Source: Sulfobacillus thermosulfidooxidans
GTDB lineage: Bacteria; Bacillota; Sulfobacillia; Sulfobacillales; Sulfobacillaceae
Reading direction: 5' to 3'
DNA: 64,000 nt
NCBI RefSeq assembly: GCF_001280565.1
Contig: NZ_LGRO01000001.1
Location: 2,480,001 to 2,544,000, forward strand
The notes under the pieces: generated by a model
Databases searched by the model: none
Seen by the model: only the letters and a program-made list of their open reading frames with translations
What the model was told of the DNA's origin: nothing
Made by a program: the position numbers and the translations under genes
In this document: piece by piece, positions 1 through 64,000 of the stretch
Layout of the letters: each line of letters begins with the position of its first letter
Numbering within the stretch: position 1 is the first letter of the stretch

Positions 1-894
1 GAACTCGTGGATGCCCAAAGCCGTTATGAGAGCCAGGGAGTTCATAAGGTGCCGGCGCGACTGATGGCCGCGGTCATTCCCAACATGGCGGCGTCTCAAA
101 TTGCGATGCAATATCATTTGCATGGTCCCCAATTGACGCTCAGCACAGCGTGTGCCTCAAGCATTGATAGCATAGGTCTGGCGACGTCACTCATTACATC
201 CGGGGCCATAGATGTGGCCATTTGTGGAGGAATGGAAAACCTTCTCACTCCCGTGGTGAGTGCGAGTTTATGGCATGCCCATGCGTTGTCACAAGCTGAG
301 CGAGCAAACGAAGCCTCCATGCCCTTTGATCAACACCGCACCGGTTTCGTCATGGGCGAAGGAGCCGCCGTCGTGATCATTGAATCATTAATCCATGCTA
401 AGGCCCGTAAGGCGCCCATCTTGGCGTATGTTCATGGCTATAGCTCGTTGGCTGATGCCTATCATGTGACAGCACCCGAGCCGTCAGGAATATGGGAAGC
501 GATGGCAATGGAACGCGCTTTAAAATCGTGTGGTTTTTCACCTTCGGATATTGATCTGGTGATGGCTCACGGAACTAGTACCCCCGTTGGCGACCGGGCC
601 GAAATTCGAGCCTTAAATCAAGTGTATGCGCACGCCGACCCCGTTGTTACCTCGATTAAGGGGCATATTGGCCATAGTATGGGAGCATCCGGCGCCATGT
701 CGGTAATTGCCACGGTTAAAGCGATGCATGAAGGCCGGATTCCTGAGACTTTAGGGACCCGGGAGCTCGATGAGGAGGTTAACTTTGATGTGGTGTTACA
801 TGAGCCCCGGGCCAAGACGGTTAAGACCGCGCAAGTGAATGCGTTTGGATTTGGTGGCCAAAATGCTTCGCTAATCATTGCGAGTTTTAGCTAA
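1..894 (+). CDS. Beta-ketoacyl-ACP synthase (KAS II/FabF type), 5'-truncated by the window edge
   Basis: This is the C-terminal part of a condensing enzyme that extends acyl-ACP with malonyl-ACP in fatty acid or polyketide synthesis. The frame is open to base 1, so the GTG at 7 is probably internal; about 295 residues are visible against roughly 410 for the family. The nucleophile Cys lies in STACASS (about residue 49 of the visible part), and the two catalytic histidines lie in MAHGTST (about 188) and KGHIGHSMG (about 220), so the Cys-His-His triad is complete. A glycine-rich FGFGGQNAS tail closes the domain. It converges with the CoA-ligase operon, with 14 bases between the two stops. It may elongate the unusual starter made by that operon, which is inference. 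Confidence 0.9.
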   Translation, partial: ELVDAQSRYESQGVHKVPARLMAAVIPNMAASQIAMQYHLHGPQLTLSTACASSIDSIGLATSLITSGAIDVAICGGMENLLTPVVSASLWHAHALSQAERANEASMPFDQHRTGFVMGEGAAVVIIESLIHAKARKAPILAYVHGYSSLADAYHVTAPEPSGIWEAMAMERALKSCGFSPSDIDLVMAHGTSTPVGDRAEIRALNQVYAHADPVVTSIKGHIGHSMGASGAMSVIATVKAMHEGRIPETLGTRELDEEVNFDVVLHEPRAKTVKTAQVNAFGFGGQNASLIIASFS

Positions 895-908
895 AATGAT
901 TTGTTTCC

Positions 909-2510
909 TTAATCGTAACGATGCGGCATCTCTTTAGGTGCGCCATCATGGATCCATTCACGCAGCCGAAACTTTTGGATTTTCCCACTGGGGGTTTTGG
1001 GCATTTCGTCAATAATCTCGAGGCGTTCGGGCCAAAATTGCTTGGTTAACCGGCAGCGGTCGAGATAGCTGGTGAGTTCTGCCAAACTCAAATGCGCTCC
1101 GGGTTGCAAAACCACGACAGCACAGGCCCGTTGGCCGAGACGGGGGTCGGGAACGCCCACGAGTGCGGCTTCTTTGATGGCAGGATGGCGATATAATAAT
1201 TCTTCGACATCCGCAATGGGAATTTTTTCACCACCACGGTTAATCATATCGCGGGCGCGTCCGGTAATACGAATATACCCCTCGTCATCCATGATGGCGA
1301 GATCGCCTGTTCGAAGCCATCCTCCCGGTTTAAATAGATTTTGCGTCGTCTCAGGGTCATCGAAGTACCCCAGAAAGTTTTGGGGTCCTTTGACTTCCAA
1401 CTCCCCTTCTGTTCCTGGCGGTACAATTTCCCCTGCTTCGTCGACAATGCGGCAAGACATGTGGGGCACAGGCCGCCCATCGGTCGTATAGGTCTTCTCC
1501 AATTCGTCTTCAGGCCGAACCAGTGTCACTAAGGAATTTTCTGACATGCCCCACCCGGCCAAAACATGGACGCCAAGCTGGGTGTGGGCTTTTTCTACCA
1601 AAATTCGGGGAATGGGGGCACCCGCACTGATAAAAATCTTTAAGGCTGACAAGTCATGTTGACCGGGATGATAACGGCTCGTTAAGTCACTCAAAAATGG
1701 GGTTGCTCCCATCGAAAAGGTGACGCGCCAGCGGGAGAGCAACGAGAGGGCCACGTCGGGATCCCAAATATCTTGATAAACCGCGGGGATTCCTAGAAGA
1801 AGAGGAAATAAGACGCCATAGAGGAATCCTGTTTGATGGGCAAAGGGGGATGGCATGAAAATGACGTCGCCATCACCTAAATGCAAAAAATCCTTTTGCA
1901 ATAAAAGGCCCGTCAACAACGTTCTATGCGAGTGCATGACCCCTTTAGGACGACCGGTTGTGCCCGAAGTGAAGACGATTTCCGCTAAGTCATCTATCGC
2001 GGGCAGACTAAGAGGAACGTCCTTGGCATTTTTATGTTGATCGAGAACTTGTTCAAGTGCCGGAAAATCTTGTCCATCCCGCATCCAAATGGTGAGATGA
2101 GGAAATTCATCAGCCAAATGCTGCGCCATTTCGGTGAATGTCAAGTGGCGAAAACTCTTGGGCACCACCAACAGTTTGGCATGAGTCTTTTGGAGAATTT
2201 GCCGCACTTCATGTTCGCGGAAAATGGGCATAATAGGGCAAATCACGGCTCCTAATTGCCATGTGGCGACGGTTAAGGCGACAAATTCCCAGTTATTCGG
2301 TAATTGCACCGCGACCACATCGTGTGCTCTGATTCCGGCATGATACAAGGCCGAGGTGGCCGCTGTAACCCGCTCGGCGAAGGTTTCGTAGGTCCATATG
2401 ATTTCATCACGTTCTAAACTGTGGTCCACCAGATATAAGGTGCCGGGTTTGGTGTGCACCCACTTATCAAAGTATTGGGGAATGACTTGAAAATCTTGTT
2501 GCTGATTCAT
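909..2510 (-). CDS. AMP-forming acyl-CoA synthetase (ligase 2 of the cluster)
   Basis: An ANL-superfamily enzyme that activates a carboxylic acid with ATP and joins it to CoA. The AMP-binding loop FTSGTTGRPKG is near residue 180, followed by GWGMSE, GWLRTGD and a C-terminal PSGKIQK with the catalytic lysine near residue 510. I chose the ATG ending at 2510, since AAAGGCGGTG lies just upstream; an in-frame start 11 codons earlier lacks a site. It is the last gene of a minus-strand run starting at 9549. The substrate cannot be read from the sequence. The best guess from context is a cyclic or medium-chain acid such as a cyclohexane or cyclohexene carboxylate. Confidence 0.88.
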   Translation of the reverse strand: MNQQQDFQVIPQYFDKWVHTKPGTLYLVDHSLERDEIIWTYETFAERVTAATSALYHAGIRAHDVVAVQLPNNWEFVALTVATWQLGAVICPIMPIFREHEVRQILQKTHAKLLVVPKSFRHLTFTEMAQHLADEFPHLTIWMRDGQDFPALEQVLDQHKNAKDVPLSLPAIDDLAEIVFTSGTTGRPKGVMHSHRTLLTGLLLQKDFLHLGDGDVIFMPSPFAHQTGFLYGVLFPLLLGIPAVYQDIWDPDVALSLLSRWRVTFSMGATPFLSDLTSRYHPGQHDLSALKIFISAGAPIPRILVEKAHTQLGVHVLAGWGMSENSLVTLVRPEDELEKTYTTDGRPVPHMSCRIVDEAGEIVPPGTEGELEVKGPQNFLGYFDDPETTQNLFKPGGWLRTGDLAIMDDEGYIRITGRARDMINRGGEKIPIADVEELLYRHPAIKEAALVGVPDPRLGQRACAVVVLQPGAHLSLAELTSYLDRCRLTKQFWPERLEIIDEMPKTPSGKIQKFRLREWIHDGAPKEMPHRYD

Positions 2511-2577
2511 AAATTCACCGCCTTTGGAATTTTTGACTCTCACTCAACTGGACTGCCTTGATAATCTGAAAATACGA

Positions 2578-2604
2578 TGTCTACCTTGTCTACCTTGTCT
2601 ACGT
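2578..2604. repeat. Short tandem repeat, 9-bp unit TGTCTACCT, about three copies
   Basis: Two exact copies of TGTCTACCT and a third with one change follow each other between the SDR gene and ligase 2. The repeat lies upstream of the ligase 2 ribosome binding site. No function is evident. Confidence 0.7.
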
Positions 2605-2628
2605 TATCTATTGTGTGAGATGTCTTGG

Positions 2629-3435
2629 CTACTCAGGAGAAATGGCATCATAGCCGGGAGGTGTTAAGGTTAAACCTCCATCGACCACAATGGTCTGCCC
2701 GGTAATATAGCGGGCATGATCCGTCGCTAATAACATAATGGCGTCGGCAATGTCTTCAGGACGGGCTAGTTGCCCTAAAGGTGTTTGCCGACTCACATCA
2801 TCGTGAAAGGATTGCACGGTGTCTTGAGCATAAAAAGTGACCGAGTCCGTATCCACGACTCCTGGTGATAGGGCATTGCATGTAATATGAAAAGGACCGA
2901 GTTCCATGGCGATGTATCGCACTAAGCTTTCTAAGGCAGCCTTGCTGGTTCCTAAACTCGCATAGCGCGGAAGGGCAAATCGAGACCCCATACTGCTAAT
3001 GACAATAATACGGCCGCCATGGGGATTATCTTCCATGAGAGGGCGGCATCGCTGTGCGGCTTTGAGAATGCTGGTGACAACCACATGGAATGTGCGGTCA
3101 AAATGATAAGGCGTCAAAGACTCAAGGGGTTTGAATGCGGTAGCGGCGGCATTTCCAATGAAAACGTCTAAATGTCCCCAACGTTCGGTAATCACATCAA
3201 AGAGCTGGTCAATCTCCTCGATATTTTCTAAATCCGCGCGGAAAGCAATGGCGTCACGACCCATGGTGCGAATTTGATCGACAACCGCTTCGGCACTTTG
3301 GCGATCACGGCGGTAATGGACAATCACGTCAGCCCCCGCCTCAGCCATTGCCAAGGCGGTGGCGCGGCCAATGCCGCGGGAACTTCCCGTAATACAAACT
3401 TTTTTTCCGGTGAAATCAATTTCTTTAAAGGGCAT
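2629..3435 (-). CDS. SDR-family oxidoreductase, FabL/ChcA-like enoyl-thioester reductase
   Basis: A short-chain dehydrogenase/reductase of 268 residues from the ATG ending at 3435, preceded by AAAGGATGG; the TTG two codons earlier is less likely. The nucleotide site is GSSRGIG near residue 15. The active site reads YASLGTSK, Tyr and Lys spaced seven apart (about 158 and 165). This Y-x6-K spacing is typical of enoyl reductases such as FabL, not the Y-x3-K of ketoreductases. Other FabL-like stretches are LDVFIGNAA and GQTIVVDGG. ChcA, the cyclohexenylcarbonyl-CoA reductase of Streptomyces, is also an SDR enoyl reductase. In this operon reduction of cyclohexenyl-CoA intermediates is the likely role; a plain FabL is the alternative. 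Confidence 0.85.
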   Translation of the reverse strand: MPFKEIDFTGKKVCITGSSRGIGRATALAMAEAGADVIVHYRRDRQSAEAVVDQIRTMGRDAIAFRADLENIEEIDQLFDVITERWGHLDVFIGNAAATAFKPLESLTPYHFDRTFHVVVTSILKAAQRCRPLMEDNPHGGRIIVISSMGSRFALPRYASLGTSKAALESLVRYIAMELGPFHITCNALSPGVVDTDSVTFYAQDTVQSFHDDVSRQTPLGQLARPEDIADAIMLLATDHARYITGQTIVVDGGLTLTPPGYDAISPE

Positions 3436-3535
3436 GAACAATCCATCCTTTCTCTGAGAAAAATAAGAGGAATAAGATAACTAACTAACCCACAATGAGA
3501 AACCAAATAGAAAACTAATCCCATCATGCACCATA

Positions 3536-5497
3536 CTAGGGGCCTTCCTTCACCTGTCCTAAGAGTTGTGCAGCCCAATAACCTTGACGAAAGGAATGCT
3601 TAGCATCAATCGTGGCAGGGTTGTTGGCCGCGCCAATGCTGAGTGTGAGAATATGAGACGGAAGGGAGTAAGGCCAAGGATTGGGGATAGATCCCGCACA
3701 TAAAATAATCTGGTCCGCGTCAACATCGTGGAATTTCCCCAGTGGTTCTTCGTAACGGATTCCTTTATCGGTCACCGCTAACGATTGAAAGGGACCGACG
3801 ACGTGAACCCCTAAGGCCCGTAATTCTCGGATCCAAATCCACCGTGTCGAAGGTCCCAAACTTCGCCCTAATATGCCCGAACGGCTTAATAAGGTGATGG
3901 GGCCATGGTGATGATGCGCGGTAAATATGGCGACATCAATCCCTACGCCTCCTGATCCCACAATGACGACATGACGACTAAGCGGACGTTTTCCTTTTAG
4001 GATGTCAATAAATGAGACGACACGCTCATCAGTGATGGGAGCAAATGATGGCCACTGGGGTTGGGATCCTGTCGCTTGAACGACTACATCAAAATTTAAC
4101 AAGGTGGCTTCATCGGGGGTGGTGCTGGTACGGATCAAGACGCCCAGTCGGTCAAGTTCGGCTTGGTAATAGTCGAGAGTATAGTGAAAGTCTTGCTTGC
4201 CGGGAATTTTTGCGGCGAGTGCCAGTTGCCCTCCAATTTCATCGTGTTGTTCAAATAGAACTACCTCGTGACCGAGTTCGCGGGCCCGGCGACTCACTTC
4301 AAGTCCTGCGGGACCGCTGCCGACCACAGCAATGCGCTTTACGCGAGATACTTTATGGATGGGTCGATTTTCATGACTACAGCGCGGATTAACAAGACAA
4401 GACACGGGTTTCGGATTTTTGGCCAGCACGTGATCCAAACAGGCTTGGTTACATGCGACGCATACATTTAAACGATGAGGGACTAATCCTCGCACTTTAT
4501 TCCCAAATTGAGGATCGGCCAACCAAGGACGAGCTGCACTAATCACGTCCACTGAACCGTTGTTCAGTACGTGGTGAATAATCTCCCGCGTATTGAGGCG
4601 ATTAGCGCCCATAATGGGAATGGTGACGGCATGTCGAAGGGCCCAGTAAACGGCTTGGAATGCCCCTTGAGGCACGATAGCAGCGACAGTAGGGACAGAG
4701 GATTCATGCCAACCTACGCCGACGTTAAGGGCATGAACACCAGAATCTTGCAACGCCTTGGCGAACCGGATGGTTGCGGTTGAAGGAGTGCCGTCTTCAA
4801 TAAAATCTTCTCCGGATATGCGGTAGATTACGGCAATTTTGTCCCCAACCGCATCGACAATACCCTGAGCGACGGCTAATGGGAAACGTTGCCGGCGTAT
4901 TTCATCGCCACCAAAGGCATCGTCGCGGCGATTGGTGAAAGGCGCTAAAAATTCATTGAGAAGATATCCCTCTGATCCCATGATTTCGATGGCATCAAAT
5001 CCGGCATCATACGCTTGGCGTGCCGCATGCACAAAGGCGTCCAGGGTGCGTTCAATGTCTTCCACTGTCATACTCTGTGGAGTATTTCGCGTCATCGAGC
5101 AATATACGGAGCTTGGAGCGAGAGGTTTTAGTCCCGTTTCCGCCTCTTTCGCATAGCGACCGGCATGAAAGAGCTGCACGCCCACTAGTCCGTGACAGCG
5201 GTGGATGCGTTCGACAAGCTCAGCCAACATAGCCACATGGTCTGAATCATAAAAGCCGAGCATGTCTTGACCTCCACCCTCTTGGGTGACGGCAACACCA
5301 CCCAAGGTAATAAGAGCGGCACCGCCACGGATACGTTCCCCATAGAAGGTTCCTAAACGGTCCAGAAACTGCCGGTGTCCTTCGAGTCCCAAATGCATAG
5401 ATCCCATGACAAGGCGATGGGGTAACACTAAGGGTCCAATAGTCAGAGGCTGGTTTATGATGGCAAGGGGATCGAATCCCGTGGGACTGGTGGTCAT
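3536..5497 (-). CDS. NADH:flavin oxidoreductase, 2,4-dienoyl-CoA reductase (FadH)-like
   Basis: A 653-residue multidomain flavoenzyme with the FadH layout. An Old Yellow Enzyme TIM barrel with FMN (residues about 1-340) comes first. A 4Fe-4S motif follows, CxxCxxxC plus a later Cys in SCLVNPRC (about 347-371). An FAD/NAD(P) module begins at VVGSGPAGLE (about 390), with a second nucleotide fold at VIVGSGGVGID. The family reduces conjugated 2,4-dienoyl-CoA thioesters. The start overlaps the stop of the acyl-CoA dehydrogenase by four bases (ATGA), indicating translational coupling. In a pathway from shikimate it could remove one ring double bond from a cyclohexadienyl thioester. Confidence 0.9.
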   Translation of the reverse strand: MTTSPTGFDPLAIINQPLTIGPLVLPHRLVMGSMHLGLEGHRQFLDRLGTFYGERIRGGAALITLGGVAVTQEGGGQDMLGFYDSDHVAMLAELVERIHRCHGLVGVQLFHAGRYAKEAETGLKPLAPSSVYCSMTRNTPQSMTVEDIERTLDAFVHAARQAYDAGFDAIEIMGSEGYLLNEFLAPFTNRRDDAFGGDEIRRQRFPLAVAQGIVDAVGDKIAVIYRISGEDFIEDGTPSTATIRFAKALQDSGVHALNVGVGWHESSVPTVAAIVPQGAFQAVYWALRHAVTIPIMGANRLNTREIIHHVLNNGSVDVISAARPWLADPQFGNKVRGLVPHRLNVCVACNQACLDHVLAKNPKPVSCLVNPRCSHENRPIHKVSRVKRIAVVGSGPAGLEVSRRARELGHEVVLFEQHDEIGGQLALAAKIPGKQDFHYTLDYYQAELDRLGVLIRTSTTPDEATLLNFDVVVQATGSQPQWPSFAPITDERVVSFIDILKGKRPLSRHVVIVGSGGVGIDVAIFTAHHHHGPITLLSRSGILGRSLGPSTRWIWIRELRALGVHVVGPFQSLAVTDKGIRYEEPLGKFHDVDADQIILCAGSIPNPWPYSLPSHILTLSIGAANNPATIDAKHSFRQGYWAAQLLGQVKEGP

Positions 5498-6654
5498 GGC
5501 TTCGCATTCTCCGTCGCCGGCAGGGGTGAAGACAAGAGAGCCTTGGCAATCGTCACTTTTTGGATTTCGGCTGTTCCTTCTTCAAAGCGTTGAGCCCGGG
5601 CATCGCGGTAAATTCGTTCGATTTCAGATCCTTGAAAATATCCTCCACCCCCGTGAATTTGTAAGGCGAGATCGGTCACGCGTTGCAACATTTGACTCCC
5701 AAATAGTTTCGCCATCGAGGATTCGGCGGGCGCATGGTGATGCGTTTGCCACTTTTTAGCCGCATATAATGTCAGTTGGCGCGCTGCGGTAATATCTGTG
5801 GCCATGTCGGCGAGCCATTCTCGAATGACAGGCCGACTAATCAAGGGTTTTCCAAAAGTCACCCGTTCGTGAGCACGGGCTACAGCCAAGTCCCATGCTC
5901 TTTGCGCCAGTCCCACGCAGGTCATGGCAATTCCTATCCGGCTTGGCTCCAAAAATCCTTGAAAGGCAATGTCAAGGCCCTCTCCCTCTTCACCTAACCG
6001 ACACGAGACGTCAACAGGACAATCGTTCAAAATCAAATGGGCATGGCCGGTGCCGCGCAATCCCATGGCAGGTGGCATCGGTTCTACTATGAGACGGGGC
6101 GTATTGCGCGGCACCATGAGGGCAATAGTACCATGATCGCCTTGGGATTTTGCCAAGCGAGCAAACAATAGATACCAATCGGCCGTATCGCCAAAGGTGA
6201 TGAGCCATTTTTCTCCAGAGACGTAATAGGTATTGCCATCTTTGTAACATGTGGTTTGTATGTCGGTGCCGGTTCCGGCGTTCGGCTCGGTTAAGGTAAA
6301 GGCGACGACAATGTCGCCGGCAACTTGAGCCCGCACGAACCGTTCAACTTGTTCTTTAGTAGCCCGTCTGGCCAAAGCCCGCCAGATCCCATTATTTACA
6401 TGGACGATCATCCGTAAAGATCCATGCATTTGCGAAAATAGTTCTAAAAGCTGCAAATACTGGATGAAATCGAGACCTATTCCTCCATATTCCTGAGGTG
6501 CTGCCAGACGCAAGAATCCCTCTTGGCGCAATTCTTGCCATATTTCAGGACCGCACGTTCCTAAATCCTCGATATCGCGTGCCAACTCTGGAGCCCGGTG
6601 AAAGACGAAGTGACGAACCTGTTGGGACAACTGTTCATAATCTGCAGAATGCAT
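5494..6654 (-). CDS. Acyl-CoA dehydrogenase
   Basis: A 386-residue flavoprotein of normal family length that oxidises an acyl-CoA at the alpha-beta position, or may run in reverse or as an isomerising step in a biosynthetic setting. Visible family features are FTLTEPNAGTGTD in the middle beta domain, GERVTFGKPL-like ERVTFGKPLI, and the C-terminal RFEEGTAEIQK. The second Glu there (about 359) sits at the catalytic base position. An AAGGAGA site precedes the ATG. It starts five bases after ligase 1 ends and overlaps the next gene by four bases, so it is firmly inside the operon. Confidence 0.9.
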   Translation of the reverse strand: MHSADYEQLSQQVRHFVFHRAPELARDIEDLGTCGPEIWQELRQEGFLRLAAPQEYGGIGLDFIQYLQLLELFSQMHGSLRMIVHVNNGIWRALARRATKEQVERFVRAQVAGDIVVAFTLTEPNAGTGTDIQTTCYKDGNTYYVSGEKWLITFGDTADWYLLFARLAKSQGDHGTIALMVPRNTPRLIVEPMPPAMGLRGTGHAHLILNDCPVDVSCRLGEEGEGLDIAFQGFLEPSRIGIAMTCVGLAQRAWDLAVARAHERVTFGKPLISRPVIREWLADMATDITAARQLTLYAAKKWQTHHHAPAESSMAKLFGSQMLQRVTDLALQIHGGGGYFQGSEIERIYRDARAQRFEEGTAEIQKVTIAKALLSSPLPATENAKP

Positions 6655-6659
6655 TGTTC

Positions 6660-8204
6660 TTAATCTCCTTTAGTCGACAGAGTGTCTGTGAATTGTTGCT
6701 TAAGCACATATTTTTGAATCTTGCCGCTGGCTGTGCGAGGTAAGGATTCTAATAGCCAGAGACGTTCTGGCCAGTAGATTTTGGCAATCCCCTTGTCCCT
6801 TAAAAACTCGGTAACTTCTTCTAAAGACAATGTGCTGTGGGGCTCAATGACACATGCCAAGCCAATGCGTTCTCCCAAACGCGGGTCAGAAATGCCAAAC
6901 AACGCAGCATCCACGATTTTGGGGTGAGTATACAACATGTCTTCAAGGACTTTTACCGGAATCTTCTCTCCGCCCCGGTTAATTGCGTCCTGAACACGTC
7001 CAGTGAGATGCAAAAATCCCTCGGCATCCAGGTATGCCATATCGCCAGTATCAAAAAATCCTTCGTCGTTGAGCTTTCGCGTTCGTTCTTCAGGCTGGTT
7101 CAGGTAGGTGACAAAGGTGTAAGGTGTTTTCACATGTAAACGTCCTTCTTCCCCAGCTGCCCGGATGCGTCCTTGATCATCAACAATACGAAGATGGGTG
7201 CCGGGTAAGGGTTTTCCGTCGGTTTGCCAGCCTTTTTCGGGAGGATCTTCCGGTGTGGATACCGTTGCCAAACAGCACTCGGTGGAACCCCAAGCGCCTG
7301 ACACATGGCACTGAAGGCGCTGGCGGGCTTGCGCGGCTAATTCTCGAGGAACCGGAGCCCCTGTCACAATAAAATAGCGTAGGGAGGAGATTGTTGGAGT
7401 GACATCTAACACATCTCGAAGAAATGGGAGAGCCGCCTGAATAAATCGGGGCTGGAAGCGTCTCATGATCTCTTTGATGTGAAGGGGATCCCAGCAGGCT
7501 TGATAAATCGCCGCACTGCCTAAATACCATGCTAACATCATGCCATAGAGAAACCCTGTTTGATGGGCAAGGGGGCTGGGAACCCAAACGGTATCATCAG
7601 CCCCAAGATGAAGGGAATCGGTGTGCGCTTGAAGGGCCTGAGCCAATGTTCGGTGAGTGTGAACGACACCTTTGGGAACCCCGGTGGTACCAGATGTGAA
7701 TAGAATTTGGGCAGGAGAGTCGCTTTCCCAACGAAGGTCGGTCAGAGGAGCGCGATGGGCTAGTCCACCAAAATCGTGCCAAATTTGCCCTTTCTTTTCT
7801 GGATCGAGAAAAATTTGCTGCACATGAGGCAATTCAGCAAAAGCTACCTGGTAAAGTTTTTGGTAATCCGTTTTGCGCCATGTTTTCCATGCGATGACAC
7901 AACGTGTCTTTGTTGTTTGGGCGATGAAGTGCAGTTCGTGGCGATTCAGTTGTGGCAGGACAGGACAAGGAATGGCACCGATGTTCCACAATGCTAAGGT
8001 TAAAACTGCAAACTCACGGTGGTTGGGCAACTGGTACATCACGACATCGCCCGCTTGGATTTCTCGGCACAAGAGTCCTTGGGAAACTTCCTTGGCCCAT
8101 TGTCGTAGTTGACCATAGGAAAGAGGGTGCTCCGTATCCGGGGAATAAATAGCGGGTCGTTCGTCAGGGACTTGATTAAGGCGTTCCGGCACAATCATCA
8201 ACAT
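6660..8204 (-). CDS. AMP-forming acyl-CoA synthetase (ligase 1 of the cluster)
   Basis: A second ANL acyl-CoA ligase of about 514 residues, related to ligase 2 at 909-2510 but clearly diverged. It has FTSGTTGVPKG (about residue 168), GAWGSTE, GFFDTGD and ASGKIQK with the catalytic Lys near 495. The chosen ATG follows AAGGAGG closely; an upstream in-frame TTG has no such site. Its start lies inside the end of the EPSP-synthase-like gene (about 29 bases of overlap), so the two are probably coupled. Two ligases in one operon suggest two different acids, or two stages of one pathway, are activated. Confidence 0.88.
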   Translation of the reverse strand: MLMIVPERLNQVPDERPAIYSPDTEHPLSYGQLRQWAKEVSQGLLCREIQAGDVVMYQLPNHREFAVLTLALWNIGAIPCPVLPQLNRHELHFIAQTTKTRCVIAWKTWRKTDYQKLYQVAFAELPHVQQIFLDPEKKGQIWHDFGGLAHRAPLTDLRWESDSPAQILFTSGTTGVPKGVVHTHRTLAQALQAHTDSLHLGADDTVWVPSPLAHQTGFLYGMMLAWYLGSAAIYQACWDPLHIKEIMRRFQPRFIQAALPFLRDVLDVTPTISSLRYFIVTGAPVPRELAAQARQRLQCHVSGAWGSTECCLATVSTPEDPPEKGWQTDGKPLPGTHLRIVDDQGRIRAAGEEGRLHVKTPYTFVTYLNQPEERTRKLNDEGFFDTGDMAYLDAEGFLHLTGRVQDAINRGGEKIPVKVLEDMLYTHPKIVDAALFGISDPRLGERIGLACVIEPHSTLSLEEVTEFLRDKGIAKIYWPERLWLLESLPRTASGKIQKYVLKQQFTDTLSTKGD

Positions 8205-9549
8205 TTTGCCTCCTTGTGGATTGCAGATCCTCCCCAATAGAGTCTCTGAAGGTATCTGTAAAATCTTCGTCCACGACGTTGGCCTGAAGGCCTAAAGACT
8301 GCATCACATCAAGAAATTGAGGATAAGAAATGCGGTAGGCATACCCATGCGAAATCCGTGAAGGAGCATCGGCGTGACTAGCCGCTAAAGCCAATGCCAT
8401 TAATACCCGATGATCATTGAAAGACGATAACTCGGTTCGATGAAGCCTTTTACCTCCATGAATGACCAGGGTGTTGCCGATTTCTTCAATATGTGCACCC
8501 ATTTTTCTTAGCTGCAACATGGCTAATACGCGGTTCGATTCTTTATGCCGATTTGATTCGATGTCGGTGATGACGCTGCGACCGGAAGCTGCCGCTGCTA
8601 AAACAGCCAATACTGGAAGCAGATCGGGTGTATCGCGGACACTAACCGAAAAGGGTCGGATGTGTCCGTCGGATTCAGCCCATAAAGTGTCGGTTGCATC
8701 ATGTCTGTGAAGTTTGAGGCCAATGTCCTCTAATAATTTAATAATGGTGCCTTCGGGATGATCTTGGGAGTCGCGGTAGGAGTGAATTTGAAGGCTTCCC
8801 CCATGTAAGGCGAGAAAAGCGAGTGGAAACGCCAGTGACGAAAAATCTGGCGGTGCCTGGTAATCCCTGGCTTTAAGACTCTGAGGGGCAATGATGAACT
8901 CATGGCGCTCCCAATCAACAGAACCTTTTAAACCGAACAGGGTCATCATGCGCCATGTCAATTGCACATAAGGTTCTTCCGCAACGGGCGGCGAGATGCG
9001 TAAAGATGTGGGCCTTGAAGCAAACGGTGATACCAGAAGAAGACTCGATGCCCACTGACTTAACAGTCCAGGAATGGTAATGTCTCCACCTTTTGGGGCA
9101 CCTGGAAGGATGGTTACGGGCAATGAATAACCACGGGATTGCCAGGCAATGCCATATCGTGAGAAGGCTTGGAGTAGAGGTTTGAGGGGACGCCGACTTA
9201 AATTGGGCGAACCGATCATGGTGAGGGGATGAGGCGAGAGGGAGCACAGAGCGAGAAGAAATTGAGCGGTGGAACCGGAACTGCCAACTCTCACATAACC
9301 TCTTGGGGGAGAAAACGCTTGCCCCTTAACGTGATACCCCTCTGACACGTTGTCTATGGGGATCCCCAAATCTCGTAGAGCTCTTAAGGTATGGCGAACG
9401 TGTAAGGCAGTTGATGAACCGGAAATGACGGAGTGCCCGTGACTAAGTGCTGCGAGAATTAAGGCACGGTGTAAATGATATTTTGACGGAGGAACATCTA
9501 GGGATCCGGTGACTTCAGTGTGTAATGGGTTAACCCGTAACCAATGCAT
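8176..9549 (-). CDS. EPSP-synthase-like enolpyruvyltransferase-family protein, divergent
   Basis: A 457-residue protein with the fold signatures of 5-enolpyruvylshikimate-3-phosphate synthase. Retained are PPSKYHLHR (Lys23 and Arg28, matching K22 and R27 of the E. coli enzyme), RRPLKPL (R124), HKESNR (K340, R344) and NDHR (H385, R386). From memory of the E. coli enzyme, Ser23 is Tyr here, Arg100 is Gln and Lys411 is Ile. It is the first gene of a CoA-ligase/dehydrogenase operon and has no shikimate-pathway neighbour. EPSPS homologues occur in cyclohexanecarboxyl-CoA cassettes, where they are proposed to eliminate a shikimate hydroxyl. AAGGGGG precedes the ATG. It could still be the housekeeping AroA, but the changes make that less likely. 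Confidence 0.8.
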   Translation of the reverse strand: MHWLRVNPLHTEVTGSLDVPPSKYHLHRALILAALSHGHSVISGSSTALHVRHTLRALRDLGIPIDNVSEGYHVKGQAFSPPRGYVRVGSSGSTAQFLLALCSLSPHPLTMIGSPNLSRRPLKPLLQAFSRYGIAWQSRGYSLPVTILPGAPKGGDITIPGLLSQWASSLLLVSPFASRPTSLRISPPVAEEPYVQLTWRMMTLFGLKGSVDWERHEFIIAPQSLKARDYQAPPDFSSLAFPLAFLALHGGSLQIHSYRDSQDHPEGTIIKLLEDIGLKLHRHDATDTLWAESDGHIRPFSVSVRDTPDLLPVLAVLAAAASGRSVITDIESNRHKESNRVLAMLQLRKMGAHIEEIGNTLVIHGGKRLHRTELSSFNDHRVLMALALAASHADAPSRISHGYAYRISYPQFLDVMQSLGLQANVVDEDFTDTFRDSIGEDLQSTRRQNVDDCAGTP

Positions 9550-10238
9550 AATCGTACCCCCTTTACTCCTAGAATGGTTTCCATGACATATTGTGTTGCT
9601 TTTCTACCTTTAACAGGACCAGTCTTAATAAGACCCGTGGGATCAGTAAACACACCGGTGAAATCTTGCACCAGATAGGAAAAATCCGCGAAAAATCCAT
9701 ATCATTACATGGTGACATGCTCTTCATGCACATGTATTCATCGACTGATTTTTGTATTCCCATGAGCACAGAGCAGTTTTTTACGTGGAAATCCCGATTT
9801 GTTCCACGAACACGTCAACCCCATGATGTCGTAATCCTGGTACTGGGGCTCGTAATCAGTGCGAAGAATGATGTCTTACACTGTTGATCAAGTGTACTCA
9901 CCGATTGCGAAATGACTATGGAATTGGAAAACTTTTACTAAGTGTAGCATAACATATCCAAAATATTCAACCAATGGCGCAAGTCCACGATGCATCCTAT
10001 TATTACAGTAGTGAAAAAAGAATAAAAAATGACACCTCCTCCTATGTGGAGATAGGTGTCATTAGCTTAAAATTAAGCGGTTAATGGTCAACACCATGAC
10101 CAATCAATTTAACGACATTGTACGTTATATAGACAACATTTGACAATATGTGGTCTGTCGCCCTCGTTGTGTAAGTATATTTTTATACCGGAACGCTGTC
10201 TATAATAGGACAATTTTTCCGAGTACAACCTTTCTGCC
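9550..10238. other. Intergenic region upstream of the EPSPS-like gene
   Basis: About 690 bases with no supportable gene; the short open frames here lack ribosome binding sites and family features. It holds the terminator hairpin at 10031-10060 and presumably the promoter for the six-gene minus-strand operon, which I could not pin down. Confidence 0.5.
10031..10060 (-). terminator. Rho-independent terminator downstream of the S9 peptidase
   Basis: GACACCT at 10031-10037 pairs with AGGTGTC at 10054-10060, with further inner CTCC/GGAG pairing. Read on the minus strand, the hairpin is followed by a T-rich run (complement of the A-rich bases 10012-10029). It lies about 180 bases past the reconstructed end of the peptidase gene. 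Confidence 0.7.
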
Positions 10239-10356
10239 CTAGCCCAGATTTTCGATGTGTACCGGTTCAATGTCTTCCGGTAACGCAAATCCTAGAACAC
10301 GGCTATAAAAATATAATTCGGCCTCTATAGCACGTTTGATATTGGGGGCCTGTCGA
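10239..10356 (-). other. Displaced C-terminal coding tail of the S9 peptidase (frameshifted)
   Basis: Beyond a run of four T (minus strand; complement at 10356-10359) the next frame continues with [18 protein letters not shown] and ends at a TAG at 10239-10241. This is the usual ending of S9 peptidases after the catalytic His. Reading the run as three T joins it to the main frame and gives a 642-residue protein. Confidence 0.75.
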
Positions 10357-12168
10357 AAATCCATGTCCTTCTTCAGGAAAAGCGATGTAGGCCACCGGGA
10401 CATGATTTTTCCTCAGCTTCTCAACCATTATTTCTGCTTGATTGGGAAGGACGATTTTGTCATCAAGACCTTGGAAAAAGATGACGGGGGTGTGGATTTG
10501 GCCCGCATGAAATAAAGGAGATCGTGCACGGTAGATGGCTTCTGCCTCCGGCCAAGGGCCGACCATACTGTCCATATACCGAGACTCGAATTTGTGTGTC
10601 TCACGAGCTAAAGCTCCGAGGTCACTGACACCGTAATAACTGGCGCCGGCCCGAAATACATCGCGAAATGCTAAGCAGGCTAAGGTGGTAAAGCCTCCCG
10701 CACTGCCTCCCCTAATCACCATGCGCTTCCCATCCACGAGTCCCTGCTCGGCTAAATATAAAGCGGCCTGTGTACAGTCTTCCACATCGACAACTCCCCA
10801 TTGTCCGGCGAGTCGCTGACGATATGCGCGCCCATAACCGCTTGAACCGCCATAATCGATATCCGCCACAGCAAATCCGCGTGTGGTCCAATACTGCATG
10901 GCTAGCTGAAACAGTGGCGTGCCGCTGCTAGTGGGCCCTCCATGGCAAACCACAATCAGGGGCGGTTTTTCATCCGAAGGTCCTTCAAAGGCATGATTTT
11001 TAGGGAGATAAAACTGCATGTAAGCTTCTTGATTATGAGACGTTGGAAAGGTTAAGAAAGAGGGTACGCTGATATCTTCCGAATTCATGTTCATATTTTG
11101 TGAGTGTTTGATGATTTCAGGTTCTCTATGATTTTCATCCCACAACACTAAGGCAGCGGGTTCTTGCCACGAACCGGCAATCATCGCCACGCGCTGATTG
11201 TGGGTGACAGGTAAGGAAAAATACGTATACGACGTTTTGATTTCTGTCAAATTGTGGGTTTGGATATCAATCAATCCAAAATGCTTTGAACCATTTTCGG
11301 TATACACAGCGATAATTTGGTCTGGCGTTAAATAACCGTAAGTCGTGATACCAAAAACCCATGAGGGGATGGCAAAATCGGCAGCCATGGGGTATAACGG
11401 CTGAGCTGTGTCATTAACCCATTGATAGAGATTCCACCATCCACTTTTATCAGATATGAACGTGAGAACGCCCGTGGGTGAGAATATGGGTTGGACAATC
11501 GATTCGTTTGGTGAACCTTGAAGGCGCCGGGGCTGGATGATGTGGCCTTCTGGACTCAAATCAGCCAGCCAAAGTTCTGTTCCGTCCCACGGCATTTGGG
11601 GATGATTCCAGGCCAGCCATGTGAGCTGACGACCGTCTGGACTTAAACGAGGATCGCTATAAAAATCATGACCGGAAACCAACACTGTGCCGCAGTCATC
11701 GCCTTCGGGATTGATGCTGACAATCGTCGTCATGGCTTGGATGTCAGATAGCCTGTGATCTTCTCGAATCGCGATAATTCGGTGATGCACGCTATCAAAA
11801 ATCATATCGGCATAGCGAATAGGGAGATCTATGGTGATCGGTTCGGGTTTTCCTCCCTGAATTTGACGATAGAGACGTTGGTCAGGAAAATTGCAAAAGA
11901 AAATGTCCCCATTATGGACAACATAAGCCCGCCCACCGTATTCATGCGCTCTCGTACGAGCGTTAAAACCAGGTGGTGTCATGTCTTGAATTTCTTGGGT
12001 ACGTGGATCGAAACGTACAATGACATTGCGCCCTTCTTCTTGAGGTCGGGTTTCGATCCAATAAAGCATGTCTCCACCCCATTGTAGTTGATCGAATGAA
12101 ACGGTGTCTTGAGTGAGCATATCCGTACTAACGGGAGAGCTCCACGATCCATAAGATTTTACAATCAA
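10303..12168 (-). CDS. S9 family prolyl oligopeptidase-type peptidase, C-terminally frameshifted
   Basis: A serine peptidase with an N-terminal beta-propeller (about residues 1-370) and a C-terminal alpha/beta-hydrolase domain, as in dipeptidyl or acylaminoacyl peptidases. The nucleophile lies in GGSAGG (about 489), the Asp in GLDDK (about 569) and the His in EEGHGF (602). [11 protein letters not shown] marks the oxyanion region. The frame as it stands ends in 17 residues unlike the family. One base removed from a T run right after the catalytic His restores the normal ending. The triad is intact, but loss of the last helix could destabilise the protein. The start is TTG, eight bases after AAGGAGA. 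It stands alone. Confidence 0.88.
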
Positions 12169-12305
12169 CGTCTAATCTCCTTCCTACTTGCAAAATTTTA
12201 CGTTACTCCGCACGAATTCTTTGACACCTTATGAGTGATGATCAGCCGACCGATACGGTCAGCTCAGATCACATTTAAGAGGCGTTTCCCGCTCTTTTTG
12301 TGACA

Positions 12306-12361
12306 GCTCATCCCTAAAACTGGGGTGAGCGACGACCTCGAAGGTCATCCACCTTTCGGAT
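12306..12361. repeat. Row of three short hairpins between the SNF2 gene and the S9 peptidase
   Basis: GCTCATCCC pairs with GGGGTGAGC (12306-12330, one wobble), then GACCT with AGGTC (12334-12346), then ATCC with GGAT (12347-12361). It lies about 90 bases past the stop of the SNF2 helicase. It may act as a terminator, although no clean T run follows, or be a remnant of a small mobile element. Confidence 0.45.
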
Positions 12362-12449
12362 TTCAGATTGAATCATGCTACGGCTTCGAGACTCACATAT
12401 TTTAAGATGGATGCATCAGATACGCGCGCGTACCCCTGTCAGCTAAACG

Positions 12450-15400
12450 TTAAAGCTGCAAAATTTCGCGAATGTCGTCTTCGGAAAGAAGAGGCAGGTC
12501 CTCGCCTTGCGGGTTAATGACTTGATCAATGAGATCACGTTTTTTTTGCTGTAACGCATAGATCTTTTCTTCTATTGTGCCTTGCGTGATGAGACGGATG
12601 ACTTGCACCACATTTTTCTGGCCGATACGGTGGGCCCGGTCGGTGGCTTGGGATTCGACAGCCGGATTCCACCATAAATCATAGAGAATGACCGTGTCGG
12701 CTCCGGTTAGATTCAGTCCTGTGCCTCCGGCTTTTAACGAAATGAGAAAGATGGAGCGCTCTTTTTGGTTAAATCGGTTGACAAGATGAAGTCGCTCTTG
12801 GGCAGGCGTATTCCCATCGAGCAAGAAATAGGGCCATTGTCGTTGGTCGAAGGCCTGGGCCATGAGGGCCAGCATGCTCGTAAATTGGGAGAAAATCAAC
12901 AAATGGTGGCCTGCTTGCAGTGCCTCATCAACCAGTTCGATTAACAAGTCGAGTTTGGCGGATTCTCCCTCATAGTTTTCGAGAAAAAGGCCAGGATGGC
13001 AACAAATTTGGCGTAAACGCGTTAAGGCGGATAAGATTTTGATTCGGCTTTTTTGAAACCCGGCTTGTTCTAGCTCCTTGCGAGCTTCGGTTTGTACCTT
13101 TTCTAAATAGGCCAGATACACCTTTTTTTGCTCCCGGTTGAGTTCCGTCGTCTGCACCGATTCGATTTTATCGGGTAATTCTTTTAACACATCGTGTTTG
13201 AGCCGGCGCAGAATAAACGGACGAACGCGGCGGGCAACTTGCTCGGGTTTCATGCGGGAAAACTTTTGGCGGCTTCCCAATAGCTCTGGAAAGATGATAT
13301 GAAAAATGGACCAGAGGTCATTCAGCGAATTCTCAAGGGGCGTACCCGTCAGGGCAAACCGTCTCGGGCTTTTGATGTGAGAAGCAGCTTGCGCGACTTG
13401 TGTCCCCGCATTTTTCAGAGTTTGGGCTTCATCAAAAATGACGGCATGAAACATCTGATCCCGGTAATAATCCCTATCCCGCCGCAACAAGGGATACGAG
13501 GTGATGAACACATCAACCATCTCCTCGTCCGCCTGCTTCCACTGCCGTTGCCGGTCTTGGGGATCGCCGGCGACGACGAGGGTGCGTAAGCTCGGGGCAA
13601 ACATGGCCAATTCATGATGCCAATTGTAAATTAACGAGGCGGGAGCCACCACCAAGGCAGGATGATGCCAGGAATTTGATTCGCGTTCCGATAATAAATA
13701 GGCAATACTTTGTAGCGTTTTACCAAGCCCCATGTCATCGGCTAACACGCCCCCAAAGCGGTATTGACTCAACATTTTCATCCACAGAAATCCGGTCACT
13801 TGGTAATCGCGTAAGGTCGCTTGAAGGGATTTGGGCGGAGTAATGTCCAAGTTATCGGGATGGCGTAAATCATCGAGCCAACGCCGGAGTGATTTGCCAA
13901 TAGAGAGGGACGCCTGCTGGGTGGGATCGGCATCGATAAGGGGAACAGCCTGGACAATAGACAGGGTAAGGGGTTTTTCGCTGAGTTCTACGGGATCCAC
14001 ATCTAGCTGGTCGATGACACGTGCCGTGGCCTGAAAATGCTCCTCTTCTAAAGACAGCAAACGCCCATCTGTTAACCGGTGATACCGTCTTTTTTCTTTG
14101 AGGGACCGAAGAAGTTGTCTCACGTCATCTTCCGCCAGGTCGCCGCAATCAAAGGATACATCAAGCCATGATTTTTCCGCATCCGTATCGAGCCTCAGCT
14201 TTGGAGGATAGGTTGGACGGTATACCGGAGCAAAGGCTTCGCTGATGTGCACATCGGCCCATGTTTTCAGCTCTTTAAGCCCGGTTTGCATAAACTCGTA
14301 GATAGCGTCTTCGTCCGTGAGGAGGAATTGGCTCTCGTCTTGTACAAAACCATAACGCAGGAGTTTGGCGACGCATTGCGCTTCTTGGACGCGGTCACGG
14401 TGGATAATTTGTTGGGAGTGTTCCCTTTCTAAATCTCCATGCACAATGACGGACGGACCGTAAACATAATGCAAGAGGGCTTGGATTTGATCCCCATCCC
14501 AGTCCAGGTAAATGCGAGGTTGAAGCGGGTCAGAAATAATTTGGGAAGAAATTTCGGGGGCGATTTGCAAGGTCCCAAGTTGTTCTAACGACGGCAAGAT
14601 GGTGGTGACGACTTGTTCCACGTCGTCTTGGGATAACGGAATTTGGACATGAGAGGAGGTACTGGGCAAGTTGAGCAATTGGTGTAAGACCTTGGCATGG
14701 TTTGGGGCTAAGGGATAAATCGTGGAACCGGCGACAGCGCACGCGTATTCAGGTAAAATCGTGGCTTGCGGTTTATCAAAGGAGAGAAGATATTCTCCTT
14801 CCTGGGCTGCATTTAAGCGAAAAACGAGCGGTAACGGATCGGGACTCCATTCAATTTTTTGCCCGGCCAAGGCCCAGAAAACCTCAACGTGCGGCCATAA
14901 TGGCAAGAATTTGGGCCACATGACGGGCAAAATGGGCATCTTCCGCTCTGATCCCAAGGAATAGCGCGTTTCGCTGATGTAGAATTGCTGACGAAAAAAG
15001 TCAAACTGGCTCAAGATTTGTAACAGCAAATCAATGACGGCCCAGTCTTCCGGCCGAAATTGGTGTATTTTCGGGTTATAGGTAAATCGTTTGGTAAAGA
15101 CGTGAGCACGCCCTGCTTGAATGTCTTCTAAGAATTGAGCCAGTTTAGGAATCACATAAAGATGCTGATCATTCCCCACTTTCATCTCGAGGGTAAAAAT
15201 GGGGTCATAGATATTGAAAGGCATGTCCAAGAAAAATTGAACGCGAAGCGTTTCTTTTGATGACGGAGACGCGGTAGGAAGGACATCTTGAGCGCGAAAA
15301 CTCTCAAAAAACTGGCGTACGAGCCGGGATGAGGCTGGTTTGGCAGAGGAGGGCGAATTTGACCGCGCCTTGGTCTCAGGGACTTCTCTCTTAGAAGACG

Positions 15401-15692
15401 ACAAGGCAATGAGAACGGCGGCTATATGTTTGCAGCCACCATATTGCCAAAACGCAGGACACGTGCAAGACCCTTCGCGGAAATATCCTGTGGGGTCGAT
15501 CGTCAATTGAACATGATAGGGCGCACTGCCTTGTACGGTTGCGTGAATGGTTCCAGGACTTAAAGAATCCTCCCTGATGTCAACGACACGGTGAGCTTTG
15601 ACATATTGCATCCCGCGCTGGTAAAAAGTAGAACCTATCCGATTGATAATGTCTTGTGGGCTCATCGTAACGGAAATGGACACTTGGGACAT
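12450..15692 (-). CDS. SNF2/RapA-family DEAD-like helicase with N-terminal SWIM zinc finger
   Basis: A 1080-residue Swi2/Snf2 ATPase, thought in bacteria to remodel protein-DNA or transcription complexes. The N-terminus carries a SWIM domain, CTCPAFWQYGGCKH (CxC...CxH, about residues 76-90). A middle bacterial-specific region follows. The motor starts near 650 with DDMGLGKT, then DEAQ, LTGTPLENSLNDLW, and in the second lobe GGTGLNLTGADTV and ATDRAHRIGQ. All helicase motifs look intact. GAGGAGG precedes the ATG. No operon partner is adjacent. Confidence 0.93.
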   Translation of the reverse strand: MSQVSISVTMSPQDIINRIGSTFYQRGMQYVKAHRVVDIREDSLSPGTIHATVQGSAPYHVQLTIDPTGYFREGSCTCPAFWQYGGCKHIAAVLIALSSSKREVPETKARSNSPSSAKPASSRLVRQFFESFRAQDVLPTASPSSKETLRVQFFLDMPFNIYDPIFTLEMKVGNDQHLYVIPKLAQFLEDIQAGRAHVFTKRFTYNPKIHQFRPEDWAVIDLLLQILSQFDFFRQQFYISETRYSLGSERKMPILPVMWPKFLPLWPHVEVFWALAGQKIEWSPDPLPLVFRLNAAQEGEYLLSFDKPQATILPEYACAVAGSTIYPLAPNHAKVLHQLLNLPSTSSHVQIPLSQDDVEQVVTTILPSLEQLGTLQIAPEISSQIISDPLQPRIYLDWDGDQIQALLHYVYGPSVIVHGDLEREHSQQIIHRDRVQEAQCVAKLLRYGFVQDESQFLLTDEDAIYEFMQTGLKELKTWADVHISEAFAPVYRPTYPPKLRLDTDAEKSWLDVSFDCGDLAEDDVRQLLRSLKEKRRYHRLTDGRLLSLEEEHFQATARVIDQLDVDPVELSEKPLTLSIVQAVPLIDADPTQQASLSIGKSLRRWLDDLRHPDNLDITPPKSLQATLRDYQVTGFLWMKMLSQYRFGGVLADDMGLGKTLQSIAYLLSERESNSWHHPALVVAPASLIYNWHHELAMFAPSLRTLVVAGDPQDRQRQWKQADEEMVDVFITSYPLLRRDRDYYRDQMFHAVIFDEAQTLKNAGTQVAQAASHIKSPRRFALTGTPLENSLNDLWSIFHIIFPELLGSRQKFSRMKPEQVARRVRPFILRRLKHDVLKELPDKIESVQTTELNREQKKVYLAYLEKVQTEARKELEQAGFQKSRIKILSALTRLRQICCHPGLFLENYEGESAKLDLLIELVDEALQAGHHLLIFSQFTSMLALMAQAFDQRQWPYFLLDGNTPAQERLHLVNRFNQKERSIFLISLKAGGTGLNLTGADTVILYDLWWNPAVESQATDRAHRIGQKNVVQVIRLITQGTIEEKIYALQQKKRDLIDQVINPQGEDLPLLSEDDIREILQL

Positions 15693-15895
15693 GAAAAACC
15701 TCCTCGAATATGGACAACCCCAATTCCCCTCAACGTTGTTTCATAGCAAATCCATGGAATGCATCTTGTCGCTGAGTGATGCGATGTGAATTGTTTTGAG
15801 GATATCACGAAATCGTGGGTTTAGGTGAATGCCAAAAATCTAATCCCCCCATATGATGGCCATGAGCATATTCTCTTGGTGCAATCCTTGTATTC

Positions 15896-17395
15896 TTAGG
15901 AGAAGGTCCGGGAAGATGACGTTTTTTCACGGCGGTAGTATTGCCATAGGACGCTGAATAACACGAAAGGGATCAAAGGCGTCCATGCCATATGATGCAT
16001 TACGGCGGCAAAAACTAGGACGATTCCTGAGGCTATAACGGCAGCGGCATGATAGTTCTCGGCGGTTTGTTGGCTATGAAGACTTTTGAGGACGGCAACG
16101 CCTTCTGCCAAGACCCACGCCAAAATCAAGGAACTGGCAACGAGGAGATGCATGGCCGTAAAGGGTATGCCGAGGGGCAAAATTACCCAGAGAATTAATG
16201 TAAGAAGCCATACTGTGAAGACGGGGAGAATACTGCTTTGAATGAACCGCATGACGATAGGTTCTGGCCAAAATTGATAAAGAAAAGGATTGGTCATATC
16301 CTCGATAAAAAATTGTGCCAGGTGTCCTCGGCGGAATCGGTAGGCGATAAAGAGCCAGAACAGCCAAGCCCAGTGATTGGACGTTTTTCCCAACAAGATG
16401 AGGGCCGATCGAAATAATAAGGATAACTCCACTAACGTGAACAGAAAACGAGGACGGCGCACAAGCGTAATCACAAAGCGCCCTAACTCGAAGTAGGGTT
16501 CGGGCCACGAGGGAAGATGACCGATAACCCGGTGTCCCGCTAAACGTCTTTGGTTACGAATTTGCTGAACCAAATCGCGATTGGGCAAATAAATGATTCC
16601 TAGGTCCTGGATATCGGCATAAAGGCCACTGGCTTCGTGCACGCTTATGAGATTAATGCGCGAAGAGATCATAACGGCTATAAACCAAAGAATTCCTAGG
16701 GCAATAGATAACTCCACGAAGTGAGCAGGCAAGGGATCGACCCTTTGGGCTAGCATGATAAATTGCTGGTGAAAGGGCAAGACGAGGAGAAGAAGAGAAA
16801 CGAGAACCGCGAGCCAAAAATATCTGTAGGGCTTGGCAGGCCGTGAAAAATGGAGGGCGGCAATGATCCATCCACTAGTGTTGGCAGCAAGCATCCATAA
16901 CGCCCAAGAAATGGCCAAGGCTCTTTGGTGGGGATCGTGAACGAACGCGGCCCCAAGCGAGGCGATCAATAGGGTAAGAAGTACCAGGCGAAATTGTCTC
17001 GGAACCAGATAAAAGGGCATGAAAGCACGGGCAGAGATTGGTGAGGTGATGGCCCATTCGAGATCACCATGGTTCAAATACAAGGGGGAGCGGGAAGCCG
17101 TGAGCGTGATACTGATTATGGCGGATATAATGGCAACCGGTGGCATCACAACACTGATGGGAACGTGGAGACTATGACCACTATGCCACAATAAAGTTAA
17201 GAGTCCGGAATAACTGACGGCGACCCAAATGCCTCCAAAGGCAATGAGATAAAAGACATAGAGGCGGGAAAAAATGTCGCGGTCATTGGGATCAATGCCT
17301 ACATTGCGTAACCAATAAAGACTTTGCGAGCGAAATCGCCGCCAATGAATTATGCTCAGCATTTGCCAGCTTGTTGTGGGACTGTGTCTATTCAC
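15896..17395 (-). CDS. ABC transporter permease, EcsB-like
   Basis: A 499-residue protein with many hydrophobic segments across its length, ending in a basic tail. It starts with GTG and overlaps the ATPase gene by eight bases, so the two form one exporter. The N-terminal half resembles EcsB-type permeases (WRRFRSQSLYWLRN, a soluble start before the first membrane segment). EcsAB systems affect secretion and membrane protein handling in Bacillus. The substrate is unknown and the EcsB relation is a tentative match. Confidence 0.72.
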   Translation of the reverse strand: MNRHSPTTSWQMLSIIHWRRFRSQSLYWLRNVGIDPNDRDIFSRLYVFYLIAFGGIWVAVSYSGLLTLLWHSGHSLHVPISVVMPPVAIISAIISITLTASRSPLYLNHGDLEWAITSPISARAFMPFYLVPRQFRLVLLTLLIASLGAAFVHDPHQRALAISWALWMLAANTSGWIIAALHFSRPAKPYRYFWLAVLVSLLLLVLPFHQQFIMLAQRVDPLPAHFVELSIALGILWFIAVMISSRINLISVHEASGLYADIQDLGIIYLPNRDLVQQIRNQRRLAGHRVIGHLPSWPEPYFELGRFVITLVRRPRFLFTLVELSLLFRSALILLGKTSNHWAWLFWLFIAYRFRRGHLAQFFIEDMTNPFLYQFWPEPIVMRFIQSSILPVFTVWLLTLILWVILPLGIPFTAMHLLVASSLILAWVLAEGVAVLKSLHSQQTAENYHAAAVIASGIVLVFAAVMHHMAWTPLIPFVLFSVLWQYYRREKTSSSRTFS

Positions 17396-18149
17396 GGACG
17401 ATCTCCATTTGTGGGGGATTCTTGAAAAGGCTCTGACTCAAACGGTAGGGTAAACTCGCCACGGAACCCGGATACTGGTTTTTGACGGGTTCCCATGATT
17501 CATCAAGAAGGATACGACCCTGATTGAGGAATACCAAATGGTCGGGTTCAATGACTTCGGGCAATAAATGGGTGCTGGCAACAACGGTCATATGCTCTTC
17601 TTGGCACAATTGTTTCAAAATCGTGGCAAGATGAGATTGGGATGTGGGATCAAGAGGACCAAACGGTTCATCCAATAACAAAAGAGCGGGTTTAACAATG
17701 AGGGTGAGCAACACCGCCAGTTTATATTGCATCCCACGGGAATAGCTGACAGGATAGGTATTTTGATGCTGATCCAAGAAGAAAATTCGAAACAATTCGT
17801 GGGCTTTAGATTCCCAGTTGTTGAGGTGGTGTAATGTGGCAATAAGCTGCGCATGTTCCCATGCTGTCAGTTCTGCGTAAAACACCGGTGTATCCGGAAC
17901 AAATTTGATGCGGGAGCGCAAGACGCGTTCATTGTGTTCCGCATTACTGCCTTCAATTACGATCGATCCCTGTGTGGGGCGCATCCACATGGCTAAACAG
18001 CGGAGTAAGGTAGATTTTCCGGCGCCGTTTTCTCCGAGTAATATCCAATATTCGCCCCGTGGGATTTTCAAAGACACATGCTGTAAAGCTTGGTAGCTAC
18101 CGTATTTAACCGAAACATCATTGACTTCGATCTGAACCACGTTCGTCAT
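17388..18149 (-). CDS. ABC transporter ATP-binding protein, EcsA-like
   Basis: A 253-residue nucleotide-binding subunit. Walker A is GENGAGKST, the signature region is SYSRGMQYKL (an atypical form of LSGGQ), Walker B is LLLLDEP and the switch His is in ASTHLL. A single domain with no membrane segment means it must work with the permease that overlaps its 3' end. It is probably the first gene of a two-gene operon. Confidence 0.9.
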   Translation of the reverse strand: MTNVVQIEVNDVSVKYGSYQALQHVSLKIPRGEYWILLGENGAGKSTLLRCLAMWMRPTQGSIVIEGSNAEHNERVLRSRIKFVPDTPVFYAELTAWEHAQLIATLHHLNNWESKAHELFRIFFLDQHQNTYPVSYSRGMQYKLAVLLTLIVKPALLLLDEPFGPLDPTSQSHLATILKQLCQEEHMTVVASTHLLPEVIEPDHLVFLNQGRILLDESWEPVKNQYPGSVASLPYRLSQSLFKNPPQMEIVRE

Positions 18150-18695
18150 ACCCCTTTAGTGAGCCATTAGACGATGAAGAGATATTATGCATCAAGACGA
18201 TTGTTCTTGAAACGTTAAATATTCATTAATCGTATGATATCGAAGAACGGGATGTATTAAAGCGGTGTTAAAAAAATTTTTGTGGTGACCCGTCAAAACA
18301 TGTTCTTGTTTGAGAGGATTAAGACAGAAGACAGAGTAATCGTGGTCCAGAGGGGAGCATTATTGGTGGTTGTAAGTTGTTAATAAATGCCGATGAGAGC
18401 GTCGATGTGGAAATGCTGCCATCCAACCAGCCTATGTTTCTAAAGACTAAAGAGTAAAGGACAATCTTTTTCTTTATGTCGTTTTCTCTTAACGGAACAG
18501 AACAAAGAATAAGAAATAGGGAACCAACGGTCCCTTAAGGCATGGGTCAAAAGCTCCTAGTCGGGTCGGTCAATGGGTTTCAGACTGAGAATTATTAAAA
18601 CGCATTGCACAATCCATCCACAAAAGATGTTTTGTTTGGTCTATGAATTCGAGACCAAACAAAATGTCTGTCTTTTGTGACGACAAGGAGGCACT
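18150..18695. other. Intergenic region between the divergent ABC operon and the DUF1641 gene
   Basis: About 545 bases without a gene. It must carry promoters in both directions. The only clear structure is the perfect inverted repeat at 18630-18664. Confidence 0.5.
18630..18664 (+). repeat. Perfect 13-bp inverted repeat in the DUF1641 gene leader
   Basis: TTTTGTTTGGTCT (18630-18642) and AGACCAAACAAAA (18652-18664) pair perfectly around a nine-base loop. It ends about 22 bases before the AAGGAGG site of the next gene, so it could be a repressor operator, an attenuator or an mRNA-stabilising 5' hairpin. Confidence 0.75.
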
Positions 18696-19811
18696 ATGAA
18701 AAATTTAGAGAGCCTGTCCCATCTCGACCAAGATGTGTTAATGGATGAGTTTCTCGACGAAGCCCAACAGCCTGAAGTTTTAGATGCCGCGATTAAATTG
18801 CTGAAATCCTTAGAAATTCTGAATGACAGCGGCATTATCGACATGCTCACAACATTGGTCGAATTTATGGGCATGTATCCCGATGCCATTGACACCGACC
18901 AGTTATCGGATAAAGTCGGATCCTACTATCAATCCCATCAACAGCTCATTGATCAAGCTCTTCGCATTCAACCGGACAATTTGGTGAAATTAACCCAGTT
19001 GTTAAGTCAAGACCCCATTGCTGAACCCTTGATGACGTTGGCGCAGGCTGTGGAAGCCATTGAAGATCCTCAAAAGGTGCAAGCATTGCTTGTGGGATTT
19101 GCGAAGATTTCTAGTCATCTGCCCGTGTCGTCAATGCTCCGGGTGATGGAGAATATGACGCATCCGGGAATTCTTGAAGCTTTACCAAAACTGTTCACCG
19201 CGCTCGAAATTGCTAATGAGCGTGGGGCGTTTGATGATTTACTCTTAGCCCTAGAATATTTAGATGACCTCTCCGAGTTATTGCCTCCTGGGGACACTAT
19301 CGATCAATTTTTCCGCTGGATTAACGAAAATCATGTGATTGAGTCGTTGCAATCGACAAACTGGAACAATCTCATGGCTTTAACGGTCCTCGCCACTCAA
19401 AACGAGGTGGTGATGACAGCGATTTCCGCGTTGCGGGTCATTAAAGATATTCCGCAAGAAACAATGACCCAATTATTGCAGGTGGGCGTTGAGGTGTTGC
19501 AATTTATTGATGCCGTGCATGGGTGGGATGTCATGCGGCAAGGGATTGGGCTGTTGGGAACCTTGAAGACGGAAATCCCGTGGATGGAACTCTTTCCGGG
19601 ATTATGGACGCATGAAGGAAACTTGAATATAGACGGAATCGTGGCCACCGTGAAAGATGTTGCTGAGAAGACGCAAATGAAAACATCAACCTTTGGGGGG
19701 ATTCGTGGCATGATGGCGATGATGAAAGACCCCGATGTCCAAAAAGGCTTGCAGTTTATGACGGCTCTCCTCGGACGTTTCGTGCATCTGGTTATGACCC
19801 CTCCCGCCTAA
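18696..19811 (+). CDS. DUF1641-domain protein
   Basis: A 371-residue, acidic, mostly helical protein with no signal peptide or membrane span. The C-terminal [20 protein letters not shown] matches the conserved ending of DUF1641, a domain found beside formate dehydrogenase and sulfide:quinone oxidoreductase genes in Firmicutes and archaea. At about 370 residues it is longer than short DUF1641 proteins; the extra N-terminal part is helical and may hold repeats. AAGGAGG lies six bases before the ATG. It is monocistronic, with a clear terminator after it. Its function is unknown. Confidence 0.8.
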
Positions 19812-20157
19812 GAAATGATCACTGGGGTAGGATTAAGTAGATGACAGAATCGAAAGCTCTATATGGTACGAACATGAATCCGCCGGCTTTAAAGCCGGCG
19901 GATTTTTGTGGTTTATCGAAGACCACTGTGCAGCTGGCTGTGGCGTGGTTATTTTAGCTAAGCGCTATATAGCGTCACAAGATGGAAAATTATTCTAATA
20001 TAATGCTAGGACACGTTAATTGAAGGAAAAAACCGATAATAAAATAGAAAATAACGAGAATTGTGCAGGTAACCAACAAATTTTTTTCGAATTCTTGTTA
20101 CCAACAACTCGTTTGTGACGTTATGGTAAATATAAAAGTGAGTAAAGGAGAATGGTT
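19812..20157. other. Intergenic region after the DUF1641 gene
   Basis: About 345 bases holding the terminator at 19877-19906 and then A+T-rich DNA that probably contains the promoter of the zinc-ribbon gene. Nothing else was recognised. Confidence 0.5.
19877..19906 (+). terminator. Strong rho-independent terminator
   Basis: AATCCGCCGGCTTT and AAAGCCGGCGGATT form a perfect GC-rich hairpin directly followed by a T run. It lies about 65 bases past the DUF1641 stop. Confidence 0.92.
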
Positions 20158-20376
20158 ATGCGAGTAACGTATCCCGTTTGTCCTGAATGCGGCAACCGTT
20201 GGGTTGGAAGGCTAACCGCTCCCGGCTGGTTCTTTTGCTCCACATGTACGATTGAATTTAAATATGATGTTGATGGACTCATTGTGTACAACATTACGCC
20301 TGATGGTATGAGAAAGCGAGCCCATCGCCGTAGGCGGCGTCCACCGGTTCAGAGGGAAGCGTATCAAACCTCTTAA
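20158..20376 (+). CDS. Small zinc-ribbon protein
   Basis: A 72-residue basic protein with two CxxC knuckles, CPECGNRW and CSTC, separated by about 17 residues, which should bind one zinc ion. The tail is very basic (AHRRRRRPP) and could touch nucleic acid or the ribosome. The ATG at 20158 is preferred: AAAGGAG is seven bases upstream of it, but only one base from the earlier ATG at 20152. The specific family is not recognised. Confidence 0.7.
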   Translation: MRVTYPVCPECGNRWVGRLTAPGWFFCSTCTIEFKYDVDGLIVYNITPDGMRKRAHRRRRRPPVQREAYQTS

Positions 20377-20682
20377 GAAATATCCCAGTTGATACAGAGA
20401 ACTGGGACCATAAAATTTTCGCAAAATACTGACCAATTTATGCGCAGATCGTGGAAAAACAGGTAGTGGCCAGGGCACATTTAAGTGGGAACAAGTTGGT
20501 TGGAGAGAACTCGTGAATCCCCATGGCTTCATTGTGTTCCGGTAGCAATTTGATGAATAAGTCAAAGAGCTGGCATTATGAAATCAGGACCGTGCAAGGG
20601 AAATTATAATCCTTGCACGGTGGTAGTTTTCCTGCCCAAGTCTATTCAACATGTCGATTATGGCGCTTTGTGCTCCGGTCGT
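20377..20682. other. Intergenic region between convergent genes
   Basis: About 305 bases between two convergent genes. ACCGTGCAAGG (20589-20599) and CCTTGCACGGT (20611-20621) form a perfect 11-bp hairpin with an A+T-rich loop, followed on the plus strand by GGTAGTTTT. It probably ends transcription for one or both genes. Confidence 0.55.
20589..20621. terminator. Perfect 11-bp hairpin, likely terminator between convergent genes
   Basis: The stem is perfect (ACCGTGCAAGG with its complement) and an imperfect T tract follows on the plus strand. The T run is short, so the call as a terminator is moderate. Confidence 0.55.
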
Positions 20683-22191
20683 TTAGAAGCTATTGGTTAT
20701 CAACTCGAGAAAAGATCCTTGCAATGCTGGCGGAAGATCGTTTTCACCGGGATTACCGTATAAACCTAAGATATCCGGGCTGTTGTCTTGCGAACCCGTA
20801 TTATAAAGGAAATACCAATGGTTGTTTCCTGCCTTTTCGAAGGTTAATGTAGAGGGAGTCGCACGGTGATTTTGATACAGATACCATTGGGTATCTGTAC
20901 GCAATCCCAATTCAGGTAAGCCTAAAATGCTTTGCCCCGATGACGTCTCTAATTGCAATTGGATGACATAAGAGTGATGCGGTAGGATGCCGGAAACGGT
21001 CTGGATGTCAATTCCATCGGTTGTGTTCACTACGGCACTCGGGGTAATTTCTGAAGAGGAGCCCGATGGGATTACGGCCGTCACTCGTGCTTGGGCAGGA
21101 GCTTGTGGTGTCAATGCAAACACAATGGGCGTGGAAGGCGAAAGAAAAGAGTGATTATCGGTGAAAGTTATGCCCTTGGTGCTGACATAAGGAGAACTAA
21201 TAACGTTACACATAGGTGAGGCGCCGGGGCATGGACCGGTAAAGGGTAATTGCGGATCAGCTGTAACGTCCACCTTATCGGCTAAGGTTCCCGGGACAAT
21301 TTGTCCGTAGGCATTGACCGGTTCAATTAAAAATGTTGAAGACCCATTGATATATGCAGGATGCTCGCCGGATACGGGCATGGGTTGGGAGCTATCAGTA
21401 AACACACGCCATCCAACCTGTTGTGTGGTATCGGGAACACTGGTTATTTGCTGTGTGATTTGATTATCCGGTGATCCAAAGGTTAAGTTAGCCCATTGTC
21501 CCGGGGTATTTCCGCTTTTCACCCGGATGATTCCTGTACCGTTATGAAGAGAGACATCGACAGTACCCGAATCGACCCACGACGACCCGTTCCAAATGGA
21601 AAAATTGTGGGAACTATCAGACAATGTTACAGGGACTATGCCCGAGTAGGATTGATCTACGGTATTGGCCGAAGTTAATCCGTCAACGACAATATTTTTA
21701 GTTTGACCGACAATAACGTCTGGAAATCCCACTAAGGGAAGGATCGTAGCCGGTGGAGTTGAGGATGCAGCAATAGGACTTCCGATAGGAGCCGGTAATT
21801 GTGAGACCGTATAAATATTGTCCCACTTGAAGCCGCGTGCCGAAAATATTTGAGCTGAGGCAATCCAATGTAACATGCCATTCGAATACCAATAGACTTG
21901 CGGTTTATTGGGTAACTTAAAAAGATCGACAGCACTGCCGATAGGAGCAGGTAAAGCGTTTACCACACGGAGTTCACTAAATTGGTAACCTAAATCGTAA
22001 AAGATGGTTTCATTGGCTATGGCATGCATTTTTCCATTGCGCTCGATATAGACGGTGGGTTTGTCCGCCAGTTTGTAAATGGGCCCCGGCAAGCTGAAGG
22101 CCTTGACGGTTGCCGAATTAAACGGTGAAACCGTAGAAAGTCCTAAGGCTAATGCCGACGTGAGCAACAAGGCATGTTGAGTTTTTATCAT
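20683..22191 (-). CDS. Secreted protein with tandem N-terminal repeats
   Basis: A 502-residue exported protein. MIKTQHALLLTSALALGLST is a signal peptide; the ATG ending at 22191 follows GGGGGTG and is preferred over an upstream TTG. Two successive repeats of about 45-50 residues follow, each with the plan KL-x2-KP-x-VY-x4-G-x-(M/L)-H-x-IA ... LPAPIGS. The remaining part is rich in Ser, Thr, Pro and Val, with Ig-like or beta-sandwich character, suggesting a cell-surface or matrix protein. A Cys pair (GPCPGASPMC) sits in the middle. The function is not known; binding to wall polymers is a guess from the repeats. Confidence 0.72.
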   Translation of the reverse strand: MIKTQHALLLTSALALGLSTVSPFNSATVKAFSLPGPIYKLADKPTVYIERNGKMHAIANETIFYDLGYQFSELRVVNALPAPIGSAVDLFKLPNKPQVYWYSNGMLHWIASAQIFSARGFKWDNIYTVSQLPAPIGSPIAASSTPPATILPLVGFPDVIVGQTKNIVVDGLTSANTVDQSYSGIVPVTLSDSSHNFSIWNGSSWVDSGTVDVSLHNGTGIIRVKSGNTPGQWANLTFGSPDNQITQQITSVPDTTQQVGWRVFTDSSQPMPVSGEHPAYINGSSTFLIEPVNAYGQIVPGTLADKVDVTADPQLPFTGPCPGASPMCNVISSPYVSTKGITFTDNHSFLSPSTPIVFALTPQAPAQARVTAVIPSGSSSEITPSAVVNTTDGIDIQTVSGILPHHSYVIQLQLETSSGQSILGLPELGLRTDTQWYLYQNHRATPSTLTFEKAGNNHWYFLYNTGSQDNSPDILGLYGNPGENDLPPALQGSFLELITNSF

Positions 22192-22541
22192 GGACACCCC
22201 CAAATGATGACGACATAATTTTTAACTAATGTTACCAATTTGATTATACCGTAGCGAATTCTTGAAAATCACACCATGAATGATGGCATTTTCGGTGAAA
22301 TCATGACAGGTCAACATAAGGATCCGTTTACCTTTGCAAATACGGTGTCGATTTAACGTGAAAGATGCTCTTTCTATCATGTGTCATCGTTAACGGCCAA
22401 CCTCTTGGCTGCTGCGAGCGGTGAGCAAGTAATATGGAGAAATAAGCCGCGGTAAGTTTAGCTCAATTTTCTGTTACGAAGGAGATTTTGCGATCTCCAT
22501 GACTAAAGCGTTGATCCCTATGCAAAGCATGTGTGCAAACC

Positions 22542-22569
22542 TTGCTAATTATGTTCTATATGTTATATT
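22542..22569 (+). promoter_or_regulatory. Putative promoter of the GntR/DUF1648 operon
   Basis: TTGCTA (22542-22547) and TATATT (22564-22569) are spaced by 16 bases and resemble a housekeeping-sigma promoter. The -10 box lies inside the operator palindrome, so a bound repressor would block polymerase. Confidence 0.45.
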
Positions 22570-22580
22570 TGTAATATAAC
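22562..22580 (+). promoter_or_regulatory. Palindromic operator for the GntR regulator
   Basis: GTTATATT-TGT-AATATAAC is a perfect 8-3-8 inverted repeat only 14 bases before the GntR start codon. YtrA-type GntR repressors commonly regulate their own operon through such a site, so autorepression is likely. Confidence 0.65.
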
Positions 22581-22594
22581 AGAGGTGACAGATA

Positions 22595-22984
22595 GTGATT
22601 TTCGTAGTCGATGAACATCGCGATGAACCGATTTATGTGCAATTGCGCAATCAGGTAGTGGAGGCGATTGCCCGGAGCACACTCAAACCGGGTGATATCT
22701 TACCACCTATTCGCACGGTGGCGGAACTTCTCTCCATTAACTTACACACGGTGAATAAGGCATATCAAATCTTAGAACAAGATGGCTACATTATTCTCAC
22801 CAGACGGAGCGGAGGAGTCATTAGGCCAAAACCGCCTGCCGATTTTGACAGGGCATGGCGAGAGCGATTACGCCTCGTCCTAGCCGAAGCTCGTGCTTTT
22901 TCTGTGGACAGAGCCCAGGTCCTTCAATATTGCCGTGAAACGCTGGATGAATTATCTACTCTTCAAGAAGGGAACGGATCATGA
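22595..22984 (+). CDS. GntR-family transcriptional regulator, YtrA/YhcF type
   Basis: A 129-residue DNA-binding protein. The winged helix-turn-helix spans about residues 10-75, with PIYVQLRNQVVEAI, LPPIRTVAELLSINLHTVNKAYQ and DGYIILTRRSGG. The short helical tail lacks the large effector domain of FadR or HutC types, which fits the YtrA subfamily, usually linked to membrane-protein operons. GTG start after AGAGGTGAC. Its stop overlaps the next start by four bases (ATGA), so the two genes are co-translated. Confidence 0.88.
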   Translation: MIFVVDEHRDEPIYVQLRNQVVEAIARSTLKPGDILPPIRTVAELLSINLHTVNKAYQILEQDGYIILTRRSGGVIRPKPPADFDRAWRERLRLVLAEARAFSVDRAQVLQYCRETLDELSTLQEGNGS

Positions 22985-24075
22985 TGGGACCAAATTTTTT
23001 GGTGATCACTATTTGGCTTGCGATGATCTTGACCTATGCTATCGTGCCGTATCTGATGCCCAAAACGTTGGTTTTTGGCGTCCGCATACCGCATGAGCGG
23101 CGAGGGGATCCATATCTGAAATCTGTGAGACGGGATTATGAGATCGGGATTTTTCTGGTGGGAATCATTGCGGGGATTGTCAGTTATTATCGTAATCATT
23201 TTATGAACGAGGTCATGGTCCTGACGTCAAGTGGGCTGTTGCTACTATTCCTGATCGGAAATTACGAAATCGCCCATGCACGCATTAGTATGAGAAAACA
23301 GCATGAAGACTGGTACCAAGGGCATCTCCAGGCAAGAATGGCGTTCATTGACACAAACGATACCAATATGCTCCGCAAGACTTTTATTCGATGGTTAATC
23401 ATTAACGCGGTGTTCATTGGAATCCTTAGCCTAATCGCGGGGATTATTTATCCTCATTTGCCAAAAATGCTACCTGTTCACTGGTCTACCCAGGGCAACG
23501 TAACGGCGCGTGTGACCAAGAATTGGCTAACGGTTTTTCAACCGATTTTAGTGGGTGCTGTTATCGTGTTGGGCATAAGTCTCTTTGAAGCCTATTTGCT
23601 TACCCATCTGCGACCCGATATTGATCCGCGTGAACCTCACGACTCTTTCATCCAGTATTATGTATTTGTACGCCGCATGATTCATGCCTTGGGAATTGTA
23701 GAAATGGCGCTGATTCTCTCCTTGATGCTTACCATCTTTGGCATGTGGGGATGGCTCAAACATCCATCGCCTATGGTGTTGGCGAGTCCGGTATTAATCG
23801 CTGTGTTCGCCGTAATGGCAATCAGTTTGTTCACGGGTCAGGAAGGTAGTCGGCTGACGACACATTCTTCTTTTATTACCACCCCTTATGATCATCGTGA
23901 TGATGATGCTCAGTGGAAAGCGGGGTTATGGTATTACAATCCGGATGATCCCAAATGGCTCGTGGCTAAACGATTTGGCGTGGGATGGACACTAAATTTT
24001 GCCCATCCTATCTCTTGGCTCATCATCGGTGGACTGATCTTTTTGGTTATGCTGTCGATCTTCATAGGACATTGA
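22981..24075 (+). CDS. DUF1648/DUF5808 multi-span membrane protein
   Basis: A 364-residue integral membrane protein. An N-terminal unit has several membrane segments. The central LPKMLPVHWSTQGNVT matches DUF1648, and the C-terminal LWYYNPDDPKWLVAKRFGVGWTLNF region matches DUF5808. Such proteins pair with YtrA-type GntR regulators, as here, and are sometimes compared with SdpI-type immunity proteins. The biochemical function is unknown. A second DUF1648 protein is encoded at 37507-38394. Confidence 0.82.
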   Translation: MMGPNFLVITIWLAMILTYAIVPYLMPKTLVFGVRIPHERRGDPYLKSVRRDYEIGIFLVGIIAGIVSYYRNHFMNEVMVLTSSGLLLLFLIGNYEIAHARISMRKQHEDWYQGHLQARMAFIDTNDTNMLRKTFIRWLIINAVFIGILSLIAGIIYPHLPKMLPVHWSTQGNVTARVTKNWLTVFQPILVGAVIVLGISLFEAYLLTHLRPDIDPREPHDSFIQYYVFVRRMIHALGIVEMALILSLMLTIFGMWGWLKHPSPMVLASPVLIAVFAVMAISLFTGQEGSRLTTHSSFITTPYDHRDDDAQWKAGLWYYNPDDPKWLVAKRFGVGWTLNFAHPISWLIIGGLIFLVMLSIFIGH

Positions 24076-24646
24076 ACGCAAATGAGCATTGGATGAGCGA
24101 GTAGACTCGCGGTTATCATGGGAATGACTGAGTCGTGAACACCAGATAAAATGCATTGTTACTGTCTTAAAAGAGACCACTTCCATGATAGGAACAATCC
24201 TATGGGTTGTTCCTATCATGGCGTGAATGCGAAATGGGAAGAGAGCCTTATTTATGCCTTTTTAGGCCGCGAAAATACATCTCATCATGTAATCGTTTTG
24301 TTCTTTTTTGTTCTAACGGTAATTCTCTCTTATCAAAATGTCGGCTTGGGACTCACTTTTTTAAGAGCGGTGTGATTGCATCTAGATGTTCTAAATTATC
24401 AAGAGAAGGACATTAACGTTGTCCAGCTTTGAGCGGATCTTCAGTTACTGTGCCAATATAGGCGGCAAATCTTGTGTCTTCCCCGCGTTTTTCCTATACG
24501 TTCCTTAAGGAAATGCCATTGCGTCAGATAGTCGTTTAATATTGCTAAAAAAGATGTTAAGTGAAAATTCCGTTGTCTTATAATAAATTATAGTAAGAAA
24601 TAAGGAATTGGGCCTTTAAAATAAGAAAGCAGAAAGGCAGGCCAGT
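24076..24646. other. Intergenic region with a long perfect inverted repeat
   Basis: About 570 bases. Open frames of 60-75 codons are present but have no site or family match. The prominent feature is the inverted repeat at 24183-24221; the rest is A+T-rich and should hold the promoter of the NERD gene. Confidence 0.5.
24183..24221. repeat. Perfect 15-bp inverted repeat
   Basis: CCATGATAGGAACAA (24183-24197) and TTGTTCCTATCATGG (24207-24221) are perfect complements around a nine-base loop. No T run follows on either side, so it is not a classical terminator. It may be an operator, a processing site or a mobile-element relic. Confidence 0.75.
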
Positions 24647-25468
24647 ATGGGGATTGTATTTGCGGGAACTTTAATTTTAATTACTGTTACGATTCTGGTT
24701 CTCGCGCTGCGTCCACCAAATGCTTATATTCGTGGAAAGCAAGGCGAAATAATTGTGCAAGGGGCTCTACGGCTTTTAGATCCCCTGGAATACGATGTTT
24801 TTCATGATATTACGGTGCCTTGCACTTCGACTGCATCGGGTATTTGTCAAATTGATCATATTGTCGTGGGGTCCTCGGCAATTTTTGTGATTGAAACGAA
24901 GAATATTCAAGGGGCTTTGCACGGAAAACGCCGTGAAGTGTATTGGACTCATGTAGTTGGCATGCAGAAACGGCGGATTTATGCTCCTCACCGTCAAAAT
25001 GCGACGCATATCAAAACGTTGCGGCGGGCTTTTCCCGATTTACCTAAAGATATTTGGTTTTCCTTAATTGCCGTGCCTAATTCCCTTCAATTGTATATTG
25101 AAGAAATTTCAGGGGCGCATATCGTGCAGTTTTCTCATTTAGTGGATTTTATTACCCGATCGAATGCCAGTATTCCCCAACCACTCTCTCCCGCGCAACG
25201 CGAATATGTGATTCGCACCTTACTGCAATGGAAACGGCATCATGCTTTAAAGCATTCTTGGTTAGGGCGTCTTACCCGGCGCCGCCGCAATTTAGGCAAC
25301 AGCTTAGAGGTTGCCAGTGGCCGTTGCCCGGTTTGCGGGAGTCCTTTGCAAGTGGTTAAGGATACAAATGGATCGAAAATGGTTTGTAGTAAATCGTCTT
25401 GTACCTTTTCCACGACGGTCTTGTCCATTACCGCATTGCGCCAGCCCAAAGATCACACGAAGAACTAA
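24647..25468 (+). CDS. NERD-domain membrane-anchored protein with C-terminal zinc ribbon
   Basis: A 273-residue protein with an N-terminal membrane anchor (about residues 2-22). A NERD (nuclease-related) domain follows: GEIIVQGALRLL, then QIDHIVVGSSAIFVIETKN, which has the Asp and Glu-x-Lys of the restriction-endonuclease-like fold. The C-terminus has a topoisomerase-type zinc ribbon, CPVCGSPL ... CSKSSC. The arrangement suggests DNA processing at the membrane, but the role of this family is not settled. The ribosome binding site is weak (AAAGGCAGG). Confidence 0.85.
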   Translation: MGIVFAGTLILITVTILVLALRPPNAYIRGKQGEIIVQGALRLLDPLEYDVFHDITVPCTSTASGICQIDHIVVGSSAIFVIETKNIQGALHGKRREVYWTHVVGMQKRRIYAPHRQNATHIKTLRRAFPDLPKDIWFSLIAVPNSLQLYIEEISGAHIVQFSHLVDFITRSNASIPQPLSPAQREYVIRTLLQWKRHHALKHSWLGRLTRRRRNLGNSLEVASGRCPVCGSPLQVVKDTNGSKMVCSKSSCTFSTTVLSITALRQPKDHTKN

Positions 25469-25519
25469 ACCATATTACTCCATGCATAATTTTGTCTTTT
25501 CATTGATCATTTCTGCCCT

Positions 25520-26671
25520 TTAGTAGCCATTATGCGGATAACTCCATAGATGATGGCCCACTGCATTGTGTCCCCCGGGGATGATACCTGCGGGCAAGAG
25601 GTCTAAGCCATCAGGAATATTGAGATAACCTGGGGCTGTGCCCGGAATACCCGTATGCCCATATTGCCAGACTATTTGATTGGTTTTAGGATTAATCACA
25701 ATGACGCGATCATTATAGTCGTCATTGAGGAGAACCAAGCCATTAGGTAATTTCACCGCTAAAGACGGGCGATCGAGACGACCAGGGCCACTTAACGGAC
25801 GGTATAACCACAGCAATTTACCGGTTGGGCTCATCTCAACCACTGCACCGGGATTGGTATAAAATGCGACGATAATATTCCCATGCGGCGTGAAATTCGC
25901 GTCTGAGGGATAGGACAAGAAGGACGGAAAATGCACGGTATAACGCACCTGGTTGTGTCGGTTCAGTAAAATGGCGTCGTTGCCATTGATTTGGGTGACA
26001 AGCATACCCCCATTGGGCGCAGGAAAATCTCCGTTGGGTGCAGAATAGCTTGTCGGTGGGTTAACGGCCATGATCCCGGTTTGTCCATATTGTTTAATAA
26101 TCTGATGGGTTTTTCGGGAAATAAAGAGGATCCGTTGGTTTTTAATGTCGGCCACGGTAATGATATCGCCTTGAGGCTTGTCATACAAAAACGCATCATC
26201 TGGGGTATTTAAATATCCCGGAAGGCTTCCTGCTACCCCAGCATGTCCATAATTCCAAACGATTTGCCGGGTTTTAAAATTAATTATGGAAATAACGTTA
26301 TAGCCTTCTTGATTGGTAATAATTTCATCAAAATGGGGACCGAAAAACACGTCGTCATCATCATGCAGTAACGATGCTTGTCCCGGTTTAGGGTATTGCC
26401 AGACAATCTTTTTTTGTGGTGTAACCAATAAGATACGGTTGTTATGCGAATCAGCAATTAAGATGTCGCCTGGCAAAATTGAACTGGCGGCAGTGGCACC
26501 CCACGGTATTAAGGATTTGTGCTGAGGAGATTGGCGAACGCGATTTTGAGTGGACGCTGGCGCTTTCGCCGAATTTTGAGATGATGATGAAGTGGGCGGA
26601 TTGAAACCACAAGCCGAGAGACCTAAGGAGACGGCGATGGTCAACACGAGACGAAAAAATGGCCGATGCAC
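25520..26671 (-). CDS. Lipoprotein with NHL/PQQ-like beta-propeller
   Basis: A 383-residue exported lipoprotein. The signal peptide ends in a lipobox, LSAC, with Cys near residue 21, followed by a Ser-rich linker. The rest is built of repeats of about 45 residues such as GDILIADSHNNRILLV ... KIVWQYG and NGLVLLNDDYNDRVIVI ... QIVWQYG, giving a propeller. Each repeat carries a QIVWQYG-type strand, seen in PQQ-like and NHL proteins. Binding or sensing outside the cell is likely; no catalytic motif was seen. GTG start. Confidence 0.75.
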   Translation of the reverse strand: MHRPFFRLVLTIAVSLGLSACGFNPPTSSSSQNSAKAPASTQNRVRQSPQHKSLIPWGATAASSILPGDILIADSHNNRILLVTPQKKIVWQYPKPGQASLLHDDDDVFFGPHFDEIITNQEGYNVISIINFKTRQIVWNYGHAGVAGSLPGYLNTPDDAFLYDKPQGDIITVADIKNQRILFISRKTHQIIKQYGQTGIMAVNPPTSYSAPNGDFPAPNGGMLVTQINGNDAILLNRHNQVRYTVHFPSFLSYPSDANFTPHGNIIVAFYTNPGAVVEMSPTGKLLWLYRPLSGPGRLDRPSLAVKLPNGLVLLNDDYNDRVIVINPKTNQIVWQYGHTGIPGTAPGYLNIPDGLDLLPAGIIPGGHNAVGHHLWSYPHNGY

Positions 26672-27521
26672 GCTCTCTCAAAACCCCTTTCCCCGGATAA
26701 GCTTGATTTTCTCGAGCGGATGAAACTTGCCTACAATCATACAGTATAAGATAGATGTCTCAGAACCTCTAAGATTTGAAGCTTTTTCATTACGTGAAAC
26801 TATGGTTTGACTCGGTCCTCCCGTCGTCACGAAAGTTGTTCGCCCTTATGAGACATAATAAAGTTCCTCCCTTCCTTCGTGAATTCTAACCAGATTGAGA
26901 ATTGGAGAGGAACTGTCTTCACGGTATCATTTCAACAACCGTCGGTTTTTTTTCATGGAAGGATGGCGCCGAGCGAAAAGAGATTGTCAGATTCCAGTCA
27001 TACTCAGCGCTTTGTTCCACCCAAACAGCATAATCGCATCTCTCATGATTCGGGCTTATAGTGCGAAAACCGTGAGCTAATCCCCACGCCCACCCAAATG
27101 TTTCGGTGTGCCCGTGCCATAGGAGTTGTCGCGTGGTAATGGTGATGGTATGATGTTCGTCCTATATTATCTATGTAGAGAATATGAGTGTGACCGACTT
27201 GAAATAGAATGTATTGAGTCAGAAACCGTGATGACGTGCAAATTCTGCTGTAAAATTGTGTGCACTTGAGTGACAATAGCTAGTGACAAGCCATCTCATT
27301 AAGGAGGGTCAAAAGCATTAAACTCCTATGCTTAGAATGTCAACGTCACAACATCTTGATATCTTTGCTCTGAACGACGGAGTTTTACAGTGCAGCAGAC
27401 AAACCGATTCTTTATACTGATAATGACAATCACTGTCAACATGAGCGCTAGGAACGGACTGGCATTTTTCCTCAACCCGATAGGAAGAGAAGGAACGCAA
27501 TAGGATCAGGAGGCATTTATT
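26672..27521. other. Long intergenic region without a supportable gene
   Basis: About 850 bases. Open frames of 60-80 codons on both strands lack ribosome binding sites and recognisable features. AATTCT ... AGAATT at 26882-26903 is a small palindrome, and a short stem followed by eight T lies near 26938-26952. It could hide a small RNA, but I see no evidence strong enough to name one. Confidence 0.45.
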
Positions 27522-27749
27522 ATGAAGAGTAAAGTGAGCGCAGGAATTTTGGCGTTATTTTTTGGATTTGTAGGCGTGCACAAATTTTATCTTGGTCAAA
27601 AGACGCAAGGAATTCTTTATATACTTTTTAGCTGGACTTTTATTCCAATGATTGTTGCTTTTATTGAAGCCATTCGCCTATTTTCCATGTCCGATGAGGA
27701 CTTTGATGCCCGGTACAATAAGGGAATGGTTGTGCAACAGCCTTTATGA
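27522..27749 (+). CDS. TM2-domain membrane protein
   Basis: A 75-residue protein with the TM2 layout: two membrane segments (about 8-25 and 30-52) joined by a short turn, with the family signature GFVGVHKFYLGQKTQGILY. CAGGAGG lies nine bases before the ATG. TM2 proteins are common and mostly of unknown function. The gene stands alone, between two minus-strand genes. Confidence 0.88.
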   Translation: MKSKVSAGILALFFGFVGVHKFYLGQKTQGILYILFSWTFIPMIVAFIEAIRLFSMSDEDFDARYNKGMVVQQPL

Positions 27750-27870
27750 GGCATGGGTGAAGATGAGAGGAAATGACTTTTCGGTAGTCCCCTCGCTCTG
27801 ACGTGCTTTGGAGATTGGATATGTGTCAAAATGCCGCAGGCGGGTATTTTAACTTTGGGATCTGTGATTT

Positions 27871-29073
27871 TCATGCTTTGGGGGGAAAGTCTGGGTCACG
27901 TGGTTTAAAACAGATTTTAATCGGTTCCCGGCCTTGGTTCTCCAAGGTGGCGAAAGCGTTTTGATAATCATCCAAGAAAAATGTGTGGGTGATGAGTTGT
28001 TCAATGGGAATAGTTGTCGTATGTAAGAGGTTTAAGGCCTGATTAAAGGTTTGGTCAGGGTTGGGACCATAGCCATACGTGCCATAAAAGGTAATGTCTT
28101 TAGACCATATCGGCGTGAAATCCCATTTCATCTCATTAGCGGCCCCTAACAGCAAGATTTGGCCTCCTGGGCGCACGCAGCTGATGGCTCCTTGTAAGGA
28201 GGATGAAGATCCGGCAGCATCAATCACGAGATCGAACCCGCGGGGACGCCACGAGGGAGTATGCCAAATGTGGGGATAGGGTGTTCCGGTGATTTCCGTT
28301 AAAGCGGGAGCGCTGAGATTAGAAACAACTTCAGCACCGAGCCGTTTTGCCCACTTTTGTTGGTGAGGATAACGGGCAACAGCCATGACCAAATCGTGGG
28401 TTAGATCCTTTTCTTGCAGCGCAAATAGAGTGAGAAGTCCAATGGTGCCGGAACCAATGACTAAAACGCGATGCACTGAAGACCATTCAATGTGGGACAA
28501 TCCATAAAGAACAATGCTTAAGGGTTCAGTCAAAACAGCCCGTTCTGGTTTCATCTCCGAAGGAACTTGGTAAACCTGATGAGAAGGAACCCACATCCGT
28601 TCGGCAAATCCGCCGGGAAAATGAGTATGAAATCCCATGAGTAGACCGATGTCGTGCTGGCCGCGGTAATAACAAAGATCGGGACGACCTTTACGGCAGG
28701 CGGGGCAGGGATTCTTTAATGCTAACGACGTACAGGATAAGGCGGGGTTGACGACAACCACCGTCCCCTTCGACCACTGAGGAGAGTCTTCGACAACACG
28801 TCCTACCACTTCATGACCTAAGACAGCCGGAAATTTTGTCAAAGGCGCTAAATAAGGAGAGCTATGTCCCAGAATCAATCCCCGATCTGATCCACAAATA
28901 CCCGCTAATAATGGGGCTATCTCCACATGAGGAGTCGATCTCGTCCAAGAAGGCTTCATCACCTCTTCGTAGTGAAGAGTACTCATGGCACCCCATGAGC
29001 GTGTCCTAGGGATCAGTTTCTGCCGTAATACATGCGGCCACGATAAATGATAATGAAGACCCATCACCGTCAT
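27871..29073 (-). CDS. Zinc-dependent alcohol dehydrogenase (MDR family)
   Basis: A 400-residue medium-chain dehydrogenase. Catalytic zinc ligands are the Cys in GICGSD and the His-Glu in GHEVVGRV. The structural-zinc loop CPACRKGRPDLC keeps three of four usual Cys, with another Cys nearby. The nucleotide site is VIGSGTIGLL. The start overlaps the upstream aldolase stop by four bases, so the two work as a pair. Oxidation or reduction of a sugar alcohol or related polyol is plausible from the pairing with a class II aldolase. About 30 residues precede the usual family start, so ATG at codon 4 is also possible. Confidence 0.85.
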   Translation of the reverse strand: MTVMGLHYHLSWPHVLRQKLIPRTRSWGAMSTLHYEEVMKPSWTRSTPHVEIAPLLAGICGSDRGLILGHSSPYLAPLTKFPAVLGHEVVGRVVEDSPQWSKGTVVVVNPALSCTSLALKNPCPACRKGRPDLCYYRGQHDIGLLMGFHTHFPGGFAERMWVPSHQVYQVPSEMKPERAVLTEPLSIVLYGLSHIEWSSVHRVLVIGSGTIGLLTLFALQEKDLTHDLVMAVARYPHQQKWAKRLGAEVVSNLSAPALTEITGTPYPHIWHTPSWRPRGFDLVIDAAGSSSSLQGAISCVRPGGQILLLGAANEMKWDFTPIWSKDITFYGTYGYGPNPDQTFNQALNLLHTTTIPIEQLITHTFFLDDYQNAFATLENQGREPIKICFKPRDPDFPPKA

Positions 29074-30191
29074 TGCATCGGAACCTGCCGAACCACACGG
29101 TCATGAACGCGGGCTAAAATTTCTTCGGGGCTATCACCGGTAATCGTTAAGCCGTGATTTTTTAATCCGATGACTGCATGGGCGGGATCATCGGCTGCTG
29201 CAAGCTGTTTAGCCACCTCATCCGCCAATTCTTTACTACCACAAGGATAGTTAAATTCTGTGGCCAAAACGCCTGGCATCCAGGCATGAATATGGATAAT
29301 CGCACCGATTTCAGGATGTTGTTGATAAATCTTCCAATGCTCAATCGCATCGACTGAGACACGCCGTGGTGTCACTGTTTCGGGAACACTTAAGTGAATA
29401 CTTTCGTCTTCAGCATCGAATCCCGTTACCAGAAGAATATCTCGGCCGATGTCATGGAGTCGGCTTTTATCCACTCCACTTGCGCTCATCCAAAAACTGT
29501 CATCGTCGTGCCGAACGCTGAGATTGCCATAACTCAGCCCACCAATACCGAACAGGCGACGCACATGGGCCATATCTTCGGGGGTGAGATATTCGTCCAT
29601 GGGGAAAGGGGCCGGAAGTAGATCCCAACTCTCGAGAATTTCTCCGGCATAAGATAGGCTATGGGTTTGTCGTGTGCCGTTCCACAAAGAGGGCCGTAAG
29701 TCAGGATGAAAGCGATTGCGGATTATGAGGTGACTGCGCATTAATGGCGCAATGCGCTCAGTGAGTTTCTGGTAACGTTGTTCAACACTATCATCTTGCG
29801 ATGACAGCAATACAGCACCTCGTTCCAGCGTTGTAATGACGAAAGAGGGATTATCGAGAGAGCCTGCGACCACAATGAGGATATTGGATAGAGACCGGAT
29901 ATGAATGGGATAAAATTGCTTCAAAAGATCGCGATGCGGATCGAGAGATGAAACAAAAGCCACACCTATGACATAAACGGCGTAATGCTGACGACGAAAC
30001 GGACGCGTCTTATCGCTCACGAGTTGGAACACGACATTGGCATTTTCGACTTGTGAGCTCAAAGTGAAACCGGCCTCAACAAGACTGTGTACTAAGCGGA
30101 TTTGAAAATCTGTGGCGGTGCGATTTTCTTGAAACGACGGGGCGAACCAAAACTGATTCAAACACGTCACACTCCTTGGAGGATAGGTCAT
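29070..30191 (-). CDS. Class II aldolase/adducin-domain protein with N-terminal extension
   Basis: A 373-residue protein whose C-terminal half (about 190-370) is a class II aldolase domain: GNLSVR, ASGVDKSRL, the metal pair in IHIHAW, and LKNHGLTITG with a further His. Fuculose- or ribulose-phosphate aldolases and epimerases share this fold. The first 190 residues are an extra domain I do not recognise. The ribosome binding site is weak. It is first in a two-gene operon with the zinc dehydrogenase. Confidence 0.78.
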   Translation of the reverse strand: MTYPPRSVTCLNQFWFAPSFQENRTATDFQIRLVHSLVEAGFTLSSQVENANVVFQLVSDKTRPFRRQHYAVYVIGVAFVSSLDPHRDLLKQFYPIHIRSLSNILIVVAGSLDNPSFVITTLERGAVLLSSQDDSVEQRYQKLTERIAPLMRSHLIIRNRFHPDLRPSLWNGTRQTHSLSYAGEILESWDLLPAPFPMDEYLTPEDMAHVRRLFGIGGLSYGNLSVRHDDDSFWMSASGVDKSRLHDIGRDILLVTGFDAEDESIHLSVPETVTPRRVSVDAIEHWKIYQQHPEIGAIIHIHAWMPGVLATEFNYPCGSKELADEVAKQLAAADDPAHAVIGLKNHGLTITGDSPEEILARVHDRVVRQVPMQ

Positions 30192-30604
30192 ATCAAGACC
30201 ATGCCACAGGGAAGTATGAGAAGATCAGGGTCAAATGCACCGTAGAATAGATTCCAAGTGGATCAATCTTTATATTCATCTTCCTAATACCTCATGTCAG
30301 GATTTATCGGATCGATTTCAAAAATGTTCAAAAGAGATGTCACCAATCTGCTATCTCCCATGTTTAAAGATGTGCATTTGGTCGTAACCGTTTGCGTGGT
30401 GAAAAGACTGTGGTCAAACATGTGTTGCTCACGGGTTGTTGATTTAGGCGGGGCAAGATTATCCAGCCCGGAGGGAAAAGAGAAGGAAACGACACATCGA
30501 GCGCCTAAAAATATCCATTATCTTTTTCTTTAAGAGTCCTGCAGGGTGAAGATGACTTCGTTATCATGAATACGGTCAGAATGAACGGGATTGCTTAATA
30601 GGTC
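30192..30604. other. Intergenic region between divergent genes
   Basis: About 410 bases with the promoters of the aldolase and hydrolase operons. A 79-codon open frame here has no binding site or similarity. Nothing else was recognised. Confidence 0.45.
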
Positions 30605-31579
30605 GTGAGAGTGATGTTTTTTTACTCTAGCGGGCTGAAAAGGTTTTTGCTTAGAATCGTTGAGGTTGGAGTGGAACAGAGACTTAACCCTTCAAAAAAA
30701 GAGAAGGACCGGTTGGGTAAAGGGAAGCGAGGGACTGGTATTAAAATATATGCGCAAGTCAGCGGCCAAGGAGATCCCGTAATTTTTTTGCCAGCTATGG
30801 GATGGACGGCGGAATCAGCGGGGCCTTTAGTCAGCGTGTTAGAGGAACGCTATCAATTTCACCGACTGGATTTGCCAGGATTTGGACGCAGTGAACCTTT
30901 TAGCAAAGTTCCGAGCTGGAAAGATTTTGCCTTATGGATTCACCGCTATTGTGAACAGCAGCAGTGGAATCAGGTTCGGATTATTGGGCATTCTCTCGGA
31001 GGTATTATGGCTTTGGCCTATGCCGATCAATTTCCTGAGCGTGTTTATCAATTAGTCCTCTTGGACGCTGGCTATCAACCCATTCCCCGGTTTCCCGAAG
31101 ATATTGCCAAGCCCTTTCGGTATTTGGTTCCTGCACTCAATTTTTTGGCATCTTGGGGAGGTATTCGGGTGTTAACGCGCTGGATTGGTGAAAGCGGCCG
31201 CGTTACCGAGGGTTCAGGACCTTCGAGTGAGGAATTGGAAAAGGCATTTCAAGAATTTGTTGAATCCCAGCATTTATTGATTACTAATGAATTACGTGAG
31301 GCCTTTTACACCGCTCATCAATTGGTCACATTCAACCCGCTCGCGATAAATTTATTGCTGGGGATCTACCGCAGCAAACCGGTTATGGCTTTTAATCGAC
31401 TTAAACCGGCTACCTTGTTAGTTGTTCCTGAACATATGACCCACTATACTCCCCTGACTCAAATTGATGAAAAGGGCTTGCCCGTGTTGCTATACGAAGT
31501 CAACAGTGGTCATTTTGTGCATTACGCGCGTCCGGAGGTTGCTCATGTGATCCGCGATTTTTTTGATCATTGGAATTGA
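30605..31579 (+). CDS. Alpha/beta hydrolase
   Basis: An alpha/beta-hydrolase fold enzyme with nucleophile elbow GHSLGG, oxyanion region FLPAMGWTAES, and a C-terminal catalytic His in NSGHFVHYARPEV. The substrate is unknown. The start is uncertain: GTG at 30605, ATG at 30614, and GTG at 30671 (after GAGGTTGGA) are all possible. The first 40 residues are unlike the family, so the latest start is attractive. Confidence 0.82.
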   Translation: MRVMFFYSSGLKRFLLRIVEVGVEQRLNPSKKEKDRLGKGKRGTGIKIYAQVSGQGDPVIFLPAMGWTAESAGPLVSVLEERYQFHRLDLPGFGRSEPFSKVPSWKDFALWIHRYCEQQQWNQVRIIGHSLGGIMALAYADQFPERVYQLVLLDAGYQPIPRFPEDIAKPFRYLVPALNFLASWGGIRVLTRWIGESGRVTEGSGPSSEELEKAFQEFVESQHLLITNELREAFYTAHQLVTFNPLAINLLLGIYRSKPVMAFNRLKPATLLVVPEHMTHYTPLTQIDEKGLPVLLYEVNSGHFVHYARPEVAHVIRDFFDHWN

Positions 31580-31750
31580 ATCATAAAAAATCGCCATTAC
31601 CTGGTGATTCTCGGATTCAGCCCCCGGCGAATAAAGATGAACGATTCGTCCGATTTGAAGCATTACTCGTCCCATACTTGATTCACTTCTAGGAACTTGT
31701 CCAGAAGTTCCATGGGCATAAACGTCGGTTCTCAAAGCGCACCGTACTTA

Positions 31751-32317
31751 TCAGGAGTGGGCATTTTGGATGATTGCGCCTGTTGTCGATACGCCTATTA
31801 GATGGGTAAAAAATCTAGGACCTTTTGACTTTCCTACACGATGAAAATACCAAAAATATCCATGCGAAACCGGCACATCCGCCACTTGACCGTTAGCAAA
31901 TGTTAGGACGATGGTCATGATGTCCGGGTGATTTGTCACCTTACCGACAACCAAGATATAGGTCTGGTCATTGAGTTCAACAGCTTGCAGCGGCGTCGTA
32001 TGGGGTTTCTTGAGAGAAAATGTCATCGTATCGACGCCACTGGGCGATTCCAATAGGCCGGCATATTCTAACGTATCCTGATTATTATAGGAAAGATAAG
32101 CATATCTCTGTCCTGAAATAGCTTTTTCGCTGATGATGTGAACATGAGAGATTGTGCCGCTAGGGGCTGCGTGACTTAAAGCGGCTTGTATTGTCTGTAT
32201 TGGAATGTTTTGTTTTCTGTGCGGTATCGTGGCTGGATGAGCCGAAGGAATAGTTCCACATCCTGCGAATATGCTTCCCGCGAGAAAGAGAGCCATTAAG
32301 TGTGGGCCTATTTTCAT
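31751..32317 (-). CDS. Putative lipoprotein of unknown function
   Basis: A 188-residue exported protein with a signal peptide ending in a lipobox, FAGC (Cys near residue 20). No family was recognised. The mature part is mainly beta-strand. GGAAGGGGCGG lies before the ATG. Confidence 0.65.
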   Translation of the reverse strand: MKIGPHLMALFLAGSIFAGCGTIPSAHPATIPHRKQNIPIQTIQAALSHAAPSGTISHVHIISEKAISGQRYAYLSYNNQDTLEYAGLLESPSGVDTMTFSLKKPHTTPLQAVELNDQTYILVVGKVTNHPDIMTIVLTFANGQVADVPVSHGYFWYFHRVGKSKGPRFFTHLIGVSTTGAIIQNAHS

Positions 32318-32951
32318 AAAGCCGCCCCTTCCAAAAATCGTTTCAGGCTGGTTGTGTTAATGGGTTGGGCATCGATCTCTTTTGAGTCAACACGAATTAT
32401 TGCATGCCAATTGTCGTGAGCCCAGAGCAAGTCAATTACATTCATGGTACCAGAAAATTAGGCGAGATGGCTGTTTGACGTGATTTCGATTCACAAATTC
32501 AAAGAAAGTTGCTAGCTCCCAGGAAATAATACACATGAACAAAAACAGATGATGGCATGTCTTATACTAACCGGCTTAGTGATAACGAGCGCTCAAAGCA
32601 ATTTCTTGTAAGTCTCGGCGACTTTAAAAAAGCAAAATACGGAACAACGCTTCTTTTCTGCTATATTCAACCATAACTGCTTAAAAATTCTGGTCAATAC
32701 TTGTTGGTTATCTTCCTATTTTTTCGTGATAACTGATGCCATTCGAGATAGGAGGTGGCAGTGGGTTTCCCTAATGCGCGGTGAATAATGACCAGAATTT
32801 AGAAAACCGCACTAGAAAAGGCGACAGATTATTCTGTACAATGAATAGCGAGGGCCATCATTACATCGCGATTGTTTCATGAGACATTTCATTCCCTTGG
32901 TAAGACATGCAGCCGCATCATGTGATATCACATCTTAAGGAGTGACAATCA
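32318..32951. other. Long leader/intergenic region before the amino acid permease
   Basis: About 630 bases with no gene. It contains the paired element at 32685-32800 and, closer to the permease, a possible -10 box TACAAT at 32837-32842. Confidence 0.45.
32685..32800 (+). repeat. 116-bp element closed by a perfect 12-bp inverted repeat
   Basis: AAATTCTGGTCA (32685-32696) pairs with TGACCAGAATTT (32789-32800). Inside are GTTATC/GATAAC, TGCCA/TGGCA and GGG/CCC stems, so the transcript could fold as a multi-arm junction. It lies about 150 bases before the permease start. A structured leader RNA and a small non-autonomous mobile element are both possible; it matches no riboswitch class I can recall. 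Confidence 0.4.
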
Positions 32952-34499
32952 ATGAATAGTCTCAAACGAGATCTCGATTTGAAAGATCTCATTATCATTG
33001 GTATTGCCGGTGCTGTCGGTACCGGCGTGTTGTTTTCTACGGCGGGTATGACCGCTTTAGCGGGACCGGGTGTTGTGATTGCCTGGATCGTCGGTGCTAT
33101 TATGTATCTGTTCGTTGGACTAACCTATGTCGATTTAAGTGCGCTATATCCCGAAGCAGGAGGACCGTCCCGGTACAGCCTTTATAGTTACGGGAAAATT
33201 ACCAATCTGATTAATGCATTTGCAGACTTGATATGGTATCTATTTATTCCTCCCGTGGAAGCTTTAGCGTCGGTAGAAGGCATCAATTATTTTTATCCTC
33301 ACTTAATCAATTCAGCTGGCAGCCCGACCACCTTAGGTGCCCTATTAGGGGTCGTATTGATGGTGCTCTTTTTTCCGTTTAACTATTTTGGTGTCCGTGC
33401 GTTTGCTAAATCCACGGATTTTCTTGGTGTGATAAAGCTTCTTTTATATATCTTAGTAGCTATCGGATTTATCGCTTTTGCCCATTTTTCCAACTTTACA
33501 GCATATGGCGGGATCGTGCCTTTTGGATTGGGCGGAATCTTTGCCGCAATTCCGCTAGGCATGTTTGCTTTTGGCAGTATTCGAGTCATTCCAGATTATG
33601 CGGAAGAGGTGCGGTCGCCAAAGATTATTGGCCGCGCCATTATTTGGGTCGTTTTAGGTCAAACCTTGATCTATGTCTTATTGGCCGTAGGCTTTTTGAC
33701 CTCGATTAACTGGGTGGCCTTAAAACTCCATGCGGGATCGTGGAGTGCGATTTCATCGATTGCCGGCAATCCCTTTTTAACGATCGCGAGTGGCGCCCAC
33801 ATTGGATGGCTCATCGCCTTTACCGTCGTCATCGCGATTTTGGGGCCTTTTGTGACCGGGTATATCTATCAAGGGGCAGGCACTCGAATTCTGTTAGCTA
33901 TGAGTCGGACAGGCCTCGTGAGTGCACGGATGAAAGAAATTAACCAGCATTATGCAATTCCGGTATGGGCGCTTGTCGTCTTTACGGTGGTGGGGGCGAT
34001 TGTGGCCTATATTGCTGCGCCCTTGCCCTCGATATATAACCTGATTAGCGATGCGGTCGTTGCGGGGTATTTAGGTTTTGCCGTCAATCCTGTGGTTATG
34101 TTAGCCCTGCGCAAACAAGGCCGCGAAGGCAAATTGCAGCAGAGTGGACTCGTTGCTGCCATTGCCTTTGCCTCTGCGTCGTTAATTGTCTATTGGAGCG
34201 GATGGCCTTCTGTGCCTTACGCCAGCATCTTGCTCATTGCCGCATCCCTTATTTTCGGGGTGGCCTACAAGGTCCATGAAGGGGCGAAAAATGCGATCTG
34301 GTATGTGGTCTACATTGCTTTTTTGACGGCGATGACTTATATCGGCAGCGTGGGTGCCCAAAAATGGATAAATATTGATGTGGGCAGCGTTATTGTGGTG
34401 TTAGTCAGTTTAATTGTGTTCTTGCCATGGGGGGTCGCATCTCGTCTGATGCAAATCGACGAGAACACGACGACACCGCAAATGGCGGAAATTCCTTAA
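32952..34499 (+). CDS. APC-superfamily amino acid permease
   Basis: A 515-residue secondary transporter with about 12 membrane segments. The N-terminal IIGIAGAVGTGVLFSTAGM is the conserved first helix of amino acid/polyamine/organocation carriers with its substrate-contacting glycines. PEAGGPSRYS follows the second helix. The substrate cannot be assigned. AAGGAG precedes the ATG by eight bases. It is monocistronic, with a long leader upstream. Confidence 0.88.
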   Translation: MNSLKRDLDLKDLIIIGIAGAVGTGVLFSTAGMTALAGPGVVIAWIVGAIMYLFVGLTYVDLSALYPEAGGPSRYSLYSYGKITNLINAFADLIWYLFIPPVEALASVEGINYFYPHLINSAGSPTTLGALLGVVLMVLFFPFNYFGVRAFAKSTDFLGVIKLLLYILVAIGFIAFAHFSNFTAYGGIVPFGLGGIFAAIPLGMFAFGSIRVIPDYAEEVRSPKIIGRAIIWVVLGQTLIYVLLAVGFLTSINWVALKLHAGSWSAISSIAGNPFLTIASGAHIGWLIAFTVVIAILGPFVTGYIYQGAGTRILLAMSRTGLVSARMKEINQHYAIPVWALVVFTVVGAIVAYIAAPLPSIYNLISDAVVAGYLGFAVNPVVMLALRKQGREGKLQQSGLVAAIAFASASLIVYWSGWPSVPYASILLIAASLIFGVAYKVHEGAKNAIWYVVYIAFLTAMTYIGSVGAQKWINIDVGSVIVVLVSLIVFLPWGVASRLMQIDENTTTPQMAEIP

Positions 34500-34558
34500 A
34501 CCCTTAAAGAAGATATTCCATAGCGGATATGGGGTTAGACAGAATATCTAAAGGTGAA

Positions 34559-34587
34559 AGGCAAGGACCTCTCTAATGGCCTTGTCT
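34559..34587 (+). terminator. Hairpin terminator after the permease gene
   Basis: AGGCAAGG (34559-34566) pairs with CCTTGTCT (34580-34587), with one G-U pair, followed by TTTCCC. It overlaps the last codons of the convergent ATP sulfurylase gene. Confidence 0.5.
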
Positions 34588-35730
34588 TTCCCTATGATAG
34601 TAATGGTGCAAAATTTGGGAAACTTCCTTGCGCATGAATTCTTCAGGGATCGGCTCGTCCTCATTGAGGCGTTTTCGCACCTCGGATCCCGATAGACGAA
34701 CCCAATGGACTTCATCATGGGGACAGCCCTTAGCCGAGGTCATGGCCTGACAGCGTCGACAATAGAAGGCATCATCAAAAAAGAGTGGGGTAATGCCGAG
34801 TTCCCCGGGACGAAATTGGTCAAAAATGTGATGGGCATCATAAGGGCCATAAAAATGGCCGACGCCGCCGTGATCGCGGCCAACAATAAAGTGGGTACAT
34901 CCGTAATTGCGGCGTACAATCGCATGTAAAATAGCCTCTTTGGGTCCAGCATAACGCATGGCACCGGTATAAGCCGCTAACAGTACGCGGTCTTTTCGGT
35001 ACCATTTGTCGATGACCCGTTGATACGTTTTTATGCGCACCGCGGGGGGAATATCATCATCTTTGGTCGGGCCCACCAGTGGGTGGATTAACAGTCCATC
35101 CATGATTTCTAAAGCGGTTTTTTGAATGTATTCATGAGCCCGGTGGATGGGGTTGCGTGTTTGAAATCCCACAATACGTTTCCATCCCCGCTCTGAAATA
35201 ACTCGGCGCACTTCAGAAGGCCGCCAGATAAGAGGGGCGAAAGTGAAATCGGGAATGTAATCAACGGTAATTGGCCCACCGACATACACAGGCTTTCGGC
35301 TTAATAAATAGCGGACACCGGGATGGGATAAGTCGGTGGTGTGATAAACCCACTTGGCTTCACGGCGCAAATTAGGCCGGTAAATACTCGTGACGGTCAT
35401 CCGTCCCCGTATCAAGTGGTGGCTGTCAATCAGAACAATTTCTTGATCGAGATGCAAATGCCGAGCAACTTCCTCGTCGACTGCCAAGGTGATGGGAATG
35501 GGCCAGGGACTGTCATTGGTCAGGCGCATGTCCGAACAAACGGTGAGGTAGTCAGCCTCTTCTAAAAATCCGGTCAAAGGGGCATACGCTCCCGTAGCAA
35601 TTTGATACATATCGGCAATGGTTCGATTATCGATCATAACAGGCATGAGAGATGCCAAAGAGGATCTCTCGTAGCGCTTCAACTTGTCTTCTTTCCATGG
35701 CAATAACTGAGTTCCGCTATTAAGCGTCAT
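34573..35730 (-). CDS. sat: Sulfate adenylyltransferase (ATP sulfurylase)
   Basis: A 385-residue enzyme that makes adenosine 5'-phosphosulfate (APS) from sulfate and ATP. The active site motifs are present: QTRNPIHRAHE, the GRDH region in IVGRDHGGVG, and a zinc-binding stretch CRRCQAMTSAKGCPH as in bacterial homo-oligomeric enzymes. It overlaps the sulfotransferase stop by four bases (ATGA). With APS kinase two genes upstream, it should feed PAPS synthesis and not only sulfate reduction; no reductase genes lie nearby. Confidence 0.93.
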   Translation of the reverse strand: MTLNSGTQLLPWKEDKLKRYERSSLASLMPVMIDNRTIADMYQIATGAYAPLTGFLEEADYLTVCSDMRLTNDSPWPIPITLAVDEEVARHLHLDQEIVLIDSHHLIRGRMTVTSIYRPNLRREAKWVYHTTDLSHPGVRYLLSRKPVYVGGPITVDYIPDFTFAPLIWRPSEVRRVISERGWKRIVGFQTRNPIHRAHEYIQKTALEIMDGLLIHPLVGPTKDDDIPPAVRIKTYQRVIDKWYRKDRVLLAAYTGAMRYAGPKEAILHAIVRRNYGCTHFIVGRDHGGVGHFYGPYDAHHIFDQFRPGELGITPLFFDDAFYCRRCQAMTSAKGCPHDEVHWVRLSGSEVRKRLNEDEPIPEEFMRKEVSQILHHYYHRERQGH

Positions 35731-36596
35731 GAACCTGGTCCCTCCAATAACTGCATCTTAATGAGCCGCATCCAGAAATTGAGGCGGTATTTTTGCATGG
35801 TGTGCCATGGTGTTCGTGGAATGGGAAAGGATCGAGCCAGAGCGAGAACTTCGTGGTCTGACGTGAAGTTCTGTTCACGCCAACGTAGAAGAGCATTCCA
35901 CATCTCCTGCGCTAAGGGTGAAATTTTTCCGATGATTGCAGGAGAGCTTAAACCGTGTTGACCATGGGCCAATTCTGGGCGAATGACTGGCAACGGTATT
36001 GTTTGGGTGCCGTCTCTCTCTAAAAACCGCTGTAACCGCTCAAGCTGTGTTGGAGCTTTTGGTCCCATTAAATCTTCATAAAAGAGGATGAGACGGCGGG
36101 CCTGTTGCGTGTGCAAGAGGGCTTGCGTGGTATAAAGAAGCCAGAGACTTAGAGCATGTTCTTGTGTCATATGGTCACGCCGGGAAAGAGACAGGGCAAC
36201 GTCTAGAGGATTGCGAATGCAGACGATATAGCGCGCGTTACGAACAAGCGGTTTCCAAAAAGGTAATGTGAGCGTTAATCGGGGATCTTTCCAGGTAGCT
36301 TGTGGCGAGGTGATCTGCTGAATAAAAGCCATGGCCCGCTTCTTTAACGGGAGGAGTTCTCGAGATTCTTCCCAGTGTGATCGAAAGTGTGGAGGAACAT
36401 GCCAATCGCCGCCCAAGGCGTAGAGAATTCTTCGATTAATGGTCACGAGATCGGAAGTTTCCCAATAACCCTGAGGATTATATTGATTACCTTGCCGCAA
36501 AAAATCTTCCGGTCCCGTCACGCGCCAACCGAGTTCATGACAAAGCTGAGCCGTAAGTGATGTCCCACTGCGGTGCATCCCGATGACACAAGTCAA
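35727..36596 (-). CDS. PAPS-dependent sulfotransferase family protein
   Basis: A 289-residue protein with the 5'-phosphosulfate-binding loop GMHRSGTS near the N-terminus and the 3'-phosphate-binding region CIRNPLDVALSLSRR in the middle. These are the two conserved contacts for PAPS in sulfotransferases. It is cytoplasmic. The acceptor cannot be named; a sugar, lipid or polysaccharide is possible. It sits between ATP sulfurylase and APS kinase, which supply the donor. The start codon appears to be TTG. Confidence 0.85.
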   Translation of the reverse strand: MTCVIGMHRSGTSLTAQLCHELGWRVTGPEDFLRQGNQYNPQGYWETSDLVTINRRILYALGGDWHVPPHFRSHWEESRELLPLKKRAMAFIQQITSPQATWKDPRLTLTLPFWKPLVRNARYIVCIRNPLDVALSLSRRDHMTQEHALSLWLLYTTQALLHTQQARRLILFYEDLMGPKAPTQLERLQRFLERDGTQTIPLPVIRPELAHGQHGLSSPAIIGKISPLAQEMWNALLRWREQNFTSDHEVLALARSFPIPRTPWHTMQKYRLNFWMRLIKMQLLEGPGS

Positions 36597-36677
36597 TTGC
36601 TCCGTGATACCTCCACCTCCTCCAATAAGCCTTTTGTTTATAGGGGCATTTTGCCTGTTATCAAGAGCGCCTTCATG

Positions 36678-37244
36678 TCAACACGGCCTTGGTGATATCA
36701 GAGGATAGCGCCCCTGTAAAAATTGCCAAAGAACATCTAAACTTTGTATCACGTCTAATTGGTCGGTAGGAATGCGAAGATCGGGTCGGATCGGCCGTTC
36801 GTAGGGTGAAGAAATTCCGGTAAATTCAGGGACAAGCCCTGCTTGCGCCTTTTGATAGAGCCGTTTGGGATCGCGTTGTTGGCAAATTTCTAATGGACAG
36901 TCGACATGGACTTCAATGAATTGTTCCGGTAAAAATAATTGGCGCAGCATTTGGCGATCTTTTTCAAACGGTGTAATAAAGGCGGACAGCACGATGACGC
37001 CCGCATCCACTAAAATTTTGGCCACATGTCCAGCACGGCGAATATTTTCGTGCCGATCTTGCGGAGAAAAACCCAAGTCTTGGCATAAGCCCTTTCGCAG
37101 AATATCCCCATCTAATACGGTCGTGGGATAACCTAACGTTCTTAAACGGGAAGCGAGTCCTTGCGCTAGTGTTGATTTACCAACTCCCGACAATCCCGTA
37201 AACCAAACAACAAAACGTGTATCGAACTTAGAATGACCGTCCAC
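36678..37244 (-). CDS. cysC: Adenylylsulfate (APS) kinase
   Basis: A 188-residue kinase that phosphorylates APS to PAPS. It has Walker A GLSGVGKST, DRHENIRR, the FITPFEKDR loop and EFTGISSPYERP, all typical of CysC. I prefer GTG at 37244, five bases after AAGGGGCGG, over the TTG 12 codons earlier, which has no binding site. It is the first gene of the three-gene sulfation operon. Confidence 0.92.
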   Translation of the reverse strand: MDGHSKFDTRFVVWFTGLSGVGKSTLAQGLASRLRTLGYPTTVLDGDILRKGLCQDLGFSPQDRHENIRRAGHVAKILVDAGVIVLSAFITPFEKDRQMLRQLFLPEQFIEVHVDCPLEICQQRDPKRLYQKAQAGLVPEFTGISSPYERPIRPDLRIPTDQLDVIQSLDVLWQFLQGRYPLISPRPC

Positions 37245-37506
37245 AGCATCCGCCCCTTGGCAAAGTTCATACGCAAACAAGTACTTGATTGGGATGAGCG
37301 TATGGCATTACCGATAATAGCAGATCGAATTGCATCTCACTGATAAATCCATTGAATTTCAGGGAAGTTTCAGGTTAAAAACCATTCTTAGACAAAATAT
37401 GGAGCCTGGCGACCTAATTTCAGGTGACATTTTTTACGACGCTCCTTGGGCATTATTGCCTGGAGTATGCTGATGATGAGAAGGGACAGGGAAAGGAGTT
37501 TGTCTC

Positions 37507-38394
37507 ATGAATTTTCGCCTAACCTATGCTGAAGCGTTACGAGTCACCGGGCCATGGATCTTTCTTCCAGCTCTCATAATATTTGCGATGGCCGCTATCA
37601 GTGCTATTTTATATTGGCGACATGGGTCTTCTTATAAAAACGCCAAAAGCATCACAGTGTTTCTCGTCGTATTCGGGCTTGTCATGGTCATTTTTGGTCT
37701 GTCCCTTTCTTTGTCGACTCAAGGAACCGGGTGGTCGTTGCAAAGGGGTATTTTAACGGTCGATACGGGAGTCGGCACGGTCAAAGTGGCAGCAAGCGAT
37801 GTGCATACCTTGTGGGTGAATCATCACGGATCCTATGCTCTTGAGGAGCGTATCATTGGTACGAGCACAGGATCTTACCATGCTGGACGATTTGTATTGG
37901 CAAATGGGCGATCCGCGTGGGTCTTTGAATACGGAGATTTCCCGGTTCTTGTCATCCTTTCCCCCACCGAGACCATATTGCTTTCATCGCCCGGAATCTC
38001 GAAGTTGCCCTACGCTTTAAAGACAACAAACCATATACCTTTGACTGCGGTAGCTATTCAACCATCCAATCCATATGGAATGATTCTGATTATTATGGTG
38101 ATGATCGTAGCGGTGGCGATACAACTGTTGATCAGTCGGCATTATGCCCCCTATCTGCCCGAACGCGTGGCCACCCATTTTGGTTTAAATGGTCAGCCTA
38201 ATGGCTATGCCTCAAAAAGAGTTGCGCTTTGGCTAGGTCCCCTGATCTCTGTGATAGTGGCAATCCCTTTGCTTATGATTTCAGTTTTGCAACCATCATT
38301 TGGCTCCCCTTTAATCACGCCCTTTTCACTCACTGAACTGGTGTTGGTATTGATTTTTTGGTGGATGTTTCATATGAACCGAAAACAGGCTTAG
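37507..38394 (+). CDS. DUF1648-domain membrane protein with PH-like segment
   Basis: A 295-residue membrane protein. Two N-terminal membrane segments come first. A soluble stretch of about 110 residues (GWSLQRGILTV ... SPTETILLSSP) has the character of a bacterial PH-like domain. A C-terminal DUF1648 unit follows, LPERVATHFGLNGQPNGYASK, with further membrane segments. GGAAAGGAG precedes the ATG by eight bases. Function unknown. It is unlinked to a regulator, unlike the other DUF1648 gene at 22981. Confidence 0.75.
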   Translation: MNFRLTYAEALRVTGPWIFLPALIIFAMAAISAILYWRHGSSYKNAKSITVFLVVFGLVMVIFGLSLSLSTQGTGWSLQRGILTVDTGVGTVKVAASDVHTLWVNHHGSYALEERIIGTSTGSYHAGRFVLANGRSAWVFEYGDFPVLVILSPTETILLSSPGISKLPYALKTTNHIPLTAVAIQPSNPYGMILIIMVMIVAVAIQLLISRHYAPYLPERVATHFGLNGQPNGYASKRVALWLGPLISVIVAIPLLMISVLQPSFGSPLITPFSLTELVLVLIFWWMFHMNRKQA

Positions 38395-38527
38395 TTCTTT
38401 GAGTATATTGGCCATGTTATTCTTGGCTGCTCTATAATTGCATCACTATTTGCACAACGTACCATTTTGTGGACGATTGTCTGCTGAGATTAGAATTCTT
38501 GGCTGTAGCGGCCGATTTACGTCACAC

Positions 38528-39364
38528 CTAAAAATCAAGATGGTCAAACACGGTGCATGACAGCCACAGTGTGCTGGCTATGTAAAATAGGGCATAAATG
38601 ACAATGGCAACGGGCACAGGATGGTTCCCCCCAAAAGGCCCTCCGGTCAATATTAAAGGATTGGAGGCCCCACCATTCCATTCATACCAAGCACGCCGAT
38701 ATAAGTCATCGGTTGGGAGAAGGAATTGGAATAGCACAAAGAGGTGGTGGGTCCAAGAATTCGACGGTGAATATGGCGCGATGGATCCTAGGATGAAATT
38801 CGCGATAAATGCTAGCCCCACCATAATGGCTGCGGTGATGTGAGGCAAAACGATGGAGCTGAAGAGGGCTAATATGTTAATCACCCAGGCTTCAGTGATA
38901 AACGCTGCAAGCAATTGCATGAGCGTGGGAATATTCAACGCGGCACCCGGGAAATGGGAGACGATTATCTCTTGGACCGTAACGATCACTAAAGGCAAAT
39001 ACAGCAACTCCAGGAAAGCGACTGTAAGCCATTTGCCCACTATGAGTTGCCAGCGTTTAATGGGGCGCGCCAAAACCACAAACAAGGTACCGTTATCGAT
39101 GTCATTAGGAATGAATCCCGCCACAATGAAAATACCAATAAAGGCAATGACCAAGTTCATAAAAAATGCTGCTAAAAGCTTATCTCCGAAGAGGGTGGTG
39201 AGATTGCCTAAGGGATTGGTAGCGGCTGAATAGATACGCTGTTGCTGAATTTCCAGGTCAAAGACGATAAGAAAGAGGCAAGTCATGGCGATGAGAATGG
39301 GCAGCGTTTTACGCCGAATGAGTTCTTTAACGGTCATGGCAATAATTAAGCGAAGATTGTACAT
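38528..39364 (-). CDS. ABC-2 type transporter permease
   Basis: A 278-residue membrane protein with about six hydrophobic segments and the ABC-2 layout (cytoplasmic start VKELIRRKTLP, then membrane segments). It is the last of four genes in a sigma/anti-sigma/ABC operon. It pairs with the ATPase that ends 54 bases upstream. Confidence 0.85.
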   Translation of the reverse strand: MYNLRLIIAMTVKELIRRKTLPILIAMTCLFLIVFDLEIQQQRIYSAATNPLGNLTTLFGDKLLAAFFMNLVIAFIGIFIVAGFIPNDIDNGTLFVVLARPIKRWQLIVGKWLTVAFLELLYLPLVIVTVQEIIVSHFPGAALNIPTLMQLLAAFITEAWVINILALFSSIVLPHITAAIMVGLAFIANFILGSIAPYSPSNSWTHHLFVLFQFLLPTDDLYRRAWYEWNGGASNPLILTGGPFGGNHPVPVAIVIYALFYIASTLWLSCTVFDHLDF

Positions 39365-39418
39365 GAAATCTTCCCGTCCTTCAGATGTGGTTGTAATGTT
39401 TTAAGAGAGTAACTTTTC

Positions 39419-40321
39419 TTATGCATGGTGTAGTCGTTCTCGAAACCATTGTTCCAGGCTCCTTTTTTCCTCTTCCACCTCATAGACTAACGTGCCATAC
39501 TGATGAAGAATTTGATGAAGACGCGGCAAATCGCTGCGGGAATGCGGGAAATGCCAATATGGTCCAACCCATGTTAAAGTTAGCCCCTGAGTGTGCAGTG
39601 CGTCTAAACATTGTGTTGATAAATCTTCAACATAGATGCGGTAACCACCATGCTGATTGTCTAAGGCCGCGGTCAAAGAGCCCATATAGAGAATCTCCCC
39701 CCGGTCTATTAAGGCCACACGGTCACACAAATTTTCCATATCACTGAGCAAGTGACTGTTAAGAAAAATTGTACGTCCTTGTTGACGACAGGCTTTAAAC
39801 AGTTCAGCCATATCGTGACGCCCTAAGGGATCCAATGCCGACGTAGGTTCATCGAGAAAAAGCAATTGGGGATCCCCGATCAAGGCGATAGCAAGGCCAA
39901 GACGTTGTTGTAATCCTTTGCTCAGGGATTTGACCCGGCTTCTGTAACGTCCCTTGAGACCAACCTGATCCAAGATCTCTTCGATTCGTTGGGAATCACG
40001 GGGTAAGCCGGACAGTTGCTGATGTTCCGTCAAGATCTCAGAGACCGTTAACCAAGGAGGATATCGGAAGAGTTCAGGTAAGTATCCAATCTTTTGGCGA
40101 ATCTGCACATCCCGGTAAGAATGGCCCAAAAGACGGGCAGTGCCCGCCGTGGGAGAAACCAACCCTAATAGCATTTTGACGACCGTGCTTTTGCCCGCAC
40201 CATTGGGCCCTAAAAATCCGAAGATTTCTCCTGGCCGGACAATGAGACTGACATTGTGGACTGCGGTGCGTGTGCGGTATATCTTTTTTAAGGCTACAGC
40301 TTCTATGGCGTTGGAAACCAT
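39419..40321 (-). CDS. ABC transporter ATP-binding protein
   Basis: A 300-residue ATPase with Walker A GPNGAGKST, signature SLSKGLQQRLG, Walker B LLFLDEP and the switch His in NSHLLS. The C-terminal 80 residues beyond the core resemble the regulatory tail of CcmA/YhaQ-type exporters. Its start lies inside the end of the anti-sigma gene (19 bases), showing translational coupling. Confidence 0.92.
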   Translation of the reverse strand: MVSNAIEAVALKKIYRTRTAVHNVSLIVRPGEIFGFLGPNGAGKSTVVKMLLGLVSPTAGTARLLGHSYRDVQIRQKIGYLPELFRYPPWLTVSEILTEHQQLSGLPRDSQRIEEILDQVGLKGRYRSRVKSLSKGLQQRLGLAIALIGDPQLLFLDEPTSALDPLGRHDMAELFKACRQQGRTIFLNSHLLSDMENLCDRVALIDRGEILYMGSLTAALDNQHGGYRIYVEDLSTQCLDALHTQGLTLTWVGPYWHFPHSRSDLPRLHQILHQYGTLVYEVEEEKRSLEQWFRERLHHA

Positions 40322-41346
40322 ATAGAGACCTGCCTTTCAAATTGTTTGAGAGAAAGATGTCCTGAATAGTTCAGGTTATAGAGCACGCCATGTCGAATCC
40401 ACGTGATTTGATCGGTATTACCCATGATATCGATGATGGCTGGCGCGCCTTGAACATGCCAATGGATAATGGGGGCTTGGGTGGGAATGAACAACGTGGA
40501 ATCCAACTGATTACCCGCCGATGATAATTCTTGCGATACCGGAGGCGGCAAGAATGGCAATCCTTGAAGAGCTTTAATAACTTGTTTGACATTAACGTCT
40601 GGCGCAATCACCAGTTGCGGAACGTGAGCAATGATGAGGGTGATGAAAGGCTTCTGACTTTGTGCAGTTAACTGCGTGATGGCAGGAATCTTGATTACGA
40701 TTGGAACCCCATTGAGAGAGGCCGGGAACCGTGTTGTATCCCCTTCTTCGGCTAACAATTGATTGATGGCCGGAATATTCAAAGTTAGTTGCAGACGGCT
40801 AGGCGGCTGGATCGTCGCAGTGGGTGTGGGCCAGGATTTAGGCCAAATGGCCACGGTGGGATCATGCTGGGCCAGTGACTGCCAATTTACAGAGGTCTGA
40901 ATATGGCCTAATGATGTCATAGTAATGGACCCATAGTGGCGGATATTAACGTGTCCTCCTTCGGTAATTTGCGAAGAGATCTGGGCGATTTGCTGCGGGG
41001 TTAGCTGGAAGGCATTGACCTGGCGAAAAGAGAGCGTTTGCCATACACTGGCCAGAACCCGGCGACTAAACGGAATGAGAGAGGATACGATAAGCAATAA
41101 AGCTAAGAGTGAGGCAATGAGGCTGTAGCGGGGAAGTCGAATGGGTGGATTAAGCCATAAGTGGTGTGGGGAATTTCCTTCACCTAGAGCTTCAGCACTC
41201 ATGGCACTCAGAACGGCCATGTCGCGCAATCGGGCCTGACAACTGCTGCAAGAGGCAAGATGTTCTGTGAGTTCTTCATCGATAAAGTCAGTTGTTTCGT
41301 GGTCGAGGAACTCGAGCCACTGCTGGTCGAGCGGACAACTGTTCAT
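40303..41346 (-). CDS. Anti-sigma factor, zinc-finger (ZAS) type with large extracytoplasmic domain
   Basis: A 347-residue single-span protein. The N-terminal HLASCSSC is the HxxxCxxC of zinc-binding anti-sigma domains. One membrane segment (about 75-93) is followed by about 250 exported residues with no recognised fold. It should hold the ECF sigma factor inactive until an envelope signal arrives. AGGAGG lies six bases before the ATG at 41346. The start is 59 bases inside the sigma gene. Confidence 0.85.
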   Translation of the reverse strand: MNSCPLDQQWLEFLDHETTDFIDEELTEHLASCSSCQARLRDMAVLSAMSAEALGEGNSPHHLWLNPPIRLPRYSLIASLLALLLIVSSLIPFSRRVLASVWQTLSFRQVNAFQLTPQQIAQISSQITEGGHVNIRHYGSITMTSLGHIQTSVNWQSLAQHDPTVAIWPKSWPTPTATIQPPSRLQLTLNIPAINQLLAEEGDTTRFPASLNGVPIVIKIPAITQLTAQSQKPFITLIIAHVPQLVIAPDVNVKQVIKALQGLPFLPPPVSQELSSAGNQLDSTLFIPTQAPIIHWHVQGAPAIIDIMGNTDQITWIRHGVLYNLNYSGHLSLKQFERQVSIWFPTP

Positions 41347-41860
41347 GCGCACCCTCCTGTTCTGTGTAATAGGCTTGTCGCAATTTTTTTAACGCGCGTA
41401 ACAACACCATGCCGACCTGGGCAGAATCAATGCCCATTTTTTGGGCAATCTCTTTATATCGGTATCCATTGTGTCTGAGCCATAAAATTTCTTGATCCCG
41501 GGAGGATAACTGGGTCAAAGCTTTTTTAAGGAGCTGCCGATCCAATTCCTGAAGAGATAAATCTTCGGCAGAAGGACTAGCCGCGTCCAAAATTTGCGAA
41601 TGCTCTTGGTGTTTATTTATTTCTCGCAGCCGGTCAAAACACAAATGGGTCACGACGGTCCGGAGCCAAGCGGGAGTATTTCGATAGTCTTTTAAAGGTT
41701 GATGAATTAAGCGCGTAAACGCTTCTTGTACGACATCTTCTGCACTATGACGATTATTCCCTAATAGGAATTGGGCATAGCGAACCAGTTTGTCGAATTG
41801 CTCGGCGTATAAACAGTCTACGTCTGGCATATGACGGGGCATTTTTCGCTTTAGGGTCAT
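41288..41860 (-). CDS. ECF-type RNA polymerase sigma factor
   Basis: A 190-residue sigma-70-family factor with region 2 (YAEQFDKLVRYAQFLLG ... SAEDVVQEAFTRL) and region 4 (LSSRDQEILWLRHNGYRYKEIAQKMG). A short basic tail follows. AGGAGGAG precedes the ATG. It heads the operon with its anti-sigma factor and an ABC exporter, an arrangement seen for envelope-stress and antibiotic-response systems. Autoregulation is expected, but I could not identify its promoter motif. Confidence 0.92.
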   Translation of the reverse strand: MTLKRKMPRHMPDVDCLYAEQFDKLVRYAQFLLGNNRHSAEDVVQEAFTRLIHQPLKDYRNTPAWLRTVVTHLCFDRLREINKHQEHSQILDAASPSAEDLSLQELDRQLLKKALTQLSSRDQEILWLRHNGYRYKEIAQKMGIDSAQVGMVLLRALKKLRQAYYTEQEGAHEQLSARPAVARVPRPRNN

Positions 41861-42337
41861 AACCTCTCCTCCTATCTTACAAACGTTGAGCGATAGGGTT
41901 TATAACCATGATGAATGAACTTTTGGTATTTGGGGGAAGGCGGATAAAATTGCCGAGGATGGGAAACTTCACAAATGGGTGATAGAACCTAAAAAATCGA
42001 TGCTGGCAATGTGGTTGATGAACCTTCATTTTATTATAACCGTCTGAGATTCGTGGCCCTGCCTCAAACAATAAATGGAAAGCAACATTGAACAACGCTC
42101 AAAAAATACGAGAAAGTCGACAACGTTGAAAATGATATAGATGTTTCCACGAATGGGGTCCTCAAACCTAAGACGTTAAAAATGCCTGTAGAACCTCGTA
42201 TTTTTTGGTGATTTCATGCTTAATAAGGGGAATGCGTGCGGGCGGTTTTTTCAAACAGAAGATTCACCTTCATGATGATAAAGCTCCCGAAAGCCCAAAG
42301 GATGCGAAAGAATTGGTCGTGTGGATAATTGATTTGT
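41861..42337. other. Intergenic region upstream of the sigma-factor operon
   Basis: About 475 bases, A+T-rich, with no supportable gene. It must carry the sigma operon promoter. Confidence 0.45.
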
Positions 42338-42844
42338 TCACAGGGATTTTTTCATGACCATGGCTGGCATGGACTTCGTTCCCCAAGTCAACCAGATGTT
42401 ATCGACGAGATGAAAGCCGTTGCGAATCCAGAAATTCATAACCCGGTCACTGTAGTCTTTGACGAGGTCGATGCGGATACAACGAGTCTCGTAAGAAGAA
42501 ATTAAGTAATCTTCCAGCGCCTGATAAATTTGTTGACCTAATCCTTGATGAGCAAAGTTTTGATGAATCATCAGCAGGGATAAATACGATTCGATATCCG
42601 GCTTGAAATCGATCAGTCCAGTAATGTCCTGAGATGCTCTGTTTACCACTTTACAGGACCAAAATCCAGCTTCTTTCATGAAATGAATTTCATCGGTCAT
42701 CCATTGCCGATTTATCCCATTCTTTCCGAGATGTGTCTGGATAAAAAGGGTGTGGGAATTATATACATGAACTAACTGTTCAATTTCTTTAGGATCCGAG
42801 GGATTGACTAAATGAACATCGGCATCGTGAGTCTGAAAAATCAT
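42338..42844 (-). CDS. GNAT-family N-acetyltransferase
   Basis: A 168-residue acetyltransferase fold. Strand-4 LSLLMIHQNFAHQGLGQQIYQAL holds the acetyl-CoA-binding Q/RxxGxG/A motif (HQGLGQ), followed by a C-terminal FWIRNGFHLV typical of GNAT. The ATG at 42844 follows GGAGG by eight bases and is preferred over a start 13 codons earlier. Substrate unknown. Confidence 0.83.
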   Translation of the reverse strand: MIFQTHDADVHLVNPSDPKEIEQLVHVYNSHTLFIQTHLGKNGINRQWMTDEIHFMKEAGFWSCKVVNRASQDITGLIDFKPDIESYLSLLMIHQNFAHQGLGQQIYQALEDYLISSYETRCIRIDLVKDYSDRVMNFWIRNGFHLVDNIWLTWGTKSMPAMVMKKSL

Positions 42845-43017
42845 CCGGGGTGCCTCCAATTTCTTAAGATGCGTCGCGACCAATTTGGTTTACGGGAGGA
42901 ATTATTGGACGAATTGACTAGAACATGGACCCCAAGGGATGAATCTGTTCGTCGAGTGCTATGGAGTGATCACCCTTTGGATTTATCGTTTGGTCCATGA
43001 AAACTTTCCACACACCG

Positions 43018-43818
43018 TTATGGGTAGATCTTTTTGAGGAATCCCAAAAGCAGTTCGGTAATCTCTTGGGGTTTGGACAGGTTAGGAAAGTGTGCGGCAT
43101 TGGGTATACGAACAGTGATAATTTGCGCTAATGTCTGTTCTAAATAATCGCTGACCGCCCAGCAAAAGGCCGTATCATGGTCCCCGACAACGACCATGAC
43201 AGGCATGGTAAGATTTTCGACTGCGTGAGTATCATCTATATCAAGATAGGAAGCAAAGCCCTCAGGGTGATTATTGAGAAAATCCCGGTACATCAGACGA
43301 AACAATTCGCGATGATCCTCAGATACATCCTGTTTACGGCCTTTAAGGCCAATCAGCCAAATGGCCTCCGCCAGGTTGAGAAGTTGCTCGGTATCACGGG
43401 TGGCTAAGGCCGCTTCATATTCCTTGTAGATGGATGGTTCCGGGATATGAAGCTCCGGTTGATACCCAAAGAGTCCGCTACCTAATAAGACAATCGAGCG
43501 GATTCGATGGGGGTAATGAATTGCCGCGTGGATTGATATTGCGCCCCCTAAAGAGGATCCTACCAAGGTCGCGGTGTCTACCTGTAAATAATCTAACAGC
43601 GCCATCAGTGTATCCGCCGGATCGTCATGACCCGGAACGTTATCGCTTAATCCATGGCCCGGTAAATCGTAAGTAATACACTGGTAGTGATGAGACAATA
43701 GGGTGATTTGTTCTGTCCATTGCCTGTGATCGCTTAAAGCTGAATGAAGAAAAACCACCGACGGCCCCATACCATAAACCTCATACCAGATTGTTCCTTG
43801 ACCGGTAACGAATTGCAT
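43018..43818 (-). CDS. Alpha/beta hydrolase
   Basis: A 266-residue hydrolase of the alpha/beta fold: VVFLHSALSDHRQW (oxyanion region), nucleophile elbow GSSLGG, acid VVGDHDTA, and the late His in NAAHFPNLSKP. It resembles 3-oxoadipate enol-lactonase/esterase-type members. AAAGGAG lies about 11 bases before the ATG. It may share transcription with nothing else; the neighbours are spaced. Confidence 0.88.
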   Translation of the reverse strand: MQFVTGQGTIWYEVYGMGPSVVFLHSALSDHRQWTEQITLLSHHYQCITYDLPGHGLSDNVPGHDDPADTLMALLDYLQVDTATLVGSSLGGAISIHAAIHYPHRIRSIVLLGSGLFGYQPELHIPEPSIYKEYEAALATRDTEQLLNLAEAIWLIGLKGRKQDVSEDHRELFRLMYRDFLNNHPEGFASYLDIDDTHAVENLTMPVMVVVGDHDTAFCWAVSDYLEQTLAQIITVRIPNAAHFPNLSKPQEITELLLGFLKKIYP

Positions 43819-44119
43819 GCACTATTATCTCCTTTTGCAAGACTAATGAGATTTTTCAACCGATCAGTGCTGAATTCATCATGAATTATCCCAAAAATCG
43901 TGTCAATCAAGAATTTATGGTGAGACAACACGCAATGTTCCGAGACATTAGAACGTCACGCAATTCTTCTTAGGGGCTAGAGAGAAGTCGGGTTTAAAAA
44001 GCGCCTTCACGTGACGGCACGGCTGTTATCGGGTTTTTTGATTTGGTGGAATTGACCCGAGATGTTGTCTGTAGGTGTTCTGTTTTTTTCGAAAATACCG
44101 CGACCACCGCTCAGTCATA
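43819..44119. other. Intergenic region
   Basis: About 300 bases with no gene or clear structure; promoter of the hydrolase is expected here. Confidence 0.4.
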
Positions 44120-46054
44120 TCAATGAGAAGGATAAGCTAAATCACCTTTTAAAGAGCGATCTTCTAAAATTTTTACGGCATGGGCGATTAACGACGCATA
44201 ATATGCCGCACCTTGGGGATTGAGATGAACCCCGTCCGGATAGAAATCATACGGTTTTCCAGCACTCGCTTGATACCAGTTTACGATGTGTACGCGCTGA
44301 GGAAATTGTTGTGCACCTTGGGCGAGCGTGCTATTAACGATATTTTGCCATGGTCGGGGTACCCTGGTATTGACGAAAATAATTTGGCGATGACCCAGGG
44401 AGGTGATGACCGCATCAAGTTGTTGTAAGGTAAAAGGTCCGTTAGTTCCTAATTCGATAATCACGTAATGTCCGAGGAATCCTGCCTGGCGCAATTGGGC
44501 AATAACTTCCGGTACCTGGATAAATTGTCGGCCAATCTGGGCACTGATCACAATTCCGGGCAGTAATTGCCGCAGATAGGGCGTGGCATCAATCATGATG
44601 GAATCGCCAATGGCGGTGACCGTGTCCTGATGCGGATCAAGGCTCTGGGACGATGCAACGGAAGATGGGCCCTTAGGCGTTGAAGACGATGAGGACGGTC
44701 GCGGACTGGATGATGAGATGGATTTGACAAGGGTTTTGGAAATCGGTTGCCAAGATGGTGCATTTGTGCCCGGATTTGTGGAGGAGGATGATGGAAGGAT
44801 TTGTGTGGTTGTGACCGGATCTGCTGCCACCGCTGTGGTTTTAGACAAAAGACCGCTCATTCCACTGGTGTCGACTGCTATGAGCATTAAGAGCACAATC
44901 GCTCCGGTCCAGGCTTTGTATGAGAGCGTCTTCCACTGGGAGGGATGGACGATTTGACGAAAGCTTTTGTCCCACCGCCCTTGCCGTATCGGTTGTTCGA
45001 GAAAATGCCACGATAAAGCGGCAATAAGAATACTGGCTATGACTTGTAAAATGCCCCGGAGGATATTGGGGGTCCCCATAGAGGTTAACGGGGTAGTCAA
45101 TACAATCACCGGATAATGCCATAAGTAAATGCCGTAAGAACGCACCCCGAGCCATCTTAACGGGCGACTTCCTAAAATACGGTTGAGGTAGGACCAAGGA
45201 GCCGCGAGAGCCGCCACTAAAAACGCGCTCGTGACCGCTAAGATGAACATACCGCCGCGATATAGGAAGGGTTGATACTCATTGGTGAAAATCACCATAG
45301 CGGTAAACATGAGAAGTCCCAACAGGCCAAGCAAATCAACGAGATGGCGTTTTCGTTGAGAGAGTACAGGAAGATGGCGGCTTGGCCAGAGGAAGGCCAG
45401 CTCAGCGCCGATTAAGAGGGCAAAAGCCCGGGTGTCGGTCCCATAATAGACACGGTTAGGATTAGCTCCAGGATGGTACAAAATGGCCATGAGCCCCGCG
45501 GAGATTAGCGCCAATCCGAGGATGAGAATAAGGCGGTGTCGCCGTATTTTCACAAAACGTAAAAGCCCAAAGAGGAGTAGAGGCCACAACAGGTAAAATT
45601 GTTCTTCAACGGCTAGGGACCACAAATGCGTGAGGGGAGAAGGGGGGCCAAATTGTGAAAAATATGAGACATGATGATAGATATACCACCAGTTGCTCAC
45701 ATAAAAAAGAGCAGCCAGCACATCTTGACGAAGCGCTATAATTTGATGGGGATCAAAGAGAATGACCCAGCTCATCACAATCAGCAAGAGAGCCCACAAG
45801 GCAGGTAACAAGCGCCGAGCTCGCCGCACCCAAAAATGGCGGAGATTGAGGTTTCCTGTTTTTTCATAATGCGCCAATAAGATATCGGTAATGAGATAAC
45901 CAGACAGGACAAAGAACACGTTGACTCCCAGTAATCCCCCAGGAGCAAAGGGCCACTGCAAATGGTAAAAAATCACGGCTAATACCGCTAATGCGCGTAA
46001 TCCATCAAGACCAGGCATATAGCGTGCCTGGCCCTCTACGGGTCTTGGCATCAT
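44120..46054 (-). CDS. Acyltransferase-3/SGNH fusion (OafA/OatA-type O-acetyltransferase)
   Basis: A 644-residue membrane enzyme that transfers acetyl groups to cell-surface glycans. The N-terminal acyltransferase-3 domain (about 1-370) has about ten membrane segments and the hallmark YMPGLDGLRALAVLAVIFYH. A Ser/Thr/Pro-rich linker follows. An exported SGNH hydrolase domain follows, with GDSIM, ELGTN and the DGVHLN catalytic Asp-His. OatA of Gram-positive bacteria, which O-acetylates peptidoglycan, has the same layout. The ATG at 46054 sits just after AGGTG; a GTG two codons earlier is possible. Confidence 0.9.
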   Translation of the reverse strand: MMPRPVEGQARYMPGLDGLRALAVLAVIFYHLQWPFAPGGLLGVNVFFVLSGYLITDILLAHYEKTGNLNLRHFWVRRARRLLPALWALLLIVMSWVILFDPHQIIALRQDVLAALFYVSNWWYIYHHVSYFSQFGPPSPLTHLWSLAVEEQFYLLWPLLLFGLLRFVKIRRHRLILILGLALISAGLMAILYHPGANPNRVYYGTDTRAFALLIGAELAFLWPSRHLPVLSQRKRHLVDLLGLLGLLMFTAMVIFTNEYQPFLYRGGMFILAVTSAFLVAALAAPWSYLNRILGSRPLRWLGVRSYGIYLWHYPVIVLTTPLTSMGTPNILRGILQVIASILIAALSWHFLEQPIRQGRWDKSFRQIVHPSQWKTLSYKAWTGAIVLLMLIAVDTSGMSGLLSKTTAVAADPVTTTQILPSSSSTNPGTNAPSWQPISKTLVKSISSSSPRPSSSSSTPKGPSSVASSQSLDPHQDTVTAIGDSIMIDATPYLRQLLPGIVISAQIGRQFIQVPEVIAQLRQAGFLGHYVIIELGTNGPFTLQQLDAVITSLGHRQIIFVNTRVPRPWQNIVNSTLAQGAQQFPQRVHIVNWYQASAGKPYDFYPDGVHLNPQGAAYYASLIAHAVKILEDRSLKGDLAYPSH

Positions 46055-46389
46055 ATTCACCTCATGAAGTTCCCTTAGAGACCATGAACAAAGTCCTTAA
46101 GAAAGGGCTTCGAGCCTCCCATGGTGGCGACGTATCCGCGAGGCCATCGATCACTTGCTTCACTAATGTAACGCCAGTCTCTTAGGTAATGTTACGGTTC
46201 TGCTGCCGTGTCCGAAAAAATAATTGGCTGGTTGTGGAACCGGACAAGAGGCTACAGATTCCACCCAAGCATACGCTCCAAAAGGGGATGTTTAGAACGA
46301 TAAACCAGGTATTTCCCATGATTTTTCCGATCAGAAAAAGGTGCTGGCTATCAGCACCTTTTTATCCTTGTTTGAGACATTGGAGGCTG
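46055..46389. other. Intergenic region between the acyltransferase and peroxiredoxin genes
   Basis: About 335 bases. It holds the bidirectional terminator at 46335-46363 and no supportable gene. Confidence 0.5.
46335..46363 (-). terminator. Rho-independent terminator of the peroxiredoxin gene
   Basis: AAAAAGGTGCT and AGCACCTTTTT form a perfect hairpin with flanking A and T runs that could work in either direction. It lies about 27 bases past the peroxiredoxin stop. Confidence 0.9.
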
Positions 46390-46926
46390 TTAGGGGTTCA
46401 ACAACGGTTTGCCCGGCGTCCAGTTGACAGGGCATAAACCTCCAGCCTGAATGGCTTGAAGCACCCTTAAGGTTTCATCGACTGAACGACCAACATTGAG
46501 GTTATGTACAACTTCATATTCCACAATGCCCTCAGGATTGATGATGAATAATCCGCGGTATGCTGCACCTTCTTCGGGCACATAGACCATATAGCGTCGG
46601 GATACATCATGTGTCCAGTCACTGGCTAACGGATATCGAATTTGTCCTATGCCACCTTGATCGGGGTTTTGTGCCATCCACGCCTTGTGAACATAAGGAC
46701 TGTCCGTCGAAACACCCAAAATCTCGGCATCTAACTCATGAAAACGGTCATAGGCCTCAGACAATCCTGTGACTTCGGTCGGGCACACAAAGGTGAAGTC
46801 ATGAGGATAGAAAAAAAGCACGAGCCATTTGCCACGGTATTGTTCTAACCGGACATGTTCGGTTTCACCATTAGGCATGACAGCCGGCATATCAAAAGAC
46901 GGGGCAGGTTTTCCTACCAGAGCCAT
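46390..46926 (-). CDS. Peroxiredoxin, AhpC/TSA family, typical 2-Cys
   Basis: A 178-residue thiol peroxidase that reduces hydrogen peroxide and alkyl hydroperoxides. The peroxidatic Cys lies in FTFVCPTE, and the resolving Cys in the C-terminal GLCPVNW, so it is a typical 2-Cys AhpC. AAGGAGG precedes the ATG. No AhpF is adjacent, so another reductase must recycle it. It has its own terminator and is probably monocistronic. Confidence 0.93.
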   Translation of the reverse strand: MALVGKPAPSFDMPAVMPNGETEHVRLEQYRGKWLVLFFYPHDFTFVCPTEVTGLSEAYDRFHELDAEILGVSTDSPYVHKAWMAQNPDQGGIGQIRYPLASDWTHDVSRRYMVYVPEEGAAYRGLFIINPEGIVEYEVVHNLNVGRSVDETLRVLQAIQAGGLCPVNWTPGKPLLNP

Positions 46927-47214
46927 ATCGATTCCTCCTTGAATTGTTTTATGCTATCACGTTGTGAGGGTTTTTGATCCTCACAAAAGAGTCGCGTAAG
47001 CCTGATGCTTAACCCGATAATCACGTGACTTAAGGAAAATCTTTCATGCATAAATTAGTGTAACCAATATCGGTAAATTTGTGCATTACCCATCCGCATC
47101 ATTGTAAGGCGCATCGGAAAATATCGTTGCAAAGTGAAGGTCAAGGAAATAGCCTATGGGGATTGTGATACCATTATTTTTATGGGGAGATTTCAGCCTA
47201 GTTGAGGTGGAAAC

Positions 47215-49374
47215 ATGATGGCGAACGGGTGGACGTTGTTTTTGACCCGGCGAAAATGGTTTGTCATTGCCGGCTGGATTATTGTTCTGGCGATGACGCT
47301 GCCTTTGGCGTTAAATGTCACAAAACATTTAACGGCGAATGGATTTAATCGGCCCGGTACCCGTGCCACGTGGGCGACAAACCAGCTGTCACGACTTCAC
47401 CCCGTCCAGACGCCTAAACCGCTTTTGATTACGGGTGTGTCCTTTCACCAAGTGACCCTATTGGCTCACCGAGAGCATATTGCGAGCCAAAGCCTTCATC
47501 GCATGTCCACAAATGAGGCGCTCTATTTGCCAGCCCCTAAAACCTCACTGGCCGAGGTGAATGCGTTTACCCACTTAATTCGGCAGCATCACGGGCAATG
47601 GCAAGAGGTTACGCAAGATACCGCAGGAAAAACCGTATCGCATGACAGTTCCAAAACTTTGGCTTTAAGTGGCATACTCGCCCTACCTTTTTTGGCGGTT
47701 CTTTTGTTTTTTGTATACGGGTCTTTGGCCGCGATCACCTTGCCCTTAATTATTGCTGTGATGGGATCCGAACTGGCGTTGGCTGTTGTGTCGTTGATTG
47801 AAACGCACATTCAGCTTTCTGTCTTTTTAACAGACATCGTGAGTTTTTTGGCATTAGGGGTGGGTATCGATTATGCCTTGTTCATTAGCAACCGGTTTCG
47901 TCTGGCCTTAGCCCTGGGCAAAAATGTACCCGATGCGGTGCACGAAAGCATGCGTCATGCTGGCCGTTCCGTATTTTATTCCGGCATTGCGGTAGCCCTG
48001 GCGGTGGCGGCTTTGCTGCTGGGTGGGGACGCTTATTGGAGAGGATTGGCACTTGGCGGGGCGATAGCAATTGCCTCGGTGCTTTTAGCGACCCATACAC
48101 TGCTCCCCGCAATTATGACCGTGATGGGTAGGCATATTAATTGGGGCAGTCTTAAACGTGTTCCACAATTCGGATTGTGGCGGCGTGTGGGCGATTTCGT
48201 AACCAACCAACCGGTTCTGTCGATTGTGATAAGTGTGGTCTTGCTCTTACCCCTGGCTGTCTTTGGACCGCAAATTCGCATGCAAACGCCGGCAAATTTA
48301 GCCAGTATGCTGCCCGTGACGAGTCCCATTCGTCAAGCCATTCATAAAGAGCAACAACTGTTAGGTCCGGGCAGCATTGCGCCCTTGGCGGTCGTCATCA
48401 ATTTACCGTCATCTTTATCCCAGCAATTGAGTTGGACCCAAATTTCTCAGCTCACGTACCACCTCGCCTCGTTGCCTGGCGTAAAAAGCGTGGCATCCCC
48501 GACCCAAGTGGGTCTAACAGCGCAACAACTGGCCTTCTTATTTCAACACCCCTCCTTACAACCACCGGCCCTTAAGACCGCCTTGAGCAATTTCACTGCG
48601 CCTCACTCTTCCCATTTGGTAGTGCTTTATGTAACGGCTACGACAGGCCCTGATAACCCTCAGACTTCGGATTTGGTGCATCATATCAATCAAAATCTTC
48701 CCAAGTGGCTCCCTGCAGGGACACAAGCGGGGGTTGGGGGCCAAGTGCCGATTTTGCGCAGTTTTAATCAGTTAACCAAGGCCCGTATGCCCTTGATTAT
48801 TGCCACAGCTTTGACAGTGGCTCTCGTTGTATTGGCTGTTGCGACGGGATCCGTGATTCAGGCTGTCTTAGGTGTGCTATTTGATGCGCTGGTGGCGCTC
48901 GCAACCGCCGGTTTATTAGTTTTGGTCGTGCAACAAGGTCATTTTGGATTTGAAGCTCAGCCGCTGGACAGTTCCATCACGCCCTTAATCTTTGTCTTGC
49001 TATTTGGTCTGTCGATGGATTATGAAGTGATTTTATTACACCGGATTCAAGAGCCCTTAAAAGAAGGAAAATCTGTCCGCCAAGCAGTGCGGCATGGCAT
49101 TTCGACGACTGGTTCGATGATTACTGGCGCGGGAATGATTATGGTTGTTGTATTTTTGGCCTTGTTAATTAGCCCTTTGCAAGTGATGAAAACCCTGGCT
49201 ATTGGTCTCAGTTTTGCGGTGTTAATTGACACCTGGGTGGTGCGGTCTTTGTTAGTCCCAGCGACTATCACCCTTCTTAACACCAATGCCTATTGGCCAT
49301 GGCGTGTTCCTATCTCCGTCTCCACAAATCAAGAAGATAGCATACCGCCTTCTCAATATGAAGAAGAAGAGTAG
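47215..49374 (+). CDS. MMPL-family RND transporter (YdfJ-like)
   Basis: A 719-residue membrane transporter with two repeats, each with a membrane anchor, an extracytoplasmic loop and five to six membrane segments. ALGVGIDYALFISNRFR and LFGLSMDYEVILLHRI are the paired family motifs with the proton-relay Asp in each. It resembles Bacillus YdfJ in length and layout. Likely a proton-driven exporter of lipids or drugs. GAGGTGG lies just before the ATG. Confidence 0.9.
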   Translation: MMANGWTLFLTRRKWFVIAGWIIVLAMTLPLALNVTKHLTANGFNRPGTRATWATNQLSRLHPVQTPKPLLITGVSFHQVTLLAHREHIASQSLHRMSTNEALYLPAPKTSLAEVNAFTHLIRQHHGQWQEVTQDTAGKTVSHDSSKTLALSGILALPFLAVLLFFVYGSLAAITLPLIIAVMGSELALAVVSLIETHIQLSVFLTDIVSFLALGVGIDYALFISNRFRLALALGKNVPDAVHESMRHAGRSVFYSGIAVALAVAALLLGGDAYWRGLALGGAIAIASVLLATHTLLPAIMTVMGRHINWGSLKRVPQFGLWRRVGDFVTNQPVLSIVISVVLLLPLAVFGPQIRMQTPANLASMLPVTSPIRQAIHKEQQLLGPGSIAPLAVVINLPSSLSQQLSWTQISQLTYHLASLPGVKSVASPTQVGLTAQQLAFLFQHPSLQPPALKTALSNFTAPHSSHLVVLYVTATTGPDNPQTSDLVHHINQNLPKWLPAGTQAGVGGQVPILRSFNQLTKARMPLIIATALTVALVVLAVATGSVIQAVLGVLFDALVALATAGLLVLVVQQGHFGFEAQPLDSSITPLIFVLLFGLSMDYEVILLHRIQEPLKEGKSVRQAVRHGISTTGSMITGAGMIMVVVFLALLISPLQVMKTLAIGLSFAVLIDTWVVRSLLVPATITLLNTNAYWPWRVPISVSTNQEDSIPPSQYEEEE

Positions 49375-49376
49375 AA

Positions 49377-49397
49377 CTTCATGGGTCGACCATGAAG
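49377..49397 (+). repeat. 8-bp inverted repeat just after the MMPL stop
   Basis: CTTCATGG and CCATGAAG flank GTCGA immediately after the MMPL stop codon. It may serve as a terminator stem, although no T run follows. Confidence 0.45.
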
Positions 49398-49664
49398 AAT
49401 TCGTTATTCAACAGTGCCTTCTGACCCACGCATGGTTTTTTCTCATGGAGTCATTTAGACGTGAGAAATGACATCTCCTGCTTCAGATCGCCTGGGGAAC
49501 ATTCGTCCACGAAATCCTCTATGCGACGCCGCGTGAGACATCCTGAAAGACTGTATCAATCTCTGCCCGACGCTATGATTAATGCCATCGTCAACAACTC
49601 CTACTGTGTCTCAGGAGATGTAGTGGGGATTTGCGCATTCGGATGATCGGGGAGGGTCTCAAAA

Positions 49665-50405
49665 ATGGCAAAATTATGGTTAAATAGGATGCCTAGTTGG
49701 CTTGGGAGGAAAACAACGAGAATTACCCTCATGACATGTTTTGGAGTGCTCACTATGGGGTCTGTGACTTTGGCGGCTTCGCCTCCTGGACCATCTTCCG
49801 GATCAAATTTTACTCTCACAAAATTCACGGCCACGCCAAGTGGAACATCCACGAGCTATCAATTAACCATGACCGTCACTCAGACTAGTGCCGATGGCAG
49901 TGATTTTGGAACCGGCTCAAATGCTAGTCAACAGGAAGTTCATGCATTTCCTCACACCATATACCTTGTACTGCGCGCGGCCAACGGAAATGTGATTGAT
50001 CAAACGGCAAATCATCCTTTACAAGCGACATTGGTATCAAGCACCCCGGCAACTGGCATAACGTATGATCAAGATGAAAAGGGATCCGTTGCTGCCACGG
50101 CGACCTACAGTCTCACGATGCCCCAAAACGTGACATCGTCAGATACTCTTGAGATTTATCCATATAATGTGGGACCCGGTTCATCCTTCTCTAATAGCCA
50201 GTATGTTTTTCGGATGGGTCCAAGTAACGATCAATCTTTTGCGGATGATATTGTTAGTGGTGTAACGACTGTGGGAACACTGCCTGTCGGTCAACTTCCA
50301 GAAGTTCCTTATGCGGCAGGACTTCCTGTTTTGGGATTGGCAGTGGTTTTAGCGAGTTGGTGGCGTCATGAGCGGTCTGCTCATCAATCAAAAAGATCTT
50401 GTTAA
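49665..50405 (+). CDS. Putative secreted, C-terminally anchored protein
   Basis: A 246-residue exported protein. The N-terminus has a basic region and a hydrophobic stretch ending at TLAASPPG, a good signal peptide. A Ser/Thr-rich beta body follows. A hydrophobic segment GLPVLGLAVVLASW and a basic tail HERSAHQSKRSC end the chain, giving a wall- or membrane-anchored topology. No family was recognised. GGGGAGGG precedes the ATG. Confidence 0.65.
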   Translation: MAKLWLNRMPSWLGRKTTRITLMTCFGVLTMGSVTLAASPPGPSSGSNFTLTKFTATPSGTSTSYQLTMTVTQTSADGSDFGTGSNASQQEVHAFPHTIYLVLRAANGNVIDQTANHPLQATLVSSTPATGITYDQDEKGSVAATATYSLTMPQNVTSSDTLEIYPYNVGPGSSFSNSQYVFRMGPSNDQSFADDIVSGVTTVGTLPVGQLPEVPYAAGLPVLGLAVVLASWWRHERSAHQSKRSC

Positions 50406-50503
50406 TAAATTAGGTAATTTTTGAAAGCAGCCATAAGACAAGATGCGCGAGCCCTCTTTACGGCATACGTTGAATCAAGACGATTGAGTGAGGAGGGCAT
50501 AGA

Positions 50504-51379
50504 GTGTTTACGCTCGCATTGTCAGGAGGCGGTTTATTAGGCGCCGCACATTTAGGAGTGTTAGAGGTCTTGGCGGAAAAACATGTTGAGCCCACCGCGG
50601 TAGCGGGAACTTCAGCGGGAGGGCTTGTTGCCTCTCTTGTGGCTTCCAAGGTGCCGGTGTCTACCATGATTGCATGGGCCAAGGACGTGACGACCCATCC
50701 CTGGGATTTTTTCGACTTGAATATTAAAGGTTTGGTTGAAGAGATTTGGCCTGATGATCATGAGCCCGCGACCGGTCTCATCAATCCCGAAAAGTTTTTG
50801 AAAAGCCTTATCCGCTTAGCACCGGGTATTGAGACCATAGGCGACTGGAAAATGCCGTGTACGATTATTTCAGTCGATATTGCCCGTATGATTCCGGTAG
50901 CATTTAGTCCGGTAACCGGGTTACAGTCTCCTGAGCCGGGCTGGCAGATTATTTCCCAAGCGGATTTGCTCTGGGCTCTTAATGCCACCATGGCCATGCC
51001 CGGATTATTTGACGCGGTGCGCCGGGGCACTCATTTGTATGTTGATGGGGGCATTGCCAATACCTTGCCCAGTGACTGGGCTTACCAGTTGAGCCCCTAT
51101 CCCGTGTTAGCTGTCAATGTAGCGCCGACAACTGTCGTCAATGGTGAGCATATGGGCATCGCAGATATTCTCTCACGCTCCGAATCCTTTGTTACCCAAT
51201 ACTTATCCGATGTGGAAAATCGGGGATATCCGATTTTAACGATTAGTCCTCCTACCGAAGGCACTCCGTTCTTTGGATTTCATGATTATGATCATCTTGT
51301 AGACATCGGGCGTCAAACCGCACTGAAAGCCTGGCCGCAAATTGAAGCCTTCATCAGTACTGGAACCCCGAATTCCTAG
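50504..51379 (+). CDS. Patatin-like phospholipase family protein
   Basis: A 291-residue lipid acyl hydrolase of the RssA/YchK type. The oxyanion motif is LSGGGLLGAAHLG at the very N-terminus, the nucleophile Ser lies in GTSAGG, and the Asp in DGGIANTLP, so the Ser-Asp dyad is complete. GTG start, eight bases after GAGGAGG. It converges with the LacI-fusion gene. Confidence 0.92.
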   Translation: MFTLALSGGGLLGAAHLGVLEVLAEKHVEPTAVAGTSAGGLVASLVASKVPVSTMIAWAKDVTTHPWDFFDLNIKGLVEEIWPDDHEPATGLINPEKFLKSLIRLAPGIETIGDWKMPCTIISVDIARMIPVAFSPVTGLQSPEPGWQIISQADLLWALNATMAMPGLFDAVRRGTHLYVDGGIANTLPSDWAYQLSPYPVLAVNVAPTTVVNGEHMGIADILSRSESFVTQYLSDVENRGYPILTISPPTEGTPFFGFHDYDHLVDIGRQTALKAWPQIEAFISTGTPNS

Positions 51380-51412
51380 GCGAGGGTGAATGATGAAGGC
51401 GTTGTGGATATC

Positions 51413-51504
51413 TTAAGAAGACTTGCGAATATGCCATGAATTAGGCAGATTGTGAATATGAATTCGTCCCTGGCGGATTTCGACGTCTATAGAATAATCC
51501 GGGG
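51413..51504 (-). other. Displaced C-terminal coding tail of the repressor-glycosidase fusion
   Basis: Past the TAA at 51505-51507 another frame continues as LTPDYSIDVEIRQGRIHI and on to a TAA at 51413-51415, 31 residues in all. The sequence alternates like a beta-sandwich end and would follow PTFP directly if one T were added to the short T run at the stop. This looks like a single-base deletion, genuine or from sequencing. Confidence 0.65.
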
Positions 51505-54447
51505 TTAAGGAAATGTCGGACCCAAAGGGCCTAAGTCGCCTGGATGCAGGTGGAGGGTTTTTTGGGTCACGTCAATATCCATGCCTAGGAGCACTTGCAA
51601 GAGCAAAAACGGAGCCCCTGCTGCCCAAGCTTGAGGACTGCAGGCGGCGGGGTAGGGATAGGGCCCAAAGGGAGCCGGTTCGCCCGAAAACAGTTCAGGC
51701 AAGCGGCCATAAGGGAATTGACTGGCGGCTTGAAGGAGACTCCAAGAGAGCATGTGGGCTTCTGGCCATAGGCCATAATGGGAGAGCCCTTTGGCAATGA
51801 GCGCGGTATCATGAGGCCATATGCTGCCCCGGTGATAGCTGTACGGATCATAGGTGAGGGCGTCCGAGGATAGGGTGCGAATTCCCCATCCGGAATATAA
51901 AACCGGTGACATTAAAATCTTAGCGACATCCAGGCTCCGTGAATGGGGCACAATACCCGTCCACAGACATTGTCCGGCATCGGAGGTTAAAACGTCTAAC
52001 GGACGGCCACTATGGTCCAGGGCTAAAGCATAATAACTTTTTTCGTCTAACCAATAGCGTTTATGAAACTGGCGTTTGAGCTGTTTGGCCCGTTTTAGCA
52101 ATTCTTGAGCTTTGGGAGACTGGTCTGTTGATTGGTAATATTGGCTCATTAAGATCAGGGCCCGGTAGGCATATCCTTGCACCTCACTCACTGCCAAAGG
52201 AGGAATGGCATGTTCTCCGGTGCTGTACACCATTGAATCAAAGGAATCTTTCCATGATTGAATAACGAGTCCATGATCAACATGGTTCTGGAAGGAAAAT
52301 AAGCCGGTTTGGGAGTCTTGGGCTCCAAGAAGCCAATTCAGCGCTTTTTCAGCTGCCGGCATTAAGTCCGCCATCATGTGGTGATTGCCCGTTCGTTTCC
52401 ACGTTTCCATAAGCAATATTAAAAACAGCGGCGTGACATCCACCGAACCATAATAACGGGCAAAGGGCACTTGGCGACTCCGAGCCATTTCTCCCAGACG
52501 GATTTCATGAATCATTTTTCCAGGCTCTTCTTCAGTCGTGGGATCGACCTTTTTGCCTTGCCAGGCGGCTAAAGTGTATAACGTGTTTTGTGCAATGACA
52601 GGATTCCACAGTAAATATTGATAGGACGCGATGATCGCGTCGCGGCCAAAAAATGTGCCAAACCAGGGAAGTCCAGCCATAGGCACTGGACCATGGCCAA
52701 AGTCAGTCAAGAGCATGTGATAATCTTGATGGGCTTGGGAGATGACGAGATGCCAGGGATATTCATCGAAAATAAAGTGAGGATCGAGTGTTAGGGGATT
52801 CCTAACCTTCTTAAGACGGGTTTGGGGAATTTCTGGCACCGGGTTGTGCCAGGAAATTCTCAGGGTCAATTCGCCGCATGTTTCTTGAGCATCGATGCAC
52901 CATTTCCAGTCGCCGTCAAGAGCGTGAATCGGACTTTTGTCAGCACTCATGCGGAGCACGCGGGTAATGCCGTCAATGCCTTCATATTCTAAACGGTATT
53001 CTTCATTCTCAGATGCCTTGCGTTTGATGCCGCTTCGGATTTTGGGGGTACCCCGCAATTCGAAAATATCGGTAAAATCAGCATCTATGCTTAATGACAA
53101 GTTCCACGGCTCTAAAGATCCGTAATGCTGCCATTGCCAGTGATCCGTAAAATGGTCGGCATGAAGCGTGAGGCAGCGCTGAAGAACCCGGGTCATCCCA
53201 TCTTGCTGGATGACATAATGCCAGGTCAACGTATTGGCCGTGACATCAAAATGTAAGGGATCGGGTACCTCCTCTCCAATCCGCCACTGGTAGATGGATA
53301 CCATACGCGTATCGTAGCAATAGATACCGTGACGTTTGGATTCCATTTCAATACGCCCCTGGGGCGAGAAGATGGCGAAAGTCGGGCCTGCTTTAAGGAC
53401 AGGTTCTTTAAGATTGGTCCGGGGGGTTTGATAGATGGCCGGAATTCCGGTCGATCCACGAATATTGAGGTGAGGGATGACGCGCACGCTATGAACCGGC
53501 TGACCTTGAATCGAATTAATGAGCATGTTGGCCATTTGATACCCGGCCTCTTTCAGATTGATGTCCATGCTGGAAAGCGGAGAATGCATGTGAAGAGATG
53601 GGGAGAGAGGCTCCAAACTCATAATCGAGAGCTGGCGGGGCACATGAATGCCCAAATCGCCGGCACAGCGCCGGGCTTGTAGTGCCCCATGGCCACTTGT
53701 CACTAATAAAGCAGTGGGGGGAGAAATTTGGGTTAAGAGCTCATAGGTCAGATGATAGCTATCATCCTTCATTTTGTCACGAGCCAGAACATCGTGAGGA
53801 TTAAGATGCGCCTTAACCATGGCCGCCGCATATCCTTGCCGGTACCGTTCAATGTTTGGGGTCAGCTCATCCGGAATGATTAGAGTAATGCGCTGATGGC
53901 CTAAATCGATTAAATATTGTGTCGCAATCCGCGCCGCTTCTTCAAAATCCGTATCGTACGAGAGATGGGGTTCATGATGGGCACCGTAGACCACAAAAGG
54001 CAGGTGATTACGGGTCAAAATATCGCGGTAACGTTCTAGTCCCGGGTCATCAAATAAAATAAGGCCGTCGATGCGTCCCGAGCGGCTTACCTGTTCTAGA
54101 TATGAGACGATGTCGCCTATCGTGGGCGATAGAACCATGACATGGTAACCCTTTTCCTGACAAGCCGCTATCACGCCTTCCATGAGTGTGGGGAAAATGC
54201 CCTCGGGTCCATTCGGAGTGAGCGAGGCGGGCAGCAAAATCCCAATGGTTTCCGATATTCCTCGCACCAATATCCGTCCCCGGACGTTGGGAGCATAATT
54301 TAGTATCCGTGCGGCATCATGCACTTTTTGAATCGTTTCTTGGGAAAAATGCCCTTGATTATTGAGCACATAAGAGACGGTAGCGATAGAAACTCCCGCT
54401 AACTTGGCCACATCGCCAATCCGTGCCCGGCGAGAGGATTGCGACAT
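51505..54447 (-). CDS. LacI-family repressor fused to an amylo-alpha-1,6-glucosidase-like enzyme
   Basis: A 980-residue fusion. Residues about 8-50 are a LacI helix-turn-helix, IGDVAKLAGVSIATVSYVLNN; about 60-340 is the periplasmic-binding-like effector domain. From about 365, a glycogen-debranching N-terminal beta domain is followed by an (alpha/alpha)6 GDE_C-type catalytic domain. Visible signatures are GLPWFGTFFGRDAI, YYGSVDVTPLF, WKDSFDSM, YSYHRGSIWPHD and ACSPQAWAAGAPF. GGAGGG precedes the ATG at 54447. It is divergent from a sugar ABC operon and palindromes lie just upstream, so it may both bind that control region and process the imported sugar. The 3' end is frameshifted (see 51413-51504). 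Confidence 0.9.
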   Translation of the reverse strand: MSQSSRRARIGDVAKLAGVSIATVSYVLNNQGHFSQETIQKVHDAARILNYAPNVRGRILVRGISETIGILLPASLTPNGPEGIFPTLMEGVIAACQEKGYHVMVLSPTIGDIVSYLEQVSRSGRIDGLILFDDPGLERYRDILTRNHLPFVVYGAHHEPHLSYDTDFEEAARIATQYLIDLGHQRITLIIPDELTPNIERYRQGYAAAMVKAHLNPHDVLARDKMKDDSYHLTYELLTQISPPTALLVTSGHGALQARRCAGDLGIHVPRQLSIMSLEPLSPSLHMHSPLSSMDINLKEAGYQMANMLINSIQGQPVHSVRVIPHLNIRGSTGIPAIYQTPRTNLKEPVLKAGPTFAIFSPQGRIEMESKRHGIYCYDTRMVSIYQWRIGEEVPDPLHFDVTANTLTWHYVIQQDGMTRVLQRCLTLHADHFTDHWQWQHYGSLEPWNLSLSIDADFTDIFELRGTPKIRSGIKRKASENEEYRLEYEGIDGITRVLRMSADKSPIHALDGDWKWCIDAQETCGELTLRISWHNPVPEIPQTRLKKVRNPLTLDPHFIFDEYPWHLVISQAHQDYHMLLTDFGHGPVPMAGLPWFGTFFGRDAIIASYQYLLWNPVIAQNTLYTLAAWQGKKVDPTTEEEPGKMIHEIRLGEMARSRQVPFARYYGSVDVTPLFLILLMETWKRTGNHHMMADLMPAAEKALNWLLGAQDSQTGLFSFQNHVDHGLVIQSWKDSFDSMVYSTGEHAIPPLAVSEVQGYAYRALILMSQYYQSTDQSPKAQELLKRAKQLKRQFHKRYWLDEKSYYALALDHSGRPLDVLTSDAGQCLWTGIVPHSRSLDVAKILMSPVLYSGWGIRTLSSDALTYDPYSYHRGSIWPHDTALIAKGLSHYGLWPEAHMLSWSLLQAASQFPYGRLPELFSGEPAPFGPYPYPAACSPQAWAAGAPFLLLQVLLGMDIDVTQKTLHLHPGDLGPLGPTFP

Positions 54448-54471
54448 AAGATCCCTCCACAAACAGTTAAA

Positions 54472-54486
54472 CGTTTCAGTGAAACG
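54472..54486. promoter_or_regulatory. LacI-type operator palindrome
   Basis: CGTTTCA-G-TGAAACG is a perfect 15-bp palindrome 25 bases upstream of the fusion gene start, overlapped by AAACGTTT (54469-54476). LacI/GalR regulators favour such CG-containing palindromes. It is a likely site for autoregulation. Confidence 0.65.
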
Positions 54487-54581
54487 ATTGAATTATAACC
54501 AAAAGTATGCCATAATACACCAAGTTTTCAAAATACTAATCACTAAATCGACAAACCTGATTTGTACTAAATGAACTGACA

Positions 54582-54600
54582 ATAACGAATATTTCGTTAT
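54582..54600. promoter_or_regulatory. Second palindrome, upstream of the sugar-binding protein gene
   Basis: ATAACGAA-TAT-TTCGTTAT is a perfect 8-3-8 palindrome ending about 12 bases before the AGGAGGA site of the binding-protein gene. It may be a second operator for the divergent repressor, or a 5' hairpin of the mRNA. Confidence 0.55.
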
Positions 54601-54627
54601 CTTTCAAGAGAACAGGAGGAACACGAC

Positions 54628-55899
54628 ATGGCCTCATCCAAACACGTTCGGCGCGCGGGTCTTGGCATATTTAGCGCCTTGTTGTTAACGGGAACCCTGG
54701 CCGGATGTGGTTCATCTCAAGCCACGACCTCGAAGACGGTTAATCTCGTTTTTGCCACACAAGGACTGGGCACAGAAGCGCAAGCAACGCAACAAGCCGT
54801 GAAGGAGTTTGAAAAATTGCACCCGAATATTCATGTGCAAATTGAAACCCTCTCGGCGTCGTCGAACGATGCTTATCAGACCTTGGTGACGGATTTAACT
54901 TCGGGTTCGAGTACACCGGATGTCATTACTTCCGATGTCATATGGCCTCCAACATTTGCGGCGGCCAAATGGATTCTTCCTCTTAATCAATTTCATCCTA
55001 ATCTCAGCCACTTCTTCCCAGGCATGGTCAAAGCGGGAGAATACCAAGGAAAACTCTATGCGATTCCTTGGTTTATTAATGTGGAAGGCTTATATTACCG
55101 GACCGATCTCGTTAAGACCCCTCCGAAAACCTTTACTCAACTAGTTTCGGACGCCAAAGCGGCGATGAAAAAGAATCCTAAACTAATTGGACTGGCTTTT
55201 GAGGGGAATAAATATGAGGGAGCTGTGACAGTTTTCCAAGATGTGTCCGGCGGATTTGGCGGCGAATTTTTAAATGCCAAGGGGCAGCCGGTATTAAATT
55301 CTCCACAAAATATCCGGGCCTTGACGTGGCTGGATAATGCGATCAAAACGGGACTTTCGCCGCAAGCTGTGACAAGCTGGGAAGAAGGCAATGTCCAACA
55401 GGCGTTCTTGTCAGGCGATGCGGTATTTGCGACGAACTGGCCGTATTTATATCCTTTGGCCGAACAAAACGGATCGGCGGTTAAGAATAAAGTGGGGTTT
55501 GCTCCCCCGCCCGTTCAAGGAGGCAAGCCCACAGCATCATTAGGCGGCGATGTCTTAGTCATTAACAAAAATACGAAGTATCCCAAACAAGCCTGGGAAC
55601 TCGTGAAGTTTCTGACCTCGGCTAAAACCATGACCCAAAGGGCGTTAATTTCCGGAGATCCCCCAGCCCGTACAGATGCCTATACATCCTCGTTAATCAG
55701 CCAAGCGCCCTGGTTTAAACAAGAAGAAGCGGTGTATGCTGACGCGACCCCTCGTCCTGTCACCCCGTTATACCCCCAGATTTCGGCGAAAATTCAAGAA
55801 GCCTTGTCTGCGGTATATTCTGGTCAGGAAACGCCGAAGCAGGCACTCGACCAAGCGCAAAAGGCTGTCGAAGCTATCGTGAGTGGTCATGGCAGCTAA
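54628..55899 (+). CDS. Sugar ABC transporter substrate-binding lipoprotein
   Basis: A 423-residue extracellular solute-binding protein of family 1 (MalE-like). The signal peptide ends in a lipobox LAGC (Cys near residue 27). The mature part has VNLVFATQGLGTEAQ at the first strand and the usual WEEGNVQQAFLSGDAVFATNW region. AGGAGGA precedes the ATG. It leads an operon with two permeases. Likely ligand: malto-oligosaccharide or another alpha-glucan fragment, inferred from the neighbouring debranching-type enzyme. Confidence 0.9.
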   Translation: MASSKHVRRAGLGIFSALLLTGTLAGCGSSQATTSKTVNLVFATQGLGTEAQATQQAVKEFEKLHPNIHVQIETLSASSNDAYQTLVTDLTSGSSTPDVITSDVIWPPTFAAAKWILPLNQFHPNLSHFFPGMVKAGEYQGKLYAIPWFINVEGLYYRTDLVKTPPKTFTQLVSDAKAAMKKNPKLIGLAFEGNKYEGAVTVFQDVSGGFGGEFLNAKGQPVLNSPQNIRALTWLDNAIKTGLSPQAVTSWEEGNVQQAFLSGDAVFATNWPYLYPLAEQNGSAVKNKVGFAPPPVQGGKPTASLGGDVLVINKNTKYPKQAWELVKFLTSAKTMTQRALISGDPPARTDAYTSSLISQAPWFKQEEAVYADATPRPVTPLYPQISAKIQEALSAVYSGQETPKQALDQAQKAVEAIVSGHGS

Positions 55900-56836
55900 A
55901 GTCGCGGTAAAGCCTGAACCTCATCGTCCCAAATCGCAGGCCAGAACGTCGTATTTAGCCAAGCGACGGAGGGTCGGCTATCTCTTGGTGTTGCCCGCGG
56001 TTGTGGCATTGGCTTTGATTGCGATTTATCCTTTGCTATATAACCTGGTTCTGTCAACACGTTTTGATGTGTTGACAGAACCAGGTACCGAGCATTTTAT
56101 CGGGTTGCAAAATTATCAACAGTTATTGAGCGACCCCAATTTTTGGGGAGATTTGCTGCGAACGGGCATTTTTGTGGTGATTTCCGTGACGTTGGAATTC
56201 ATTGCGGGCATGATTTTGGCGTTGGTGGTTCACCGCAAATTCAAAGCCCGAGGGCTCGTGCGGGCCTCCATTTTAATACCGTGGGCAATACCCACAGCCG
56301 TTTCCGCCTTGTTGTGGAAAATGTTTTTTGATACCCGTTCAGGTTTTGTGGATTTTGCCTTAGGCGCGTTGCATTTGCCGGGATCGCAACTGGTCTGGTT
56401 TAATTCGCCAACGTTGGCCTGGGTTCCTATCATATTAAGTGATATGTGGAAGAATACCCCCTTTATTGCCTTGTTGCTCTTAGCTGGGTTGCAGACAATA
56501 CCTCAGGAAATCTATGAAAGTGCCAAAATTGATGGGGCTAGCAGTTGGCAGGCGTTTTGGGCTTTAACTTTGCCGCTCTTACGCCCGGCAATTTTAGTGG
56601 CACTGATCTTTCGGACATTAAGCGCCATGTTAGTCTTTGATACCGTGTTTGTGATGACCGGTGGGGGTCCTGGACAAAGTACCGAAGTCATTGCCTACTA
56701 TGATTGGTACAAATACATGGTGTCCTTGAATTTTGGCTTTGGGGCGGCGGTTGCCGTAGTGATTAGTCTTCTCGCCTTATTATTAGCGGCCTTTTACGTG
56801 CGAATCTTGCGGCAACGGGGAGGATTCATGACATGA
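55889..56836 (+). CDS. Sugar ABC transporter permease (MalF/UgpA-like)
   Basis: A 315-residue inner-membrane subunit with about six membrane segments. The EAA loop that docks the ATPase reads EIYESAKIDGASSWQAFWALTLPLL. I prefer ATG at 55889, overlapping the binding-protein stop by 11 bases; GTG at 55883 is possible. Inside the gene is an 18-bp perfect hairpin (56043-56086). Confidence 0.92.
   Translation: MAAKVAVKPEPHRPKSQARTSYLAKRRRVGYLLVLPAVVALALIAIYPLLYNLVLSTRFDVLTEPGTEHFIGLQNYQQLLSDPNFWGDLLRTGIFVVISVTLEFIAGMILALVVHRKFKARGLVRASILIPWAIPTAVSALLWKMFFDTRSGFVDFALGALHLPGSQLVWFNSPTLAWVPIILSDMWKNTPFIALLLLAGLQTIPQEIYESAKIDGASSWQAFWALTLPLLRPAILVALIFRTLSAMLVFDTVFVMTGGGPGQSTEVIAYYDWYKYMVSLNFGFGAAVAVVISLLALLLAAFYVRILRQRGGFMT
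56043..56086 (+). repeat. Perfect 18-bp hairpin within the permease coding sequence
   Basis: ACCTGGTTCTGTCAACAC (56043-56060) and its exact complement (56069-56086) flank an eight-base loop. The hairpin lies in frame about 155 bases into the gene, and the encoded residues are ordinary for the family. No T run follows. Confidence 0.85.
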
Positions 56837-57660
56837 GAACATGGTTCGGACGGGCAGGCTTTAATCTTCTTATTGTGTTTATTATTTTGTATTCCCTGTT
56901 TCCCTTTTACTGGGTATTCAAATCGTCAATGGAATCTAGCATTGCCCTTAATCAACCCACATCGAGTTTGTTACCCCAACAATGGACTTTTGAGCATTAT
57001 CGGGCCATTTTCGCGGTAGAAAACTTTCTGCGTCCCCTGCTTAATAGCATGTTTGTGGCCGGCATGACCACAATTATCTCCGTCATTTTAGGATCCATGG
57101 CGGCTTACGGATTAGCGCGCATGCCGATTAAGGGTAAGGTGCTGATTTTAGGTTTTGTGTTATTAGTGTCCTTTTTTCCGCAAATTGCCATGGTCGGCCC
57201 CTTATTTTTAGTTTTTCGGCATTTACACTGGCTGAACACCTACCAAAGTTTGATTGTGCCTTACCTGATTTTATCCTTACCTATTACCACCTGGATTTTG
57301 ACCGCGTTTTTTAGTCAAATTCCTGTTGATATTGAAGAAGCGGCTATGGTGGATGGGGCTTCGATTACTCAAACCATTCTCAAAGTCTTTGCACCCATTG
57401 CCTTGCCAGGAATTTTTACCGCCGCCATTTTGGGGTTTCTTCTATCGTGGAATGACTTTTTGTTTGCCCTGTCTTTTATCCAAAGTCCCAATATGGATAC
57501 GGTGCCCTTAGCCCTCGTCAACTTCCGCAATGCATATTACGTGCATTATGGCCAGATTTATGCCGGGGTGGTTATTGCGTCATTGCCCATTGCGCTCATT
57601 GTGCTGTTTTTGCAGCAGCGGATTGAATCGGGATTAACAGCCGGCAGTGTTAAGGGATAG
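56833..57660 (+). CDS. Sugar ABC transporter permease (MalG/UgpE-like)
   Basis: A 275-residue permease with about six membrane segments and the EAA loop DIEEAAMVDGASITQTILKVFAPIALP. Its start overlaps the previous stop by four bases. It completes the membrane channel with the MalF-like subunit. No ATPase gene follows, so a shared MsmK/MsmX-type ATPase encoded elsewhere probably energises it. Confidence 0.92.
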   Translation: MRTWFGRAGFNLLIVFIILYSLFPFYWVFKSSMESSIALNQPTSSLLPQQWTFEHYRAIFAVENFLRPLLNSMFVAGMTTIISVILGSMAAYGLARMPIKGKVLILGFVLLVSFFPQIAMVGPLFLVFRHLHWLNTYQSLIVPYLILSLPITTWILTAFFSQIPVDIEEAAMVDGASITQTILKVFAPIALPGIFTAAILGFLLSWNDFLFALSFIQSPNMDTVPLALVNFRNAYYVHYGQIYAGVVIASLPIALIVLFLQQRIESGLTAGSVKG

Positions 57661-57717
57661 CGGTGATAATCAAGCCCACAATTTCAGTAATGTCCTTAGT
57701 AGAAGGTGGATCAATGT

Positions 57718-59340
57718 TTAGGAAGTCATCCAACTTGTAAAAGACGAGAGAGAGGATAATGCCTCTTTCACTTCGGCTTCCAATGCGGATGGGCTCGCAA
57801 TATGATCACGCAGATAGGCTTTAATGCGGGGAATTTGAGGGCTGGCCATGCTTAAGCGGGTGATGTGAAGGCCTGCGAATAACAAAGCCCACTGGGGTTC
57901 CGCAGCGAGTTGTCCACAGACACTTAAGGGAAGATGGTAAGCTTGGGCTTGTTCACTGGCAAAGGCCAGAGCTCGGGCGAAACTGAATGTTCCAGAACTC
58001 CGATGATCAGAAGACTGTTCACGGTCTTGGGCGAGCATATATTGATAGAGATCGTTACTCCCCAAGGAGGCGAACTGAACATGGTGTGTGGCGAGTTCGG
58101 GGATGAGAAAAAGGAGAGAAGGCACTTCCAGCATGATGCCGAGGTGTAATGATGACATAGGGCGATTGGACGCATTAATCACCTCGTGTGCCATATGCTG
58201 GCAAAATTGCCATTCCTCGAGGGTGCTGATCATAGGAAACATGACGGAAACAGGCTGGGAGTCGTCTTGTGCGCGAAGCAAGGCCTGAAGTTGGGTTTTC
58301 AGTAAATCCGGATATTGGTAATAGAGTCTTACTCCCCGCCGACCTAAGGCTGGATTGGTCTCCGTGTTTACGGGGAGAAAGGCCAATGGCTTGTCGCTGC
58401 CGATGTCCACGGTGCGGAAAATGACGGGTCCTGGACTATTCTTTCGTACAAGCCGGTACAAATCCACTTGCTCGTCAAGGGATAGAAGGTGATCAGCCGC
58501 TTCGAAAAAGAATTCGGTACGCACGAGTCCGATACCGTCAGCACCAAAATCCCGGGCCTGACGGGCTTCTAACACAGAGGATATATTCGCCATGATTTCA
58601 AAAGATTGCCCTTTAATGTTGAGGGGACCCACATAACGGGGAGAAGGGCGATTGGGATTCACTTCTTCCAGAGGACCTGTGCTGGCTTCATCAAAGAGCT
58701 CGATATAACCCTCATGGGCATTTAATAAGATTTGGGACGGTAAGGAATGATGCGATAAAATTTTTACCGCGGAAGGGAGTTTAAGAACGGGAATCCCCAT
58801 ATTCTGGGCAATCAATGAGGCATGCATGAGGGGACTTCCCTCTTCAACAATGATGCCGAGAACAGGAATTTGCGCCCAGGTTATGATGTCTCGCACACTC
58901 ATCTTGTCTGTGACAACGATTGTCTCGGGTTCTATTCTTACGGTGTGATGGTTTGTGAGAGTTTGGATCCACAGTGCCGCAACGTCGCGAATGTCTTGTG
59001 CTCGTTGTTGTAAATAGGGATCAGCTATTTGGTCAAGAGATGAAGCAAATTCTTCAGCCGATTGCCTGATAGCGGTTTTGGGGTCAAGGGTGCGAGTCAA
59101 CTCCTCAACACGGGTCCACCACGTAGGGTCTTGTAACATGAGCATTTGCGCTTCGATAATGTCTTTTTCGTTGGCTTGAGACACTGTCCTTATGAGTTTT
59201 TCGAGGGTGGCAATAGCTAGGGCATGAGCTTTTCTCCAGTCTTGGCTTTGAGATTCTTGGCTCTCTGGCATGGTCGGAGACACGATCGTCCAAGGGCCCC
59301 GTGCTACACCCGACGACAGCACTTCAGCATCATAGCGCAC
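57718..59340 (-). CDS. ptsI: PTS Enzyme I (phosphoenolpyruvate-protein phosphotransferase), divergent
   Basis: A 540-residue enzyme that passes phosphate from PEP to HPr. The C-terminal PEP-binding barrel is well kept: GIGLVRTEFFF, RTVDIGSDK, NPALGRRG, LGSNDLYQY and the late Cys in SVCGQLA (about 476). The active-site His region is altered: EEGSPLMHASLIA, near residue 175, where the family usually has GGRTSHxAI; the His itself is present. The N-terminal HPr-binding part is shorter and weaker than usual. GTG start after AAGGAGG. It is divergent from HPr and not in an operon with it. Confidence 0.9.
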   Translation of the reverse strand: MRYDAEVLSSGVARGPWTIVSPTMPESQESQSQDWRKAHALAIATLEKLIRTVSQANEKDIIEAQMLMLQDPTWWTRVEELTRTLDPKTAIRQSAEEFASSLDQIADPYLQQRAQDIRDVAALWIQTLTNHHTVRIEPETIVVTDKMSVRDIITWAQIPVLGIIVEEGSPLMHASLIAQNMGIPVLKLPSAVKILSHHSLPSQILLNAHEGYIELFDEASTGPLEEVNPNRPSPRYVGPLNIKGQSFEIMANISSVLEARQARDFGADGIGLVRTEFFFEAADHLLSLDEQVDLYRLVRKNSPGPVIFRTVDIGSDKPLAFLPVNTETNPALGRRGVRLYYQYPDLLKTQLQALLRAQDDSQPVSVMFPMISTLEEWQFCQHMAHEVINASNRPMSSLHLGIMLEVPSLLFLIPELATHHVQFASLGSNDLYQYMLAQDREQSSDHRSSGTFSFARALAFASEQAQAYHLPLSVCGQLAAEPQWALLFAGLHITRLSMASPQIPRIKAYLRDHIASPSALEAEVKEALSSLSSFTSWMTS

Positions 59341-59648
59341 CGTAGATCCTCCTTGAATTTCCGTTTTGTCTGATGAAGAAAATGATATCAGTGATCATCA
59401 TGGATTGTTCGATGGCCTTAGGCAAGGTCGTATCATGTTGACGATCGACTCATTGTTGGGGTTTTTCTGAAAAGGCAATAACCCTCTTTATAATATAAAA
59501 TGTAAACAGGCCAAGCATGTGACTAATGCCGATCCATAATTCGACGGGAGGGGACGGGATTAGCGTGAGAGAGCCGAAGGAAGAAAAGTCTGATCGTCTC
59601 ACAATCTAATGGTCTCGATTGCGACCGGATTTTATTAGAGGTGCGAAT
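59341..59648. other. Divergent promoter region between Enzyme I and HPr genes
   Basis: About 305 bases. TATAAT at 59489-59494 is a good -10 box for HPr, although no convincing -35 box lies at the right distance. No catabolite-response-like palindrome was recognised. Confidence 0.4.
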
Positions 59649-59921
59649 ATGGTTCAACGACAATATACCATTATGGCCAGCGACGGACTTCATGCCAGAG
59701 TTGCAGCGCAATTGGTGAAAACCTTAGCGACCTTCCCTTTTACGGTGCAGATTTCGTGTCACGGAAAAACGGTAAATGGCAAAAGTATTCTTCACATTTT
59801 ATCACTGGGAGCCCAACATCATGACGTGGTTACGATCGATTATGAGACAGATGACTTGACTCAAGTGACGGCTTGCGAACAATCATTGTCGGAGGTAATC
59901 GAAGCGATATCAAAGTTATAA
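59649..59921 (+). CDS. ptsH: PTS phosphocarrier protein HPr
   Basis: A 90-residue HPr with the catalytic His15 in DGLHARVA and the regulatory Ser46 in NGKSILHIL, numbered from the ATG at 59649. AGAGGTG lies six bases upstream, so this ATG is preferred over the open-frame extension. Ser46 means it can be phosphorylated by HPr kinase and take part in carbon catabolite repression, as in Gram-positive bacteria. Its TAA stop lies in the direct repeat at the left end of the insertion sequence, and the coding sequence is intact. Confidence 0.93.
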   Translation: MVQRQYTIMASDGLHARVAAQLVKTLATFPFTVQISCHGKTVNGKSILHILSLGAQHHDVVTIDYETDDLTQVTACEQSLSEVIEAISKL

Positions 59922-59922
59922 C
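59915..59922. repeat. Left copy of the 8-bp target-site duplication GTTATAAC
   Basis: GTTATAAC occurs here and again at 61726-61733, immediately outside the insertion sequence. It includes the HPr stop codon. It is a palindrome, so part of the match may reflect target preference. Confidence 0.6.
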
Positions 59923-61725
59923 TTACTTTCCGCACGTGGAGGGAACAAAAAAATTATTTTTTTTGGGCTGATCGCAAAGGAGATTGTGTATCGCATGGCG
60001 AAGTAATCTCTTATGAACACACCCATGCCGACACCCGTTGTTGTGGGGGCTGGACCGGTCATCCGAGCCCTCTGTGAAGAAATTGGATTCATCGAGGCCA
60101 TAAATCAGACCGTTGCGTGGGATTCGCAGCGTTGCCACCTGTCGCCCGGCGAACGGATTTTCGCGCTCGTCGTCAATTTGCTCACCGCTCGTCGACCTCT
60201 GTATCGCGTCCACGAGCAATTTCAGTTAACCGATGTGCCCTTGTTGTTTGGATCCGGCCGCACCGCGGCCGATTTTACGGATGATGCCCTCGGACGGGCT
60301 CTGGATAAAGTCGCTGCCGCCGGTGGCGCCACCGTCTTCAGTGCCGTTGCAACGCGAGCGCTCTTGCACGACCACGTGTGGACGCCCGATAGTCCGGTGT
60401 TTGTCCACTGGGATAGTACGACCCGCTCGGTCTATGGCACGTATCCGGACACCGGATCCGGGACCGGAGTGCATCCCACCTATGGCCATTCCAAGGATCA
60501 TCGTCCCGATCTGCGTCAAATTCTCCTGACGCTGTTGGGGACCCGAGAAGGCATTCCGGTGGTGGGCACGGTGCAAGACGGGAATCTGAGTGACAAAATC
60601 CTCAATGCCGAGATGATTGCGGCCTTAGACGATTACTTTTCGCCTCAGCAACTGCAACAACTGGTCTACGTGGCCGATTCCGCCCTCATCACGGGTCCTC
60701 ACTTAAAGGCGATGGCTGACCGTTCGCTCCGCTTTCTCTCGCGTTGTCCGGAAACATTTCGAGCCGCGCACGATGCGAAGACGGCCGCCTTGGCGGCCAA
60801 CGCCTGAGTTCCCCTCGGCAAAATCGGGGAGCGGGCCGATGCGGCCACCTACGCGGCCGCAGAACAGACCGGCGAAATTGAGGGCCGATCCTATCGGCTC
60901 GTGGTTTATCGCTCCGATCATCTAGCTGAGCGGAAAGCTCACACCATTGCCCGCCAGGTCGAACGGGCCCATAACCAGTTAACCCGGGCGGCGACTCGCC
61001 TCGCGGAAACCGTGTTTGCCTGTGCTCATGATGCCGAAGCGGCCGTGGCCGCTTGGCGGGCCACCGCCCAATGGCATCATGTCGAGGCGACGGTTGTCGC
61101 GGAAACGCAGGTCCCCAAACGCACGACCCGCGGGCGTCCCCGCCACGATGCCCCCGAACCGGCTACCACCACAGTATACCGGGTCCATCCCACCATTGGG
61201 GCAGTCGATGCGCAACGCGTGCAGGCGGCACAGGACCGGGCGGCGACGTTTGTCTTAATCACCAATCTGCCGGCCTCCTCCTTTGATGCCCGCCGATTGC
61301 TCGAAGAATACAAAGGCCAAACGGTCATCGAACACCGTTTTCGCTTTGTAAAAGACCCGGCCTTTGTGGATGCGCTCTATGTGCAAAAGCCGGAACGGGT
61401 GGAAGCCTTAGGTTATGTGCTCTTGCTCGCCGCGTTGGTGCTCAGTCTCATCGAACGTCGGGCCCGGCAGGCCCCGCCCCTTCCCACGCCGACTCGCGGT
61501 CTGTTGGCGCGGCCTACCGGGCAGGAGGTGTTACATCATCTGCGCGGACTGATTGTCGTGCCGCTGGATGCCCAGACCCGTCAACTCTTTGTCCCGGCGG
61601 TTCATACCCAGTCGGTGGCGGCCATTTTGGCCGCATTGGGTTTTACGGATACGATTTACACGCAGGTGCCCCCTAGACCCTCGGGATAAATTCCACGGCT
61701 TTCACCCATCACGTGCGGAAGAGGA
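59923..61725 (+). mobile_element. Insertion sequence of the IS1634/IS4 superfamily, about 1.8 kb
   Basis: The element is bounded by the GTTATAAC repeats. Its ends carry inverted repeats with a perfect core TTCCGCACGTG (59928-59938) and CACGTGCGGAA (61710-61720), with weaker matching outside the core. It is visibly richer in G+C than its neighbours, which suggests arrival from another genome. One transposase frame fills it but is broken by a stop. Confidence 0.8.
60013..61689 (+). pseudogene. DDE transposase, interrupted by an in-frame TGA
   Basis: A transposase frame of about 558 codons. The DDE residues look present: Asp in HWDSTTRSVYG (about 133), Asp in VADSALI (about 221) and Glu in IEHRFRF (about 440). 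GVHPTYGHSKDHRPDLRQ is typical of the IS1634 group. A single TGA at 60805-60807 (codon 265) splits the frame; coding continues in the same frame with VPLGKIGERAD and no other defect. Trp is the likely ancestral residue. The change seems recent, and the element is probably not self-mobile. Confidence 0.85.
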
Positions 61726-61733
61726 GTTATAAC
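61726..61733. repeat. Right copy of the target-site duplication GTTATAAC
   Basis: It matches the copy at 59915-59922 in the same orientation. Joining the flanks through one copy rebuilds the HPr stop codon and the presumed original downstream DNA. Confidence 0.6.
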
Positions 61734-62310
61734 AAAACCGTCTCAAGACATAATCCATTATTGTTCTCATGTCCGAGCAAGTGATGGACAATCCCGAGCA
61801 GATAAGAGAAAAAATAAGCACATTTTGATTGCTATTTAAATAGGGGACATACTCTGCGGATGATTGGAAAAATTATGAGTCACTTTCCAGCTCGTTCCTA
61901 ACAGCGTCGTCTGTTCTGTCCATCTGAGCGTATCCTCAAACTTGAAAGACGTCGTTGTGTTCGAAAGCGTCGGCGACTGGTTGCAGTTTTCCCACTCGAC
62001 TCCTAAAAACTAGCAGGAAGGTGGTCTACCGCCTTCACTCGGCCAAGACAATGTGGCATATTTTGAGGACGGATCACCGCCAACATGCCGTTTGGGACAG
62101 TCCCCGTGCGCAACACGCTGGGACACCGAAACTGGCGTCGTTGTTCACCCTAAAATTTCAGCTAGTTCACGACGCCCAATAATCATCAATTGTTAATCAT
62201 CAATTGTAATCTGCGAACAGTATAGCTTAATGGCGATGACCGACACGGCGTCTAGGGCCGATATTCCCGATGTGAATTCTTGGCTTGGGGCGTGAGTGTC
62301 TCTCCGTGAT
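61734..62310. other. Gene-poor region after the insertion sequence
   Basis: About 575 bases. A 75-codon frame at 61955-62182 has no ribosome binding site and no recognisable family. The composition is uneven, which fits decayed mobile or gene DNA. It includes the tandem repeat at 62181-62208. Confidence 0.4.
62181..62208. repeat. Two tandem copies of a 14-bp sequence
   Basis: AATCATCAATTGTT and AATCATCAATTGTA follow each other, differing at the last base. Confidence 0.7.
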
Positions 62311-62775
62311 TTAATAGTCAAAACTCAAAAGCACCATCAGAACGAAGATGGCGAAAAACCCCAACAGTTCTATGCCTGCATACTTTTTCACTCGGTTGGT
62401 GATCGCTCGGAACTCAGGAGTGCCGAACCCATGTGCGAGTCCCTTTTTGATATTGCGGCCAATCATGAAAATACCCCACCAATATACGAGGAGCGATACA
62501 ACAAACGCAATGAGATACGTGTTGCCGTATGTGTGTCCGATATTGCTCCATGCATGAAGCGGAAAACCAAGGATAATGCCGAAGATGATCGCCAGTGTGC
62601 TCACAGGAGTCATATACCGTTCAGCCAATTTGGCGTAGATCGCCATAAATGGATTGGCGTGCGTTGCATCAATCTTGCTTGTTGCTGGAATCACTACGAA
62701 GGTAGAAAATATGCTCCCGCCAAACCAGAGTACGCCGAACAACACGTGCAACCCTTGCAAAATCATCGTCCCCAT
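62311..62775 (-). CDS. Small four-span membrane protein, CopD/DUF2269-like
   Basis: A 154-residue protein with four membrane segments. The first, LHVLFGVLWFGGSIFSTFVVIPA, carries a His in the position seen in CopD- and DUF2269-type proteins. The ATG at 62775 follows GGGAG by about eight bases; two earlier in-frame ATGs lack a site. The function is unknown; heme or copper links in related families are only suggestive. It is the only well-supported gene to the right of the insertion sequence. Confidence 0.72.
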   Translation of the reverse strand: MGTMILQGLHVLFGVLWFGGSIFSTFVVIPATSKIDATHANPFMAIYAKLAERYMTPVSTLAIIFGIILGFPLHAWSNIGHTYGNTYLIAFVVSLLVYWWGIFMIGRNIKKGLAHGFGTPEFRAITNRVKKYAGIELLGFFAIFVLMVLLSFDY

Positions 62776-63151
62776 AGAGTTTTCTCCCATATTCAAAAAT
62801 GATTAGGATGAATAAGCGGTATCCCACACAAAATGGTGGTACTGGCGTTGAGTGGGCTATGACATCGACCACGGAATACGGACGGTACGCCGCAAAGCAA
62901 CATTATTTGTCCAACCGACTTAGGGTGACTCTGTCCCAATGGCAAGCGAAGAGGGTTTCTGGGATACGATAAAAATCCACGATATCACTCAACTTTTGCA
63001 CGGCAGAGGTGTACAAAAACGTTGTCAGGGAGCCGATTCTTGGGGTTTACGTGACTGCTTGAAAACAAAACATGCTTCATTTCTGGTAGGCTGTAGGTGT
63101 AAAACAAAATTTTTATAAAGGTAGATATTTTATATATCTATCACAAAATCA
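62776..63151. other. Intergenic region
   Basis: About 375 bases with no supportable gene. It is A+T-rich near 63090-63150. Confidence 0.4.
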
Positions 63152-63562
63152 TCAAGATTCAAGAGTTTTCAATGCAATCTTTTTGCGCTGTGGGTTGTTG
63201 AACACAATGGCCAGCGCGGTTTGGCGCCAAATATCTGTGGTTGGCAAAGGATGAACGTCTAAAAAGGCGATCCATTTAATGATGATGCCTCCCAGTCTCG
63301 CGCATACGTCGCGAAGCGCACTTGGTGCTCGAGTGGGTGCTGCAGGGGTTCTGGTAGAATCGGGAACCGTCTCTAGGCGCAACTGTCAAGCGCTACGGAC
63401 TACATTGCGGAGCGGTTCGGGATGATTTTGCCGGATGCGTCCAAGCACCATATTCAGCATCACCAGCAGTGTCGACGTATCCCGTGTATGGGCGATGGCT
63501 ATTAAAATCCCAACTAATTCTGTACAACGATGGCTATGCTGCGAAATCTCTATAAAAGGCAT
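63152..63562 (-). pseudogene. Possible decayed reading frame with one in-frame TGA
   Basis: From ATG at 63562 a minus-strand frame reads MPFIEISQHSHRCTELVG and runs to a TGA at 63386-63388, then continues in the same frame to a stop at 63152. No ribosome binding site or family was recognised. It may be a gene or transposase relic, or chance. Confidence 0.2.
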
Positions 63563-64000
63563 TTAAGGCCATGCAAAAACTAAGATCAACTACAAATATA
63601 ACTACCCAAACATTTTCGTCTGGGAAATCATTCTGGGCGCTCGGCATTAAAACCGGTTTGTGATGAAATATGACTATGGCTGTTAGGGTTACCAAAAGAG
63701 GCATCTGCAGGTTAATTCAATTCGACAAGTTAATCTGGTTCAATGAAGTGGCGGGTTCATTCTCTTTAATCTGACATAGTGGTGTTGACTCTCATTAAAC
63801 CGATCACGCCGGTTTATTTGTAGCGATGATTTCGCTTAAATTCATAATTTTGGGGATTTGATGGATATTGAGATGAGTGAATGGTGTTGCCAATGTAGTA
63901 AATGAAAGAACTTTCGATTGAGATAACAACTGTGAGATATTCGAATATAGCCAATGCATAACTCATGAGAAGATTATGTTAAAGACAGAGCAAAGTAAAA
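63563..64000. other. Gene-poor right end of the window
   Basis: About 440 A+T-rich bases with no open frame, repeat or hairpin that I can support. Confidence 0.4.

Follow-up and report, generated by a model that had tools for sequence, protein, structure and literature searches.

An EPSP synthase paralogue of Sulfobacillus thermosulfidooxidans as the probable entry enzyme of a shikimate to cyclohexanecarboxyl-CoA gene cassette

The window, the whole stretch of 64,000 nucleotides of S. thermosulfidooxidans DNA that was analyzed, carries a run of minus-strand genes headed by one for a protein of the EPSP synthase (EPSPS) family (Table 1). For the first ligase gene, the listed TTG at 8237 is less likely to be the start than an in-frame ATG at 8204 behind an AGGAGG motif (8214-8209); begun there, the gene would share 29 bases with the end of the EPSPS-like gene. 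Because ligase 1 probably starts within the end of the EPSPS-like gene, and because the OYE gene shares 4 bases with that of the acyl-CoA dehydrogenase, the genes from the EPSPS-like one to the second ligase look like one operon with the EPSPS-like gene first. The FabF-type gene adjoins this operon and may belong to it. The best NCBIfam match of ligase 1 is TIGR03208 (cyclohexanecarboxylate-CoA ligase) at 369.9 bits, far under the cut-off of 792.3. The second ligase is of the type that ligases from the fused and the actinobacterial cassettes described below match best (it is the best match in loci L051, L052, L054, L055, L059, L126-L128 and L142-L153). Homologues of the acyl-CoA dehydrogenase are 54-65% identical in 22 cassette loci, the OYE gene is also conserved in cassettes, and the SDR matches the cassette SDR of Alicyclobacillus mengziensis at 63%. 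We propose the SDR as the counterpart of ChcA, a 1-cyclohexenylcarbonyl-CoA reductase. A gene cassette for cyclohexanecarboxyl-CoA (CHC-CoA) comprises an EPSPS-like protein, a CoA ligase, an acyl-CoA dehydrogenase, an OYE and an SDR, and genes for all of these lie together here.

Table 1. Genes of the putative operon and its neighbor (window coordinates).
Feature	Position	Strand	Remarks
EPSP-synthase paralogue	8176..9549	-	457 aa; proposed entry enzyme, a shikimate 1,4-dehydratase
Acyl-CoA ligase 1	6660..8237	-	AMP-binding domain
Acyl-CoA dehydrogenase family protein	5494..6654	-	Pfam and NCBIfam
OYE / 2,4-dienoyl-CoA-reductase-type flavoprotein	3536..5497	-	Oxidored_FMN and Pyr_redox_2
SDR, FabL-like enoyl reductase	2629..3441	-	Best NCBIfam match FabL, 256.6 bits, below the cut-off of 328
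Second acyl-CoA ligase	909..2543	-	Best NCBIfam match likewise TIGR03208, 532.3 bits, below the cut-off of 792.3
FabF-type ketoacyl synthase, 3' part	7..894	+	406 aa when read past the window start (L039)

The EPSPS-like reading frame is intact, with an ATG start and no internal stop. Its product matches Pfam PF00275 with 237 bits and the NCBIfam aroA model TIGR01356 with 277.8 bits, under the cut-off of 287.25; this cut-off was exceeded by 6/6 other members of its clade that we tested (302.7 to 325.6 bits), so an aroA profile would mislabel these relatives as aroA. The closest solved structures are EPSP synthases. The AF2 model (mean pLDDT 90.5) has the closed EPSPS fold expected of an AroA, superposes on E. 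coli EPSPS (1g6s) with Z 49.2 and rmsd 2.0 over 415 aligned residues, and all top-ranked structural chains are EPSPS. The genome (3.83 Mb in 3 contigs) has 4 PF00275 genes: an ordinary aroA, flanked by DAHP-synthase-like and TyrA-like ORFs (neighbors assigned by eye), two of murA type, and the gene studied here. With an ordinary aroA and two genes of murA type elsewhere in the genome, the gene at 8176..9549 is a paralogue. A preliminary description of this DNA had named a lone aroA in the genome as a point against its view of the gene as an altered paralogue, and a second, ordinary aroA is there.

To place the protein, we used a maximum-likelihood tree of 73 rows and residue counts in an alignment numbered after E. 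coli EPSPS, which cover 39 paralogues, 23 AroA rows and 4 rows of a sister clade; L072 and L083, labelled AroA, grouped with MurA in the tree and were excluded from the counts, and the long-branched L038, L041 and L042 lie inside the paralogue clade and are not among the 39. The 39 paralogues stand on one side of a branch with 100/100 support and do not branch within ordinary AroA. The preliminary description had aligned the protein with the E. coli enzyme, and its ten residue calls are all borne out: Lys22, Arg27, Arg124, Lys340, Arg344, His385 and Arg386 are kept (K23, R28, R120, K336, R340, H380 and R381 of the protein), and Ser23, Arg100 and Lys411 have become Tyr, Gln and Ile (Y24, Q96 and I407). 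Three changes that it had not listed are Ser169 to L163, Phe172 to W166 and Ser197 to E191. Across the clade, S23Y, S169L, F172W and S197E each occur in 39/39 paralogues and position 100 is Gln in 22 and Tyr in 17, and the 23 AroA rows have Ser (21) or Asn (2) at position 23, Arg (23) at 100, Ser (23) at 169, Val (12), Phe (8) or Tyr (3) at 172, and Thr (11), Ser (11) or Gln (1) at 197. As judged from the aligned sequences, this residue pattern is not chance; Ser23-to-Tyr and Ser169-to-Leu are diagnostic of the paralogue clade, and Ser197-to-Glu is partly so. Glu197 as a unique marker is weakened, as it is also found in 4/4 rows of the sister clade (L107-L110); the sister-clade loci examined lie in unrelated transporter operons, and the residue is therefore not specific to the pathway of the cassette. 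Lys411-to-Ile was rejected as a marker altogether: Ile stands at 411 in 11/23 AroA rows, the ordinary AroA of this very genome among them.

Which side of the active site these changes touch follows from the known contacts of EPSPS. We take Ser169 and Ser197 to hold the 3-phosphate of shikimate-3-phosphate (S3P). Lys22, Arg124 and Lys411 are placed in the PEP/glyphosate site (PMC3411725). In a docking study, the residues that touch the co-crystallized ligand include Ser23, Arg27, Asp313 and Lys340, with Arg124, Glu341, His385, Arg344 and Arg386 as further contributors (PMC10305266); PMC8983318 and PMC3371024 gave no match for residue contacts. The paralogues lack three S3P-side serines of an AroA (Ser23, Ser169 and Ser197 are Tyr, Leu and Glu in 39/39) and have its PEP-side and catalytic residues (Lys22, Arg124, Asp313, Glu341, Arg344, His385 and Arg386, each in 39/39), together with Arg27 and Lys340, also in 39/39. 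Hence, on the evidence of the alignment, the shikimate-phosphate side of the site is changed and the PEP side, bar position 411, is unchanged. This combination favors an unphosphorylated substrate, and PEP may still be used. It also makes a second working EPSP synthase, for example a glyphosate-tolerant spare, highly improbable: such an enzyme would agree with the fold, the catalytic residues and the scores of the six relatives above the aroA equivalog cut-off, but S23Y, R100Q/Y, S169L and S197E separate the clade from the 23 AroA rows, as does the 100/100 branch, and the gene belongs firmly to a cassette for CoA esters, at a distance from the ordinary aroA.

To see how widely the gene set occurs, genome contigs of 84,980 species were scanned with a profile from a four-row alignment. 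The scan gave 22 loci (3 of which are contigs of G003, G004 and G010 that had already been found), and in 22/22 the genes for the EPSPS-like protein, a ligase and an acyl-CoA dehydrogenase are side by side. Named hosts include A. mengziensis, Cohnella, Paenibacillus and Sporolactobacillus, and similar gene sets are found in Actinomycetota and in large Streptomyces-like genomes. In whole-genome searches, the paralogue was present in 4/34 genomes of the family of S. thermosulfidooxidans (the core acyl-CoA dehydrogenase is likewise in 4/34, and in these very genomes), in 1/199 genomes of a sample of its phylum, in 5/396 Actinomycetota, in 5/41 Alicyclobacillaceae, all five carriers having a second, lower-scoring match of AroA type, and in 10/394 genomes (12 loci) of a large-genome actinobacterial family, probably Streptomycetaceae. 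In four of these genome sets the profile scores fall into two groups with a clean gap between them: at least 486 against at most 239.4 bits in Actinomycetota, at least 547.6 against 276.8 in the Streptomyces-like family, at least 657.9 against 290.4 in Alicyclobacillaceae, and 769 against 284.7 in the phylum sample. Plasmid records gave 64 matches, all below 60% identity, and among the 30 listed, wherever a gene is annotated at the match, it encodes AroA or an AroA fusion. Of the 17 cassette loci of other Bacillota, 13 have OYE as well as SDR; among the 16 actinobacterial loci, 13 have the SDR and 8 the OYE. In 12/12 Streptomyces-like loci the EPSPS-like frame is fused in frame, free of stops, to that of the ligase, and the same fusion is found in the Bacillota MAG loci L051, L054, L055 and L059 (in total 16/41 loci tested, some of the 41 being one contig taken twice). 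Because the two proteins are fused in relatives, the EPSPS-like product is probably the substrate of the ligase, a free acid.

Altogether, these results lead us to propose, with a probability of about 0.68, that the gene encodes a neofunctionalized EPSPS paralogue that catalyzes the entry step from shikimate to CHC-CoA in Sulfobacillus. The paralogy, the clade, the cassette, the ligase fusion and the S3P-side changes are observed, and from them we infer the ligand and the reaction. The cassette fits the route from shikimate to CHC-CoA, of which a 1,4-conjugate elimination is the first step. Shikimate, most likely unphosphorylated, would bind in the old S3P pocket and lose the C3 oxygen and a C6 hydrogen by 1,4-conjugate elimination; the product would be a dihydroxycyclohexadiene carboxylate. 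Glu191, which replaces Ser197 of EPSPS close to the 3-phosphate, could donate a proton to the leaving hydroxyl, and Lys23, Asp309, Glu337 or His380 could accept the C6 proton. The adjacent ligase would then form the CoA ester, and the OYE, the acyl-CoA dehydrogenase and the SDR would take away the oxygens and double bonds that are left; the end product would probably serve as starter of omega-cyclohexyl fatty acids. The protein of the window has the longest terminal branch among the 39 paralogues (1.31), and its function could therefore have drifted. Of the preliminary description's suggestion of a shikimate-type ligand with a changed reaction, such as elimination in place of enolpyruvyl transfer, the direction is thus strengthened by the cassette and by the genome's own aroA, and Lys411-to-Ile falls away as evidence; with the rest of the PEP side intact in 39/39, the paralogues may still bind PEP.

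Two variants of the chemistry have to be weighed against this proposal. The enzyme might act on S3P itself with phosphate as the leaving group, comparable to chorismate synthase, which carries out a 1,4-elimination from EPSP. S3P is present in the cell, phosphate leaves easily, and two residues on the S3P side, Lys340 and Ser170, are conserved in 39/39 paralogues; however, S169L and S197E (39/39) remove the two serines that presumably hold the phosphate and add negative charge, and no kinase was seen among the ORFs viewed beside the cassettes, most of the flanking ORFs being unnamed. We therefore regard action on S3P as unlikely. The other variant starts from a point that speaks against any PEP-free mechanism, namely that Lys22, Arg124, Glu341, Arg344, His385 and Arg386 on the PEP side are invariant (39/39), which a PEP-free enzyme need not keep. 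PEP might still be used to enolpyruvylate unphosphorylated shikimate or a related acid, with later elimination of the enolpyruvyl group, and this would agree with the closed, EPSPS-like state of the AF2 model and with the conservation of every PEP-side residue examined but 411, where many AroA proteins have Ile as well. No enolpyruvyl-ether lyase is among the cassette genes named, though, and labelling studies of the shikimate to CHC-CoA route reportedly point to direct 1,4-elimination, so that such a use of PEP is improbable. Equally improbable is the wider idea that the PEP half-site was kept for a dehydration driven by an enolpyruvyl transferase, in which PEP would turn unphosphorylated shikimate into a compound with a leaving group; bacteria would in that case possess two unrelated entry modules to CHC-CoA, the paralogue and the Alicyclobacillus module described next.

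A candidate for a second, unrelated entry module comes from Alicyclobacillaceae, in which 24/41 genomes contain the core acyl-CoA dehydrogenase, accompanied by SDR, OYE and ligase 1 (in G1017 and G1040 this set is split over two contigs). Five of the 24 have the EPSPS-like gene between OYE and ligase. In 18 of the 19 cassettes that lack it, the exception being G1040, the SDR has three further genes beside it, for a ligase 2, an acyl-CoA dehydrogenase 2 and a Zn-dehydrogenase (assigned by Pfam on four of these and by tblastn on the others). A. mengziensis, which carries the EPSPS-like gene, has the second ligase and the second dehydrogenase and no Zn-dehydrogenase in the stretch read; none of the genes of this exchanged module was found in the 18-21 kb read for the other four carriers. 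The EPSPS-like gene and the exchanged module are thus distributed against each other (Fisher's test, p = 0.0023, kinship ignored). Genome G1014, which we take to be A. acidocaldarius, is in the exchanged-module group and lacks the EPSPS-like gene, and the omega-cyclohexane acids of A. acidocaldarius amount to about 51% (C17) and 33% (C19) (PMC3035248). This indicates that the EPSPS-like gene is not needed for cyclohexyl lipids if G1014 is so assigned. In 20/24 Alicyclobacillaceae genomes, including G1014, the gene next to that of the core acyl-CoA dehydrogenase encodes a DAHP synthase, and none was found in the 17 loci of other Bacillota or the 16 actinobacterial loci. DAHP synthase is the first step of the shikimate pathway, and its gene ties both versions of the cassette to shikimate supply. 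Handa and Floss are said to have described an initial 1,4-conjugate elimination in A. acidocaldarius; if it holds for this bacterium, which lacks the paralogue, another enzyme must do it, and the exchanged module, the newest part of our findings, is a candidate.

The lipid records bear on the same question. A shikimate origin of cyclohexyl lipids was put forward as early as 1972 by De Rosa and others (cited in PMC3035248), and a literature search run without the key subscription papers found no paper on its first enzyme; the gene studied here, with the signature Tyr23, Leu169 and Glu197, is a candidate for it. According to PMC4378227, all Sulfobacillus carry genes for omega-alicyclic acids, in disagreement with our finding of the core acyl-CoA dehydrogenase in 1/8 genomes of the genus. 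A table in PMC8489842, its column order deduced from the values, gives no omega-alicyclic acid under S. thermotolerans, S. thermosulfidooxidans, S. sibiricus and S. benefaciens; under S. acidophilus and S. harzensis it gives omega-cycloheptyl acid. Such a patchy listing fits a patchy cassette. That most Sulfobacillus species in this table are without omega-alicyclic acids is also an observation against the cyclohexyl-lipid reading. On the reading favored here, the gene set of the paralogue probably converts shikimate to a cyclohexane unit that goes into unusual lipids of the membrane.

Compared with known systems, the product of 8176..9549 shares with E. coli EPSPS (1g6s) the fold and Lys22, Asp313, Glu341, His385 and Arg386, and differs from it and other AroA proteins in S23Y, S169L, S197E, R100Q and F172W, in its separate clade and in its gene context. 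The omega-cyclohexyl pathway of Alicyclobacillus resembles the operon in SDR, OYE, ligase 1 and acyl-CoA dehydrogenase 1 (24/41 genomes), whereas 19/24 are without an EPSPS-like gene, 18 of these 19 having the exchanged module instead. CHC-CoA is also a useful polyketide starter, for instance of doramectin, which S. avermitilis can make with no acid supplied once it has a CHC-CoA gene cassette (PMC4581413). A literature search run without the key subscription papers gave no gene content for the Streptomyces cassettes, nor did PMC8000086, and the passages of PMC10295569 and PMC9730843 consulted name no EPSPS-like cassette gene. Our comparison was made with Streptomyces-like loci rather than with the AnsJ, AnsK and ChcA sequences themselves; one fused locus (L151) runs on into modular polyketide synthase domains. 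The Streptomyces cassettes are presumably ansJKLM-chcA for ansatrienin and plmJK, L, M and chcA for phoslactomycin, with AnsJ and PlmJK as the EPSPS homologues. They have, like the operon, an EPSPS-like protein, a CoA ligase, an acyl-CoA dehydrogenase, an OYE and an SDR; the operon differs in its second ligase and in that no polyketide synthase was seen nearby. The EPSPS-like and ligase genes are separate in the window and fused in the Streptomyces-like loci (12/12), a fusion that matches PlmJK of phoslactomycin biosynthesis.

The aroA equivalog cut-off of the NCBIfam profile TIGR01356 was exceeded by all 6 paralogues that we scored (L046, L057, L063, L088, L142, and L054), and therefore automatic annotation probably names these six proteins aroA. 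A sister clade of EPSPS-like proteins is formed by loci L107-L110 and L112 (wider stretches, L299-L304). In E. coli EPSPS numbering, its members have Glu at position 197 and Tyr at position 100, but Ser at position 23. Among the sister-clade loci read, the neighbours were an IclR regulator together with a branched-chain-amino-acid-type ABC transporter (L300 and L301) or a TRAP-type transporter (L302). The sister clade is an orphan paralogue. In another EPSPS-like protein, encoded in genome G003, Lys22 is replaced by Val, Ser23 by Ala, Arg124 by Gln, and Gln171 by Pro; the gene for this protein is adjoined by altronate/galactarate-dehydratase-like and SAF/FAA-hydrolase-like ORFs.

Coordinates of the additional ORFs in the window and of the EPSPS-like gene of G003
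Location	Positions	Feature
Window	27871-30191	Zn-dehydrogenase and class II aldolase-type ORF, in tandem
Window	51505-54462	985-aa single ORF, LacI-type regulator joined to glycogen-debranching-like glycosidase
L038 (G003)	699-2171	EPSPS-like protein

The 985-aa ORF is either an unusual fusion or the result of a missed start. Two complete cassettes (L049 and L064) were present in a single Paenibacillus glycinis genome. The window tandem lies outside the cassette, and its Zn-dehydrogenase matches that of Alicyclobacillus at only 26%. In Alicyclobacillaceae, a module consisting of ligase 2, acyl-CoA dehydrogenase 2, and this latter Zn-dehydrogenase adjoins the core cassette (SDR, OYE, ligase 1, and acyl-CoA dehydrogenase 1) in 18 of the 19 cassettes without the EPSPS-like gene (L262-L270, L276, and L278-L285). 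The module is a candidate for another way in from shikimate, and the core cassette next to it is the same as that of the EPSPS-like gene carriers.

What the first reader, a model, noticed from the sequence alone, without database searches (positions are those of the whole stretch)
56043..56086. Perfect 18-bp hairpin inside the permease coding sequence
An exact 18-bp inverted repeat with an eight-base loop within a coding region is very unlikely by chance. It lies early in the first permease gene, just after the binding-protein gene, where it could stall polymerase or ribosomes or protect the upstream mRNA, keeping permease levels below the binding protein.
Basis: partly seen in the sequence, partly recalled or inferred. 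Interest (0 to 1): 0.62.

Follow-up and report, generated by a model that had tools for sequence, protein, structure and literature searches.

The report
Conserved mRNA hairpin inside permease gene
A long perfect RNA hairpin hidden inside the coding sequence of a sugar-transporter permease is kept by evolution across six Sulfobacillus species, most likely to shield the upstream binding-protein message from decay so that more binding protein than permease is made; this is the kind of operon tuning known from E. coli, not a new kind of system.

Summary
In detail: 56043-56086 is an exact 18-bp inverted repeat with an 8-nt loop (20 bp with two inner pairs), inside a MalF-type permease gene, 144 nt after the stop of the overlapping binding-protein gene. 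It is the strongest fold in its operon and occurs once in the genome. It is not an insertion: orthologs without the hairpin encode the same residues.

It looks selected. In 6 of 8 congeneric species the stem persists despite up to about 27% gene divergence. Stem codons have the fewest synonymous changes of any equal placement in the gene. Two adjacent pairs changed on both sides, with amino-acid replacements. A relative with identical amino acids but other codons lacks it. Orthologs without it carry a different strong hairpin just past the binding-protein stop; across 24 such junctions the strongest fold lies there in 16 (5.6 expected; control 10/27, 7.1 expected).

Best explanation: a 3' barrier protecting binding-protein mRNA after decay of the permease part, as for malE and for the coding-embedded structures of E. 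coli differential-decay operons. No U-tract follows, so it is not an intrinsic terminator. No RNA data exist here, so the mechanism is inferred. New member of a known kind.

The parts
56043..56060 (+). 5' arm of the hairpin, codons (N)LVLST(R) of the permease
   Evidence: for conservation
56061..56068 (+). loop (GTTTTGAT; the two outer bases on each side pair as G-U and U-A)
   Evidence: the codons over the loop vary freely at synonymous sites
56069..56086 (+). 3' arm of the hairpin, codons VLTEPG of the permease
54628..55899 (+). sugar substrate-binding lipoprotein (SBP_bac_1; nearest solved relative a trehalose/maltose-binding protein, 1eu8), the putative protected upstream gene
55889..56836 (+). 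MalF/UgpA-type permease carrying the hairpin; start overlaps the SBP stop by 11 nt
56833..57660 (+). MalG-type permease, last gene of the operon

Best explanation
The hairpin is an mRNA element embedded in protein-coding sequence that sets the ratio between binding protein and permease. The SBP-permease-permease operon is transcribed as one message. After an endonuclease cuts the permease part, 3'-to-5' exonucleases degrade the RNA back until they meet the 20-bp stem about 150 nt past the SBP stop, leaving a stable SBP message. The SBP and permease genes overlap, so there is no intergenic space for such a stem and it is written into the permease codons. Shown here: the stem, its conservation, its compensatory changes, the synonymous constraint, the recurrence of other stems at the same boundary, and the presence of the needed nuclease genes. 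Inferred: co-transcription, blocking of exonucleases, and excess SBP message.
For: Stem kept in 6 of 8 congeners, z -5.1 to -7.5 against synonymous-codon shuffles and the lowest window of the permease gene in each. Two adjacent pairs changed on both sides (A-U to G-C, A-U to U-G), involving T-to-S and L-to-A replacements. Stem codons have the lowest synonymous divergence of 300 placements (0.217 against a gene mean of 0.469), while the loop is high (0.689) and species without the stem show no constraint. G007 has the identical peptide but no stem. The 8 orthologs outside the hairpin clade all have their strongest window within about 210 nt of the SBP stop, at differing positions. Over 24 SBP-permease junctions outside the clade it is 16 against 5.6 expected, p 8e-6; control permease-permease junctions 10/27 against 7.1. 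Other SBP operons with a gap carry an intergenic stem there (L016, L025, L027). The internal wobble pairs are U-G on the mRNA strand. RNase E/G, PNPase, RNase R and RNase III genes are present. Precedent: in E. coli 17 of 26 protective stems lie in the downstream coding sequence, 107 +/- 56 nt in, without a U-tract, with wobble conservation, and SBP genes are the stabilised ones (PMC5927463).
Against: No RNA-seq, 3'-end or half-life data. The compensatory evidence rests on two adjacent pairs, probably from one branch. Under codon-preserving shuffles only 5 of the 8 non-clade orthologs have their lowest window in the junction zone, and the orthologs are not independent. Translating ribosomes would open the stem, so it can act only on RNA that is not being translated there.
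Confidence: 0.6

Rival explanations
1. The stem is an RNase III (or other double-strand) processing site: cleavage inside it separates a stable SBP message from a short-lived permease message.
For: A 20-bp nearly uninterrupted stem is about the size RNase III needs (general knowledge); an RNase III gene is present. The conservation pattern would be the same.
Against: 20 bp is at the lower limit for RNase III (general knowledge); several relatives have an internal mismatch.
Confidence: 0.15
2. The stem slows ribosomes or lowers translation of the permease early in the gene, reducing permease synthesis directly.
For: It sits at codons 52-66 of the permease, just after the first hydrophobic stretch; stable coding stems can lower translation (suggested in PMC5927463).
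Against: It does not cover the start codon or ribosome-binding site. In relatives and sister operons the equivalent stems are at other places, including between genes, which fits a gene-boundary role better than a translated-codon role.
Confidence: 0.12
3. Partial transcription termination or pausing at the stem lowers permease transcription, like the internal terminators after SBP genes in clostridia.
For: Stem-loops after SBP genes act this way in Ruminiclostridium (PMC9045158).
Against: The bases after the stem are ACCGAGCATTTTATC, no U-tract, and the terminator scan did not report it.
Confidence: 0.07
4. No RNA function: a pre-existing quasi-palindrome fixed by the conserved peptide was made perfect by a template-switch or hairpin-correction mutation and is drifting.
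For: The peptide already gives about 11.5 of 18 pairs on average; such correction events are known (general knowledge).
Against: Retention over up to about 27% gene divergence with unusually low synonymous change in the stem but not in the loop; both-sided changes that keep pairing, one as U-G rather than a perfect copy; recurrence of other stems at the same boundary.
Confidence: 0.06

Closest known systems
Protective RNA structures of differentially decaying operons in E. coli, many inside the downstream coding sequence (Dar and Sorek 2018, PMC5927463)
   Same: Stable stem without U-tract, soon after the stop of a gene needed in excess (SBP), embedded about 100-160 nt into the next gene, with wobble-position conservation
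   Different: Not shown by RNA ends or half-lives here; different phylum; stem is perfect; relatives carry a stem at shifting positions
malE-malF intergenic protective stem of E. coli
   Same: Same operon logic (SBP first, MalF-type permease next) and same expected effect
   Different: The malE-malF structure is intergenic; here the genes overlap and the single-copy stem is in the permease codons
[quoted passage not shown]
   Same: Stem-loop after an SBP gene expected to lower permease expression relative to SBP
   Different: Those are intergenic with a (reduced) U-tract; here coding and no U-tract
[quoted passage not shown]
   Same: Stem-loop downstream of a gene tunes operon stoichiometry through transcript stability
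   Different: SRPS stems are described in 3' untranslated regions

Membership tests
Coding-embedded protective structure of a differentially decaying operon | Stable hairpin at the boundary after the gene needed in excess, inside the downstream coding sequence (about 107 +/- 56 nt in) | tested here: met
   154 nt into the permease ORF, 144 nt after the SBP stop; reference figures
Coding-embedded protective structure of a differentially decaying operon | No U-tract after the stem | tested here: met
Coding-embedded protective structure of a differentially decaying operon | Structure and wobble positions conserved in relatives | tested here: met
   (6 of 8 congeners)
Coding-embedded protective structure of a differentially decaying operon | 3'-5' exonucleases and an RNase E-type endonuclease present | tested here: met
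   PNPase, RNase R, RNase E/G genes found; RNase Y not found above its cut-off
Coding-embedded protective structure of a differentially decaying operon | RNA 3' ends just downstream of the stem and longer half-life of the upstream segment | not testable with these tools
   no transcript data
Internal intrinsic terminator after SBP gene | GC-rich stem followed by U-rich tract | tested here: not met
Internal intrinsic terminator after SBP gene | Located in the intergenic region | tested here: not met
   genes overlap by 11 nt; stem inside permease ORF
REP or other dispersed palindromic element | Multiple genomic copies, present as an insertion relative to orthologs | tested here: not met
   single copy; no length difference from orthologs without the stem

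The most novel reading that the evidence does not exclude
Sulfobacillus may routinely write boundary hairpins about 150 nt into downstream coding sequences and keep them strictly enough that RNA pairing goes along with amino-acid replacements (T-to-S with L-to-A here). A second case in the same genome, a 19-bp stem about 154 nt into a 126-aa membrane ORF that follows a 48-aa ORF, keeps a 16-bp stem in its relative with several both-sided changes.
Probability: 0.3. Interest if true: 0.6.

Novelty: new member of a known kind. Interest (0 to 1): 0.45.

Why it matters
It is a clear natural case of two codes in one stretch: identical amino acids with (G000, G006) and without (G007) a 20-bp mRNA stem, in a bacterium far from E. 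coli. It makes the coding-embedded differential-decay idea testable outside proteobacteria, and suggests that SBP/permease stoichiometry is tuned by stems that move across the gene boundary during evolution.

Tried and rejected
Insertion of a mobile or repeated palindrome: rejected, single copy and no length change against orthologs. Intrinsic terminator: rejected, no U-tract. Known RNA family: none in Rfam at this site. Translational bypass or frameshift: not supported, because the stem codons encode residues conserved in orthologs that lack the stem. Pure consequence of the protein: rejected by codon redraws and by G007. The first DNA alignment included two loci in the wrong orientation (L006, L009); corrected from then on.

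Full report
OBSERVATION. As RNA it forms 20 pairs with a 4-nt loop; the 84-nt context has z -8.2 against dinucleotide shuffles. The ORF is a MalF/UgpA-type ABC permease (PF00528), preceded by a sugar-binding lipoprotein (PF01547; nearest solved relative a trehalose/maltose-binding protein) and followed by a MalG-type permease. The permease ATG (55889) lies inside the last codons of the binding-protein gene (stop 55897-55899), so there is no intergenic space.

CHANCE. The naive improbability overstates the case, because the encoded peptide NLVLSTRFDVLTEPG already tends to pair with itself: codons redrawn from the gene's own usage pair 11.5 of 18 positions on average. Still, only 5 of 20,000 redraws reach the observed pairing and 0 of 3,000 reach its energy. 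It is the only perfect stem of 11 bp or more inside a long ORF of the window; the other long ones (18630, 19877, 20589, 24183, 46335) are between ORFs. In 1.26 Mb of the genome, 1.05 Mb of it in ORFs, one other coding stem of 17 bp or more was found. The arm occurs nowhere else in the 3.83-Mb genome, apart from one half-site with 3 mismatches.

CONSERVATION. Orthologs exist in all 7 other genomes of the genus held (82-98% protein identity) and in six other members of the family. Named relatives found in GTDB contigs include S. benefaciens, S. thermotolerans and S. harzensis. There is no length change at the site. Six species (G000, G006, G001, G002, G003, G004) keep the stem at -29 to -35 kcal/mol; G007, G005 and the more distant orthologs do not. 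The six group together on the gene tree once it is rooted on the distant orthologs, so the stem most simply arose once. G007 has the identical 16 residues with different codons and no stem, so the stem can be made or lost by synonymous choice alone.

SELECTION. (i) Among the six species the stem codons have the lowest synonymous divergence of 300 placements of the same mask, tied with the placement one codon earlier (0.217; gene mean 0.469), while the loop codons are at 0.689; in four related species without the stem the same codons rank 178 of 292. For comparisons between the two subclades alone the stem ranks 9 of 289. Between G000 and G001-G004 the gene is 73-74% identical, the stem codons 83%. 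(ii) Two adjacent pairs differ on both sides between the two subclades: A-U against G-C and A-U against U-G. The second arm differs by Leu against Ala, the first by one synonymous change and Thr against Ser. Cells paired, cells changed on both sides and the covariation score exceed nearly all shuffles (3 of 500 reach them), but the number of both-sided pairs and of pair types does not. This is real but modest evidence: two pairs, probably one branch. (iii) The internal non-Watson-Crick pairs are mostly U-G on the mRNA strand; the A-C mismatch occurs only at the outermost pair, and one internal U-C mismatch occurs in three species. This fits an RNA read from the + strand better than a DNA cruciform.

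POSITIONAL TURNOVER. The 8 orthologs outside the hairpin clade all carry their strongest fold, by dinucleotide z, within about 210 nt of the SBP stop, at varying places: for example G007 a perfect 12-bp stem at +106 to +133, G012 at +53 to +108 and G022 at +9 to +68. With codon-preserving shuffles 5 of the 8 do. Over 24 SBP-permease junctions from orthologs, paralogs and other families of the class, 16 have the strongest window there against 5.6 expected (p 8e-6); the permease-permease junction of the same kinds of operon gives 10 of 27 against 7.1 (p 0.15). Upstream genes were called SBP by length here (about 420-500 aa), not by domain search. Three paralogous operons with a gap of about 60-77 nt between upstream gene and permease carry the stem in the gap (L016, L025, L027). 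The junctions are not phylogenetically independent, so the p-value is a guide only.

MECHANISM. The best fit is the model of Dar and Sorek (PMC5927463): in E. coli operons whose first gene is stabilised, 26 of 34 have 3' ends just after a stable hairpin lacking a U-tract; 17 of those 26 hairpins lie within the downstream coding sequence at 107 +/- 56 nt, with wobble conservation; and substrate-binding subunits are the stabilised partners in ABC operons. Here the stem begins 154 nt into the permease and has no U-tract. The genome has RNase E/G, PNPase and RNase R, so an E. coli-like scheme is possible; RNase III and RNase J are also present, and no RNase Y passed the cut-off. Clostridial work reports intergenic terminators after SBP genes, and no drop when the genes are 24 bp apart (PMC9045158). 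Embedding the stem in the permease would be a way round that lack of space. What is not shown: co-transcription, RNA ends, half-lives, protein ratio.

GENERALITY. In sampled stretches of the genome the other long coding stem, 19 bp at C1:3091606-3091647, also begins about 154 nt into a membrane ORF, here 126 aa and preceded within 10 nt by a 48-aa hydrophobic ORF. Its G006 ortholog (72% identity) keeps a 16-bp perfect stem with several both-sided changes. This suggests, without proving, that the device is used beyond this operon.

VERDICT. Real, selected and well placed; the mechanism is inferred from comparative evidence and precedent. New member of a known kind. A search of the paper library for Sulfobacillus with 'hairpin' and 'coding sequence' listed four papers, none with Sulfobacillus or hairpins in its title; this does not exclude earlier notice in papers not held.

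Noticed in passing
L106 11606-11647 (own genome C1:3091606-3091647, minus strand): A 19-bp perfect hairpin inside a 126-aa membrane ORF of unknown function, about 154 nt from its start; the relative G006 (L109) keeps a 16-bp stem with both-sided changes.
   Followed up: partly
window 10046-10110, minus strand: Fluoride riboswitch (RF01734), the only Rfam match in the window.
   Followed up: no
window 51505-54462, minus strand: A 985-aa gene that joins a LacI-family regulator to a glycogen-debranching/glycoside-hydrolase-like region (GDE_N_bis, MGH1-like), divergent from the SBP gene; looks like an unusual regulator-enzyme fusion.
   Followed up: no
window 57718-59340 minus and 59619-59921 plus: A PTS enzyme I-like protein (below the NCBIfam cut-off) next to an HPr-like 100-aa ORF (by eye), beside a sugar ABC operon.
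   Followed up: no
L018 around 1454-1479; L025 around 1405-1460 (own genome): Two other transporter operons of the same genome with strong stems at or just after the stop of the gene upstream of the permease.
   Followed up: partly
window 24183-24221: A 15-bp perfect stem between ORFs 22981-24075 and 24647-25468, with no obvious U-tract.
   Followed up: no
window 60013-61689: Two adjacent ORFs that look like one interrupted transposase (by eye only).
   Followed up: no
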